Below are positions 1 through 64,000 of a DNA stretch of 64,000 bases, piece after piece. Source of the stretch: Thuidium tamariscinum (taxonomy: Eukaryota; Streptophyta; Bryopsida; Hypnales; Thuidiaceae); NCBI GenBank assembly GCA_947034885.2, contig OX344756.2, forward strand, positions 9,631,598 to 9,695,597, in the 5' to 3' direction. Positions within the stretch are counted from its first letter, which is position 1. Each line of letters opens with the position of its first letter. A model generated the notes under the pieces. That model saw only the letters and a program-made list of their open reading frames with translations, was not told the DNA's origin and ran no database searches. The position numbers and the translations under genes were made by a program.

Positions 1-1521
1 TCTGACATCACTATGTTGTTGTCATTTAATTTTAAATCACTTGCAATCCAAACAAATGTGCTATATATAACCTTTATAAACTAATGTTTTGGATTTACAA
101 AGATTGCAATAAGAAAAAATTGTTTTGGTTGCTAAATACAAATAATAATGTTTTGTATTAATTATGTATTATAACAAATATTGTCAAAACTATTTAAAAC
201 ACATGCAACAACAACTCAAATTGCAACCTATAGATCTTCTATGATTGTAATAGACATCTTAAGTCCTTGATTCACTAAAAATCTCCAATTTCCATTCAAA
301 TTCAAATTCAAATATTTTTTGCTATATATATAATTTTTTTGACTCATATGTATGTCAACTTTTTAAAATACCAATGGAAGTGGGTCTTAAATGGTGTATT
401 ATAATATGCAAAAAATATTCAAGTCAGAAAGGCTCAAACAAAAAGCTTATGCAATTTTTGGAGTGAGTTATGAATCCGGCCTCAAAAACTGAGTCTATAG
501 AGTGGTTAGTTTTGGAATTCATTTACTTCCAAACCGTAATTGCTTTTTGCTTTGAATTTTTTTGTGGATTGTAGTACACAAAGGATGCTACAATATCTAT
601 GTTTGTTTATTTGAATTTTGTCCACTTAGATTCAACATATGGTGCATAGAGTGAAACAAAACTAAACAAAGACTGAGTTTTTGAAGTCATTGTATGTCAT
701 GCTTGGGCTTCTTTGAATTTAGGCTCTTCTTAAAAATTCAACCTTGATACTTATCGCTTGAAATTTTAACCCGTCACCTCCCACAACCAGATCGGCGGAT
801 GCGGGTGCTTTTGAAACTTGATGCCCAAAAATCCTTGATGCAGGAGTTAGGGGACGAATCTAGCCATTGATAGTAGCCGGGTGGATTGAAAGTAGCCTTA
901 CTGTGCAGGTGTAGGCATGTGTTCAATTGACATTTGACCGGTTAGATTTGCGTTAATTTGCATCCAATTTCAATTGAAAAAAAACAACGTTTTTTTTCCA
1001 GTGTCACAGACACTTTGAGAATGCTTACTGGCAGAGTAGTTACAGGGAGTGTTAAGAAATTCTTGTACGTGTGGGCAGTTTCAATTACCAAATTTGCAAC
1101 TCGAAATTTGCATCAACCACAAGAATACATAGATTGGAAGGCATTGCTTCCATAGAAACGCACCAGCAAAGACCAGAGAAGCTGTGAGTTTGTGACTGGT
1201 CATACAAGAAGTCCGCTCAGTCACTTACCCTTGACAATGATTGAGCAGGCAAGGGGACAAAATTTTCCACAAATTTCCACAAATTGAACTAAGAATTACA
1301 AAACTGATTCCCCACAGTTTGGACAAGCATAACGCAGATCTCAAATCCGGGCCTGCAATGCACCAGCAACTCTCAAAGTGGAGCTCTCTGTGAAGCACTC
1401 AAAACCCTCCTTCAACAGCAACATCAAAATCCCAACCTCCGGACACCAGCAAACACCAGTCACTTTGAGCAAACTGCCAGGTCTGATTTTTGACCTCCCC
1501 TGATTCAATTTGCTCAACCTC
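1..1521. other. AT-rich spacer, no gene seen
   Basis: There is no long reading frame, RNA gene or clear repeat end. The stretch from about 1140 to 1500 is less AT-rich and has short repeated words built on 'cacaaatttcc' and 'caccagcaa', but no recognisable product. The 65-codon frame at 958-1155 resembles nothing I know and is not supported as a gene. Confidence 0.6.
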
Positions 1522-1523
1522 TA

Positions 1524-1796
1524 AGGTAGGTACACCCAAAATGGCACCTGACCTTAAAGCGCCATTTACAATGTGCATACATTTTCAAAATCAGTCATGT
1601 ACCCAGACTGTAGATGGCGCTTTCATAAACTAACTTTCACCATTAATAACTTTTGCATACAGTATCCAAATCCTCTGTTCTTTGGTGCTTTGGAACATGC
1701 TTTCACTCGCCAACAAGACTGCATGAAAATCTAAACAACATGATAATAGGAACTAGGCACAGTAAGAATAAGCAACGCTTTTAGGTGTACCCACCT
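1524..1796. mobile_element. Small TIR element (MITE), TA-flanked
   Basis: The ends form an inverted repeat: AGGTAGGTACACCCAAAA on the left and, reverse-complemented, AGGTGGGTACACCTAAAA on the right. TA lies directly outside each end (1522-1523 and 1797-1798), consistent with a TA target duplication. Inside is a second inverted repeat, AAAGCGCCATTTACA (about 1556-1570) against TGTAGATGGCGCTTT (about 1609-1623), with a ~40-base loop. It is 273 bp and non-coding. TA target sites are typical of Tc1/mariner-type MITEs, but the family assignment is inference. Confidence 0.6.
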
Positions 1797-4531
1797 TAAA
1801 TATATTTGTGATAACTCTGTGGAAATGCCACTCACATCTGCAACTCAGCCCTAAATCGGCACATGAAAGTAGTCCCTCAATTTGCTCATCGTGAAGCGTG
1901 TGGGAAGTTCTAGACAAATTTGTTGTGGTCTTGTGGACAGTTTTGGTCTTCTCAAGTAGTGAGGGGTTAAGGCTATACAAGATATTGATGGTGATATCCT
2001 TCATCTTTGGCTTCTATGTGTTGTAATTAGTTACTAGAAAATGGAATGATTGTGAATACAACCCAAAATGTAGAAAATTGTTCTTTGTGTTTGAAGGACT
2101 TGCATTTTTCAAGTACTTCATACATATGTTCTCATCAAAACTAAATAAAAAAAGAAAGTACAAACTTATCCTTTAATAGTAAATCCTACATTGTCATCAA
2201 ATAGGACCTAATGAGATTTTAAATTTGAGTCAAAATCTTCCATAGTTGCATTGAACAATTCTTGCAAGCTAATTTCATCACTACACCAAGATGCTTGACT
2301 TCCCACCACTTCATCAACAATCCCACATGCGGGCCCACATGACTATGACAAGGTTGAGGCACCTAGGCCAACGTTTGAAGCTACACAAAAAGCTTATATG
2401 AACCCACACAACCTGTACTATTGCAGTGCATATTCACCTAACCTAGACTAAGGATTTTCTAAATTTTGAGTGTAGATTTCATCTTAGGAATTAACTTCTT
2501 TAGTCCTTCATGTTGAGGCCATAATAGGAAATATTGTGGTTGTTTTAGGTGAGTGACATGACCATAATGGATACACTTTTTTTTGTTGGTTTTAGGATAG
2601 TCTAAAGATTCTTTTGGACCAATTGGGCAGCACACTTCAGAAATTCATATCATACTCATACTTTGTCAAAAATAAATAAAAATCAATTGCATTGCCCATT
2701 TCTCACATTTATCTTTACATACATTTTTATTTTTTATTTTTTTTAAATTCAATTTCAACAATGCCCCCAACACGTCAAACCAGTTGTTCTGCCTCAGTGT
2801 CATATGGTGGTTTACCTTACAGCATGCCCTTTCACACTAGCAAGTGGCAACAGAGTTTCCATGATGGACTAATAAGCTGGAAAATTATTGTATGAGACTT
2901 TTGTATGTGCTTTCAGTCTCCATGCTAGTAAGTACGATACATGCCAACTGAAGGGGGCCCAGAGAGTTTGAAAAGACCGAAGGAAAGGCACATTGAAGAC
3001 CTGAAGGACAAATGAAACACAGATAGTGCTCTGCTATCCATTCAATGGGAAATAGACATCCTGATTTGCAATCTGACTATCTTGGGGTCAATTCCAAAAG
3101 AGGCACATATTTTTCAGAGGTGTGTGCTTGTTGTATGAGTCAAACTCAAGTGGAATTATAATTTATCCATCAAAATTGTAATTTCTATGAATTTTTGAAG
3201 TGGTCAGCCTTAATATTACAAAAATGTCCCTAAAATGGAGTTATAAACAACCCATCAACAACCTATAACTACCTCATTAAGTATGAGATATTCTCTATTA
3301 ATGGAGTGACATATCATCCCATCTTATCGTCGAATCCTTGAATTTGTCATAGAATTCTCATATTTTGTCATAAAATATAGGGGGTTGGGAGATTTTAGGT
3401 GGAAATGGGGCCAGAGATAAGCTTAAATGATAAAATTGGGTTGGTCTCACTACTTGATGGAGTTGGGTTGCAAACAATTATGGATTGGTCTACCTTAAAT
3501 TCATTTATTTACATTTGAACTTCTATAATACTCATTGACTAAATGTGTACTTTGTTGTTGCTACAATATAATTTAATTAAATTAAAAGTAAGCTTCTAAT
3601 GTTCTAATTCACATAAGAACTTTGATACTCAATATCCTTTTGGCCTTGACTTAGAGTGCCATGAAAGAGGATCCATACACCTCTTATTGCTAAAGGCTTT
3701 TTTGACCAAGAATACAATTAGGAAATCTATGGTTCCACAAATCTAAACATAGCAAACAAAATAATCAAACTAAGGACCTAACTTAAGATATGAATTGGTA
3801 AGGTGAAAAGTTAATCTATAAAGGTTCCTTAATCCCTTAATGCTCTAATATCCATATTCTAGATGATACACAAAGTGATTCTTACTAATCTTTCATCCTA
3901 ATAGCTTGTCATTCATCCAAAGGTACATTGAAATCCTTACAACATAACTTTTTTTTATAATCAATTTGATAGAAATGGGATAAATTATATGGTCATATAA
4001 AGATATGGATAAAAATGCACAAAAGTTTCAAAAATGATTTAAGTCTTCAAGGGTTAAAGGTCCCTTGGAGATGATACATATGTACTAGTACATCGTATAA
4101 AGTCCTACAATTTTATCTTGAAAATGAATTTGTCTTCACATTTGTGGTATACATTGCGGTTTCTTTTGTCCTCAGAACAAGTTTCATCATCTCTCATATA
4201 TATATGAACTAATGTAAAGAATGTACTAAACAAACTAGAGTGTTATTCTACTTTGATGCAATATTTTAGTGCCTATGTGAGTAGTAATCTTTACCATTGA
4301 GCTTTAAAGTTTGTACCTTTGGAATGAAGTGAGATCTATAAGACTTTTGTTGTACGTGGTAGGGTTAGTACATCCTCATGAAGAAATACCTATCAAAAAA
4401 AAGATTTAACATAAACTTTTCAATAGCAAATTTTATAAGATTTTTTTTTCTAAATTATTTTTCTAATACATATTATGAAAAAATGATTCTTAGTTAGAAA
4501 GGAAATTGTTGAACATATCTTACACCTGTAA
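1797..4531. other. AT-rich spacer, no gene seen
   Basis: Only short frames are present, none of recognisable product. The fragment at about 3834-4060 has words like the ends of the TTAA-flanked family B ('ttaatccctt' and 'caagggttaa'), but the match is too weak to call an element. Confidence 0.5.
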
Positions 4532-4535
4532 TAAA

Positions 4536-5055
4536 TTCCCGGGTACGCAACTCTTGTATTATATATAGGGGTCATCGGCATTAAAATGGCTTAGAGGATG
4601 GCTTTTGTTAAAATTATATGAAATCAAAAAGACCAAAAAGTTAGGTGAAGGCCAAATTAAAAGAAAATTATATGTAGAAAATATTGCATTACATACATTC
4701 TAGAAAAATAATTCACAATATATATGAAGAATTAAAACACCTATGCATAGTTTTTAAAAATCCATACAAAAAGTTCTCTCCAATTAAAATTAAATTTTTA
4801 TTAAAATGCCCCAAAAGTTGGGTAGCTTGGCCTATGATACATGTATTAAAAAAATTCATATAATTAGGTTTTTAATGCTATTATTGCCCTCAAAAATATT
4901 CATTTTACATATATAATTACATTTTTGGATTCCTTGTTAAAAGGGCTACAAGAATTTCCTACATTAAACAAATTATATACTTTGAGAATAGATTAAAATG
5001 CATTAAAAGTGATTATAATCAAGGCCTTATAATATGAGAGTTGCATACCCGGGAA
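4536..5055. mobile_element. 520-bp TIR element with TAAA target duplication
   Basis: The left end, TTCCCGGGTACGCAACTC and on through 'ttgtattata', is matched in reverse complement by the right end at about 5028-5055 with only a couple of differences over about 27 bases. TAAA lies immediately outside both ends (4532-4535 and 5056-5059), a perfect 4-bp target duplication. The interior is AT-rich and non-coding. The CCCGGG in the terminus is unusual in this AT-rich window. The superfamily is not recognised. Confidence 0.65.
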
Positions 5056-5059
5056 TAAA

Positions 5060-6469
5060 TGCTTCATTAATGTTTTAAAGTAGAGGTGTAATTGGATTTT
5101 CCTAAGAAATGAATGTGTCACAACAATGTCAAAAGTACCAAGAACACACTCAACAAAGGTTAAAAATTAAAGTGTCTTGTACACTTTTCTTAGATTCTAA
5201 ACTTTCAAATTATAGGTGAAATTTTATCATACTAAATTTTGTTGAAAATACTTAAAGACTTCACTGAAACTTGAGATATTAGATTGTTGGATTGCAAGTC
5301 ATATATGTGGATTAAGATTGTTTGTGATTTGACTAAGCCTTTGAGAAATATTAAACCAAAAAAGGCATTTAGAACTCATTGGTGAAAACAATATATTTGA
5401 GTAGAAATTTAAAGATAATTGACTCTTGAATGAAGCCATAATTTTGATTTATGTAGCTTTTGTTTTTTTGGATTGTGTGAAAATTAATGATTTTTAAAGT
5501 ATTAGATTGTTTATGATGTATATTGATGTTGCCCCCCTTATAATCAATTTTATATTTATACACAATAGAAAACAAAAAGCGAAAAAATCATTCATGCTTA
5601 TAAGATTAAGAAAAAGAAAGATGAATTTAGATCATTTTGAAGGACAAATTATTGGTGTGGAATTTATTAGGAAGGGCAATAGTGCAATTAACATTTAAGC
5701 TTATGTCTTGATCAAGGCATCTAAAAAAAAGTGAATTGTTTCTTCTACCATATTCCAAAGGCTAATTTGGGAAGAGTGTATGTTGCATAGATAATCTTTT
5801 GAAAATAACCATAAAATTATTTTTAGTATATTAGATAATTGATTAAATTGAAGGATTCTAATTGGTGTATATAGGAGAAGGGTCATAAATTGTGCATGTT
5901 TTTGCACTTGTCCACTAGGAGGCTCTAAAATGGATAGTTGATTGTGAGAAAATGAATTGTGGATTACATTGAAGCATGCTAAGATTTGGTTTTTACTAAT
6001 TGAATGGATGGTTTCAAAGTCCTAATGTGTTCATTCCTAACTAAGTGGATAGGTGTCTACTAATTATATTCAAAATAAGAATTGGTTGTTGAACTACCTT
6101 CTTTTAAGTGTTAAAAATTCTAAAATAATGATCTATTCAAGCATTCATTTCAAATTTAGAAAGAGTTGCATTTTGAAACCATCTCGATTACTTTTTACAT
6201 GTTGCAATGTTAGTTTCTAAACAAAATAATACTCTTTTCTAAACCAAGTATGTGTGGGTTTTCAAAGCCTATTGATCACAAATAGGGACCTATCCAAATT
6301 TCATTTGAAAATTCATAAGTAATTCATAAATGCTCTGAAAATTATGAAAGGACTTGTATTAGATTCTTTGTTTATTTTTCTTTCACTGAAAAATGAGTAA
6401 AACATATTATTATCTAAAAGCTACATGATAAAGGCGGACTAGCCTTTAAATGAGTGGTTTTTGAGCCTC
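5060..6469. other. AT-rich spacer, no gene seen
   Basis: There are short frames on both strands around 5370-5910, overlapping and of very low complexity in codon use. None shows a domain or motif I recognise. No repeat ends were noticed. Confidence 0.5.
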
Positions 6470-6473
6470 TTAC

Positions 6474-7241
6474 GGGTGATTGCAAGAAACACTTCACGTA
6501 TTTGGCTCAAAAACATTGTTTTTGGACATAGTATTGGCAGTATTACGCAATCTTGACAATACAACGTGTCTAATGCGTGTCTAATGCGCGCTTACAAATC
6601 TCAATCATCGATTTTGGACGCCTGTAGATTTGGATCGTCAGTTCAGTACTATATAGTACTATAGACTACTACAAAGTACTTCACAAGCTACAGAGAGCAG
6701 AAAATAGCAAAAAAGGGTTTGTGGACCTTTTTATTTTTTATAATTAAAAAAAAATTCAAAATTTTTTTATAGAATTTTTTTTTCTAAACAAAATTGTGCT
6801 CACATTGCAACAAAACATTCATCTAGAATTTTTTTTCCCTCTTCGTAGTGTTTGTACAAAGGAAGGTCACTTTGATCCCATGCGGACAATAGACATTTTA
6901 CTACTTTCATAAAAACTCACCGTCAATCCTTGAAATGTTAGTAGACCTCCAACTTGTCCAATTTGTGGCTTCAAATTTGGAATTTTGAGTCAACAATAGG
7001 ACTAAACCCACCACCCCACCCCCAAAAAATGGCCAAGGTAGACAACCAATTGGTGACAGTTTAAGAATAGTAAAATAATTTTTTTTAAATTGAAAAAATT
7101 ACATAACATATAAAAATTTTGTGTGCACCTTCAATACAAATTTCAAGTCAAAAGAGCAAAAAATGCAAAAGTTATGAGGAAAAAACTACCTAGTAGAAGT
7201 CAAGGGGACAAAAAAATGACAGGTGTTTCTTGCAATCACCC
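6474..7241. mobile_element. Family A element (simple form)
   Basis: It begins GGGTGATTGCAAGAAAC and ends with the reverse complement GTTTCTTGCAATCACCC, or near it. TTAC is duplicated at both edges (6470-6473 and 7242-7245). The length is 768 bp and it is non-coding. Its right half aligns with that of the copy at 45839-46567: both have the phrase 'ggccaaggtagaca' and the same order of motifs. The first ~200 bases, with 'gtctaatgcg' repeats, appear specific to this copy. Confidence 0.75.
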
Positions 7242-8430
7242 TTACCTTAGGTCATGTTAGAGAATGTCTTAGCCAATTTGGAGGAATTAAAAAAAAAACC
7301 TTTCCTACACACATATGTTACCAATGTTATGACAATTCATAAAATAAGCCTTGGTGGTTACTTTCATTGTACTTTAAACTTATAAATAAGTGGCTCATAG
7401 CAACTATTTCTACCCAAATAAATATGTATTATTTTTTACACTTCTCTTTTCATATGATATTTAGCACAATCTCCATAAATTTTTATTGATTGAAAATATT
7501 ATCCCCTAAAAGACTAAATGTTCATTCAATGCATGCAAAAAATCTCAGATATGTTCCTAGGAAGTCAATTTTGTTCACATGCTTACAAAATTCTAACATA
7601 AGATGTGAACATATATCCCTTTAGTGAGAATATAATTTTTTTCCAGTAGGTTGAGTGAATCAAAAGTAATGTTGCCTTGAACTTTTTTTTTGCAATATAG
7701 GCAGTTTTGTGCTACATACACAAATCTCTTCCTATAGTTTTGAAATTTAACAATTGTATTATTTATATGATAAACTATGCAATACCATAAATAATAACCA
7801 TGTGTATTGTAAAAGTCTTACTCTAGGAAAAATTAAAATCTATTGGCCGTTAGATTCCAAAAGCTTTGATAGCACACATTGAAAGATTATAATGTTTGAA
7901 GTTTGCTGAAAAGAGTTTTCACTATCCTAAATTGTAGCTTTTTTTTTACTATTTCAGCCCAAGATGTGCCTTCATTCTTTAGAGAATAAAATCCCTTGGA
8001 AACCATCATAAGGGACTACTTTTTGTATATGTACATGAAAAAGGTCAACCAGACATAAGAATGATGGGGCCCAACATGCCACTACTATTTTTTTTAACAC
8101 ATGTTTCATCTGCTGATATAACTTTTGAAATTTCAAACCATTGCACACCCATTGCTATAGCTCTCTCTCCCTATGAGTAGAGATAATAATCTTTATAAAA
8201 ACTAGACTCTGTCCCACCTACAACATTCACTACAGTAGCTTTTTCTAATATATAAGATAGGGTTGTACCCTAAACTTCAGACTTCCTCCCTTGCCTGAGT
8301 TCTTTTGTGAAAGCCTTGGTCCTCCACTCCTCCTGGCGGGCCTTGGTCCAGAGTCAATGAACCCACTGACCCCGATCATGATCTTGACTATGACTTAAGT
8401 CAAATTTACCTGGCTGCTATGCTGAAGGTA
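7242..8430. other. AT-rich spacer, no gene seen
   Basis: No frame of interest was found. From about 8280 the base composition becomes GC-richer ('cctcctggcgggcc'), marking the approach to the family E repeat rather than a gene. Confidence 0.5.
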
Positions 8431-8488
8431 GAACCACCCATAGCCAGCTCGCTCGTCCGCTTGGGAAAATGCTGGAATTTTTAAATTT

Positions 8489-8620
8489 TTGCAAATCATC
8501 TTTTCGGCAAACTCTGAATTCATATTTGCAACCAGAGGCCCCAAATTAGTCGAGAGGAGTGCAGAAGGTAAATTAGATCGGCATAAAATAGGGGGCTTTT
8601 TGTTTGACTTGTACCCCTGG
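8489..8620 (+). pseudogene. Short frame shared by three family E copies (copy 1)
   Basis: The frame reads ANSEFIFATRGPKL followed by a less conserved tail. Near-identical peptides are encoded at about 9055-9170 (+) and about 16585-16720 (-). I do not recognise the peptide. The frame stays open in all three copies, but the shared part is only about 35-40 residues, so it may be chance in a repeat with few indels. Listed because it is the best hint of former coding in family E. Confidence 0.3.
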
Positions 8621-9054
8621 AATTACTTGGAGTGGCCGAGCGAGGGGGCCAGTTCACCCCGACCTGCATGGTGGTGTCCAGCCCTTTTTTTTTTACTTTT
8701 TGAGAAAGTGCCAAGATGGCGATCACTTCAAATTTGGTGAAGCATTGTATTTTTCTGTTCATCTGTCTTTTGGACTTAAAACACTTCTCCGTGATATTCA
8801 TGCACTTTTTCATCCAAATTTGGCAACTTCATCCATATTTTAAAGAGAACTAGAAAATTTCCAGCGAAAAAAGATTACTTTTATCTAGCGAATAAAAGAC
8901 ATTTATTTTGAAATGGTGCAATCTGGCCACATGGTGCTGGAAAAAAAAGGCTGGTGGTGTCTATAGTAGTGCAACGAGATGATTGTGGAGGCCAATTCAC
9001 CCCCTGCCTTTTATCCTGGGAAAACGTTGGAACGTTTTATTTGTTGTGCAAGAT

Positions 9055-9238
9055 GAAATTTGCAAATTCTGAGTTCATATTTGCAATTAGAGGTCCCAAA
9101 TTAGCTAGGAGGGGAATCAATAACAAGATTAACAAAGCACAAAATACGGGGTCTTTTTTTTACTTTCACCATTGGTTGGGTGTTTGCATTTGGCTCGTCA
9201 CACTACTTCCGACTCGATCACCCATCCCCAACCTATAG
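9055..9238 (+). pseudogene. Short frame shared by three family E copies (copy 2)
   Basis: The frame reads ANSEFIFAIRGPKL, then an RRGINNKI-like stretch and an aromatic run. Over the first 14 codons it differs from the copy at 8489 in four codons, three of them synonymous. That is mildly suggestive of past selection but far too small a sample to conclude from. The product is unknown. Confidence 0.3.
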
Positions 9239-10790
9239 AGTGCATTTATTTCCAGTAAAGGCTTGAACGGATTTCCAACCAAAGCTTGGAGTGTGTGTTT
9301 ATTCTTTTTCAAGGTTGGGACTAATAATTTCATAACACATGTTCTACACTAGTGAGCAAGAAAGTTGGAAGTAATGAGCAATAAAGGAGTTCTTCAATGA
9401 TCGTAATTGAGAGAAACCCAAGTAGGATGGAATTCTTCAATGGTTGTAATTGAAAGAGTTTACAAATTGGCAATGGATCTATTGGCAACACTTTTTGCCT
9501 TTAAAAATTCATAGAAATTTCAATTCATGTGATAAAATTACCAATTTTTTTTGCAATCCCCATTATTTCAATCATTGCACCTCTAAAAATATTTGTTTTG
9601 CCTTATACTACACCAAATTATGTCTAGAATACCTTAAATGATTAGTTACAAGTGGTTCTACCTTACTTTATGGAAATGAAAAAAAAATTGAACTATTTAC
9701 CATGAATTCAAAATGGAGCATGAACGTTTGGTATGCAAACAGTAAGCTTTGATTTCCCGCTCTTCTGGGCTTCATTAGATCATGGTACCTGGGAGGACTT
9801 TTTATTTTTTATTTTTTATGAAGTGCCAAAGTGGCTATATAAAATGTTAGAGTGGTGCTCCAAATTTCAACATTCATCTATGTGTCGGATAGAAAATATC
9901 ACATTTTTACATATCATATGTCCCTAATTTGGTTTCATTCACAATCTAGCAATTTCATCCAAGAATTTTTTGTAATTCAAAGTTTTTTGGCAAAAAACTT
10001 CATAATTTCTTACCAATTTTTAGCCAAATAATTTTTTCTAATGCAATCTGGTACCAAAAAGCCAAAAATAAAAGCCCTAGTACCCGGTGACATTTTTTGG
10101 CAATTAGCCCTTACAAGACATACCTATAATCACTGATTTCAAGCCTCATTGCTCATTGTTTAGTTTATTGCCATTTTTGAAATAGACGTGTATGAAAAAC
10201 TTTGATTTTTTTAGAGATGAAATTACATGTCTTCTTTACTTCAAAAAAATTAAGATTTTCTTTGAGGAAAATTGATTTTAATGAAAAAATTTGAAGAAGA
10301 AAAGAAAAAAAATCACAATGAATAGAAAATTATTTTTAAAAATCTGAAAATTTCTCCATGTGTGTACATTACAATGACAAACATCATGGTGTAAATGCAA
10401 TTTCTATGTCATTCTACAATTAGAATAAAATAGACATTGAAAATACATCCAAAGTTCAAATTGCAATAAAATATTCAATATTATAAATTTTTCTAAAATT
10501 CCAATTGGAGTAGAAACTAGAGTAGATGATCTTCATTTAGTTAGTTGGGATCAAACTTAAGAAACATCATTTTTGTGGAGAAATTTCAAATTTAGAGCAA
10601 GGACAAGGGACTTGTCAAAATACACTACAATACCAAATTTTGCCATCCAATGTTTTTACTTACTTCTCAACTATATGAAAACAAACACTAGTTAGACAAA
10701 AACCCTCAATTGAATACTCTTTGTAACTCAACATAAAAGGTCAACAAAAAAAAGTGCATGAAAAAACCACTTCTCATCTCTTTTGAGGAC

Positions 10791-11574
10791 CCTAAACTCT
10801 TGTCCAAATGCCACATAATGGCACTAGTGGTAGTCTAGGGTTAAATCTCAATTTAAATTCTCTCCATTGCATATAAAAAATATACTTCTAAGAGCATCTT
10901 CTACACCCCTCTAACTGCCGAAGTCCCTTCACTTGAGATTTATTTAATTTTGAGGGGATAGCCACTTGTATCCCCAAATGTCCACTTCACTAAAATATAC
11001 TTTCAACCAATCACAAGTCATATAATTTGCAAAAACAATAAAGTAAGCTATCATTTATCGTGACCACTTACTAATCCTAAAAGAAAATACAGCATGTAGA
11101 GGGATTATTATCCCCTTCAAATATAGCTAATTTGATGTGCCAAAGTAAAGGTAGAGGCTATAACATGCTAAAATTGATTGCTCATCATCCTAAAACTAAA
11201 GGGATTGGGGTATTTAGAAGGGTGCCTGAGATACTCTTAGATGAGCACCACAACAACATATATAGTGAAGCAACACAATGAAACAAATCAATGGAGGACA
11301 TTCCGTTGACATAGAAGATCAACGATGCAGAGCTTTAAGAGGATAGTTATGGACTGTTGTTTGTGGGGATGCTTGTAGTAATAAGCTACACTAAGGACTA
11401 CTTTACGCCTAAAAGCTAGGCCAATTCGTCACCAAGCTAATTGCCCAAAATTTCAGCCCATTCTTGAATTGGAGGCCAGCCTCATCTAATTTGACATTGG
11501 CCTTCCATTTTTGGTGCACCCAATTCAACAAGTTTGGGGCATGTCAAATCGTCTATTTGAGGGGGGAAACTTTG
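10791..11574. other. AT-rich spacer, no gene seen
   Basis: No significant frame or repeat end was found. The segment 11440-11570 is less AT-rich and leads into the tandem repeat that follows. Confidence 0.45.
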
Positions 11575-11800
11575 ATATAGCAAATTGGTCCAACCTCTTG
11601 GTGTAAAGGGGTTGGGGCTAATTTGAGCCTCTCAACCAATCACAGGCTAGGATTCTTGGCCTCATATACACCAAATTGGCCCCAACTCTTGGTGTGAAGG
11701 GGTTGGGGCTGGTTTGAGCCTCTCAACCAATCACATGCTAAGATTCTTGGCCTCAGATACACCAAATTGGCCGCAACTCTTAATGTAAAGTGGCTCTAAA
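11575..11800 (+). repeat. 91-bp tandem repeat, about 2.4 copies
   Basis: The phrase 'ccaaattgg' and its following context recur at 11581, 11672 and 11763, a constant 91-bp step. The units share 'gagcctctcaaccaatcaca' and 'gattcttggcctca' with a few substitutions. It is a minisatellite-like array with no coding content. Confidence 0.8.
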
Positions 11801-11999
11801 TAGTGAAATTTGGTTGCCTTATTCCAAAAAAGTTACTCTACATATCATCTAAGTCAACAAATATTTCTACAAATACATGGAGGTTCATGAATTCCAACTA
11901 GACCAATAACTAATTCAAAAATAGTGCGTTCTTGTGCATTGACAAAAAAAACATTTACATAGTGAGGGGTAACCTAATTTCACTTTTTAGTGTAAGTTA

Positions 12000-12440
12000 T
12001 ACAAAGACAATGGGAATCAAACAAAACCTCTGTCTCTCTAATCCCGGGACCTGGGCAAGTGGATGCACACATGACACACTGCTGGAGCTGTGTCCAAGCA
12101 GTTTCAGTAGTACTGCAGGTCTTTTTGTCTGTTGCACTTGGAGCTTCTCACTTTTGATTGGACTACACGATTGGTTCAACTTACGACATGGAAACGTGAT
12201 TGGAAGCTTATTTTGAGGTGTGAGGGAAGTGAAAATGGTCTCTGTGGAAATCATGCTTTTTGAAACTACGGGAATCATCTACTTTAAAAGAATTCAAAAA
12301 TATTCATTGGAGACCAAACCACTGTTCATGACCTCACCTTTTTGCACAAAATTCCAAAGACGAACGTTGCAATTTTGTCTTACATACAAGAATTCTCTCT
12401 CATCCATCGGACACTTAGTGTCGACAACGATGTTATAAGG
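12000..12440 (+). repeat. Family E related block, copy 3
   Basis: The segment from about 12236 to 12436 aligns, with many differences, to 17836-18030 in copy 2: the order of 'accaaaccactgt', 'cctttt', 'gacgaacg', 'ttgcaatttt' and 'gaattctctc' is kept. The frames here on both strands overlap each other and have no recognised domain, so I treat them as incidental. Confidence 0.45.
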
Positions 12441-13883
12441 TCAAAATAGGAGTAATACTACGTACGTAGCTGGATCTTAGGGCAAGATATGAAAGTGGTC
12501 ATTCAAAGTATTTGTTTTGAATACGCATGTGTTCCTCCATCAAGGATAAATGTAATAGAATTATCTCTATTTTTATGGTTGTTTATGGTAGGAATAGTAA
12601 CAATAATGGTAGAGTTGAGGGTGTATTGAAATGGACAGTAGTTGTTTCTACTGTTGATTTGAAAACAATTTGATTGGCTCATACTTCATTGGTTCACACT
12701 TGAAGTGGGAATAAGCTCTAAAGGTAGCCATTTTTGGTGAAGCTATGATATAGGAATGGAATTCAAATGAAGAGTCTACATTCATATTGAATAAAATATT
12801 TATTCTTGAACAAACAAATCCTTTTTTTCTTGCATCCTTCTTCATCTGCTTATTTAGCACACATTGAGATGAATTTCTAAAGAAATTTTTCTAATTCTCC
12901 CCTATTTATGATATTTCTACTTTAATGTCTTGCATTCTTTACCTCTATTATTGTGTTCTTTGCCTCTCCTAACTAATTTGGGGCCTTGATTCCAAATTTG
13001 AATTAAAAACTTGAAGATTTTATAATAGTTGGCATATAAATAATCCATGTGCTTTTCCTAAAGGTAATATTGCAAATTGTGAAGAACCCCTTTAATGTCT
13101 TGCAATCTTAGGGGTCACTTACAACAATGCTAGATTGAGAGACTACAAGCACTCTAAAGTGTCTTACTTCTTTGGATGTGACTATAAGAAGCAAGAGTTC
13201 AAGACAAAAAGAAATAGTCAATGAAACTTAGCATGGTTTTGGTGTAAACCTAAGAAAGACCATAGCTAGGCTATATCTATTTATTATTAGATTTAATATT
13301 GTCAATTATAAGATCAATTTAATAGGCAAAATCTATAGTTGTGAGATTTTAGTTTGTCATAGCTTCTTAGAAATTGACAAAACATTATCTACTTTAGCAA
13401 ATGTGAAATCCAAGTAGACTTTTCATCCATGAAAAATGGCAAGGACCTTGGCCATAGTATAAATCCAACTTCAACCATGCTTATTTTTCCACCAATTACT
13501 ATTTTGATAATTCGGCAAGGCCTTCAACCATCCATGGTGTAAATTAGGCTATAGTAACTTGGAATTTAATATGCTCAACAACATCTCTACCCCTATGACA
13601 AATAATGAAAATTTTAAAAATCCTTTTTGGACCATAGATCATCTAAGTGTTCAAACTTATAGAGATAAGAAGCAATTTACAAAATTAATTCAATGATGGT
13701 TTTCAAAAACAAATTATATATGCATCATATCTATATAATTAGTAAAATCTATTTTAAAAGCAATCAGTAACTTTCAACAAAATTGGAAACTATGAATTCA
13801 TAATTTATTTTTAAAATTGATAATGTATTGAATACATGCAAGTGTTCCATTTCTACAATTCAAAATGTTAAAACTAATTATTG
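12441..13883. other. AT-rich spacer, no gene seen
   Basis: A 70-codon minus-strand frame at 12648-12860 has no recognisable features. Nothing else was noticed. Confidence 0.45.
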
Positions 13884-13887
13884 TATT

Positions 13888-14621
13888 GGGTGATTGCAAG
13901 AAACGCCAGTCCCATTTCCCGTCACAATTGGAGTTTTGTTGTTATTTTCTACTATAACTTTTGAATAAAAATATTCGAGAATATGAAATAATTATTGGAC
14001 CTCTCTAACTTGATGGTTTTTACATCCCTTATTTTTAAGAAATTAAAAAAAATCATTTTATATTTAAAATTAAATTTTGTTAATTTGTCACAAACTGAGG
14101 TTTAGGGTTTTTTATTACGTTAGGAGTACCCAAATTTAATGATCTAAAGTTGAAATTTTCATGGTTCATTTGCATAGTAGGAAAGTATATTCCTACCAAA
14201 GAGAATCTAAAAATATATTATTTTATGTCCTCCACATGCATGCAAACAACACTCCAATTGTACGCAATTCCTAACCATTGACAATAGTGCTAAGATTATT
14301 TTTTTGGTGAAATCTCATCACCATCAACTCTTCTCAAATGGAAAATTTTTAGATTTGAGAAAAAGATATTTTCCTATTTTTTACAAATTAAAATGTAATT
14401 ATGCCCATTTTCATGAGATTTTCCACTTTTCTAGTTCTCATACTTAGAGAATTTTCCTAAGGTTTTCCTCCATAGGGTACCTTCTTATTTAAGGTGTATA
14501 CATTGTACATATTTTTCATATTTTTTAAAAATTGTTTTTCTAATTAAATAGTACTCCTAAAGAAAAAGGGGATATACTGTGAAACGCTACGGAAAATGGA
14601 CGGCGTTTCTTGCAATGACCC
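13888..14621. mobile_element. Family A element (simple form)
   Basis: It starts GGGTGATTGCAAGAAAC and ends TTTCTTGCAATGACCC. The target duplication is TATT (13884-13887 and 14622-14625). The length is 734 bp and it is non-coding. It belongs to the same subgroup as the truncated copy starting at 61176: both have 'acttttgaa.aa', 'atgtcctccac' and 'ctcatcac' in the same order. Confidence 0.75.
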
Positions 14622-14625
14622 TATT

Positions 14626-16235
14626 GAAAAAACTTAAATAATACTATTTATTGAAGTTGTTTTTGAAGAGTTATTTTTTGACTTAGAGCAATTAGTTTTT
14701 TGAAGTCAAACATGTTGATACCCTTTGAAAGCTTGAACTATACAAGAATTGCAAAGAACACTTGTGAAAATCTATACTATGCAAATGTAAAAGAATTACC
14801 TCAATAATCTATAAATATTTAGATACATAGAAAAACAAAGATTTTGTGTACTCAAGACATGTTTATGTTCATTCATTGTTTGAAAATTTGAAATTTTGTG
14901 TCCTTTATATATTAATATAAGGTCTAATGAAGTACTTTCATCATAAAAATGATCCAATTAAGTGTTTCAATCAAAAGTCATATTACCCCTCCAAATTAGT
15001 TTGGAAAGGTAATTTCACGTAGCATGTGCAATATTCCTTTCTTACTTCAAAATTAGGAAGTTTGTAATTGACATGAAATGATATACAATGGTAAAAAGAA
15101 AAATTACATGTAATGCAAGAATTCTTATTCCAAGAGAAGTGAAAGTTTTTGACCTCATTGAATTATGCCAAAAAGTATTTTTCTTCTAATTGCAATGTAT
15201 ACAATAAAATTTCTAAGGATTTTTTTCCAAAAAATATTTTAACATTTTTATAGAATATTACACAATTGAATTTCAAATAATGAATTCATATATTATTTTT
15301 TCTCAATGCACTACTAGTGGCAATTATTGACAATTGTTGCTCAACAAGCACTTCAATCCTTTGGGAGCTAATTTGTTCATCTTTCATGTGCATGCATTTT
15401 TCTTAAGTTTTAAATACTCTTCTATGATTGAAACACGTTAGGTGTCATACTTCAACTATCCGAGTCACAATCGTGGTTGAAAGATGAATTAATGTTGTTA
15501 AGAAAAACATTCCTAATAACCTCCCGACCCTTGAGTCCTATTTATTTGATGCCAAATCAACCTTGTTCATAATCCAATTCCAATGGCATTTTTTCACCTC
15601 TAGAAATATTGATAGACTTTCATATTTTGAATTCCAACTTTTAAAGAATGATTGTAGTAGATGTTTAGGAAAATTAATAGGTAGATGCCACTTTCACCTC
15701 AAATATTGGTAGAATTAAAAATAATAACAAAAATCAAGATTAAAAAATTATACTAAATTTTCCTCCAAAATGATAATCAACACAAAATTAATTAATTATG
15801 ACTCTTGGTGCTATAAGAAGGTAAATTTCTAAAGGCATAGGAGGAGGTTTATTTACCTTATATACATACCAAAACTATTGTCCAGTTACAATATTTTCCC
15901 AAGATTAAGGCAAATTTGATAATTTGATGAAGTGATAAATGTCAATAGGAAGATTGAATTCTAATTTGCTTATCAATTTACAAAAAAACCAACAATATCC
16001 TATTTGAAGCAAGAATCACTTAAAGTAGAAAAGTTGAGGCGGGAAGTTCACATGATAAATCATCCACTAGCTTACAATTGATTTTTGACCAAAAATGAGC
16101 ATTGAACATTTCAATGCATTGGTTTTCCATCTTGCCTTTGTTCCATGTAAAGATTTTGTGAAGGTAGCTTAAAATTGAACTCCTTGTGAAAAGCTTGTGT
16201 GTAGGTTGTTGTTAACAACTTGTATAAATGAAACT
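14626..16235. other. AT-rich spacer, no gene seen
   Basis: No frame with recognisable content and no repeat boundary was noticed. Confidence 0.45.
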
Positions 16236-16440
16236 AACTATTTCATGAATTGCATCATAGTGTTCATTGAAATTATTGTTGTGGCATAGAGACTATTTCA
16301 TAAATTGTGTCTTAGCGTAATCAAAACTATTATTGTGACATACAAACTATTTCATGAATTGTGTCTTAGTGATAATTGAAATTGTTGTTGTGATATACAA
16401 ACTATTTCATGAAGTGTGTTTTTATACAACTAAATTTGAA
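16236..16440. repeat. 55-bp tandem repeat, about 3.7 copies
   Basis: The word 'actatttcatgaa' (or close variants) recurs at about 16237, 16292, 16346 and 16401, a step of 54-55 bases. Each unit continues with 'gtgtcttagtg' and 'attgttgtg'. The array has diverged moderately and is non-coding. Confidence 0.75.
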
Positions 16441-16497
16441 GTAATGGACAATCATTTGTAAACATCTATTTTTGAAAGTATGGATGATCAGTTTGGG

Positions 16498-18720
16498 TCA
16501 TGGAGAGTAAGTTCTTATTACTTCTCCAATAATCTTGTGAGTCCAGGTATTGATCCTAATAGTTGAGTCTATAGTAGTTGATTGAAGAGGACCAACCAAG
16601 GGTGAAAGTAAAAAATAAGTCCCCCTATTTTGTGCCACGTCAATTGTATTGTTAACACCTCTCCTACCAAATTTTGGAACTTTGGTTGCAAATATGTATT
16701 CAGAACTTGTAATTTTGACCATAAGGGCAAAACACCCATTCCCACACTTGTTCCTTCCAGTGGACCATAGATTCACCCAAATATGTCCCTAGAGTGTAGT
16801 TAATGTGTTTGCCACATGTGTGATTGTAATTTGCTGACACAGTTGAAGGACACATAAGAAAATCTGGTTGGCTCAGAGCTGATTTTCGCAGGGTTCAGTT
16901 TTGGGGGCACCTACAGGACAGTTCCGCAGGTCTAGGGAGCCAACATTTTGAAAATTTGTAGAAATTACATACTGTGTCCGAAAAATCTAATTTTTTTTTA
17001 ATATTCATGATTTTCACTCGCTAATACTATAAAAATATCATTTTTAGAAAACTCTGCCTCCAACTATGCTGAATTCCTTATTTGGACGGTTTTGGGTGTT
17101 TCCACTGTATGTAGCAAATAAGGTAGAATCACCCATAGCCAACCAGTGCCCCATCTCCACTCCATAGACTGCATTTGTTTCGAGTAAGGCTGGGACAGAT
17201 TTCAACCACAGCTTGGAATGCATGTTTTTTCTTTTTCAAGGTTGGGACAAATAAGTTCATAACACATGTCCCAAACTAGTGAGTAAGAAAGGAGGAAGTA
17301 ATGAACAAAAAAGGCAGAGTTCTTCAACGATCATAATTGAAAGAGTTTACAGATTGGCAATGGGTCGGCAACACTTTTCGCCTTTCAAAATTCATAATGA
17401 TAAAATTACCAAAGCTTTTGCAATCTCCATCATTTCTATCATTGCACCTCTGAATTTTTTTTGCTTCAGCTTGCACTACAGCAAATCGTGTTCAAAATAT
17501 CTTAAATGATCGATTACAGGTTCGTTCTACTTTATGTGTAAAAGTTCCTATATTTTCTCAGGGATAAAAAAGGGGGGGGCAAAATGGCCTCTGCAATAGG
17601 CTCGTCGCACTACTGTAGACTGCATCACTCAACCGATCCTGACTCCGTGAGAATCAGTCAAACTTGGGCAAGCAAGCCAACTTCGATCAGTTCTGGGCTC
17701 TGGAGCATTTTGGAAGTTGTGGCAGGTTGGGTGAGTGTCCACAACCACCCAGCCAATTCAACTTTCAGTTAGGATAAGCATTGTGGTCAAACACAACAGA
17801 CAGTGATCCAACATAAGCTTAACCCGCAAACGACGAGCCAGTGGCCGTGGAATTGAGGAATTTTGATACCGTGAGAATCATTGATTTACAAAAATCTAAA
17901 AACACTCGTTGGAAGTCAAAGCACTGTAGAAGATCTTCCTTTTCCACCCCTAATTCCGAGGATGAATGATTGCAATTGTGTCCTACATAGAAAGATTCTC
18001 TCATATTCATCTACCAGAAAATGGCTTCTTTGTCATTTAAGGGTTAACCCTTGAAGGACAGACCTATAACTGCTGGTTTGAAGTCACTCAATTTGTTACT
18101 GTTTTAGAACCAATCATGTTTGAACATTGTTGTTTTAATTTTCAGAGATGAAAGTATATGTCTTCTGCACTTCACAGAAATTTCAGATTCTTTCTTGAGT
18201 AAAATTGATTTTTAAGAGATTTTTTAAAGAAAAAGTGAAGGAAAAATCATAGAAAATAGAAAATTATCTCAAAAAATCTGAAAAATTCACCATGTGTGTA
18301 AATTATAGTGACAAACATCATGGTGTAAACTTAACTTCCGTGTACACCTATTTTTAGGATGCACTAGACATTAAAAATGTAGCCAAAATTCAAATTGCAA
18401 TAAAATAATCATTTTAAAGAATTTTTCAAATTTTCAATTGGAGTAGAAACTAGAAGAGAAGACCTTCATTTCAATAGTTGGGCTCAAACTCAAAAAATGT
18501 CATTTTCAAGGAGAAATTTCATATTTACTCAATTTCTCAAAACACACTAATATGGAAAACTTTGCCATCCATTTTCCATAATTATTTCTGAATTACATGA
18601 AACACAAACATCAGTTAGACTACAAACTCTATTGAAGACTCTTTGTAATTCAACATGAACGGTCATTAAACAAAAAATGGATGAAAAAACCATTGTTCAC
18701 CTTGTTTGCTGGGCCTAAGA
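16498..18720 (+). repeat. Family E dispersed repeat, copy 2 (rearranged)
   Basis: The main part, about 17120-18720, matches blocks of copy 1 in the same orientation (see 8431-10790). Between them is a block related to 12236-12436. The first part, about 16560-16720, matches copy 1 blocks 8492-8610 and 9058-9165 but inverted, so at least one inversion or independent insertion separates the copies. Confidence 0.55.
16585..16776 (-). pseudogene. Short frame shared by three family E copies (copy 3)
   Basis: Read on the minus strand this gives SSEYIFATKVPKF, then RRGVNNTI and AQNRG, parallel to the frames at 8489 and 9055 on the plus strand. The product is unrecognised. It is the most diverged of the three at the amino-acid level. 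Confidence 0.3.
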
Positions 18721-19894
18721 AGTCATGCAAACACTCCTAGGTTAACTTTATTTGTTGGTATGGCTGAATCAGTGTTGTAGATATTTTTTGAGTTTTACCC
18801 ATGATTTTCCAATTTGGAGTGAATTTGTGCTCTAAAATGATGCAAAGTTTCATTTTAGCAAGGCGAGTGTTATTTCTTTTTCTATGAATGAAATCACAAA
18901 ATTGCTACCAAATTTGGGGACATTTTGCTCTATTTTGGATAAATGTACATCAGTGATTACAGAACAGATTTAGGGTTTTTAGCCAAATGATCATTTTTGG
19001 AAGATTTTTAAAATTTATACAAAGGTTATGAAAAAATCAAGTAAAAAATGAGCAATATTTAACTAGTTTTGGGATCATTGATGTACATTGACTACACTCT
19101 ATTGAATAAATACAATGCATATTTTTTGTCCATATATTGCAAGTTTCATTGATCTTCATGGAGATAGACAACTTCATCACTCCAATTAAGATTGCATTCT
19201 CTATTTCCTAAAATAAATGAAAAAAAAATCCTTAGTTCTACCAACTATTTCCTTTGATTCCCATGTTGAACTGGGTTTTCAAATATTGAGTTTGTAAATT
19301 TTTCTATTTCTTTCTCTAAACAAAAAATTCATAGATCTTTAGATTGAACATTAGATAGAATAATAGAATCATTCTAACTAAAAATGGTTCACTCCATTTT
19401 GAGGGTCAAGTTGTAATGATATGAAGCTTTCAAAAGTCCGAGATGTAGTGTAAGGTAGAAGGTTTGGAAAGGGCACCTTTGAGAATTGATTGCTCTTTGG
19501 GGGAAGCAAAAATCCTTGAAATATTTATCAATAAATTCTTATTGCAAGACAAATGGAATTGGCATATAATCCATGTCGTTTCGTATTTTTGAACCTTTGC
19601 GGAACTAGTTACTTATAACTTTGTATTTGGAACTATATAAGTCAATAAGAGCATCCAATTTGTCCTTCAAAAGGTCAATCATCCTTTAGGGGTAAATATG
19701 TTCACCATTGATACATTGACAATATTGTCTAGTAGAAGCATGGTTTTTATAGACTTGGCATTCAAACACACTACAAGCTAGCCAAGTTCATCATTTTTAC
19801 AATAAACTTGATTTGAAATGTGTCTGAACATCAAGTTTACCAAGACCAACTTTTTTCTAGTACAAATGCAATTGATATGCCAATGCATAAGGCG
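18721..19894. other. AT-rich spacer, no gene seen
   Basis: No supported gene. Wording around 18900-19080 faintly recalls family A interiors ('tagggtttttagccaaa'), but without ends it is not callable. Confidence 0.4.
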
Positions 19895-20210
19895 ACATTT
19901 GAAGGCAAGAAAGGGCATTTTTAGGATGTTCACAATAACATCCAAAAACTACGAACCAACCTAATGAACCTATAATAGTAGAATTTTTGAATTTTGAATA
20001 AAAAATAATTTTATGAAAAATACTAAAAGAAAACTCAAAATTTTTTAATTCATTAAAAAAATATTCAAAATTTCTTTACAAAAAAATTTAAATTTTATGA
20101 CATGGGACTATCTTGACCACACCAAATTGTTGATGTTACAAGTTCCTATAGTAAGTTCAAGAACCTGAGATAACTTGTCGTCTTCTAATGCCCTCAAATC
20201 TTTTCTAATA
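19895..20210. mobile_element. Family C MITE, copy 1 (left end shortened)
   Basis: It has the same layout as the copies at 22634, 49698 and 58129. A 'tttgaaggcaagaaaggg' start is followed by a centre containing 'gacatggga' and 'gaccaca', and the end is 'tgccctcaaatc' then 'ttctaat'. The outermost ~10 bases of the left end found in other copies are missing. It is about 316 bp and non-coding. Confidence 0.6.
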
Positions 20211-20419
20211 TATTAAAAAAGGTTTGAAACTATATACCAAAGAGAAAGAATATAAATAGTCCACTTCCTCTACTATTGGTCGAAGGGATTCTAATCTTAT
20301 CTTTAATTGCCTTTATAATAATAGTGAATTATAGTGAATTATAATGGAGAAGATGTTAAAATTATTTATCTATTAACATTCATCCTCACTTGACATGATA
20401 TTTATATTAAATTCTATAC

Positions 20420-22625
20420 AATGTCATGTATGGTAATCTTTGTGATTTCATAAGATATATAGTTGTTGCCTCATGAAAACCTTATCTGCAAAACCTTAAT
20501 AATGACTAAAGGCAAAACCACATATGAAGGAAAAAAAGTATAATACCTTTATTAATCCATTCTCATTGCCAAAGTCAATAAAAGAAATTCTTATGGAGAG
20601 ATAGCTAAGGTTTCTATTATTTTTATGATAAAATTTGTTGAATCCCTCACTCCAAAATATTGAGTTGCTACAATCCAATGCCATTCCAATGTCATAGTAT
20701 AGGACAAGCACTATGCCTTATAGGGACATTGATTGCAATTGCAATATAAAGCCTCGTAGATGTAGTCAAATATAGAAGTGGTATAATTGAGGTGAAGGAT
20801 GCATATTATTCATCCTATAGTTCTTCCTCCTCCTCATAAGGACAATAAGCATCATCACCTCTATTGCTAAGACAAACCCAAAGTGTGGATAATGGACATT
20901 TGGTGCCTGCAAAGAACAAGTCATCATTGTATACAAGTCATCTATAACTTTCATATAAACATTAGCATGAAAGGAGCCAAATAGATAAGTGATGATTACA
21001 TCTATTAGATGCAACTTAAAGATGGTGTACAGTGGGGTACCAATCAAAATGTCGTTTTTGAATTCGCAGTGAACAAAATCTCAATACTACTAACTTTGAA
21101 AGCCTCCCGAGAGCTCAAAAATTGGTATTTTATCACGAAATTCTTACCACAAAATCATCTTTAAGTTAATTATATTTATGCCAAATTTCAAGGCCAAAAG
21201 ATTCACCAAAAAAAATTTATTCAAAATCTACCAACATGGGTAGTGGTGAGAAACATTTCACTACTTTCAACTTTGACACCTTCCTAAGGATTGAGTTTTT
21301 TTGTTTTTGCCATGAATTTTTTGTCATGAAACAATATCTATGTTTTTAATATGTATAGAAAATTTCAAGTTAAAAAAGTTTTTCTTAAAGAAGATATTTG
21401 AAATCTCCCAACATGTGTAGTTTTGAGAAATTTTTCACAATTGCCAATTTTGACACCCTCCCAAGGGCTGGAAATTGGTTTCTTATCATGAATTTTTTTG
21501 GGTAAAGTCATCTCTATGTTGATAATATGTTCTCTAAATTTCAAATTCAAATGAATTAGCAAAAAGAAGATATACAAAATCTCCCAACATGTGTAGTTGT
21601 GAGAAAATTTTCACTACTACCGACTTTGACACCCTCCCAAGGGCTGAAAATTTGCCTATTTAACCTGAATTTTTTTGAATGAGATCAAATTTATGTTGAT
21701 AATATATGTTCCAAATTTCAAATTCAAAACACTTACCCAAAAAATGATATTCAAAATCTCTCAACATGTGTAGTTGTGAGGTTGAGTTTTTACATTCGTG
21801 TCAAACTTTGCTCCACAAAATAACACTATACTAAGGGCTCAAAAACTCCTCCTCACAACTACACATGTTGGGATATTTGTATATCTTCTTTTTGCTAATT
21901 CATTTGAATTTGAAATTTAGAGAACATATTATCAACATAGAGATGACTTTACCCAAAAAAATTAATGATAAGAAACCAATTTTCCAGCCCTTGGGAGGGT
22001 GTCAAAGTTGGCAATTGTGAAAAATTTCTCAAAACTACACCTGTTGGGAGATTTCAAATATCTTCTTTAAGAAAAAAAATTTTAACTTGAAATTTTCTAT
22101 ACATATTAACAACATATATATTGTTTCATGACAAAAAATTCATGGCAAAAACAAAAAAACTCAATCCTTAGGAAGGTGTCAAAGTTGAAAGTAGTGAAAT
22201 GTTTCTCACCACTATCCATGTTGGTAGATTTTGAATAAATTTTTTTTGGTGGATCTTTTGGCCTTGAAATTTGGCATACATATAATTAACTTAAAGATGA
22301 TTTTGTGGTAAGAATTTCGTGGTAAAATACCAATTTTTGAGCTCTCGGGAGGCTTTAAAAGTTAGCAGTATTGAAATTTTGTTCACTGCGAATTCGAAAA
22401 TGACATTTTGATTGGTACCCCACTGTACATTGCCATCCTAATAAGGTATTAAAAAGTAATATAATCTAAAACTAATGAATATGTAGAATGATAATCTCAT
22501 TAAATTTTTGTATAAAACCTATAGTAGCTAAATATCCTTTGTAACATATAAATTGACCTTTTTTTTATTATGTTTGCACACAAATACCAATTTATATCCA
22601 AAAATTTGAAAAGAGAGATTATTCA
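20420..22625 (-). mobile_element. Fossil copia-type LTR retrotransposon fragment
   Basis: Minus-strand sequence at about 20850-21030 resembles the start of a copia reverse transcriptase domain, with short motifs such as TYLFGS and YMK. Related wording continues on the far side of a fold-back element at about 22429-22620. The stretch around 20450-20530 has the 'ggttttgc' and 'gaggcaacaac' phrasing often seen near the LTR of plant copia elements; that part is inference. The fossil is broken, with several breaks, lacks most of its length and looks old. It is interrupted by the family D fold-back at 21031-22424 and bordered by family C MITEs on both sides. Confidence 0.6.
21031..22424. mobile_element. 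Family D fold-back element with 175-bp subrepeats
   Basis: The left arm (about 21031-21797) and right arm (about 21845-22424) are near-perfect reverse complements around a ~50-base loop. The ends read AGTGGGGTACCAATCAAAAT and its complement. GTAC flanks both sides (21027-21030 and 22425-22428). The surrounding copia fossil shows that one GTAC was there before insertion, so the duplication is either GTAC or the central TA. Within each arm, units of about 172-175 bases repeat, marked by 'caacatgtgtagttgtgag' variants at about 21233, 21405, 21582 and 21757. It is non-coding, and a transcript would fold into a very long hairpin. Confidence 0.8.
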
Positions 22626-22633
22626 CAATAAGT

Positions 22634-22913
22634 TATTGGAAGAAATCTGAGGCCTCCAAAGGGCCATTTTGGGGCTGTTTCCCGAAACTGTTCCTAATTG
22701 TTGGCCGCTATCAGGGCAGCATTTACCAAAAAATAAAATAAAATAAAATTTGGGGGGGTCCTAAAATATGAAAAAAAGCCCAAAAAAAATTCATTTTTTT
22801 TTAATTACGTGGCACTCTCTTGACCACGTCAAATTTCAATTCACAGGGCAAAAACTACGTTCCCGCAGTTCGGAAACCCGCAGTCTTCTAATGCCCTCAG
22901 ATTTCTTCTAATG
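22634..22913. mobile_element. Family C MITE, copy 2
   Basis: The left end 'attggaagaaatctgagg' is matched inversely by the right end 'cctcagatttcttctaat'. The centre has 'gtggcactctcttgaccacg' and 'ggaaac', as in the other copies. It is about 280 bp and lies directly against the copia fossil. It is GC-richer than the other copies. Confidence 0.65.
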
Positions 22914-23921
22914 TCCAAAGACTTCTCTCTTATGCAAAAAGTATACTCCCCCTTGATTACCAACTTTCTACTTTTACTATTTAGAGCTACACATCTTTTC
23001 TCCAAAAATACTTATAACCTTGTAAATTTTCAAATTCTCACAATTTGCCATGTGTAGTATAAAAAGAGGCTAGTTGATAAGTTGAATTTATAGTATAGAA
23101 AGAATGTAGGCTAATTAATGTAGTAATTTTTTTTTAAGTTACAAAAAGACTAGATAGGAAGAGAAGCAATTTGCCTTGATGTTGTTTGAAATTGATCAAT
23201 TGTCTTTATTTTTGGATAGCTTATAGGTAGACAATTTGACATTTGTATACATTCACTCCCTCAATTCATTTTGTGAGTCAAATTGTTACATTTATTTTTT
23301 GTAAACATTGAATTCCTTTGATTTGTAATCCAATTTATGTAAAAAAAAAATTGCTATGCTCTCAAGTGTTCATATATTTTATTTTACAACCAATGATTGA
23401 AATTTTCTTTGTGCAATTGACTTGTGACAAATTGACTATATAATTGGATTAATTGTTCCCATTCCATCATAAAATTCCTTGCAAATGTATCTATATAACT
23501 ATACTACAACAAAAATGACAATCCCATTGGGATTGTTACTTTTTGGTACGCCAATATTTGGTTTAGGATCATCTTTTTCAGAATAAATATTTTGTGCAAT
23601 TATACAAATAAATGCAAAATTGGATACAACACAAAGTCGGGTTGCAGTCACCTATACAAACTATTTACCATAGCAAAGGTTGTCTCTACAACTTTATTGT
23701 TTTGGATAAAATCCAAAGCCTCTTGCTTTGTAGAATTTTGGGGTGAGAGATGGAAAAACCATTGATGTACACATTCCAATAACTAAATAGGCATTAGAAA
23801 AGCAATGGAAGAAAATATAGTATGCATGTATGTAATGATGGTGCCCTCAAGCAACTTCACCTTTGTTAATTCCTCTTGGAAACAAAATACATTTGATCTA
23901 GCCATAATCATCAAATTTTTA
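22914..23921. other. AT-rich spacer with a short palindrome
   Basis: No gene. At about 23519-23540 there is a near-perfect palindrome, GACAATCCCATTGGGATTGT, just after 'actacaacaaaa', which looks like a CACTA-type terminus. I found no partner end, so this is only noted. Confidence 0.4.
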
Positions 23922-24067
23922 CACTACACGAAAATGGAGGTATAAGTGACTTGTTTACAATGATTTCATTGACAACAATGATTGCAAAATGACTACAAAA
24001 TGCCATTGTTTTGCAGTCATTGTTGTTGATGCGGATAAGTCATTTATACTCCCATTTCCTTGTAGTC
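23922..24067. mobile_element. CACTA-type MITE, 146 bp
   Basis: The left end is CACTACACGAAAATGG and the right end, in reverse complement, is GACTACAAGGAAATGG. Both are followed inward by a GAGTATAA-like stretch and an AGTGACTT or AATGACTT motif. TTA flanks both sides, matching the 3-bp target duplication of CACTA elements. Such elements start with CACTA or CACTACAAGAAAA-like ends in plants. The interior is non-coding with several TGACT words. Confidence 0.65.
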
Positions 24068-24689
24068 TTAGTTTGTTAAGTTGAAAAATTATTTTCATCA
24101 ATTAAATTTTTTATCCAACAAGATTGTGTGAGTATAGATGTATAGTCAATTAGACCAACATTGTTAATCACCCAATTCCACCATCTATTGTACCTTCTTA
24201 AATCTTGCAGTCTTCCACTCAATTCCAAAAAGTGTCTAAATTATATACTTTGGGCAAGTAATTAGATGCTATCATCAAATAATAACATCAGGTTCACATT
24301 TAATCATGCACAATTTAAGGTTGATTAAGATGTGGTTTAATAAATTTTTTTTTTTTGAACAAACAGGGCAAGCCCACTATGATAAATGTTGGTTTAGAGG
24401 TAGAATAAGTTCCAATAAAAGAGGTTCTTTTACAATGTTCAACTTGAGCTTTTATAACACTCATTAAATGGACTAGGATGGTAGGTAATTGGTTTTGAAC
24501 CTCTAAGATAGTCATGACACCCATAGAAAAATAATTTTATATTTTTGGTTTAAAAATTCATATCAATTCAAATTCTTATCAAACTTGTATGATTCCATTT
24601 GCATTTCATTCAATTCAATTAATCATTTTTTACAAAAATACAAAAAAAAATCAATAAATTGCACAAGATACCTAGATTGCAAATGTGGG
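24068..24689. other. AT-rich spacer, no gene seen
   Basis: The 69-codon minus frame at 24315-24524 has no recognised motif. Nothing else was noticed. Confidence 0.45.
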
Positions 24690-25020
24690 TAATCATAGGT
24701 TGTTCTTATTTACTTGCAAAGTCAAGGGCACATCACAATACTTGTCAATTTTCATCAAAAATTGCTATCTTGTTGGATTGCTTGTTGGTAGTTGTCAAGT
24801 TGAGGATTGCATCACAAGACTCACCTATTTTCATCAAAAAAATTGTTTATCTTAGAAGATTGCTTGTGTAATTGTAGAATCAAGGAATGCATCGAAGGAC
24901 TCCGCCTATTTTCATCAAAAAATTATTTATCTTGCAAGATTGTATGAGTAATTGAAGAGTGAATGACTAATCACAAGACTCACCAATTTTCATCCAAAAA
25001 ATTGCTTGTCATATAGAATT
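24690..25020. repeat. About 80-bp tandem repeat, four copies
   Basis: The phrase 'ttttcatcaaaaa' recurs at about 24749, 24828, 24909 and 24987, spacing 78-81. It is preceded by 'cacaagactcacc' and followed by 'attg.ttatctt'. The units have diverged, and the open frame across part of the array is a by-product of the repeat. Confidence 0.75.
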
Positions 25021-25116
25021 GTGCTAACAACCTATTGCATGAAAATACAAAATAAAACTACAAAAGGTTACTAAATTAGAATACACAAGAAGAAAGTCAA
25101 TATATTCAAAGATGTT

Positions 25117-25119
<3 letters not shown>

Positions 25120-25152
<33 letters not shown>
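25120..25152. repeat. (TA)n microsatellite
   Basis: An uninterrupted run of alternating T and A of about 33 bases. Confidence 0.95.
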
Positions 25153-25154
<2 letters not shown>

Positions 25155-27359
25155 AGTAAGAATCAGAATTGTCCTCTTCTTCCACTATTGGGATATTTTG
25201 TGTTACCTTATAAGTTCTATAGTAAATTTCAATGGACAGTGTATTAAGATAATATATGTCTTAACAAATAGAAAGCAAAATGTACCTTAGTTGTGCTAGA
25301 GAATGTTTTTAGAGCTCAATTACTTAAGGAACTCTTACCTTAGCTTGTATTATAATCTTAAAGTAATCTTCTACAAATGTATTTACACCATTAGAATTGC
25401 CAAAAGCTAGTGCAAGTCTTTGCTTTCTTATAAGTTATAACTCTCATTGACTTTTGGAAGGTGAAAATGGGATAACAAATTAAAAAATACTTGATGTACT
25501 CAAAATATAGCAAAAATATCAGAATTACACTCTAATGACTTTATTTAATTATTTGGAAAATAGTCTTTATACACATCGAATTATTTGTTTGTTTTTTAAA
25601 GATTACAAGACGTTGTTTACATGAGATTAATAAAGATAAAATACAATTGCAAGGATGTAGGTCAAAACAATGCCAAATGTTATCAAATCTTATTACTATG
25701 GTGAAGGCAGTTCTTAAACATTGTGAGGACCTTAGAAGAGCATATCCACTTAATTTGTGAAAAGACCACTATCCTTTCAAGGGACATAATGAATTAAGTA
25801 GGTTCCTATGACCTCAATTTTTGATGAAACTTTCTAAAACTCTCTTATATCTTAGTTATCTTTGCGAGAATATGTTTTTTCTTCAATTGATGCTCAAGAA
25901 ACAAAAATTATACTATCTTTGATATGATTTTTACGTTACTATGCAAAAAAATAAATGCACAAAAACTCAAAATTAATATTAGAATTTTTAATCCTTGTGA
26001 ATAATATTTTTGTCTTTATAGAAAACTTCAATTCATTTTGTTTGAATTAGTGATTCAAAAATTATAAATAGTCTTGTTTTTTGAACAATCTAAGCACCTT
26101 TTTGAGATATTAACTTATAGGTATCATTTTTTAGTACAATATTTTCAATTTAAAAAAACACCATCAAATAGAGTTAGGTTTGTTTTCTAAAACAATATCA
26201 CCATTGTCGGGTAAAGATGCCTTGCTTCAAGAAAACATGAGGATAGAGGCTACAACTAGATTTGGCCTACAATCTCAAGGATCTTGTGATCAAACAAATT
26301 CATATATATGATCATACATCCCCCATAATGCGCCATGTAGAGCAAATAAATTTCACATGATTATACAAAAGAGTAAAAAATTGTACAAAAATCGCAGAAA
26401 TTCCTTTAAAGATGTACTTGACACTAATGTGAGTGCCACAATCACTTCAAAATTCAAAATTGAGAATGTGATATTTTCTTGAAAATCTAATACAAATATC
26501 TATAAATCATCTAGATTTTAATTCAATATCTTATAATATAGGGCAATTATAGCTATTCAAAGTTTACTCTTTCCAATTCAATAGCAACTCAAAACTACTT
26601 TACTTATGAGTCTATAACTCTCATATACTAACTTTGAATTGATTTTGTGATATTTTTTAAGAAAGATAATTCAAATATCTATAAATCATCCAATTTTCAA
26701 GTCAAAAACTCCTTTGTCAAACTTTAATAGCATATCAAAGTTTTCTCCCTCCAAATCAAAGGCAATTCAATACTATTTCACTCCATGCCTAAAGCTTTTA
26801 CATACTAAATCCAAACTAAGAGAGAGATATCCCTTTAAAAAGATTGTATTTCAATACATGAACGTATTAAATTTCAAGAGTAGACACTTTTTCACCAATG
26901 AGTTAGAATCTCAAAAATTTTGCCTTCAAACTCCTTGATGATTATCCTTCTCTCACTCCTTCAAGCATAACTTTCACATAAAAACTCTAAATTGAATGAG
27001 TAATAGACTTTGAGAACTACAAAATAATTGTGAAGAGGAAGAAGAAGAAGAGCCTCCTCCTCATTCTCTATTTCATTTTCCATCCCATCCACCTAAGTAA
27101 GTACATTTTAATCCCTAAAATGCCACATAGGCCACAATTCATCCACTGCTTATGTCCTTTCTTCTATAATTCTCGCCATATTCCCTACATGGACGTCTAG
27201 TGCTTCAAAAATTTAAAAAGGTAAAATAAGCAAGAAAACAAGCTTCACCTTTTAGTATAAAAGGAACTTCAAACACATAAAATAAAAATTTAAAATATCT
27301 TCAAATATGAAAATAAAAGAATTAATGTCAAATAGTTGTCTAATAGAGGTAAAACAAAG
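25153..27359. other. AT-rich spacer, no gene seen
   Basis: Only short frames without recognisable content were found. Around 26000-26130 some wording resembles family B interiors ('tagtgattcaaaaattat'), with no ends visible. Confidence 0.4.
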
Positions 27360-27876
27360 AAAATGACTTCCTATCATATTTTTTGTGCAACTTTTTTTCT
27401 TGTTCAAATTTTTTGTAATTTTTTTTGCAATTATTTTGTTATCTAATTTTAACATTTTCATTTTTATCTTTTGATTTGTGCTTTTCATGACTTTTCCATC
27501 CTATTTTTATTTTTTGTTTCCCATTTATTAAAATTCTTTCTTGTCTTGGTCTTTTATCTTTTTTTAATTTCAATCATGTTCTTTTATGAAAAGATTTCAT
27601 TCATTTTTTTTTCATGCAATATTCTTTGGCCTTTTCAATTTTCTTTTCTTTTCTTTTTCTTCTCCTTTTATAACTATTTTGTTTCTTTATATGAAATTTA
27701 TTCTATCTTTTATAATTTTTATAATTTTATAATTCTTTTTTGGAGATCTTATTTTGTCTTCTTAATTTTGTACATTTCACTTTTATACTTTTATATTTTT
27801 TCAATGCCATTTTGTATTCTTCCTCTATTCAAATCTTTTAGAATTTTTTCAGTCTTTTTTTTCTTCATGTGGCACA
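27360..27876. repeat. T-rich low-complexity tract
   Basis: The plus strand is an extended pyrimidine-rich stretch of 'tttttctttt'-type runs. It creates a 141-codon plus frame made almost only of Phe, Leu, Ile, Ser and Tyr. That composition follows from the T-richness and is not evidence of a protein. Confidence 0.75.
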
Positions 27877-28243
27877 ACAATGCATTTTTAAGCTAGTGCA
27901 CTATTAAATTTCCAACAACATTGGTATAAATTATGTTTTTCATGAAGTTTTGCAAGGAATCCAAACAATATGCTTTACTCAAGTCTTAAAATATATGGAA
28001 GCAATTATGCACGACAATTAACATCAATGTCATTAGACCACTTTTCAATAGTTCGCACAATGCATTTTTAAGCTAGTGCACTATTAAATTTCCAACAACA
28101 TTGGTATAAATTATGTTTTTCATGAAGTTTTGCAAGGAATCCAAACAATATGCTTTACTCAAGTCTTAAAATATATGGAAGCAATTATGCACGACAATTA
28201 ACATCAATTTCATTAGACCACTTTTCAATAGTTCGCACAATTC
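27877..28243 (+). repeat. 180-bp tandem duplication, two copies
   Basis: The sequence from about 27877 repeats with an exact 180-base offset starting at about 28057. The two copies differ at one base over the full unit ('atcaatgtc' against 'atcaatttc'). This is by far the youngest-looking repeat in the window. It is non-coding. Confidence 0.9.
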
Positions 28244-28949
28244 ATATTTGAAGTACTCAATGTTATGTCATTCACATTGTGAGGTATTCTAAAGGGACCT
28301 ACCACAATTGTGAAGTGATGCTTTTTCATTACATACACAACTACATTGCATCTCTATTGATACTACTCACAATGACTCCCTACAACTTCACTATCATTGC
28401 AAAGTCATTGACTATTGAATACCTATTGCCCTACTACTTTAGTAACTTGCACACTACGAATTTGTAGTTCACTATGCAATTTACTTACAACATGAATGAC
28501 TTTCATTACAATTTGCGTGCATCAATTGAGAATATCTAAACCACCTACAAACATACAACTTTCTTGCCTATTGCCTTTTTGTTCTTGATATTATTTCTAT
28601 GCCAATAAATTCTCTTCTAGAGATAATCTAATGTCCTCAACTAAATTCACTGTTTGCACTAGAAAAGTTCCCCTTTGGAGAGTAATGAACCTTGCAGCCT
28701 CTGCCATTGTGCTAATGAAGGCATCTATAGTCTCTACTATTTTCCTTTTCACTCTCACCTCTTTGCATAAAACAACTTTCTACATGGATTTTTCTACAAT
28801 ATTTGAAGAGAAAATTTCTATAACTAGGTTGGGAAAAATGAAGGGCTTTACCATGATGGATTTGGAGGCATTCCTAGTATATGTAGAATTCTTTTAATTG
28901 TCTTAAGGCTTAACCCATTTACAACACAAGAAGATGATTTGTATATGCA
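28244..28949. other. AT-rich spacer with unrecognised short frames
   Basis: Frames at 28279-28467 and 28631-28897 (+) have somewhat protein-like composition, but no motif I recognise and no supporting context. Not called as genes. Confidence 0.4.
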
Positions 28950-29150
28950 TTTGTACCATTTTGTGTCACAACTTAAGTGTTGATCTAATTTTTGGCCGTA
29001 ACTTTTTTGTTTAAATTCCAAATGACTTAAGGTTTATAGAGACGGTACTCATGATTATCATACATCTTTTCTAATTTTTTAATAATTTTCAAAAATAGTT
29101 TAATATATTAAAATAGTACTAGTGATAGAATGTCAGTATGTCACAAATGA
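28950..29150 (+). mobile_element. Family A fragment (both termini lost)
   Basis: The series 'gtgtcaca', 'ggccgtaactttt', 'ccaaatgactta', 'actcatgattatcat' and 'ttttcaaaaatagttta' follows the order seen in the first ~200 bases of intact family A ends, for example at 54105. No terminal GGGTGATTGC is found. Boundaries are approximate. Confidence 0.5.
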
Positions 29151-29588
29151 CAATTTGAAGGTTTTTGAAAAGTTACAATATGAAATTTTTGCAGTGATTT
29201 CTACTATACAAATACAACTTTCTAGGAGAGGGATTTTTGATTGCCCATTGCAATAAAGTTCTACATGGACCTAAATGAGTAATATTTCCAATGAATTTCT
29301 GAATTTAAAAAAATAGAATTTTATTTTTTGTTTCAATATTTGAAAAGGGATCTTAGTTAGAAACAATGGCCATTTCTAATATTAATTTTTTGAATGGTTT
29401 AAGTAATTTTCCAAAATAAAAATATAAAACTATGATTTTCTATCTTCGAGTAGGACCCTAGGGTATATGATAGGACTGTATAGTTCTAGTGGAGGGTGAC
29501 ATTTTGTGTAATGTAGACTTCTTTTCTATGATATGCAATTATAGATTGCTTTTATAGTGACTTTATAATCCTTGACCCTTGATCCATG

Positions 29589-29719
29589 CACTAGTAGAAA
29601 ATGTACCCAATTCTATTGTTTTGGTCACGTTGATGACCAACAAATTTTTGTTGATTAATAGAGTCTATTGATCATCAACACAACCACAACAATAGAACCA
29701 GACAAATTTTCTACTAGTG
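29589..29719. mobile_element. CACTA-type MITE, 131 bp
   Basis: The termini CACTAGTAGAAAATGT and, reverse-complemented, CACTAGTAGAAAATTTG are near identical. The 3-bp target duplication ATG is present at 29586-29588 and 29720-29722. The whole element is roughly palindromic ('ctattgttttggt' against 'acaacaatag'). Start sequence and 3-bp duplication fit the plant CACTA (En/Spm) superfamily. Confidence 0.8.
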
Positions 29720-29722
29720 ATG

Positions 29723-30474
29723 TGTCATTAGAACCTTAGATATGAATTTCAATAGATGGCCCACATTTCTTCTTCCAAACCCCATATAATACTTACAGTA
29801 CTCGTAGTACTCATAGTACTAAATCAACAAAAACCAAAAACGATAAAAATGCACTAATAGGAACCACCCAAGCCATTGAAAGGGGTCCTTTTGGAGGTCC
29901 TTCTGAACTTTTTATGGAATGTTTTATTCAAAAATTTCATCAAAATTAGTTCTAAAATTATTCAAAGTTGTCAACAATGACAAATTCTATTCAAAACATC
30001 ATTAATCTAAATAGAAAAGTTCCTAAATCTTCTATTCTAAAATTTAACAAAGGACTAAAAGCACTAGTTACAGTGCTTAATTTGTGCTTAATTAGTATAA
30101 AATGATGACATTATAGAGTATATAATAGTTGAAAATCACACTATAACATTAAAGAAGCAAGAGTCATGTTTACTAGTGTGACATGTGCTGTTGCCACATG
30201 CCATTGTTATAGTCAAAATAGAAATAAAGTAATTTTTTAAATCTCTTAAATTCTAAAAAATTGAAAAATTGAAAAAATTTCATACCATTGCTCTATGCTG
30301 TTGATCCAATTTCAATCATGGTTTTGTCATGTTTATATCTTTCATTTTTATATTCAAATAATTTTACTGTAGCTTCATCAAAATTGACATGAAGATGGCA
30401 TCCATAGTTATTTAGCATGAGGAAAAGGATGATTGAAACAACAAAATCTCAAAAAATGATTTCAATATATTTTT
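29723..30474. other. Spacer downstream of the Helitron, with a hairpin
   Basis: No gene. A 7-bp stem, AAGCACT with AGTGCTT and a six-base loop, lies at 30059-30078. Helitrons carry a short hairpin near their 3' end just before a CTRR tetranucleotide. Here the expected CTRR is not seen in that position, so the Helitron end is not established. Confidence 0.35.
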
Positions 30475-33055
30475 ATATTAAAACTTATGGATACAAATAT
30501 TTATTGTTTTTCCTATATGTTCAAGTAAAAGCACTTTCAATGATTGGATGGATGTTGTCCGAGAAAGCGCTACATATAATTGACCATGAGAGAATATTGG
30601 AGTCTGTAAATCTACGCCTACATATTTAATAGATTGACCTTGAGATTTATTTATGGTCATAGTAAATGCCAATTTTACTGGAAATTGCCATCTAAAAAAT
30701 TTGAAAGGTACATCTGCTGTTGTTGGTTGTAGAGTTATTCTTGGAATAAATGTTGTTTCCCTTCTATGACTTCCGGTCAAAATTTGGGCTTCAATGATAT
30801 GATTGCTTAAGCGTGTTACTGGGTGAATGCAAGAAACACTTGTACTATTTGTTGCGTTTCGTCACACCCTATTTTTTTTTTCTTTTAGCCATAACTTTTG
30901 TGTTTTAGCTCCAAATGACTCAAAATTTACAGGGAAGCTACTCATAGCTATTATATATCTAAAATGAATTTTTGAGATATTTCAAAAATAATTTATTATT
31001 TTTAAATAGCCCCAAAAATTTCTCACAGTACTTGATTTAAGGGTTTTTAGCACCCCGTTTCTCCAAAAAACTGAATTTTGACCTAAAATTTGGAGAATAT
31101 GGTTTCCTAATAGACTTATACCTACTGTCCAAAGGAATTTTAAAAATACTTATTTTTAAGTGTTGTAGAAGTCCACAAAGAGAGCTTCATTTTGCATTTT
31201 TTTCCAAAGGTATAAGACATTATTTTGGTGATTTTTTTGATTAAATCTCATCACCAAATTTTTTTTTCAAGTTTTGTATTTTTATGTATTTTTCAAAAAA
31301 ATAATACTATTTTTAACAAATTAAAATGTCACAAGTTGTATTTTCTTCACCGGAACTTTGGACATAGAATTCTCATAGAATTCCGGTGAAAAAAATACAA
31401 CTTGTGACATTTTAATTTGTTAAAAATAGTATTATTTTTTTGAAAAATACATAAAAATACAAAACTTGAAAAGACTTTTTGGTGATGAGATTTGACCAAA
31501 GAAATCACCAAAATAATGTTTTATACCTTTGGAAAAAAATGTAGAATGAAGCTCTCTTTGTCGACTCTTACAACACTTAAAAATAAGTATTTTTAAAATT
31601 ACTTTGTAAAGTAGGTATAATTCTATTAGGAGACCATGCTATCCAAATTTTAGGTCAAAATTCAGTTTTTTGGAGAAACGGGGTGCTAAAAACCCTTAAA
31701 TCAAGTACTATGAGAAATTTTCGGGGCTATTTAAAAATAATAAATTATTTTTGAAAAATCTCAAAAATTCATTTTAGATACATAATATCTATGAGTAGCT
31801 TCCCTATAAATTTTGAGTCATTTGGAGCTAAAACACAAAAGTTATGGCTAAAAGAGAAAGAAAAAAATAGGGTGTGACAAAAGGCTTTAAGTGTTTCTTG
31901 CATTCATCCCTACTATAAGGTGGGAGCCATTACAGAGACCACGTTTTGGAGCAATATTGCGTAATAACATGATAGGACATCCAACCTTGAGTTGTAGCTT
32001 TGCAAGTGACAATCCAGACAATTCTAAAGAATTGAGGTATTCAATAGGATATATATTATGATTGTCAGCACCAACCTTTAAAATTGGAGTGTCTGCACTT
32101 TAAAATGTTTCTAACTCTCATGGAAACATTTGAAGGACCTGTTTGTTGATATCCTCAACTTCATTTCGAGTTGATAAAATGGTTCGTTCTTTAAAATATT
32201 CATCACTTTGTGTAAGAATATTTTGTATAGTACTATAAATTCCTTGAATGAAGGATACAATTCCTTGACAGTTGACTACTTGCTTAGGTAGTACAGTCAA
32301 GCCATTCGCATTAATTGAAATTTAACCACTTCCAACTTGGAGAAGCCAATTTGCAAAATCTTGATTTTCCATACATGTTGTATTTAAGCGCGTCTTTTGC
32401 CGTAACCTCAATATATGCGTTTTTAGCTACAAAATTGATCTTTGAAGTGAAGCGTCTACTATCTGTACTCTAGAACCTTTGACAATAACTGGAAGAATTT
32501 GACAAAAATCACCTCCAAAAACTACAATTATACCTCCAAAATCTCTATTGTTGTTGCAAAGGTCCCGAAAGATACGGTCAATAGCCTCTAGACAATGACG
32601 ATGTTGCATGGGGACTTCATCCTAAATTATCAATGATGCTTCGTGTAGAAGATCAATCCGATTTGATGTTTTATTGATTGCACATATTGAATCTTCATTG
32701 ATCTCAATTGGAAGTACGAAAGTTGAGTGGGTTATTCGTCCACCATCAAGGAGAATTGTAGCAATACCAAATGATGCTACACATATTACAATCTTTCCTT
32801 CACTTCTAAGTTTTGTTGCAATTGTATTATATAAATATGTTTTTCCTATTCCAAATGGTCTATAAAAAAAAATCCTTCCAATATGTTCATCCATTGATGT
32901 CAAAACTTCTTGATATGCAATAGCTTGTTCTCCACTCATGATATGATTGACATGAGATCATTTTGATTCCAATCACATTGTTTAGCAATCAAAGGATTGG
33001 GGCAATGAAGCCATGAAGGTTCCAAGGGATTATTGATTGTGGCATTCCCGATATG
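30475..33055 (-). pseudogene. Helitron PIF1-type helicase domain (broken)
   Basis: From 32939 downward the minus strand gives a degenerate Walker A (PFGIGKT instead of the usual GPGGTGKT), [10 protein letters not shown] around the Walker B site, [10 protein letters not shown], and later NKSQGQS and YVALSRTT, the hallmark late motifs of PIF1-like helicases. Apart from the fold-back insertion at 30821-31910 the frame is continuous from 32939 to about 30475. It is interrupted by about five in-frame stop codons, two of which sit where the family has tryptophan, consistent with TGG to TAG decay. Upstream of 32939 a frameshift separates it from the preceding part. Helitron helicase unwinds DNA during rolling-circle transposition; this copy cannot. 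Confidence 0.9.
30821..31910. mobile_element. Family A fold-back element inside the helicase
   Basis: It begins GGGTGAATGCAAGAAACAC and ends with the complement, GTGTTTCTTGCATTCATCCC. TACT is duplicated on both sides (30817-30820 and 31911-31914). The two halves are long inverted arms of about 540 bases that differ only at scattered positions, with the turn near 31360-31385 ('catagaattctcatagaatt'). Each arm corresponds to the right ~540 bases of simple copies such as 44861-45592. The length is 1,090 bp and it is non-coding. The helicase frame continues across it, which confirms the ends. Confidence 0.9.
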
Positions 33056-33059
33056 TAGG

Positions 33060-34152
33060 GGGTGATTGCAAGAAACACTTGTACTGTTGTGTTGCATCAT
33101 GTTTTGTGGTGACTAGTTTTCTAGCCATAACTTTTGTTTTTTAGCTCCAAATGATTCAAATTTTTAAAAATGGATACTCATAACTATTATACATCATTCA
33201 AATTTTTTTGAGGATTTAAAAAAAATATTTTACTATTTTTAAATAGCCCCCGATTATTTGTCACATATTCCAATTTAGGGGTTTTTAGTACTATTTAGAA
33301 CCCAAAAAAATGAATTTTGAGCTGAAATTTTGAGAAGATGTTTTCCTAGTAGAATTATAGCTTATCTTAAAAGTAATTTCAAAAATAGTCATTTTCATGT
33401 GGTGTAGAAGTCTACAAAGAGACCTTTTTTCTGCTTGCTTTCTGAAACGTGTAAAACATTTTTTTGGTGATTTTCTTGGTCAAGCCTTATCACCAAAAAG
33501 TCTTCTCAAATGGACAATTTTTATTTTTATTTTAAAAAATGTTTTTTATTTTTTATTAATTAAAACATTGAAGTATGTATTTTCTTCATCGGAATTCTAT
33601 GTGTTCTATGTCCAAAATTCTAGTGAAGAAAAATACAACTTCAACATATTAATTTGTAAAAAATAGAAAAAACGAATTTAATGAAATCTAAAAATTGTCC
33701 ATTTGTGAAGACTTTTTGGTGATAAGGCTTGACCAAGAAAATCACCAAAAAAATGTTTCATATGTTTCAAAAAGCAAGTAGAAAGAAGGTCTCTTTGTGG
33801 ACTTCTACACGTCAAAAAAATGACTATTTTAAAAATTCCTTTGGAGATAAGGTATAAGTCTACTAATAGAATATCCACTCAAATATTCAGCTCAAAATTC
33901 GTTTTTTTGGGTTCTAAATAGTATTAAAAACCCCACAATGTCAAATTGTGACAAATTAACAAAATTGGATTTTAAATATCAAATGATTTCTTAAAATTTG
34001 TAAAAAATAACGATAATAATGTGAGTTAAGATATCTAGGAAGTTTTTTTAAAATTTTGGGCACTTAGTTTTTTATTCAAAAGTTAGAGCGATCTTAAAGT
34101 GGTCAACCCAAAAAAACGCAACAAATAGTACATGTGTTTCGTGCATTCACCC
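33060..34152. mobile_element. Second family A fold-back element inside the Helitron
   Basis: The termini are GGGTGATTGCAAGAAACACT and the complement of GGGTGAATGCACGAAACAC. The flanks are TAGG and TTGG, a 4-bp duplication with one difference. The arms are inverted copies turning near 33595-33620 ('ggaattctatgtgttctatgtccaaaattc'-like sequence). At 1,093 bp it is nearly the same size as the copy at 30821. The arms are less alike than in that copy, so this insertion looks older. The frames on both strands inside it are arm-derived and not genes. Confidence 0.85.
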
Positions 34153-34900
34153 TTGGCCAAAGAATTGTTGTAATCGTTCCTCAAAATCTCATTGATTAAA
34201 AACAATTCATAGTCAAAGACTTGATCTTCACTGGGGTCTTTCAATTGTCGTTGCATTTGTAGTCGATGTCTAAGATCATCGCACATTTGGTCTTGAAATT
34301 GTTCCCACAAATGCCCAAGCTCATTTGGTGAGTAATGAATGAGTAATGTGACAAATAAAGCTCAAAGTTGTGATCCTGACTGCATGACAGAAGCTTCTTC
34401 CAAACATGAAACCCATTCTCCATCATTTTCTAATAGTCCTTTAGTTAAACATGCCTCTTTAAATGTGTTGTAAAGATGACCATCCACTGTTCAAAGGTCT
34501 TCATATACATGATACTAGTCTAGGTACAATTGTCAAAAGTAAACATAAATAGTACCGTTCACCAGCAATTGGATTAGCAAAATAAAGTCTTCCCAATGCA
34601 AAACCGGCTCATCTAGGGGTCCATTCCTTTGTAGGCCTTTTTCCACACATAGTGTTGTGGAATCCCCAAATATGTGTATTGTCGAGCATTTGCATCCCTA
34701 GCACACATTGCAAAAAACCCAGTTAATGTAGTATTTTCACGCCCCACTCTTTGAAGAACTTCTGTGCAACATCCTCTTGATTAAATACCAGCCTATGCAT
34801 CCCTGGCAAATGCAAAGCAAGTCGTACCACATTGGGGCGTTCTTCATGAATATGCATTGCAAAAAGTCTCAAGCAACTTCAAGAGCACTAACATAGGGAG
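34083..34900 (-). pseudogene. Helitron region between Rep and helicase (broken)
   Basis: This holds pieces of the linker between the Rep and helicase domains. A fragment around 34241-34426 matches the part usually reading like 'LYLSHYSF...' and passes by a frameshift into WEQFQDQMCDDLRHRL. Further upstream, near 34550-34900, phrases such as RPNVVRLALHLPGMHRLVFN (about 34785-34850) lie in alternating frames. At least three frameshifts and several stops separate the pieces. It is cut at its lower end by the fold-back at 33060-34152, so the last codons of the frame at 34083-34310 come from that element. Confidence 0.7.
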
Positions 34901-35852
34901 CATCCAAGTGTTGGTCTACCTCATTAGGCTCACGACCAAAGCACATAGTTGTATGATCGTGACCTTTGTAAATATATTTCAGAATATATTTCACATCTTA
35001 AATTGAAGTAAAAACTTCAATATTAATGTGATAACCATATTTGCGAGACAAATATGGATTGTAAGGCACTACATCTCAATTATCCTCCAAAATTCCACGT
35101 GCCTCAAATTTAGATTTAACTAATTATGGAAATTAATAAGTCCAAAATTAATATTCAAAGGTTGATTCCATCTACCTTTTTGAGGTGAAATCTAGAACAA
35201 GTATAGATGTATCAGCTACCAACCGATACATATTATTTATGGACTTTTGTCCATAATTTGTAGACTAGTTCATAATTAGTTAAATCTAAGTTCTCATAGC
35301 TACGATCAGTGTTGTTCCTTCTATGATACAATGGATATGCATCAACATCTATAGAGGTAGACTCTTGAAAAGTTTTGGATAACGCTTTGAACAATTTTCA
35401 TCTTTCATACATGGTGCAGTAGGGTTGCAAGCTCTACATGGACCATGCACCATTGTCCTCAATATTGTATCAAATAAAATGGGGTCTTTTTTCGGATTAG
35501 GGAATTTTGCACAAATAATGCGATCTACAACTACTACATCAACTATTTTGTCTTTTTCTGCAAAAAATAATAAAAAATGCATATGTGGCAATCCACGCTT
35601 TTGAAATTCTATAGTATAAACATGAGCTACTATTTGACCAAGCATATTGTTGGGTGCAATGTCTCAAAGTAGGGCTTGTGATTTGATTCTGAAAACATGG
35701 GCTACCAAATCCAGTCCATCAGATGTCTTTTGTCCTAGAAGCAATGCATTTTTAATTTCAAGCCATTTTGGATTTGCTGTCATAGTTCCAAATATATCAA
35801 AATGTTTGAAATAGCGAGTGATTGCTATAGAATCTTGAAAAATTTCAAACAT
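34901..35852 (-). pseudogene. Helitron Rep (HUH endonuclease) domain (broken)
   Basis: Minus-strand frames give DLVAHVFRIK (about 35680), then EFQKRGLPHMHFLL (about 35580), which contains the HUH-type metal-binding pair H-M-H, then HGPCRACNPTAPCM. After about 400 bases comes KYILKYIYKGHD (about 34960-34995), which holds both tyrosines of the Helitron Rep active site. These enzymes nick and join single strands in rolling-circle transposition. The catalytic residues I can see are all present, although stops and frameshifts between blocks make the domain non-functional as it stands. Confidence 0.85.
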
Positions 35853-36676
35853 GTTGCAAAGGCAATATGACGTGTCGACTAAGATTTTGAAAGTCTATTT
35901 CTTCATTGGCAAGCTCTCTAATTGTATTAGCAAGTCCTTGATATACATCTGCTCTTAGTGTACCTTGATTTGTTTGTATCCACTGTAAGCGTGCTTGCTC
36001 CATCACCGCCCATGCATCAACAATGAAGTCATGAAATAATTTTCTTCCATGAAGTATTGTAGAAAACTCATTGTCTCTTGGAAATAATCTATATGAAAAA
36101 AATTCCATTTGAGTGACATGTGATTGTCGTACTACATGAAGTATGTGTGGATGCCAACCAAGCTCTCCATAAGGAAATAATATCATGTAATGCAATGGCA
36201 AACACGTGGGATGACACTCATTAATCCATTGAAGCGCTCCTCCACATAAACGCAAAATAATATCACGTGTTGCATTTGGAATGTCACCATCTTCTGGCAA
36301 AATCAATGCTATTTCATCATTTTGAGGAAGATTATAATGCCTAGCTTGCCTTCCAGGCTCAAAATGTAGATGCATTGTTAGGTCTGGGTTTTTATTTCCA
36401 TTTTCATGCTCTTCATGTAGAATTTCATAGGCTTGCCTCTTAAGTGGAACAAAGTTATTGTACTCCATTAACATTTGTTGCAATGCCAACATTGTCTCAG
36501 GACATACTTCTTCATTTCTTTGTCTTTGAGTTTTGATTGCTTCAGTAGGATTGTAAATATATAGTTGAACAAATGTAGGAATTTCATTAGGTTCATGAAG
36601 AAGAGCGCCACATTGATGAGTCAATCTTCCATGGATGTAGAAACAATTGGGTCCACAACCCAAAGTATGGTCCCTA
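35845..36676 (-). pseudogene. Helitron-like N domain, longest intact stretch
   Basis: There are 272 codons without a stop. Recognisable family phrases run in order: FYIHGRLTHQCGALL, TFVQLYIYNPTEAI, RHYNLPQNDEIALILPEDGD, LHYMILFPYGELGWHP and RKLFHDFIVDAWA. These match the Helitron-like N-terminal domain that precedes the Rep domain in plant Helitrons. The apparent first codon at 36663 (TTG) is not a real start: the frame continues upstream and, beyond the family B insertion at 36681-37614, into the zinc-finger part. It overlaps the start of the Rep part by a few bases in another frame. Confidence 0.9.
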
Positions 36677-36680
36677 TTAA

Positions 36681-37614
36681 CTCCTAAAGGACCAACATGC
36701 CTTTTTTGGCAACATAGCGATTTTGGGCAGGTACGTGTGACTAGAGATTTTCATGTTTTGAAACCAAATTTTAATGGAAGGTGGAGACGAGGAGTATCTT
36801 TAAAGCCCAACAATTTTTGTGACTTTTGACTTCTTTTTTGAAAAGTTATTGCACGATATGTTGTTTGTTTTTCAACTCGGGCACTTCGGGTAGATAAAAA
36901 AAATCACTTTTTTTGGAATCCAAAATTTGAAATTGGTTTTATAGATTTATATATACGTGGAAAGCTTTGAATTTTTTCCATTTGAATTAATGAGTCAAAA
37001 GTTATGAAGAATTTTAGTTTGTTGGTAGTTATGGATTCTCTACTCTAAAATAAACTTTGAAGTCCTTTATTTTACATAATTTTCAATATTTTTGAAAAAA
37101 CATAAAAACATTAAGTGTAGATTGTTTATTACAACATTTGAACCATTGGAATTGGCATTTTTCAATTCAATAAACAAATTGTTACCATTTTTGTATTTTG
37201 AATCATTTTCTACTTCTTTCTACTTACTATTTTTTTTGTACATGTTGTACAATTCCAAATGATATGAAAATTTTCAAACATGTATCCAACTTGAATTGGA
37301 AAATGAATCCAAAGTATTGCAACCATTTTGGACATTTTTCATACAAATGTGGCCTTTTGAAGTCCAGCTGCCCGGATTTTTGCAATGGTAAAAAAAGGAT
37401 TTTTGTAGCTTCAAACACTAATATCTTGCAGTCTACATGGCAAATAATTCTGAAATTTTTTATACATCTTTGCAAAATAGTGAAATAAAATATCATACAG
37501 TTATATGTGTCTAAAAATGTTTTTTTTGTGAAATTTGGTAGCTATCCTAAAAATGATAGTTTTGGAGCAATTTTGCTAGAAACATAGTTGCGGTCCTTTA
37601 GGAGTTAACACCCA
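36681..37614. mobile_element. Family B TTAA-flanked element inside the Helitron
   Basis: The ends are CTCCTAAAGGACC and its complement GGTCCTTTAGGAG, each bordered by TTAA (36677-36680 and 37615-37618). The Helitron frame on either side needs only one TTAA, so this is a TTAA target duplication. The length is 934 bp, AT-rich and non-coding. The interior aligns with 41358-43029, 40900-45768 (reverse) and 48971-49533 (reverse). TTAA-specific insertion is known for piggyBac, Kolobok and Sola3; which of these applies, if any, is unknown. Confidence 0.9.
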
Positions 37615-38301
37615 CTGAGGTAAAGGCCAATGCATTATTGTATTGTTGTACGTGCTCACAAAATTCATTTTCTTCAACACTATTTTCTATAAATAATAGT
37701 CGTAGTGGAGCTGGTGGATCTCAAAGCCTAGGGAGATTAATATTGCCTTTATGACATTACGTTCTAAAAAGAGGGCTCACATTGGTATTATTATGAAGTT
37801 TCTCTTCAATCCAATGAAAAGCACTACAATGTCGACAAACAACATTCATAGAACCAAGAGAATGATATTCTTCTCTTTCAATTATTGGAACTCGTTGTCT
37901 AGCTTGATATACAACTTGATTTCATAATCTTTGAGACCTCTCTTCATTAGATTCCGCAGCCCTCACAGTTTCACACTAGCTACATGTGGTGCTTGATACA
38001 CAACTTGGGCCCTCAACCTTTCTTCCGCCCGAGCTAAAGACTTCACTATCTTTTCACCAACTACATATTCAGTTTGGGCCCTCAACCTTTCTTTTGCTTG
38101 AGCTAAAGACTTAGCAGCCCTCATACCAACCACATGTGGTGCTTGATACGCAGCTTGGGACTTCAATCTTTCTTTTGTTTGAATTGAAGATTCTCTTTCC
38201 CTAGTTCGTGCAGCACAATCTTTTGCTCGAGTGCGTTCAATACGTAGACTAACAACACCTTGGCGTAGTAGTGCCATATTAAAAATATAAAAACAAAACA
38301 A
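37615..38301 (-). pseudogene. Helitron N-terminal repeats and zinc-finger-like part
   Basis: The first frame (38301 to 37963) encodes a charged, Arg/Glu/Gln-rich region with three repeats of a unit like ERLRAQ...YQAPHV...KSLA; the DNA shows the same three-fold repeat. Such coiled, basic repeats are usual at the N-terminus of plant Helitron proteins. After a stop and a frameshift comes a cysteine/histidine cluster, CRHCSAFHWIEEKL, followed by a further Cys and a PLRLLF...ALAFTSVGV stretch that runs up to the family B insertion. The start codon is unconfirmed; 38280-38300 is the first plausible Met region. Confidence 0.8.
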
Positions 38302-38700
38302 ATAAAAACAACAAAACCAAAGTGTCTAGATAGCAAGGTATATACTATCTTTTTTTTATTGTATATAATATTTGTATTTCTTCATTTATTTATATTTGAA
38401 GTTTCAATAAATGATGATAAATAAAAATAAAAGATATCATAACTAAAAATAAATTTTTAATTTTTAGAACCAAAAATACTCAAAAATCCATAACTTTCTC
38501 ACCATAAGTCATAATGCCACGAAACCAAGCCCGTGCACCCCTCCTCGCCAAGAACTTTCCAACGGTACCAAGCACACAAGCGGAGGATGCACGAGCTAGG
38601 AGATCTCAACGTGAAAAAACAAACAAAACAAACAAAACAAACTACCTATATTAAGGTATAAATTTTAGTGAACTCTAACAAATTTTGACCTACACAATCA
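38302..38700 (-). other. Likely 5' flank of the Helitron
   Basis: It is non-coding. A GC-richer block at about 38516-38618 ('ccacgaaaccaagcccgtgc' and following) differs from the surrounding AT-rich DNA and could belong to the Helitron leader. No Helitron 5' TC end was identified. Confidence 0.35.
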
Positions 38701-38798
38701 AAATGGTTCAAAAAAAGCAATGGTTACAACTCAAGTGGTTCCTATTAGTGTGTTTACCCAAAACACAACACATAATACAAATGTTTCTTGCATTCACC
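38701..38798. mobile_element. Family A right end (truncated copy)
   Basis: It ends AATGTTTCTTGCATTCACC, preceded by 'aaaacacaacacataa', as in the right end of the copy at 33060-34152. No matching left terminus was found nearby, so this is a solo or truncated end. The left limit is approximate. Confidence 0.55.
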
Positions 38799-39639
38799 TT
38801 CCTTTATAATCCCATTGCAACATGTCTTTAAAAACTCCAATGTAGTTCAATGATAAGTCTCCAAAATTTTCTAATGGCAATTCAAACATGGATGCTACCT
38901 TGTTGTAACTTACTAATTGGAAGATTATTTTATCTTCTACTTGGAAATGGTTACCAAACACCTTGATGAGTGTATACTTTTGAATCTTATACCATGTTCT
39001 AAATCCACTATAGAATGCTGAAGTCGTTGGAATCGCATATTCCTCAATTTTTTACTTCTTGCATGTGCATATACAATTTTATTATAAAGCTTTGTCTTGA
39101 AAACCTTGTTGCAAGAAGTATTTAGAAGAACATTCCTAACAATCACTTCCTACAACAATAATTTACTAGGGGCTAGCTATGACTTCCACTTGATTGGATC
39201 CAGTCAAGTGAAAATTGCATTACAGTATTGTATTAGAATAACAACGTTAAATTGACTACATCTAGTCTTCTATTCTACTAAATTTCAAAAAAATGTTAGA
39301 AAATGTCAAAGAATATTTCCTTTCCAATTTCTTTTGCAAATTTGTCAACAACTCCTGATTTGAAGTTCAAAATCCAAAATGATTTATTTGGAGATGAAAG
39401 TGGAATTGATTTTCTAACCTTTATTAATTCAAAGTTTTATATATCCCACATAGTTTGTCTTGCCTACCCCACTAGTATCTACAAAGAGCTTGCCATTCAT
39501 CTCCATACTTACATAGTAAGTGGATTTGGAAGCCATGTAATACAATTGTGAAATATGGCATATGGTATATTGTATATGGCATATTATGTATGGTGTATAA
39601 TGTATTATTGTAGAACTTCAAATGTAATTATATGCAATT
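38799..39639. other. AT-rich spacer, no gene seen
   Basis: Frames at 38937-39146 (-) and 39303-39551 (+) show no recognised motif. A short simple stretch of 'tatggcatat'-like words lies at 39553-39600. Confidence 0.45.
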
Positions 39640-40280
39640 GTAAAATGACTACTTCTTATGCATTTGTCATTACACTCCTTTTTGCACATATTGTAACAAC
39701 TTCATAATGACTTTCCATATCCTATGAAAATGACTCAAACCTTGATTTCATGTTTCTTCATAATGACTATGAAATTACTTGCCACATGTCACTCATGTAA
39801 TGGTGCAAAGATCCCATTGCAACTTCTAAATGACTATATTATGACTTCGAACTTTGTTGCTCATGTTGGATGTTTAATGAATCTATCATAACTATGAAAT
39901 GACTTGCAAATGACTTTGTATATATGGGTCCAAATCAAATTTACAATGGTTCTATTATAACTTCAAAGTAACTAAAAAATGAATGGCTACGTGGATTATC
40001 TAATCTAATTAGGTTCCTCATCTATCTATGTTTTCCACAAGGTAGCTCCATAGCCATTTTCTTTAGCTAAACTTTCTTTATTACTTAGTTAACCATTGAA
40101 TTTCTCATCCATTTCCACATCCAAGTACTAAATGGATGGTGATAATACACTTGGAGTCATTTATAGCCATCACTTGTCTACAATGACTTTAAGACCTATG
40201 AATCATTTTTGAGTCAAATGTGTCTAAAATGACTACACAATCATTCTTTGAAGTCATTTATAAGCTCAATTTTTTGAAGT
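39640..40280. repeat. Cluster of TGACT/AGTCA words
   Basis: About 16 copies of the five-mer TGACT or its complement, mostly as AATGACT, lie in about 640 bases. From base composition I would expect one or two. Clusters of short words next to an element's ends often serve as transposase-binding subterminal repeats (as in CACTA elements). The CACTA-type MITE at 23922-24067 carries the same words. No clear ends were found here. Confidence 0.5.
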
Positions 40281-40349
40281 CACTACATTTGAACCCTAAA
40301 CCCTAAAAAATCCCTTTGATTTGATAAAAAAATATACATTTTTACATAG

Positions 40350-40837
40350 TGTACTCATGTACAATGCAACCCCGTTGGGACACGTGTTGGGATTATTGTG
40401 TTTCAATTTCATTTTAGAGCTATTTACTATTTAGTTGTTTGTTTCAATTTTGGACCCATTTCTAAATATCATATTTTAAAGAATTAAAATCAAGAATTAA
40501 AAAAAAATTGATAAACTTTTATCTCAAATTTTCAATACAAAGTTTTAATGTGAAGCCCATAGTGCAAAATTTTTACACAAATGTTGTCAAAGTCATCTAA
40601 AATTGAAGGCCAATGTTCATAATTTTCTTAAAAACTTTGAGCGTTACTATTTTTCAATTTGTATGGTCAAACTTTATGAAAATTTTACAGCATGATTTGA
40701 GACGAGTAAAGTACAACTATACAAGAGTCTACATGTAGATTCTAGAAAAAAAATTTATCTATTTTCTCAGATGAACACAACAAAAATGGTAATTTTAGGT
40801 GTTTTTTGATAGAAAAATAGCCTTTGGCTCTTAGTGG
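40350..40837 (+). mobile_element. Family B right part (truncated on the left)
   Basis: The end 'agcctttggctcttagtgg' followed by TTAA (40838-40841) resembles the right end of the element at 36681-37614 in the same orientation. The left terminus was not found and the left limit is approximate. Confidence 0.45.
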
Positions 40838-41357
40838 TTAAACCTTGGATTAAATATGATCCATTGGACATCAAACTAGTTCAATTTTTGTCATGTAGCT
40901 TAGTTGAAGTAAATTTTTGAAAAAATATTTTTAGACACATATAATTGTAGGATGTTGTTTTGTGAAGATGGGAATTTTTTTCAGATTTCTCTACCAAATG
41001 GATTACAAGATAATAGCATTTGAATTGACAAAAATCCTTTCATTGATCCTATAAAAATACAAGCAAGTGCACTTCACAAGCTCACATTTATATTGAAAAT
41101 TGTCCAAAATGTTGGTTCTTCTTTGGATTCATTCTTCAAGGCAAGTTGGCTATGTGCTTGAAATTTTTTAGATAATTTGGAATTGTATTGTATAACTTGT
41201 AGGAAAAAAACAGTAAGTAGAAAAATGAAGGAAATGATTCAAAATACCTAATTGTTAAGAATTTATTTATGGAATTGAAAGACGCCAGTCCCAATGGTTT
41301 AAGTGTTGTAATAAACAATTTACAATCAATATTTTTATTCTTTCTAAAAAATATTTA

Positions 41358-43029
41358 CCCCTAAAGCACTAAATTGCATTTTTGGGAACATAGTCAATTT
41401 TGGGCAGCTCACTAAGTCACTATGAATGGAGTTATTATTTTTTTTCTTAAAAATGTTTACACAACATTTTTTTGACAAGTTTCTTTAAGGTCTAACAACT
41501 TTTATAACTTTTAACTATGTAGTAAAATGGTTATTGTATGGTATATAGTTTTTATTGCTTGATAGGCAATTCAGGCAGGGAAATAAAACTTATTGAAAAA
41601 TTATTTTTCTGAAAAGTAAAAATTTGAAATTATTTTCTTAGATTTATATCTAAATGGAAAGATTTAAATCATTCTACTTTGATCAACAAGTCAAAAGTTA
41701 TGAGGAGTTTTAGTTTGGGATAGTTACTAAGTAGTTATGGAATCTCTACTCTATAAAAAAAACTTTGAAATCCTTTATTTAGTTTATTTTTTAATATTTT
41801 TGAAAAAAATAAATAATAGGTGTAGTTTATTTTTACAACATTACAACCATTGGGAATGTCATTTTTCATTTCCATAAGGATGATTGCAAGAAAAACCTAT
41901 CAGTTTTGTTGCATTTTCAATAGTATACATGATTTTTTGGTTAGTAATTTATAATTATAAAATTAACATATATTTTAAACATAAATAATGTATAAACCTT
42001 CAAAATAAAAGGTAACCACCGATGGAAATTTATAGAAAAATTCTCTTAGTAGGAAAACTAGAATTGTGCTAAATCTCAAGAAAGTAGATATGTGGATGTT
42101 CAAATTAGTTAAAAATAGTAAAATTAAATAAATACAAAGAAGAAATTTTTCCATTTGTAACAACTCTACCAAAATGGTCATTTACTAAAAAAATCCACCA
42201 AAATTATATTTTATATGTTTCAAAATGGAAGCAAAAAGAGGCTCACTTTATAGACTTCCACACCACATAAATTTAATTACTTTTAGGAATCCTTTGGCCA
42301 TTAGCTTAAAGTCTACTTGAAGACCATATCCCCAAAATTTTAGCTTGGAATTATATTTTGGGGTACTAAATAGTACTAAAACCCTCCAAACTAGCAAGGA
42401 TGACATTAAAGTGGGGTCTATTTTAGGATAGTAAGATATTTTTGAAAATTATGAAGAAATTAGGCGAGGTGTATGTGTCATGAGTACCTTTTTTATATAA
42501 ATCTTGAGTCATTTGGAGCCAAAATACAAAAGTTTCAATCAAAAAAGAGATCATCATATAAAATGTGATACAAAACAGGATATGTGTTTCTTGCAATCAT
42601 TCTAAATAAATTGTTAACAATTTAGTATTTTAGATCATATTTTATTTTTTTCTACTTAATATTTTTTCCCTACATGTTGTACAATAATTTGAAATTTTTC
42701 AAGCATATAGCCAACTTGCTTTGAAGAATAAATCCAAATAGTAACTATCATTTTGGACATTTTTTCATACAAATGTAACCATTTGAAGTGCAGCTACCCC
42801 ATTTTTTGCAAGGTTGAAAAAAACATTTGTTGATGCAAATGCTCATATCTTGCAATCTATATGATAGAAATTTTTGAAATTTTTTCTATATCTTTTCAAA
42901 TGAATTTACTATAAGATCCTATTGATAAATGCATCTAGAAATGTTTTCTTTTCTAAAAGTTGGTACTTGTGTTGGAAATGGTAGTTTCAAAGTGTTTTTC
43001 ATGAGAACATAGTCAAAAGCCTTTGTGGA
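41358..43029 (+). mobile_element. Family B element nested in another family B element
   Basis: The left end is CCCCTAAAGCACT, preceded by TTTA (one change from TTAA). The right end is 'aagcctttgtgga', followed by TTAA (43030-43033). The interior follows the same order as 36681-37614, including 'cattttggacattttt' and 'tacatgttgtacaat'. It carries its own insertion, the family A copy at 41878-42602. Removing it brings 41341-41357 next to 43030-43077, which is contiguous sequence in the copy at 48971-49533. Confidence 0.75.
41878..42602. mobile_element. Family A element (simple form), innermost of the stack
   Basis: It begins GGATGATTGCAAGAAAAAC and ends GTTTCTTGCAATCATTC. The flanks ATAA and TAAA do not give a clean 4-bp duplication, so one side has probably changed. 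It is 725 bp and non-coding. It interrupts the family B element at 41358-43029, whose sequence resumes on the other side. Confidence 0.75.
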
Positions 43030-43081
43030 TTAAAAATTGAGTTAAATGAAGTACTTTTAAGTTTATTTTAATCCCTAAGGA

Positions 43082-44690
43082 CTAAGGCACAATTTATATA
43101 AGAATTTAAATCATTTTTATTCATCTTTATTCTTTCTTTTTAAAATTTTACATTTTCATCTAATATCATATAAATTACATACTTGCCAAATTTCAAGAGT
43201 AAAAAAGTAGTTTTACAAAAGGTGTACAAAGCTGCTTGAGTTGCTCAAAAATTCAAGGCAATATAACTTTTGATCCACACATCCAATAAAAAAAAATCTT
43301 GAAAGAAGTACATATTTACCCATTATATTTAAATTCCAAGAATATTTGATTAAAAATGACTTTGTAGGAATCTACTCAAGATTTTATATATATGTTGAAT
43401 GGGCACTTGGTACTTAAGGGCTTTAGGGTAGAAAATCCATATGTCATTCTTGATGTCATGCCCCCATCTCCTTGGAGTGCCCAAAGTGTCTTAGTGAGTA
43501 AAGAGGGACCTTGGTCCAAGCCCTCCAATAAACTAAGATGGGAGAAATGGAAGACTTTTGATAAAAACAAGGGGCAATAGTGCCTTGGATTTAAAGAAGT
43601 TGGATATGTGTTATACATTCCTGGAAAGATTTAAAAAAAAATCTTCAACAGTTCAAAGATCAGGTGATTTGGATTTCTAGACTAAAGTTTATGTCCATTC
43701 AAAGTTGGCGTACTATATCTTAGTGGTGCCGGGACACTTCTATGACACTTGAAGGCTAGAAGGGGTTCTTAATGATTCCCTCAAGGAAATATGTCTTGTA
43801 TCATATCTTTGAAAATCTAGGAAAACAAAGAAGTTAGAATGACAAGCATTATGAGGTTTTAAGCAATAAGCCAAAAGTTGGAGCCAAAAGTTGTGGCCAA
43901 AAGGAAAGACATGGTGAAGGCATGTTGCCTCCTCTGACAAATCCATTGAATTGACGTCTAAAATGAACTCACATGTATGTGGGATTTGAAGCTCTAAATG
44001 CAAAATTATGTTGTTTGGAAGTTCGGGAGTCAAAATAGGGAGATAACTTTGTGATGACAGTTGGAAAAGGGTGGTCTTTCTAAACCCAAGGGTGTTTGGA
44101 AAGTCCCTTTAACATATAAGGGAGGATCTAAAAAAGACCATAGAAAATACTATAGGAGGGGATTATCTCATTGTCTACTCCCTCTTGAAGCCTTGGTGAA
44201 TTTTGATGACTCAAGGTTGTTGATGTGGCTTCATCACTACTCCAAGGCACTATAGAACATTTGTGTGTTATAGCACTGGTTAGGTGGAGTCCTACTCCTT
44301 GCTAGGCCTCTTTGGATGTGACTAGGCTTGTGAGTGTTGGTGAGCCATAGTTGAGAGTGGCAAATGCAAAATAGGCTAGAATAGAGTGGAGTGATATTTA
44401 AGCATAGTTAGGACCATAGTAAGTAGTACTACTACTGATCCTTGTACAATAAGACAGAGGTTACTCCTTATGTTATTAAATAACATACCCAATATGACAA
44501 AGGAAGTATAACTACTAATTTTGATGATTAGAATTTAGGAGAATGAGTTGGAGATGCAAACTAATGCTATGTTGGCTTCATACGTGTAGTGCTAGGCAAT
44601 TGATGACCTAAGTGATGCTTTAAATGGGTTTTAGTGAGCCCATTGAGTTGTTTGGTTCAATAAGGTGTCATTTGGGTGTGTCACCATATC
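43082..44690. other. GC-richer inserted segment of unknown origin
   Basis: This segment separates two blocks of the outer family B element and differs from its surroundings by higher GC, especially 43440-43570 and 43900-44260. It starts beside TTAA ('ttttaatccctaagg'). Overlapping frames at 43376-43618 (-), 43392-43580 (+), 43740-44033 (-) and 44061-44255 (+) show no domain I recognise. It may be a captured fragment, a part of an unrecognised element or a decayed gene. The right limit is approximate. Confidence 0.4.
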
Positions 44691-44860
44691 TACCCGTAAA
44701 TTAAAACTTCTCATAACTTTCATTTTAGTAATTAAAATGGAATGATTAAAAGCTTTCCAGGTTTATAGAAGTCTAAGAAATCCAATTTCAATATATTTCT
44801 AAGAGAAATAATTTTTTTTATCTACCCAAACTACCCAAGTTGAGAAAAAAACCCACATTA

Positions 44861-45592
44861 GGGTCATTGCAAGAAACACCTGTCCTATTTGTTGCGTTTT
44901 GCAACAGTACTCATGAATTTTTCAGGATTACTATAAAATTAGAAAACTAATTTTTAAAAAATTTTAAAAATATGAATAATGTATATACCTCTAAAATGAA
45001 GGTTTTCACCAAAGGAAATTGATAGAAAATTTCTCTAAGTAGGAGAACTTGAAAAGTGCCAAATCTCAAGAAAATAGGTACTTTGATTCAAAAATTAGGG
45101 AAAAATAGTAAAATTAAGTATTTTCAAAAAATAAAAAGTGACCATTTGCAAAAACTTTATGGAGATGGTAATTCACAAAAAAAACCACCAAAATAATATT
45201 TTATATGTTTCAAAATACAAGCAGAAGGGAGCTCACTTTGTAGACCTCCACACCTCACAAAATTAACTTTTTTTTAAAATCCTTCCCTGGAGAGCTAGAA
45301 ATCTACTAGAAGACCATCTCATCTAAATTTCATCTCAAAATCATTAAAAAAGGTATAGCTCAGGTACTAAAAAACCCTAAACTACCAAGTGTGACATCCA
45401 ATCGGGGTCTATTTTTGGATAGTAAACTATTTTTGAAAATTATGAAAAAATCAAGGAAGGTGTATATAGTTATGAGTACCTTTCATATAAATCTTGAGTC
45501 ATTTGGAGCTAAAACACAAAAGTTATTGCCAAAAAACTGATCAACATGCAACGTGTGACACAAAATAGTATAGGTGTTTCTTGCAATGACCC
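44861..45592. mobile_element. Family A element (simple form)
   Basis: It begins GGGTCATTGCAAGAAACACC and ends with the complement, GGTGTTTCTTGCAATGACCC, a perfect 20-base inverted repeat. ATTA is duplicated on both sides (44857-44860 and 45593-45596). It is 732 bp, non-coding and inserted in family B. The sharp ends and perfect duplication suggest a relatively recent insertion. It is a good reference copy for the family. Confidence 0.9.
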
Positions 45593-45838
45593 ATTATGCA
45601 ATAACTTTTCATTATATAGTCAAAAGTTATGATAATTGTTGGGCCTCAAAGACATTCCTTCTTCATTATTTCTTTTAAATTTTGGGTCAAAAATATGGAA
45701 ATCTCTAATTACATGTACCTACCCAAAATTTCTATATTGCCCCCAAACACAACTTGGTCCTTCCGGGGTTAATAATAAGTGGTCACTATTTGTTAATTAT
45801 GACTAGCTACTTATTTTAAAGCATTACAACTTGTTGGT

Positions 45839-46567
45839 GGGTTGTTGCAAGAAACACTTACTGGTTTTGGCTCAAAATGGCTCAAAATCAATGAGTCCTG
45901 TGAGTCCTATGACCCTTTGAAATAAATTATTTTTAAATTGAAAAAAATATGGATAATTTGAAGAGCAATGAGAATATTATGTCTCTTGAAATTCAGACCT
46001 AAGAATTTTTTTCTCTAAATGTTATAGACAATGGAAAATACAATGAAAATAGCTTTTTTTTCACTAATTTGGTAAAAATAGTAAAAAAATTCAAAAAATG
46101 AAAATGAAAAATAAATTTTTTCTTCAAGTAAAGGTCTTTCTTTTCCAACAAATTTCATCTTTGGAAAAAATAAATTCTATTCTCTACACTTGCGCAAAGT
46201 CAGCCACCTTGATGACATGTGGAGGTTGAACAGTATAGTATTTTCAAAAAATCTCTTTGTGGTCTTGTGTAACTTTAGGTGAGGTCCTTGCGTGCCAATT
46301 TCCAGCTCAAAATTTGCATTTTTGGGTCAAAAATAGGACTAAAACCCCCCAAAATGGCCAAGGTAGACAGCCAATCAGGGGCAGTTTAAAAATAGTAAAC
46401 TAATTTTAGAAAAATTGAAAAAATTACACAACATATAAAACTTTTTTGTGCACCTTCATTCCAAATTTCAAGTTGATAGGAAAAAATATGAAAAAGTTAT
46501 GAGCAGAAAACTACTTGTTGGAGGTCAAGGGGACAAAAAATAGGACAAGTGTTTCTTGCAATCACCC
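45839..46567. mobile_element. Family A element (simple form)
   Basis: It begins GGGTTGTTGCAAGAAACACT and ends GTGTTTCTTGCAATCACCC. TGGT is duplicated on both sides (45835-45838 and 46568-46571). It is 729 bp and belongs to the same subgroup as 6474-7241. It lies only about 70 bases past the end of the family B stack. Confidence 0.85.
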
Positions 46568-46571
46568 TGGT

Positions 46572-48536
46572 AGTCATTAAAATTCACATCTAAATATAGA
46601 TATAATGAAAATCTATCTAGATTGTAGAAAATTTTGTATATCAATAATACCTAATTTTTTTTATAACTAAAACCACATGACATAAGACAATGCCAATGCA
46701 TTGAGGTTGTGCATGTTGGTCAAATTGCTGGTGATATCCAATCAAATATATGTGATTTATGCTAGTAGATCATCTAATAGATGTAGATTTATTCCTTTAC
46801 CAATTACCAATAGGTTTTGAGACAAGTCTTCAATTTTGATGGAAAAATTAAACAACAATAAGTATATTGATCAAAATGTGGTCAAAATTGTTGCATTTTG
46901 TTATTTAGAATCTTGGACAATACTAATCTATTTTTTCTTGGAGTTAAGTCAACTTTGTAGTGAAAAGATTTTGTTTAAAATTCCTTCATGAACATTTAAA
47001 AAAGGATTTTATAAATATTTAATTATGTTGTTCAAAATATTTTGAAGATACTTTAGAGATGCAAAACAACTTTAAAGTTCATGAAAAGAAACCTTTGACA
47101 TATCCAAGAATGTTTTTGAAACAATATCAACTACAAATCACAATACTATATCAATATTTAATCATCATTTTACAAGTTATAAATGTGTAGTAACAAATTA
47201 AATTATCCAAACAATGTAGTTTTGGTATATTTTAGCAAATGCTTTTTTGATAATAAATACATATAGTTTTTAGAATTTTAGTGGCCAAACATAATTATTA
47301 AATGAATTGAGTTAATGACAAAATCATGAAGATAATTTGCAATAAGTTCCTCAATTGATGTGACAAAAGATGTTTAATTCCAAATTTCCATCCTCTTTTA
47401 TACTCTATAGCTATAAAAACCTTTCTATACCTTCAACAAAAAATACCTTTGCAACCTTAAGCCCTAAAACAATCTTTAAACCTTAAACTATACACATTTA
47501 TACTAGACTAGTATAAGAATGTATCGAATTTTTTTCCATAATATTTGACCTTATACATTGCAAGATTATAACATTTATAGTGAGAAGAAAATAAATTATG
47601 GATTATATCCTATAGGGTGAATGTAGTATGACTCAATTTTAAGGAAAATGAGCCATTATTCAATTTCTCACTATTGTATAGGTAGAAATGTTGGATATTT
47701 GCATGCTAATTTTCAAAGACAATGGAAGAAACAAACACACTCAAAACCATCTTGCATTGAAAGGGTGCCCCCTTTCAAGAACTTGATTAGTAAATTTCAA
47801 CTTTTTATTTAGAACTCATTTTCTTTGAAAGAATCCAAATTCAGAAGGTCAGTACAAATCTTTTTTTTAACTAAATCATTGAAAATTGAAAACTTAAAAA
47901 ATCTCATAAAAATACTCTAGTATTTGAATTTACAATTTTGAAGTTGTTTTGGAAATTTCATTTTTAGTGCATTGATGAAAAATTGAAGACTCATTTTTTG
48001 AGCTTATACATTATAAACATATATTGCTATAAAATTATATAGAGAAAATTTCAACTTTTTGAACTCTTTAGATTGTGAGATCTAAGCATTCAAAATAAAC
48101 AAATAAAAATTCACAACTTAGTGGCCTGCATTCTCTATAATTAGCATGCTTCTAAGTTGTCAGGCCCTAGAATCTAACATCCTCATAACTTTTGATTTTT
48201 GTACATGATAGGATAAAAATTCAATTTTTGGAAAGCTTCAATAAATTTTCATATCTCTTAAAAAAATTGTATTCCTCTACAAAAAATTGACTTCATATGA
48301 ACCTACTACCTCTTTGAAAAGTCTACAAAAAATCTCCACAAGAGTTTAAAGTTCTAACTTAATGGATTATTCAAAACTAACCAACCAGTCAACGAAGACA
48401 AACCTTGATTGGTGTGAGCCCAACATTTTCCCATCGAATCACACGTTTTCTAATTCTAAGGTATGTGTTGACTCAAATTATTAATGATACTTGCCTTTAC
48501 ATCTTTGTCTTAAAATCATATATATAGCCCTTGGGA
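46572..48536. other. AT-rich spacer, no gene seen
   Basis: No frame above about 60 codons and no repeat end was noticed. Around 48180-48250 some wording resembles family B interiors but is not alignable with confidence. Confidence 0.45.
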
Positions 48537-48970
48537 GGGTGTCAAAGTTGACAATTGTGAAAATTTTCTCAAAACTACACATGTTGGTAGCTTTCACATA
48601 TGTTTTTTTAATATCTATCTCTTGAAATTGAAATTTTTTGCACATATTACAAATATAGATTTTGTTTCATGACAAAAAATTCATAGCAAAAGAAAAAAAT
48701 TCAATTCTTAAGAGGGTGACAAAGTTGAAAGTAGTGAATTTTTTTCCCCAACTACATTAGTTGGAAGATTTTGAATATCTTTTTTTGTATAAGTCTTTTT
48801 GCCTTGAAATTTGGAATACGTGTTACTAATTTAGATGTGATTGTGTAAAAACAATTTTATGGTAAAATAACAATTTTTTAGCTCTCAAGAGGCTATTAAA
48901 GTTGGAAACATTGAAATTTTCTTCACTGCAAATTTCGAAAAAAACCATTTTGATTGGTACCCCATTGTAC
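48537..48970. mobile_element. Family D remnant, a single arm
   Basis: It matches the right arm of the fold-back at 21031-22424, from 'gcccttgggagggtgtcaaa' to the terminus 'gattggtaccccattgtac'. The other arm is absent. It abuts the truncated family B copy that follows. Confidence 0.75.
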
Positions 48971-49533
48971 AATATATAGGGAAAAACCAATATGGAGAGA
49001 AATAGAAAATGATTGAAAATAATAAATGGTTAAGAATTTACTGAAGAAATTGAAAAATAACAATTCCAATGGTTGTAAAGTTATAATAACAATCTATATT
49101 GACTATTTTTATTTTATTCTTCAAAAAGATTGAAAATTGAGTGAAATAATGGACTTCCAAGTTTATTTTGGAATAGTAAAACCATAGCATCGTGGAAACT
49201 AAAACTTTCCATAACTTTTATTTCATAAATCAAAATGGCATGATTTAAAGCTTTCTACATGTCATTAAATCTAAAAAATCAATTATGAATTTTTGTTTAT
49301 TAAAAAGGAATTTTATCAAATCTACCCAGAGTATTGAGCCATTGAAAAAATTGTATACCATACAATAACTATTTAACCATGTAGTTGAAAGTTATGAAAA
49401 TTGTTGGGCCTTAAAGATATACTTCATCCACATATTGTGTGAAAATTTCAGAGACAAATAATTAAATCTCTAGTCACACATACTTGTCCAAAATTTCTAT
49501 ATTGCCAAAAAACGCAACTTGGTCTTTTAGGGG
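48971..49533 (-). mobile_element. Family B element, truncated
   Basis: In reverse orientation it follows the order of the element at 36681-37614, ending 'acttggtcttttagggg' before TTAA (49534-49537). About half of the element is missing where it meets the family D remnant at 48970. Confidence 0.7.
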
Positions 49534-49697
49534 TTAATGCCTAAATGACCATTGTCCATTCAAGGAACAAATGCAATTAAGGGCAAGCACCTATAGTCTC
49601 AAATTTTACCTTGAGTTTGTGAAACTTTTTTTGAAGATAGAAAAATTGATTAGCTTTGAGAGAATGTGACTTTTTTACAATTGATACTTGGGAAAAA

Positions 49698-50033
49698 ACA
49701 TTAGAAGGAATTTGAAGGCAAGGAAATTCTATTTTAGGAATGTTCCCTAGCATGTTCCCTCTACCGTCTAGAAACTGCAGATCAACCCTATTAATTGAAT
49801 CTTTTGGATTTTTGAAAAAAAAATTTGATTACTTTCCCCAAAATTTCTAAAAAGTGTTAAAAATCTCTGAAACTAAATTCAAAAAATATCCAAAAAAAAC
49901 ATTTAAAAAACATTAAATTTTTTTTTGACATGGCACTCTCTCGGCCACGTTGGACTATTGATGTGGCACGTTCCCAAAGTTTGGAAACTCAAAATAACTC
50001 CATGCTTCCAATGCCCTCAAATCTCTTCTAATG
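49698..50033. mobile_element. Family C MITE, copy 3
   Basis: The ends are ACATTAGAAGGAATTTGAAG and the complement of the right end 'caaatctcttctaatgt'. The interior carries 'tggcactctctcggccacg' and 'gtggcacgttcccaaag', as in the copy at 22634. It is about 336 bp and non-coding. The target duplication is not clear. Confidence 0.7.
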
Positions 50034-50715
50034 TTATGTTCAAATAAGCTCAAAACAAGGGATAAGGGGCTGAGGAGGAAACTCAAAACAATTTTAAGAA
50101 TTTTAATTTAAAAGAAATATGAAGATTTCTTTTCATCAATTATATCGTTGTCTACATGGAAAGCTTTGAATCATCTTATTTGGATTTGTTATGAGAAAAT
50201 TATGGACAATTCTGTTTTTTGATCAATTTGATCTTCTTTTTGAAAAAGTAACCTATAGAATTCATTTCAAAATGAAATTTTTATAATATTTAAAAAAAAA
50301 TTCCACATGTTTTAAAATTTTTTTTAAAACCGACATGGTTTGTTTTGCTTTCTAGAAGATTTCATCTTGAGATTAATACATTTTAATCCCATCTTAGAGA
50401 TATTAATAATTAAGATTTTCCTTAAATATTTTAAGATCAAACTCTGTAGTGGAAGAAATTAAAGTTTAGAAGGTTCAAAGATAAATAACCTAGTGTTGCA
50501 AAAACTTGTTTTTTCCACTTCAAATACCAATATCTACCAATCTATGAGGTCAAAGTTCTTGAAATTTTTTCCTTACATTTCCATACTAATTAGATATAAG
50601 ACTCTAAAGTGAGATGTGTTAAAAAATAATAGTTTTGAATTTTTTAACTCTTCGCTATAGAAATTGTATTCTTAAGTGTGTTTTTTTTTAGAAAAAGACC
50701 TTAGGCCTTGAGGGC
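50034..50715 (+). mobile_element. Probable family B fragment
   Basis: It contains 'tacatggaaagctttgaatc', 'atgagaaaattatgg' and later 'ccaatatctaccaatctat' in the order of family B interiors. It ends 'ccttaggccttgagggc' before TTAA (50716-50719). The similarity is lower than for other copies and the left terminus is absent. Confidence 0.45.
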
Positions 50716-50719
50716 TTAA

Positions 50720-52176
50720 AGAAATAATCTAATTTAGCAAAAAAAAAATGGAGATAGATCTTGCATTCTTACCTAACTTTATTGTTCACCAACAATACGA
50801 TGAGTATTCAAACTTTATTTGTAGAGAATTTTAGATCATCCCCTCTTGTATGTCAAAATTCAATGTTGTCATATGTGCATCGTTTAATAGTTTAAAGTAG
50901 TCATCTATTTGTATTTGAATTGTGTGGGTGTGATGTTGTGAGTTCATATTAGTTTGATGGTTGTTAAACAAATTGATTATAGTTTAGATTAGGATTATCC
51001 TGTAGCTAGTTGTCAAGTATTAGGATTGTGTGAGAATTGTCCTTTGTAGTTTTCTTTGTAGGAGGTGTGGTTCTATATATTGAAGGGCAAGGGATGCATT
51101 TACTAGGAGTTATTATAGGTTCATTGTTGCTCTTTGGAAGAAGATAGTTTTGAGATTGATAAGTTTTGTGGTCACTCGAATATTAGGTTGATACAAACAT
51201 ACAATCTATTTTATTTAAATTTTTTACAAAATACGCTATTGTAACACCAAATTTTAAATCATTTGTTGACATAGAGAATTGAATTGTCAAAGTGAAGGAT
51301 CTAGAATCTTAGACAATCAAGAGGGATTTCTTTGCGGACTTCAAGCTTAGTGAATACTAGTGTTTCTATTGTGAAAATTTGAAATATCTTTCTATACTTA
51401 TCATGTGTGTTTTATTAAAATTTTGGCTACAACTGACTATGGAGGAGATATGATTTCAATTGGGGTTGAGGCCATGACTTCTTTAGAAAGTTAATAGTCA
51501 AAAAACATTCACCATAATTAAATAATAGCTTTGATGGGGATGAAATTTTTTATGTGAGGAGTTGGCAAGCTCGTGGGTTTGGATACAAAGGGAACTTGTT
51601 GGATAGGTTTAAGATTAATTTGGATTTAAAGGTTAGAAAAAAATACATACAATTCATTATTAGAATAAGAGCTTTGTCTTATTTTATACCTAATTGCAAA
51701 TCTTGCGCGATTGTCTCATTGTGTATTGAGCCAATGTTGTAATTGTAAAGAAAGATAGTATTTGATAGAGTTTTCCACAAGTCTTGATAAAAAATTAATT
51801 TTTTTCCATTCCAAAGAAAATAAATTAATGGAGTTGAAGCAATAATCCTAAAGTTATTTCATATTTAGAGTTCCAAAATTGCTTCAAAATACTAGTCTCA
51901 AAGCTTAAATCTTCATCTAAATTTATTATTTAACAAATCCAAATGTATGATTCTTTTGTTAACTTATTAGAGTACATTGTCCTAAATTTGAAGATAAAAA
52001 AATGTCACCGATTGCAAGATTATGATATTCAAAAAGAAATATTTTCATTTTAAAATATTTTTATCCAAAATTGTGTATATCCAACAACGTGAAACTTTCC
52101 ATATATAAATTATTGAGAATTTAGTTATAAAATTGGAAAATGCCAATCCAATGGTTGCAATGTTGTAATGAACAAC
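50720..52176. other. AT-rich spacer with a family B scrap
   Basis: No gene. The last ~100 bases (about 52080-52176, 'ggaaaatgccaatccaatgg') resemble a family B interior in reverse orientation and stop abruptly at 52176. A 62-codon frame at 51554-51742 is unrecognised. Confidence 0.4.
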
Positions 52177-52177
52177 A

Positions 52178-52814
52178 AGGTTGACAGAACATCTTGACAT
52201 CCAAAGTCTCTGGACATTGGTCCTTGGATGTCTTCTAACATTCAAATTTCTTAAACTTTTTAATCTATCTACAATGTCCATTTGCTACAATGTCTAGTAG
52301 TTACAAGGGGTGTCTACGCCTATCCTACCCATTTGTATTACCATCTACCAATCTGATCACTATGATTGGCCAAACAATTTGGTGTAAAGGGCCAATTGAC
52401 AATTGGACTACATTTGTCCAATTGGGCAACCAAGATGAGCAAACGACCTACCATTTGCCATCCCTTGCATCTATATAGGCAATTATCTCAACGTAACTTT
52501 TTCCACTCATGGTTTAATTGGTTTTACGTATTTATAGAATAATGTCTTCTATATTTGGAAAATTTGCACATGATTTTGCCTAAGACATTAGTTTTTGTCA
52601 ACCCTGCATGAAATGGACCACTCTGGCATTGTCTTTAGAAGATCCAAATTTACATATAGGACTCAATATCCTTTATTTTTGGGCCATTCGACAAGCAAAA
52701 GCCAATAATTTACAAACCACTAAAAATGTACAAAAACAAATGTTCAAATTTGCTCCTTTTCAATGCTTGACTAGCCAAGAGTTGTTTGAAAGGTCCAAAA
52801 AAGTAGGAAAGTAG
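52178..52814 (+). pseudogene. Possible decayed coding segment, product unknown
   Basis: Two open stretches, 52290-52478 and 52608-52814, lie in the same frame and are separated by a few stops. Both have more protein-like composition than the surroundings (for example MKWTTLALSLEDPNLHIG at 52608). The segment begins where a family B scrap ends. A weak inverted pair, 'aaggttgaca' at 52177 and 'tgtcaaccct' near 52595, could mark element ends. I do not recognise the protein, and chance is a serious alternative. Confidence 0.3.
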
Positions 52815-54100
52815 TCTAAATTGACTTCATGTGAACATCATGTATTCTTGGTATACCAATTATATCATCAAACATTTTAAAAATCCCTTAAAATTTGTCA
52901 CCACCACCAATTCTAATATTTATTGATGTCAGAATGTCTTGAAATTTGGTAAAACACTTATTTATACTAAAACAACCTATCATAATTCTTAGTGATATTT
53001 TATTGAGAGTTAGGTAGTTTCTATTAATTTTCCAATGTTGGTAGAAGTGGTTTACTTTTGAAGGAGTCATCTTCTACAATTTATAAAATTACGAAACTTT
53101 TTGAACAACATCTAGGAAGCTTCAAAAATCTAGGTGAAATTTTTTACATATATTTTGCATTATCCAATGAAGGTATTAAATTAACACCTATCAATTTCTT
53201 CCATACTAGGGATTCTACACAAACTGACTTTGTCAATGTGCTCTTGGCATATTTTTAAGTTGAAAACACTTTTTTTTCAATCTTCAATCATAAATTATTT
53301 GTGTCCGTTGAATTTTATCTACAAAGTGTAAAAAAGTGATTTTTTCCAATCCTTGTGAATTGAATGGTAACTTTTGTAGGGTCATCTAATCATGTTTCCA
53401 AGACTTTGGGAGTTAGCTTCCACTTTGACTCTCTAACTCCTATGATCTAAAGTTCTATTACTCATACTTGAAGGTTCTACTTATTCTATCCCAAATTAAT
53501 TGTTTTTCTACATTTCGGCCATCAGATTTGGAACTACTTTCAAACTCCTATTTGACCTTTTTTTACACCTAACTAACCTAAGTAGACACTCAAAGTTGAA
53601 ATAGTAGTGCTTAAGGTACTCTTTGGACTTCTATGACTATTATACTATATTTAAATTTCTATCGAATTCAATGTAAACACTTTTTTTTTTAAAAACTAAA
53701 AATACTAATAAAATTGAACAAAAGCAAAGAAAAAAAGAATTTCAAGGGCCTAAGTGATACCTATGAGGCTCACATCTGTCTACATAGAATACAATTAGAA
53801 TTGGGTTGCTTCTTTTCCTTACACTCCATTGTCTTCGTCATTTTAGTACTAACATATCATATTTTATGCCTTCACTCGCATTAAGGCATGTAGTAGTGCT
53901 TTTGTAGATGTTTCACACTGATTAGTTGTACTGTATACTAGAGTGCAGATTTTACTTTAAAATCAATTTGGATCAATCTACTATCATTTATGCTTAGGAC
54001 TACAAAACATTTTCTAATTGATCTTCAGCAATTTATTCTTCATTAGTTTGCCTTTGTAATTTTCTTATTGTTTGCAATCATCTATCTCTTAGTCATTGGT
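52815..54100. other. AT-rich spacer, no gene seen
   Basis: No recognisable frame or repeat boundary. Confidence 0.45.
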
Positions 54101-54104
54101 GTAA

Positions 54105-54840
54105 GGGTGATTGCAAAAAACACTTGTTCTATTTTAATGTCACACCTTGCACATTGATATCTTTTTGGCTATAAATTTTGCATTTTGACTCCAAATGACT
54201 CAAGATTCATAGCTAAGGTATTCATGACTATTATGCACTTTGTCTAATTTTTTTGGAAATTTTCCAAAAGAATTTACTATCCTAAAATAGTCCCCAATTT
54301 TATGTCACACTTGCCAATTTGGATTTATTAAGAGATATTGAGCACCCCCAAAAATGAATTTGGAGCTAAAATTTGGAAGAAATAGTCTTCTAATATATTT
54401 ATAGCTATTGTCTAAAATAATCCTAAAAACAATTAATTTTATATAGTATAGAAGTTCACAAAATGAGATCCATTTTGCTTGAATTTTGGAATATATAAAA
54501 TAATACTTTGGTGGTTCTTATGTTGAATGACCATCTCCAATTTTTTGTAGAATTACTACAAACAACAGATTTTTAGTTTTTTTTATTAATTTTTTTTGTA
54601 TCTTTTATAAATTATAATGTCAAAATGCCTATGTTCTTAAGATTTTTTTTCTAGTTCTCCTATTGAGAAATTCTTTTCTATGCTTTTTCTTCCTAAGATA
54701 TATTTAAAAATATATATATACATCGTCTATATTTTTTAAATTTATATAAATTTATTTTTCTAATTTTAAAACATTCTAGAAAAAAATCCATAGTACTCCT
54801 AAAAACACAACAAATATTATAGGTGTTTCTTGCAATCACC
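54105..54840. mobile_element. Family A element (simple form)
   Basis: It begins GGGTGATTGCAAAAAACACT and ends GGTGTTTCTTGCAATCACC. The flanks GTAA and ACAA give an imperfect duplication. It is about 736 bp and non-coding. Its left ~540 bases correspond to one arm of the fold-back forms, so it is the simple form in the opposite orientation to 44861-45592. Confidence 0.8.
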
Positions 54841-54845
54841 TACAA

Positions 54846-55135
54846 GTACACATCCTTTAGCTACTACTACTATGTTTAATTTGTTCAAAATTATTTGATG
54901 GGTCTTATCATATTTTTTACAATGTTGAATGAAATTGATTTTAGTTTTTCTATTATCTACTACCTACACAAAATTGTCTTACACAATTGTCTTGAGCTAT
55001 TGTTATTGTAAATTTCTTTTTTGCATTGATCAATAGTTGATTGTTGTTGCTTTTTGATATTTGATTTGATTAGCTAAATAGTGCACTAGATAAGCCAATT
55101 TTTTTGAGCATTGTTGAAGTCAAAACACATTTAAA
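54846..55135. other. Spacer, nothing seen
   Basis: AT-rich DNA without a frame, repeat end or motif of note. Confidence 0.4.
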
Positions 55136-56530
55136 GTATCTTTGACTTAAGGATAATCTTATTTTCAACGATGCAGTCTTTTAATACAAATCTACAAGTG
55201 ATTGAAGCGAATGTAATCCATGAAGAAATTGTACGTATTTAACTTATTGGAAAGTTATCTTTGAGACAAGGGTACAAATATTTAACAATATATCTAAAAT
55301 TCAAGTGCTATCTATTTATCATCAACTCAAGTATAATGTGTTATGCTTATGTATAATGGTCCACAAATGTATTCCACTTCTGTTATAACGTGTCACACAA
55401 ATTATCCTCAACTTGAGGACAAATAAGTGATATCAATGAAAATGAAATCTCTAACTTGTAGTCTAACTAAAGGTTATTGATTATCCTCCAATCAAGGATA
55501 ATTCATTGAATAAGATTGAGAGTTTTTAATTGTGGACCAATGTTCTCAATGAATGCCAAATAATTATGTTCGACTGAAGGATAATTAATGTAATGCAACT
55601 AATGTAAATTTATTGTAGGTCTACTAGTATTAAATGGAATATTGATTAGTGTCAAGTTGAGGATAGCTCCTTAAAATTAATTGAATAAAATGATTTGTAG
55701 TTTAGTGCTTTTGAAGAATATTGGTTATCTTTGATTCGAGAATAATTATTTGACAACGATAGATGTAATGTCATTATCAAACATTAAGGTAGAAACACCT
55801 ATACTAGATAACTTAAGCATTTTAACATGTAAGATGTGGAAAATTCACTATGAAATCAAACTCAATGTGTATGAACATGAGGATGAGGAACAATGCCAAA
55901 TACAAAGAATTTTTTTCCTCAAAAATGAGTGTTTTATTCAATATAAATACAAATTTTTCATTAGGACCCATTCTAGTTTTATAGACTCACCTATTATGGT
56001 TAGATTTGGTACTTCTCCCTTAATAATAAAGGAAGAGAGATGATTGGATAAAAAGGTACAAAGATAATCTTTTTCAATAAACAGTGCATCCAAGTGTTGT
56101 CTACAATAGGTCAGCCTATGAAACCAATAAAGGGAGGTTGCCCAAAATAGATACTTCAACCTTACATAAGTTAAGTAGAATATTGATTATCCTTGAGTGA
56201 AGGATAATTCATTATAGTCAATGGAGTTGTCTTAAAATAGACCTATGCTTGTAGAAAATATTGATTATCCTCAAATCAAAGATAATTTATAAAGTAAGTG
56301 GAATGTCAAATTCAACAAGCACATTTTAATTATGTCTATAAATGTGAAATTTCATTGTGGTCAAGATAATTCAAATGTGAGATGGAAGGAGGCACCCATT
56401 GATCTTCACTTTAGATAAAATAATATTATCTTCAAGTCAATTATAATATATGAAATACAACGGTGTACATTCATTTGTAGTGTACTACTAGAAGGAGATG
56501 CGTATTATCCTTAATTAGATATACTAGTCT
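55136..56530. repeat. About 80-bp periodic array of imperfect palindromes
   Basis: A motif close to TTATCCTCAA..CAAGGATAA, itself an inverted repeat, recurs at about 55136, 55253, 55314, 55400, 55477, 55561, 55642, 55721, 56183, 56261, 56421 and 56502. Most steps are 77-86 bases, with one of about 160 and a longer gap at 55752-56182 that looks like inserted or decayed sequence. Sequence between motifs is much less conserved than the motif. The frame at 55750-56043 lies in the gap and has no recognised domain. Confidence 0.75.
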
Positions 56531-57591
56531 AGTGATATCTGATGGATGGTATGCAACTAAATACTTGATGAAAAATGTAATTGCTGTAGTTAGTAAATAA
56601 ATGTTTATTTCACATTTTTCTATTCTTTTAACAAAGAATGGAGACTCATAATTTGAACAAACTCACTTTAATAATGCCAACTTTATTAGCTAGTGTTGCA
56701 CTATGGGAGGAGATCCCACATTTTTCTTAGAGTATGAATTGTAACACACTCACTAATGAAAATGGGATTGATTTACCAAAAGCAATATGATGCAATATTG
56801 ATGACAAATTAGTAATTGACACAACAAGGGCACAATACAAATTGTAGAGTTCCTATTTGAAGACATGATTTTGTTAGTATGGATGTGGTCATTGCACTCC
56901 TAAAGCATCAAGTAAGTCTTTAATAACTCTATGAGCTTATATGACCATGAACAAACCTTCATCTATAATACAACCATAAATGCTTCAATGTGATGTCTTT
57001 TAGTGTATGTTCATGCCTACAAAAGCTTGCAAGAGAAGAGGGAGCATGTTATTTAAATTTTAGTAATTGTTGGCTGACAATAGCAAGTAGTTATGAGAAC
57101 ACTTTCAAGAACAATCCTAAAATGGACTTCCGAAGGCCTCAAATCCCTCCTAATGTTTGTTGTATTTACCATTGCATAACCCTTAAAACCTTAAGTAATG
57201 TCAAATGACAAATCAAAGAAATAGCATAATTTATTGCTAGCATATATTTCAAATCTCAATACACATAAAATTTATATATCATGAGTAAATATTAAAATAC
57301 TGGACAAAAATATCAAATTTGCAAGTTTCTAGACAGAATTTTAAAAATATTTAAAAAAATATGAAATTATCTTCTTTAAAAAAATTTATACCATTACAAA
57401 TAATCATGTAAAGAAATCAATTCAAAAAAGCACATTGCTGAAAACAATTGAAGCACATTTAGAAAACAATTTCAATTTTAAATTTGTTGTCCTAGACTTA
57501 CAAAATTAATTTATAGCATTTTCATATTTTGTCAAATTATTAAGAAACATTACACTATCATACATATTTTATAATTGTAGGTACCACTTAA
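56531..57591. other. AT-rich spacer with a family C end
   Basis: No gene. At about 57133-57156, 'gaaggcctcaaatccctc' then 'taatgt' matches the right end of family C; the rest of the MITE is not recognisable. Confidence 0.45.
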
Positions 57592-58810
57592 CTCCTCAAG
57601 GACCAAAAGGACACAATGTGTGGTCTTCAATGGCAAATTTTTGATATAGTGAAACAAATCTCAATAATTTTGTAAACTAGGATTTTGTAGAGTAAGAAGT
57701 TCGGATGCTTGTTGCATTTTTTTATTTTCAAAATTTAAATGTGAAAAGAATTCAAAATTACTTTTAGAAAATGTAGTGTAAAAGAAAAAGGGAGCAAATA
57801 GAATGTTTTTTCAATGAAAGGAATAGCAAAAATGGAAAAAATAAAATAAAGTAGTCATTCCGAATCTTTATTTTGCACAAAGAAGTAAAATTTGAAGTTT
57901 TTTTTTTTGAGTTAGTATTTTTAGCAATTTTACATATAAAAGGCTCAATCGGATGTATTGAAGAACACAAAATATTTAGAATGATTCCAAACTTTTGAAG
58001 ATGTTCCAAACAATATGCAAATATTATCAATTCTTAAATTTCAAAAAAACTGACATATACACAATTTTGTTTTAAATTTGTATGATCCAATGTGTTTAGT
58101 TTTAGCTTTCTACTCTTTTTATTTAAACACATTAGTAGGAGAGATTTGAGGGCAAGGAAGGGACATTTCAAGGTCATTCCCCTATTTGTTCATTGTATTG
58201 CTTGGAAACAATAAATCGTTTTTTAATGGCTAAATTTTTAATTTTTGAAAAACAATTTTTTTTTAATTTGAAAAAATATTTAAAAATCTAAAATTATTAT
58301 TTTTAAATTCAATAATAATAATAATAAAATAATCTATTTTTTGATGTAGCAATCTCTTGACCACATTAGACTATTGATGTAGCACATTTCTACACTCTCA
58401 AAATTCAAGAAAACTTGTGGTCTTCAAATGCCTTGAAATATCTTCTAATGATACAAATTTGAGAGAGTTTTTTGTTCTTCAAATTTTTAAATAAAAAATA
58501 CTACATTTACATTAGATTCCAATATAATTTCTGTAGAGGGATTTAAAAAAAAGCATTATTCATCTTCTTATAGAAAAAATTTCCCCAATTTTTTTGTTTT
58601 TTTTCTTATGAAGTTGATCTTTAAAATTTTTATAATCTAAAAACCAACCTTCAAAATTTTCCACAATTAATTTCGTAAATACTAGACAAAGTAGTCTTTA
58701 CTTTATATAGATAAATTTTATCAACTCCAAACACATTTATGTGCAAAAAAATATCAAAGTAGTAAAATTAAATGAAAACCATTGTCAAAAAGTCGTTGGG
58801 ACTTGAAGGA
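57592..58810. mobile_element. TTAA-flanked element, probably family B, with nested MITE
   Basis: The left end is CTCCTCAAGGACCAAAAGG after TTAA (57588-57591). The right end, 'cgttgggacttgaagga', precedes TTAA (58811-58814). The terminal similarity to 36681-37614 is clear on the left and weaker on the right. The family C MITE at 58129-58450 sits inside. It is non-coding. Confidence 0.6.
58129..58450. mobile_element. Family C MITE, copy 4, nested
   Basis: It starts ACATTAGTAGGAGAGATTTG and ends 'tgccttgaaatatcttctaat'. The interior has 'gtagcaatctcttgaccaca' and 'gatgtagcacatttc' in the places where other copies have 'gtggcactctc' and 'gatgtggcacg'. It is about 322 bp. Confidence 0.7.
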
Positions 58811-58814
58811 TTAA

Positions 58815-59981
58815 TGACTAATACATTGCCATTTTAATCAAACATTTATAATTTCAAATCGATCTTTAATATTTTAAAAGAGATGAAATTCATAATTTTA
58901 ATAGACAAGACATTTTGTTATGTGTTAATTATAAAATCTCCATTTGTTAATTCATTATTTAAATAATTACAACAACTATTATTTTCATAGTATAAAATGA
59001 TTTAGTAAATACAACAAATAAATTCAATAAACCTCAAATAGTCTTTTGCAACTATAATTTATAAGAAAAAATAGTGTAAAAACTCAAGTAATTATTTTGT
59101 TTCTTACACCTTCAAATTATCACTATCAAGCCACAATTTTCAATTATACAATTCACTCATAAAACTTTGACATTTTTTTATGAATGACTAAATAGGTTTC
59201 CTAATAGTTTTAAAAGTCTTTTGGGAAAAATAAAATCATTACAATCTTCCAACTATTTTGTAGCATATTGGAAAAATCTTATCAATTACAATATTTATAA
59301 CTTGAATAATCTAGTAATTTCACCAATATCACTTATAGAAATGATTAGAATAAGGACTATAATACAAATGAAATTTAAAAAATTAATTAAATACAAAACT
59401 CTAATATTTTGGGATTTTGGATTTTAACATATGTAATTTACAATTGCAATGATTCATTGACATTTGTAATTTTGTTACCATTTTAAATTTGAACTAAAGA
59501 ATTGAACTTGTAATATAGGATTTTAAAGTTTGTTAAGGTCAATGTAAGATCAATTAAAAATTTAACTAATCATACTAAATTTCAAATAAAATATTCCAAT
59601 AATTATAAAGTATGTAATTTATAATTGAAAATGCTTATTGTTGACTTTTATATTTGTAATGATGAATGCAATAACACTATTATTTGCTTCAATATCATCA
59701 TCCAAAAGATATATTGATTCAAAGGTTCTTATGCAAAATATGTGTTATTTACTATGATAAAATGCAATCTTAATCAATATTTGGTCCCCCTCTTTGAAGA
59801 CAACAATTGTCCAAGGGTGACATGAAGATAAACAAATGATTGTAAAGATAGATGGTTTGCCAAAAAACTAAGAAATTCATTAAGTATTACTTCAATTTAA
59901 TTTTTATCCATTTGCATCTAATATTTTAGTTTGACCTGTTTATGGAGAAGAAAAGCTCACTATACATACATCAGTGGTAGG
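58815..59981. other. Very AT-rich spacer, no gene seen
   Basis: No frame of note; the 68-codon frame at 59221-59427 is low in complexity. No repeat ends. Confidence 0.45.
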
Positions 59982-60503
59982 AGGTAGAACAATCCATGTG
60001 GGATATGTAATTAAAAATTTGGGGGGGTCAACTACTTATAGTCAAGCTTGAAATAGGACTACATTTTCAAACTTCATTTAGGCATAGTAGAATAACCTTT
60101 TACAAGAAACTTCAAACTAAGATTAGTTGAGAAATTAAGTTAAATTAAGTTAAGTTTAATGTCTAAAAATCTATTTGAGATTTCAAGCCTCCAATCAAAA
60201 GTGATAAACAAATTTCAAGAAAAACATTGGAAGGGGGGATATTTGAAAAGGTCAAAAAAATTCCCCTCCAACATTTCTTTGAAATTTGTCCATAACTTTT
60301 GATTGAAGGCTTGAAATCTCAAACAAAGTTTTGGATATTAAACTCAACTTGGTTTCCCAATTAATGTTGATCAAAGTTTTTTACTCTACCTAAATGAGGT
60401 CTAAAATTGTACTTTCAACACAATTCCTATTTCAAATTTAACTATGAGTAGTTGAACTCTTACAACTTCTAAATTATATATCTCACATGGGTTGTTCTAC
60501 CTA
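59982..60503. mobile_element. Fold-back element, about 520 bp
   Basis: The left arm (about 59982-60235) and right arm (about 60262-60503) are inverted copies. The outer part 'aggtagaacaatcc' pairs with 'gggttgttctacct', and the inner part 'ttcaagaaaaacattgga' pairs with 'tccaacatttctttgaa'. The loop is about 25 bases. The arms have diverged visibly. No convincing target duplication was found. It is unrelated in sequence to families A and D. Confidence 0.7.
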
Positions 60504-61175
60504 TATATATATTTTTTAAATTTATTTATTTTTTAAATTTAAAATTTAAAATTAAATTAAATTTTTTTAATTTTTTCCATCTTGATCTCAAAAAGTAAAT
60601 GGTTTATGGAACAAAAAAATTAATGGATTAAATTCATGTTCTCTTTATTTTTTATTTTTTTTATTGGTATTTGGAAGTTAAGATTTAAAGCAAATTCAAT
60701 TTGATTAGTCCATCCTTGACAAAAAAAATGAGGATATGTATTACTACTAATTAAGAGTCATTCTAACATGGCAATGGGCCCATTGACAAAGGAGGATATA
60801 AGGGAATATAAGTTGACAAAAATTCTATCAAAGGTGACAAAATAGTTGATAGGATTATGTCAAATAATTGATTGAATCTACACATTCCCACTATCAATGC
60901 AATTGACAAATTTATGTTAATTTACTATAAAATAGAATATAAAAATTCTTGTAGTCATCATATATATAATTGTACCCACTTTGGACATTGATTGGGTAGA
61001 TTACATGTGAATTGTTCATTGAAGATATGCAAACATTTATACCAAAAGACAAGCCATTTGCAATGCTCATTTATGATATATTATTTATATTATGATTTAT
61101 AAAAATGACTATATTAATACTAAGTAGACAAGACCATTTTGAGTGTAAGATATATTTATCAAATATTTGAGTCTT
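60504..61175. other. AT-rich spacer
   Basis: No gene. A run of 'aaatttaaaattt'-type self-complementary sequence lies at 60520-60570. Confidence 0.45.
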
Positions 61176-61955
61176 GGGTCATTGCAAGAAACATCGGTTG
61201 TTTTTCCATCACAATGAGAGTAGCTCTCTTGTCATCTTCTACAACTTTTGAACAATAAATTCAATGAAAAAAACAAAAATTCTATTTCTACCTATCTTAA
61301 TTATTATTTTATCCCTTATTTTAGAAAAAATTAAAATAATTTATGTTTAAAAGTCAATTTTGTTAATTTGTCACATTCTTGGACTTAGGGTTGTTGACTA
61401 CAAAAAGAAGTCTTAATTAATTTTTTTAGGTGAAATTTTGTGGTATATTCCTATAGTAGGTAGACACATTTCCATTAAAGGGCATTTAAAAATACAACAT
61501 TCTATGTCCTCCATGTTCATGCATGTAAGCTTCTCTTGCACGTGTAGTTCTAATTAATAATAATGGTTTCAACCTAATTTTTTTGGTCAAATATTATCAC
61601 TGTTAAGTCCTCACAAATGAACCATTTTAATTTTCTTAAAATGATTTTTTCCTTTATTTTGCAAATTGAAATGTCAAAAAATGTATTTTTTGTGATGTAT
61701 TCTTAGACATAGAAATCTGGATAGGAAAAGGTATTTTGAGTTTTTAATTTATAATAAATTAAAAAATATTAAAATTGAAGAAATTAAAAATCCTTCATTT
61801 AGTAAGGACTCGATAGTGATGAGATTTGACCAAAAAAATGAAGTCAAAACCATTATTATTAATTAATACTATATGTACAAGGGAAGCCTACTTGCATGAA
61901 TACGGAGGATATAGAATAATGTAATTTTAGAAGTCCTTTGATAGGAATATGTCAA
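61176..61955. mobile_element. Family A fold-back element, right arm truncated
   Basis: The left terminus is GGGTCATTGCAAGAAACATC. The left arm runs to about 61720 and folds back: 'taatggtttcaacc' at about 61562 pairs with the complement near 61845, and 'ctcaca' with the region near 61805. The right arm stops near 61955 without its terminus. The arms have diverged more than in the copy at 30821. Its closest relative is 13888-14621. Confidence 0.65.
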
Positions 61956-62680
61956 AATGGGCAACAAAAAAGATATTCTAAAAATTAATACCTTTGCTTC
62001 TAAGAAAGACCCATGGTTTTTTTGTAATATACAAAGGAAACTTGAATTTTTTTCTAGAAATAGAGGGAATAATTATTTTTTGGGGATTGTATAGATTGGT
62101 ATCTATTCAAAACATTTGAACCATTCATTTTTTAACAATGAGTTGAAAGTTATGACAAGTTTTATTTTATAGGCAACAAAGAAGAAAAATAGATAAACTT
62201 ACATTTTTTAGTACAATTTTCAAATTTTTTGAATAATTTTCTTTAAGAATACCAATTGTTTAGTGGAACATTTTCACCATTAAGAATAATATGTTTTGGT
62301 TTCTTATGAAGTTATTAGGAGTTTGGTTTTTTCTTTCAATCTATACTACTTCATATACCATAGTTTTAAGACATTTAAATATATAAGTAGTTTTGGCTAA
62401 TTTTTTCATATATTCTTAGAAAAATTCTCAACATACTGTCTAAAATGGACAAGTTACGGGACATTATTATTTTTAAAATTTGAAGGACAAAACTTGACCT
62501 TTTGGAAGGGCTTGGAAAGCCTCCATTTTGAATTTTAGGCACATTGAACTTGCATTGGTGATGGTGATATTTAGTGTGAAGTTGAAGAAGAATGTGCTTA
62601 AATAAGTGAAATAAATAATATGGTTGGATGGTTGCATCCATTAAAAAATAAATATAGGTGAAGATTTTAGCCTTTCTTTG
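61956..62680. other. AT-rich spacer, possibly with family B remains
   Basis: At about 62100-62280 the order 'catttgaaccattcattttt', 'gagttgaaagttatgacaag' and 'aagaataccaattg' recalls family B, but no terminus is present. The 102-codon minus frame at 62375-62683 has no recognised motif. Confidence 0.4.
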
Positions 62681-62700
62681 CACTAGTAGAAAATCTGACC
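62681..62700. mobile_element. CACTA-type left end, partner not found
   Basis: CACTAGTAGAAAATCTGACC matches the terminus of the MITE at 29589-29719. No complementary end was seen up to 64000, so the element is truncated or its other end lies outside the window. Confidence 0.5.
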
Positions 62701-62864
62701 ATTAAATTAATAGAAAATCAACAAAGAATTGTTATTCATTCTGTTGTTTTTGTCATGCTGTCCAAAGGTAGTTTTTTGTTGATTTAAACATGGTTTTGTT
62801 GTTTCGTTTTGTTGATTTGAACAACTTTTTTGTTAATTATTTTTTTCATTTGATTTTAAGAAGA

Positions 62865-63066
62865 AAAAATTTAAAATACCACCTCATAAGAATACACCAC
62901 CTCACTAATGCCACATCACCAATTTGGAGGTGCCACCTAGACAAGGCAGCCCATGTGGTAATGACACCTAGGCATCTCACATCAGAATACAACCTGTAGG
63001 GTTTGAACCCAAGTTTTTTTGGATCCAAACCAAGGGTTGGACCACTCCACCACGCTTGAATTAACT
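62865..63066 (-). mobile_element. tRNA-like SINE candidate
   Basis: On the minus strand, TGGTGGAGTGGT (63041-63052) resembles a tRNA A box and GGTTCAAACCC (about 62999-63009) resembles a B box, at tRNA-like spacing. These are the internal RNA polymerase III promoter elements of tRNA-derived SINEs. The ~130 bases after the B box are non-tRNA sequence with 'gaggtggca'-type repeats and run into an A/T-rich tail near 62865. It is not a functional tRNA gene: the stems do not close convincingly. The 75-codon frame here is incidental. Confidence 0.5.
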
Positions 63067-63069
63067 TGA

Positions 63070-63843
63070 CCATTAGTGGAGTTAGAATACATTAATACAC
63101 TAAATAAAGTTCAATTCCTATGTTTTTGTCAAATTAGCAAAATTTGGAGGTCAATTAATCCCTAAATGCCCAAGCCTTTTCAAGTGTGTTTTGAGTATGA
63201 AAAAGGTGCATGGTCTTGTAGTCATCCCTAGTGAAGCAAATTGATTTTTTTTCCAAAATCTAACCACATAGATGTTTTAAGAGCTTGTTTGTTAATAAAT
63301 ATACAAATTCTGGGCACAAAACTACATTGGACTTGTTAGATTATAACAAGAGAAGAGTACATTTTTTATATTTAGTATACTGCCTTTTCCTACAATGTTT
63401 CTCAAATTTGCATATAATTTTTTTGGGGGATTGGAGGTGACCTAAACAACTACAAACAGTGTTAGCACACTAAAATGCACTTCTAAAAAACTTAATTTCA
63501 CATGAATAGCTATTAAATTCATTACACAATCCACCTTGCAATTGTTGATATGCAATTATTTTTATTAGCAGAAATTGCAAGTAACTCCAAATCAATAGTT
63601 GTATGTTTAAATTTTCAATGGTGAATATCATGAAAACACTTTCTTCTTTCCATTGGAACCATTCTCAAAGCAAACAGATATGTACAACTTCTTTGATCTC
63701 AAATCAAGTGAAATTGCATAAAGCTAGGAAATGAAGTAAAATTGGCAAGCTTTACATTTCACTTATGGTACATGTATGCCTTTGAAGACCTCTCAACAAT
63801 CAAATATGTACTTTTTTCAGTGAAAAATGAAAGATTTCAATAG
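63070..63843. other. AT-rich spacer, no gene seen
   Basis: No recognisable frame, RNA gene or repeat end. Confidence 0.45.
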
Positions 63844-63847
63844 TTAA

Positions 63848-63958
63848 TCCTTAAAACTACCTAATTTTTTTTTCAATGATCATAGGTTTTAACTGCCCAT
63901 TTAAAAACGGGCCTGAAATTTCAGCTCGACCATATATGGTTGATTGGGTAGTTAGGGG
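63848..63958. mobile_element. Possible tiny TTAA-flanked MITE
   Basis: TTAA lies at 63844-63847 and 63959-63962. Just inside, 'tccttaaaactacctaa' pairs, with a short gap, with the complement of 'ttgggtagttagggg'. It is about 111 bp and could be a miniature relative of family B, but the inverted repeat is imperfect. Confidence 0.4.
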
Positions 63959-64000
63959 TTAAGGATAGTAAATGAAGTTCTTTTGAAAATTTTAAGAAGA

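Follow-up and report, generated by a model that had tools for sequence, protein, structure and literature searches.

Fold-back members of a short inverted-repeat transposon family in a moss: arms that match one end of the simple copies, a fixed axis, and exchange between arms

Transposons with long terminal inverted repeats (TIRs) or a fold-back structure recur across unrelated superfamilies, and the transition from a short TIR to a long inverted arm has usually been argued from few copies. Mutator-like and Foldback elements have long inverted arms, as do the elements described here (PMC3169594, PMC4079207, PMC3310237), and the 2RT ("two recombinant TIR") and chimeric copies of Galileo from Drosophila are described as having recruited inner sequence into their TIRs as inverted arms, which is also the case here (PMC3573991, PMC4168063). 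For Galileo, the authors suggest a repair in which one TIR serves as template for the other and copying runs on beyond the TIR; the TIRs of one copy are reported to be 98–100% identical, and chimeras occur between subfamilies (PMC3573991, PMC4168063). The fold-backs of the family reported here, family A, are a further example of this already known kind of transposon. They come from a single genome in which simple relatives occur alongside fold-backs that represent several stages of arm exchange, in hundreds of copies, which makes formation, arm conversion, and arm replacement separable.

The window, i.e., the whole stretch of 64,000 nucleotides of Thuidium tamariscinum DNA that was analyzed, holds members of family A (Table 1), which comprises thousands of short, non-coding mobile elements genome-wide, going in size from ~730 bp for the simple copies to ~1090 bp for the fold-backs. 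With up to 3 mismatches allowed, the window has 18 occurrences of the terminal 19-mer, versus 0.04 expected, and exact occurrences in the genome number 6,567, versus 0 for the reversed control; these counts and the arm alignments exclude chance or low-complexity matches as an explanation of the inverted arms. No ORF of at least 150 aa lies inside the elements, the only such ORF of the window being outside them. As the earlier note had described, the simple copies are ~730 bp long with short TIRs, here ~30–35 bp (30 bp at 93% in S1 and 35 bp at 89% in S13). S13 is 73% identical to S1 across the other (left) end, positions 1–324 of S1, and its right end groups with the fold-backs FB3 and FB4 in the tree; as these left ends are homologous though the right ends differ in subgroup, the layout of a left plus a right end is widespread. 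The relatives of S2 are diverged (71–78%) and unsuitable as a recent family, and an exact 4-bp duplication was not seen in the flanks of S2 itself.

Table 1. Coordinates of family A features in the window
Feature	Position	Strand	Remarks
S1, simple element, alpha subgroup	44861..45592	+	flanks ATTA/ATTA; element positions ~208-732 are the right end, source of the fold-back arms
S2, simple element, alpha subgroup	54105..54841	-	arm-type end on left
S42, simple element, alpha subgroup	41878..42602	+	75.5% identical with S1 across 727 bp
S13, simple element, beta subgroup	13888..14621	-	arm-type end on left; flanks TATT/TATT
Distant simple element	6474..7241	+	TIR and ~200 bp of arm-type end shared; flanks TTAC/TTAC
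Distant simple element	45839..46567	+	TIR and ~270 bp of arm-type end shared; flanks TGGT/TGGT
FB1, fold-back	30821..31910	+	left arm ~30821-31355, loop ~31356-31380, right arm ~31381-31910
Target duplication TACT	30817..30820	+	left of FB1
Target duplication TACT	31911..31914	+	right of FB1
Left-type tip on FB1 left arm	30821..30859	+	39 bp ending TATTTGTTGCGTTT, as S1 left end
FB2, fold-back	33060..34152	+	left arm ~33060-33596, loop ~33597-33615, right arm ~33616-34152
FB2 right arm, outer part	33930..34152	+	beta-type right end, left-type tip; boundary approximate
FB3, fold-back, cut	61176..61953	+	left arm complete; right arm ends at 61953

TIRs and 4-bp target duplications are common to simple and fold-back copies. 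Among 86 copies with both ends found, 61 have a 4-bp duplication, versus 1.8 when the flanks are re-dealt, while 2-bp and 3-bp duplications number 9 (8.0 re-dealt) and 5 (2.7 re-dealt), and duplications of 5–9 bp occur in none. The relatives of FB1 have 4-bp duplications in 32 of 37 cases (1.3 expected), and those of FB4 an exact one in 14 of 18. FB2 of the window is flanked by TAGG/TTGG, an imperfect duplication, and FB1, which ends at 31910, has one extra T in its right TIR (CATTCATCCC); insertion without duplication, considered from the flanks of these two copies, was dropped in view of this extra T and of the 4-bp duplications in relatives. FB1, FB2, and FB4 are each present at no fewer than 40 full or near-full-length places in the genome, the 40 scored in either case being 91–100% identical for FB1 and 94–100% for FB2. 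The fold-backs are mobile families of their own, which was one of the two options of the earlier note, and with long inverted arms that make up nearly the whole element they belong to the structural class of fold-back transposons.

Target duplications are 8 bp in hAT, 3 bp in Harbinger and CACTA, and 2 bp in Mariner elements. Duplications of 8, 3, and 2 bp are at zero or near the re-dealt level in family A, and an assignment to MITEs of any of these four groups was rejected; so was membership of Mutator-like elements, which requires duplications of 9–11 bp (PMC3310237), versus 4 bp here and 9 bp in 0 of 86 copies. An autonomous partner or transposase was not found, and no long element was recognized among the TIR pairs looked at: of those 2.5–21 kb apart, none has equal 4-bp flanks in 20 stretches of ~100 bases that were read by eye, all taken from the first 5.3 Mb of contig C1. 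A longer TIR pair considered as an autonomous candidate, L087, is really an FB4 copy with a nested simple element.

The earlier note had described three fold-backs with ~540-base inverted arms, at 30821, 33060, and 61176, and the first two are such elements. The inverted arms of FB1 (30872-31355/31381-31864) are 94% identical over 484 nt, the element aligns with its own reverse at 90% over 1–1089 with gaps allowed, and it is predicted to form a single hairpin of -729 kcal/mol; for FB2 (33256-33596/33616-33956), the values are 82% over 341 nt and 75% over 1–1093. The copy at 61176 is not full: the matching arms are 61463-61617 and 61799-61953, ~245 of ~535 bases of the right arm are present, and relatives elsewhere match on both strands past the cut point at 61953. 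A fourth fold-back family, FB4, was found outside the window. The sets compared comprise 37 of 39 fetched FB1 copies (both ends found, length 1060–1120) plus the window copy, 20/20 for FB2 plus the window copy, 11/20 for FB3 (the other 9 without a clear end), 18/18 for FB4 plus L089, L090, and L087, 8/8 for S1 plus the window copy, and 8/8 plus the window copy for the S2 consensus, only 6/8 S2 copies having passed the end test.

Both arms of FB1 and the left arm of FB2 match within the right end of S1 and the left of the 54105 copy, in line with the statement that both arms match the same simple end. The right arm of FB2 also corresponds to a right end, but of mixed subgroup: its match to S1 is limited to an inner-middle part (S1 233–481), and its outer ~220 bp fit the right end of the 13888 subgroup, i.e., a beta right end. 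The consensus identity of this outer part is 0.48 to S1, 0.63 to S13, and 0.66–0.69 to FB3/FB4 (0.68–0.69 to FB4); with the left arm of FB2 itself it is 0.49. The arms of FB2 are mosaic. Arms matching different halves of the simple elements, which would speak against the account in the earlier note, were not seen, the ~40-bp tips excepted.

These tips qualify the further claim that one end was copied in inverted orientation and replaced the other ~190 bases: it holds, save for a remnant of the replaced end, ~40 bp long, that is informative about how the fold-backs formed. Sequence resembling the replaced end lies at the tip of one arm in FB1 and FB2 (by reading), of one arm in FB3 with a small margin (21 vs 18) and, relative to the loop, on the arm opposite to that of FB1 and FB2, and of both arms in FB4. 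The right arm tip of FB1 differs from its left-type left tip; positions 20–48 score 30 against left and 27 against right ends, values that are close because the stretch extends into right-type sequence. On the FB2 right arm, the left-type tip is present in 21/21 copies by reading and 20/21 by score, the exception, L059, being scored right-type on both tips where reading shows a one-base indel. The axis is fixed: it is identical in all four families, the asymmetric loop is similar, and TTCTATGTCCAA or one change from it occurs in the centers of all four consensus sequences. CCAAA, part of this shared loop, resembles by eye the simple copies at the same place, so the loop could be parental. As tips, center, and length are common within a family, formation anew at each site was discarded. 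Because ~40 bp of the lost end are usually kept on one arm, inverted copying probably set in within the TIR and extended as far as the fixed axis, much as has been proposed for Galileo.

Arm-to-arm comparison separates the families. In FB4, the own arm is the nearest in 20 of 21 elements, the arms of one element are 97.1% identical (91.2% permuted, 0/5000 permutations), and 71 private states are common to both arms of one element, versus 0.22 permuted. FB1 gives 94.9% versus 93.0% permuted (0/5000), 17 of 38 elements in which the nearest arm is the partner, and 22 shared private states versus 0.79; same-element identity in both families is 91–99%. Differences between the arms are clumped along them in FB1 (0/500 shuffles reach the observed value) and FB4 (2/500), the loop is flipped relative to the tips in 2/38 FB1 copies, and 1/38 carries two left-type tips. 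The arms are homogenized in FB4 and FB1. With the own partner nearest and private changes shared, the FB4 arms would be converting each other, FB1 being intermediate. Private changes common to both arms could predate insertion. In FB2 and FB3, conversion between arms was not seen and the arms sort by side in the tree; those of FB2 have no within-element excess of identity though 82–97% alike at 201–460, which means that identity is not enough to account for where conversion takes place.

The earlier note had read clustering of an element's two arms as repeated independent formation, and clustering by side as one ancestral fold-back. The latter pattern is seen in FB2 and in FB3, and would on that reading mean one ancestor for each; the former is seen in FB4 and partly in FB1, where the shared private changes, the flipped loop, and the copied tip point to conversion between arms rather than repeated formation. 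A repeated mechanism is compatible with the data and not required by them. A tree in which an element's two arms group together is thus no proof, taken alone, of independent formation.

Trees were built from 52 rows, namely a random subset per fold-back family, the first four S1 and S2 loci, and the window copies. The whole-arm, outer, and middle trees split the fold-backs between the two simple subgroups; in the outer and middle ones, FB1 and the FB2 left arm join the alpha simple ends, FB3/FB4 the beta ones, and a single fold-back clade is rejected (outer p 3e-133, middle p 6.5e-10). Judged by these trees, the outer arms are of two subgroups shared with the simple copies. The inner-third tree places 39 fold-back arms opposite 13 simple ends across one branch (94/83), with support dropping to 83/67 at 421–522 and 61/42 at 401–522; at 441–522 the best tree lacks the fold-back clade, which is not rejected (p 0.468), and at 361–440 it is weakly rejected (p 0.036). 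FB2 at 401–460 from the tip is 0.82–0.83 identical to FB4 and 0.64–0.65 to alpha simple ends, and at 361–420 the values are 0.56–0.58 and 0.71–0.74, respectively, while the FB1 inner arm at 401–460 has no clear preference (0.66 alpha, 0.67 beta, 0.67 FB4). With modest support, the inner arm and center look common to all fold-backs. Among the best 40 places scored per hybrid query, out of 6,125 and 5,592 candidates, no simple element has an FB1-like or FB4-like arm, the closest simple ones reaching 70–83% where the match includes the left part; of eight partnerless arms fetched, chosen by eye from the hybrid-query listings with at least one more (C8:17440498) left out, none continues into the other end. 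Most likely, one fold-back core formed and then exchanged arms; two origins are possible.

The reading that we favor, with slightly more confidence than doubt, is that of a non-autonomous TIR family in which one end-templated fold-back core was followed by transposition, arm replacement, and conversion ongoing in FB4 and FB1. Family A would consist of miniature TIR transposons moved by a transposase making 4-bp target duplications. A broken or excised copy may have been repaired with its own, or its sister's, opposite end as template: repair synthesis would have entered via the shared TIR, which would account for the ~40 bp of the lost end that are kept, copied ~500 bp of the right end as an inverted stretch, and joined up again at a single axis. 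The core would have had a single origin, in a beta (S13-like) background, and would have spread by transposition in fold-back form; recombination would afterwards have swapped outer arm parts for alpha-type ends, part-way in FB2 and further in FB1, and conversion would continue in families with arms alike from end to end (FB4, FB1). The repair event, the single origin, and the direction from simple to fold-back are what we infer. It is possible, if rather unlikely, that alpha and beta each yielded fold-backs in at least two events that met the same axis through a sequence hotspot, as might be suggested by the split of the outer and middle trees, by FB1 and FB4 arms near-identical within an element like fresh duplications, and by the equivocal FB1 inner arm; the shared axis and similar asymmetric loop of all four families, the greater similarity of the FB2 inner arms to FB4 than to simple ends of the alpha subgroup, the mosaicism directly seen in FB2, and the lack of a simple parent near FB1 or FB4 in the best 40 scored places each speak against it.

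We consider it improbable that the fold-backs, with their long TIRs, are ancestral and the ~730-bp elements derivatives that had the greater part of one arm replaced. Sola TIRs published as ranging from 11 to 1124 bp (PMC10741241) would suit that order of events, as would the failure to find an autonomous element here, but the left-plus-right layout is widespread, with the homologous left ends of S1 and S13, and the fold-backs keep only a ~40-bp left-end tip, as if overwritten. Still less credible is a head-to-head fusion, in which two adjacent insertions of opposite orientation were stripped of their inner ends, the pair then moving as one by means of the outer TIRs. Nested or adjacent insertions do occur (L087, L152) and the two outer arms of FB2 differ, yet fusion predicts variable axes and two right-type tips where a fixed axis and a left-type tip are seen, and the FB1 arms outside the tips and center are 99.4% identical in consensus. 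Returning to the single core, we offer tentatively, and at less than even confidence, the view that it acts as a recombination platform, which takes end modules from divergent simple relatives and spreads them to both arms by conversion; the arms of FB1 and FB4, similar throughout, would go on renewing one another, and FB2 and FB3, having acquired unlike arms, would lock in. The divergence between arms would then serve as an LTR-like clock only in certain lineages. Mosses are known for efficient homologous recombination. The assembly fits such a host, with COX1 exons and intron ORFs on a 103-kb contig, which resemble moss mitochondrial genes and gene order, and with 11 large contigs.

Among known systems, Sola elements, reported from Physcomitrella, share with family A the 4-bp duplications, found here in 61 of 86 copies as Sola would require, and a very variable TIR length (PMC10741241, PMC9033089). 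Membership would further call for a DDD transposase of the Sola type in an autonomous relative and, by the Repbase rule, for a terminal alignment at positions 1–11 with a known member (PMC4455052). One survey applied a size limit of 800 bp, and the fold-backs here are longer (PMC12550479). In bacterial IS elements, recombination between TIRs inverts the inside and can equalize the tips, as in the FB1 copies L021/L023 and L044, but their TIRs are short and no arm formation is described (PMC3004938). Galileo differs in its P-superfamily transposase, its 7–8 bp duplications, of which 0/86 here exclude membership, and its starting inverted repeats of at least 600 bp (PMC3573991, PMC4168063); in family A, the starting TIR is ~30 bp, target sites are duplicated over 4 bp, and the fold-backs form families of high copy number in their own right.

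Family A, a group of short non-coding elements, is abundant. Its terminal repeat is approximately matched 18 times in the window, where chance predicts 0.04, and exactly matched 6,567 times across the 363 Mb assembly, where a control gives 0. The assembly's 11 large contigs, together with a 103-kb contig carrying COX1 in exons, suggest that the host is a moss. Simple copies (S1, S2 and S42 of the alpha subgroup, S13 of the beta) are about 730 bp long. The fold-backs, whose two halves are inverted arms, include FB1, FB2 and FB3 from the window and FB4 from outside it. Of the three fold-backs listed in the earlier note, FB1 and FB2 stand, and the copy at 61176 is cut at its far side. Five stretches elsewhere (L114, L123, L124, L126 and L128) carry the same terminal inverted repeat (TIR) with other end types (GTCCCCTTGACC and similar), so there are more families beyond those studied.

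Fold-backs and other repeats in the window
Feature	Coordinates	Strand	Remarks
FB1 fold-back	30821-31910		within Helitron/PIF1 helicase relic
FB2 fold-back	33060-34152		within Helitron/PIF1 helicase relic
FB3 fold-back	61176-61953		cut copy
Helitron, decayed	30478-36750	minus	pieces of Helitron_like_N, PIF1 helicase and Pif1 2B domain; interrupted by FB1 and FB2
Other large inverted repeat	21026-22429		arms 456 nt, 96% complementary, spacing 492 nt; internal direct repeats at ~177 bp spacing; no match from family A queries
Tandem pair	27877-28236		180-bp units, 99% identical

Fold-backs propagate in fold-back form, and the separate mobile lineages suggested earlier are borne out: queries with FB1, FB2 and FB4 each gave 40 scored genome places, nearly all full length, at 91-100%, 94-100% and 89-100% identity, respectively, as did simple S1 (40 places, nearly all full length, 95-100%). 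Relatives of FB3 (mostly 72-85%) and S2 (mostly 71-78%) are more diverged. The FB1/FB2 centre is found in exact form 276 times genome-wide, against 0 for a control. Both ends were present in 86 of 99 stretches examined, and 61 of these 86 copies are flanked by a 4-bp target duplication, where re-dealing the flanks gives 1.8; the corresponding counts are 9 against 8.0 for 2 bp and 5 against 2.7 for 3 bp, and none of 5-9 bp was found among the 86. The 4-bp duplication was found in a further 14 of 18 FB4 copies. Since ends and duplication length are common to both forms, simple and fold-back elements are very likely mobilised by the same machinery.

Both arms had been said to match the same side of simple copies, and indeed both FB1 arms and the FB2 left arm align inside the right ~525 bp of S1. 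The axis lies at the same place in all four fold-back families, ~535 bp from the tip, and their centre is TTCTATGTCCAA or one change from it. A loop variant, GGAATTCTATGTGAATTCTATGTCC, intermediate between the FB1 and FB2 centres, occurs in stretches L149 and L150. Tips were typed by scoring positions 20-48 against each end of the simple copies (best left/best right), giving 30/27 and 17/17 for the left and right arms of FB1, 20/18 and 30/14 for FB2, 11/22 and 21/18 for FB3, and 24/17 for both arms of FB4. The FB2 right and FB4 tips are clearly left-type and the FB3 left tip clearly right-type; the types of the FB1 arms, FB2 left and FB3 right rest on small score margins or reading by eye. By eye, the FB1 left arm starts with a left tip of 39 bp, whose end is TTGCGTTT as in S1, and continues with right-type sequence; the FB2 left tip forms a kind of its own. 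Typed by reference to the two tips of FB1 itself, 37 of 38 FB1 copies carry both kinds, and the remaining copy, L044, is left-type at each end; in FB2 copies it is the right arm that bears the left-type tip, in 21/21 by reading and 20/21 by score. At positions 60-110, the scores assign all eight arms to the right-end type, in three beta arms with little to spare (26/20, 29/24, 23/14). Given left-type tips with right-type sequence just inside, the inverted copy most likely began within the TIR and extended as far as the axis, replacing what remained of the left end. The proposal that one end was copied over the other holds, except that a tip of ~40 bp from the replaced end survives, usually on one arm.

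The earlier note took clustering of arms from the same element, in a tree of single ends, as a sign of repeated independent formation. In our tree, built from 39 fold-back arms and 13 simple ends (52 in all), the answer is divided: the arms of FB2 and FB3 group by side, which for each points to one ancestral fold-back that then spread; FB4 arms pair within the element with support in two of five elements, the other three being without resolution; and FB1 arms are mixed. Such clustering is not valid evidence of independent formation here, as in FB1 and FB4 the arms recombine with each other, which follows from the observations below. When arms were permuted over all copies of each family, same-element identity was 97.1% against a permuted mean of 91.2% in FB4 (own arm nearest in 20/21) and 94.9% against 93.0% in FB1 (17/38), compared with 71.8% against 71.7% in FB2 (2/21; reached by 355 of 5000 permutations) and 67.6% against 67.9% in FB3 (2/11). 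FB4 has 71 states, and FB1 22, that are private to one element yet shared by its two arms; permuting the arms gives 0.22 and 0.79 (FB2, 0 against 0.24; FB3, 6 against 3.86). Sites at which the two arms differ cluster along the arm in FB1 and FB4, with no clustering in FB2 or FB3. Finally, 2 of 38 FB1 copies have a loop inverted with respect to the tips, perhaps by a single event, since the two are mutual nearest relatives (95.5%). A simple identity threshold does not account for FB2, because its arms are 82-97% alike at 201-460 from the tip, without same-element excess.

As to whether the fold-backs arose once, different parts of the arm group differently. In the outer part (45-220), FB1 and the FB2 left arm group with alpha simple ends (S1, S2, S42), and FB3, FB4 and the FB2 right arm with beta (S13); in the middle part (221-420), both FB2 arms group with alpha. 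Both parts reject a single fold-back clade (p 3e-133 and 6.5e-10), and the cut 361-440 rejects it weakly (p 0.036). For the inner part (421-535), one branch separates all 39 fold-back arms from the simple ends (support 94/83; 83/67 for 421-522 and 61/42 for 401-522); for 441-522 the clade is absent from the best tree and is not rejected (p 0.468). Between the neighbouring windows 361-420 and 401-460, FB2 turns from alpha-like (0.71-0.74 to alpha, 0.56-0.58 to FB4) to FB4-like (0.64-0.65 and 0.82-0.83). We therefore lean, with moderate support mainly from FB2, FB4 and the centre, towards one fold-back core with exchanged outer arms. Our confidence is reduced by the inner arm of FB1, which at 401-460 is equivocal (0.66 to alpha, 0.67 to beta, 0.67 to FB4). 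Two independent fold-back origins are a less likely but plausible reading.

A simple parent was sought with hybrid queries joining the left end of a simple copy to an FB1 or FB4 arm. Of 6,125 and 5,592 candidates, 40 places each were scored; the best of these match the arm, plus the ~40-bp tip in many FB1 places, and no left-part match reached the at least 90% seen for true FB1/FB4 arms. Matches through the left part are simple elements near the scored places: three at 70-79% for the first query and, for the second, the source element of the left part (83%, 1-594), another at 75% (1-479) and a short one at 77% (1-166). Eight arms with no partner among the places listed were examined (seven FB4-like, one FB1-like; at least one more, C8:17440498, was left out); none of the eight continues into a left end, and one adjoins a separate S1-like element. 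In stretch L158 (746-1323), an FB1 copy is down to one arm and a 21-bp stub of a tip, likely a solo-arm deletion product, and in L087 a beta simple element (989-1720) is nested in an FB4 fold-back.

A text search of openly licensed papers, made by words and not by sequence, found no earlier account of this family. Sola elements make 4-bp duplications and are reported from a moss (PMC10741241, PMC9033089); with no transposase found, family A is a candidate member at most. In bacterial IS elements, recombination between TIRs, with flips and conversion of tips, is documented (PMC3004938). For Galileo, the same repair idea has been put forward, and the authors describe TIRs that are extended, copies that are chimeric, and TIRs nearly identical to each other within one copy (PMC3573991, PMC4168063).
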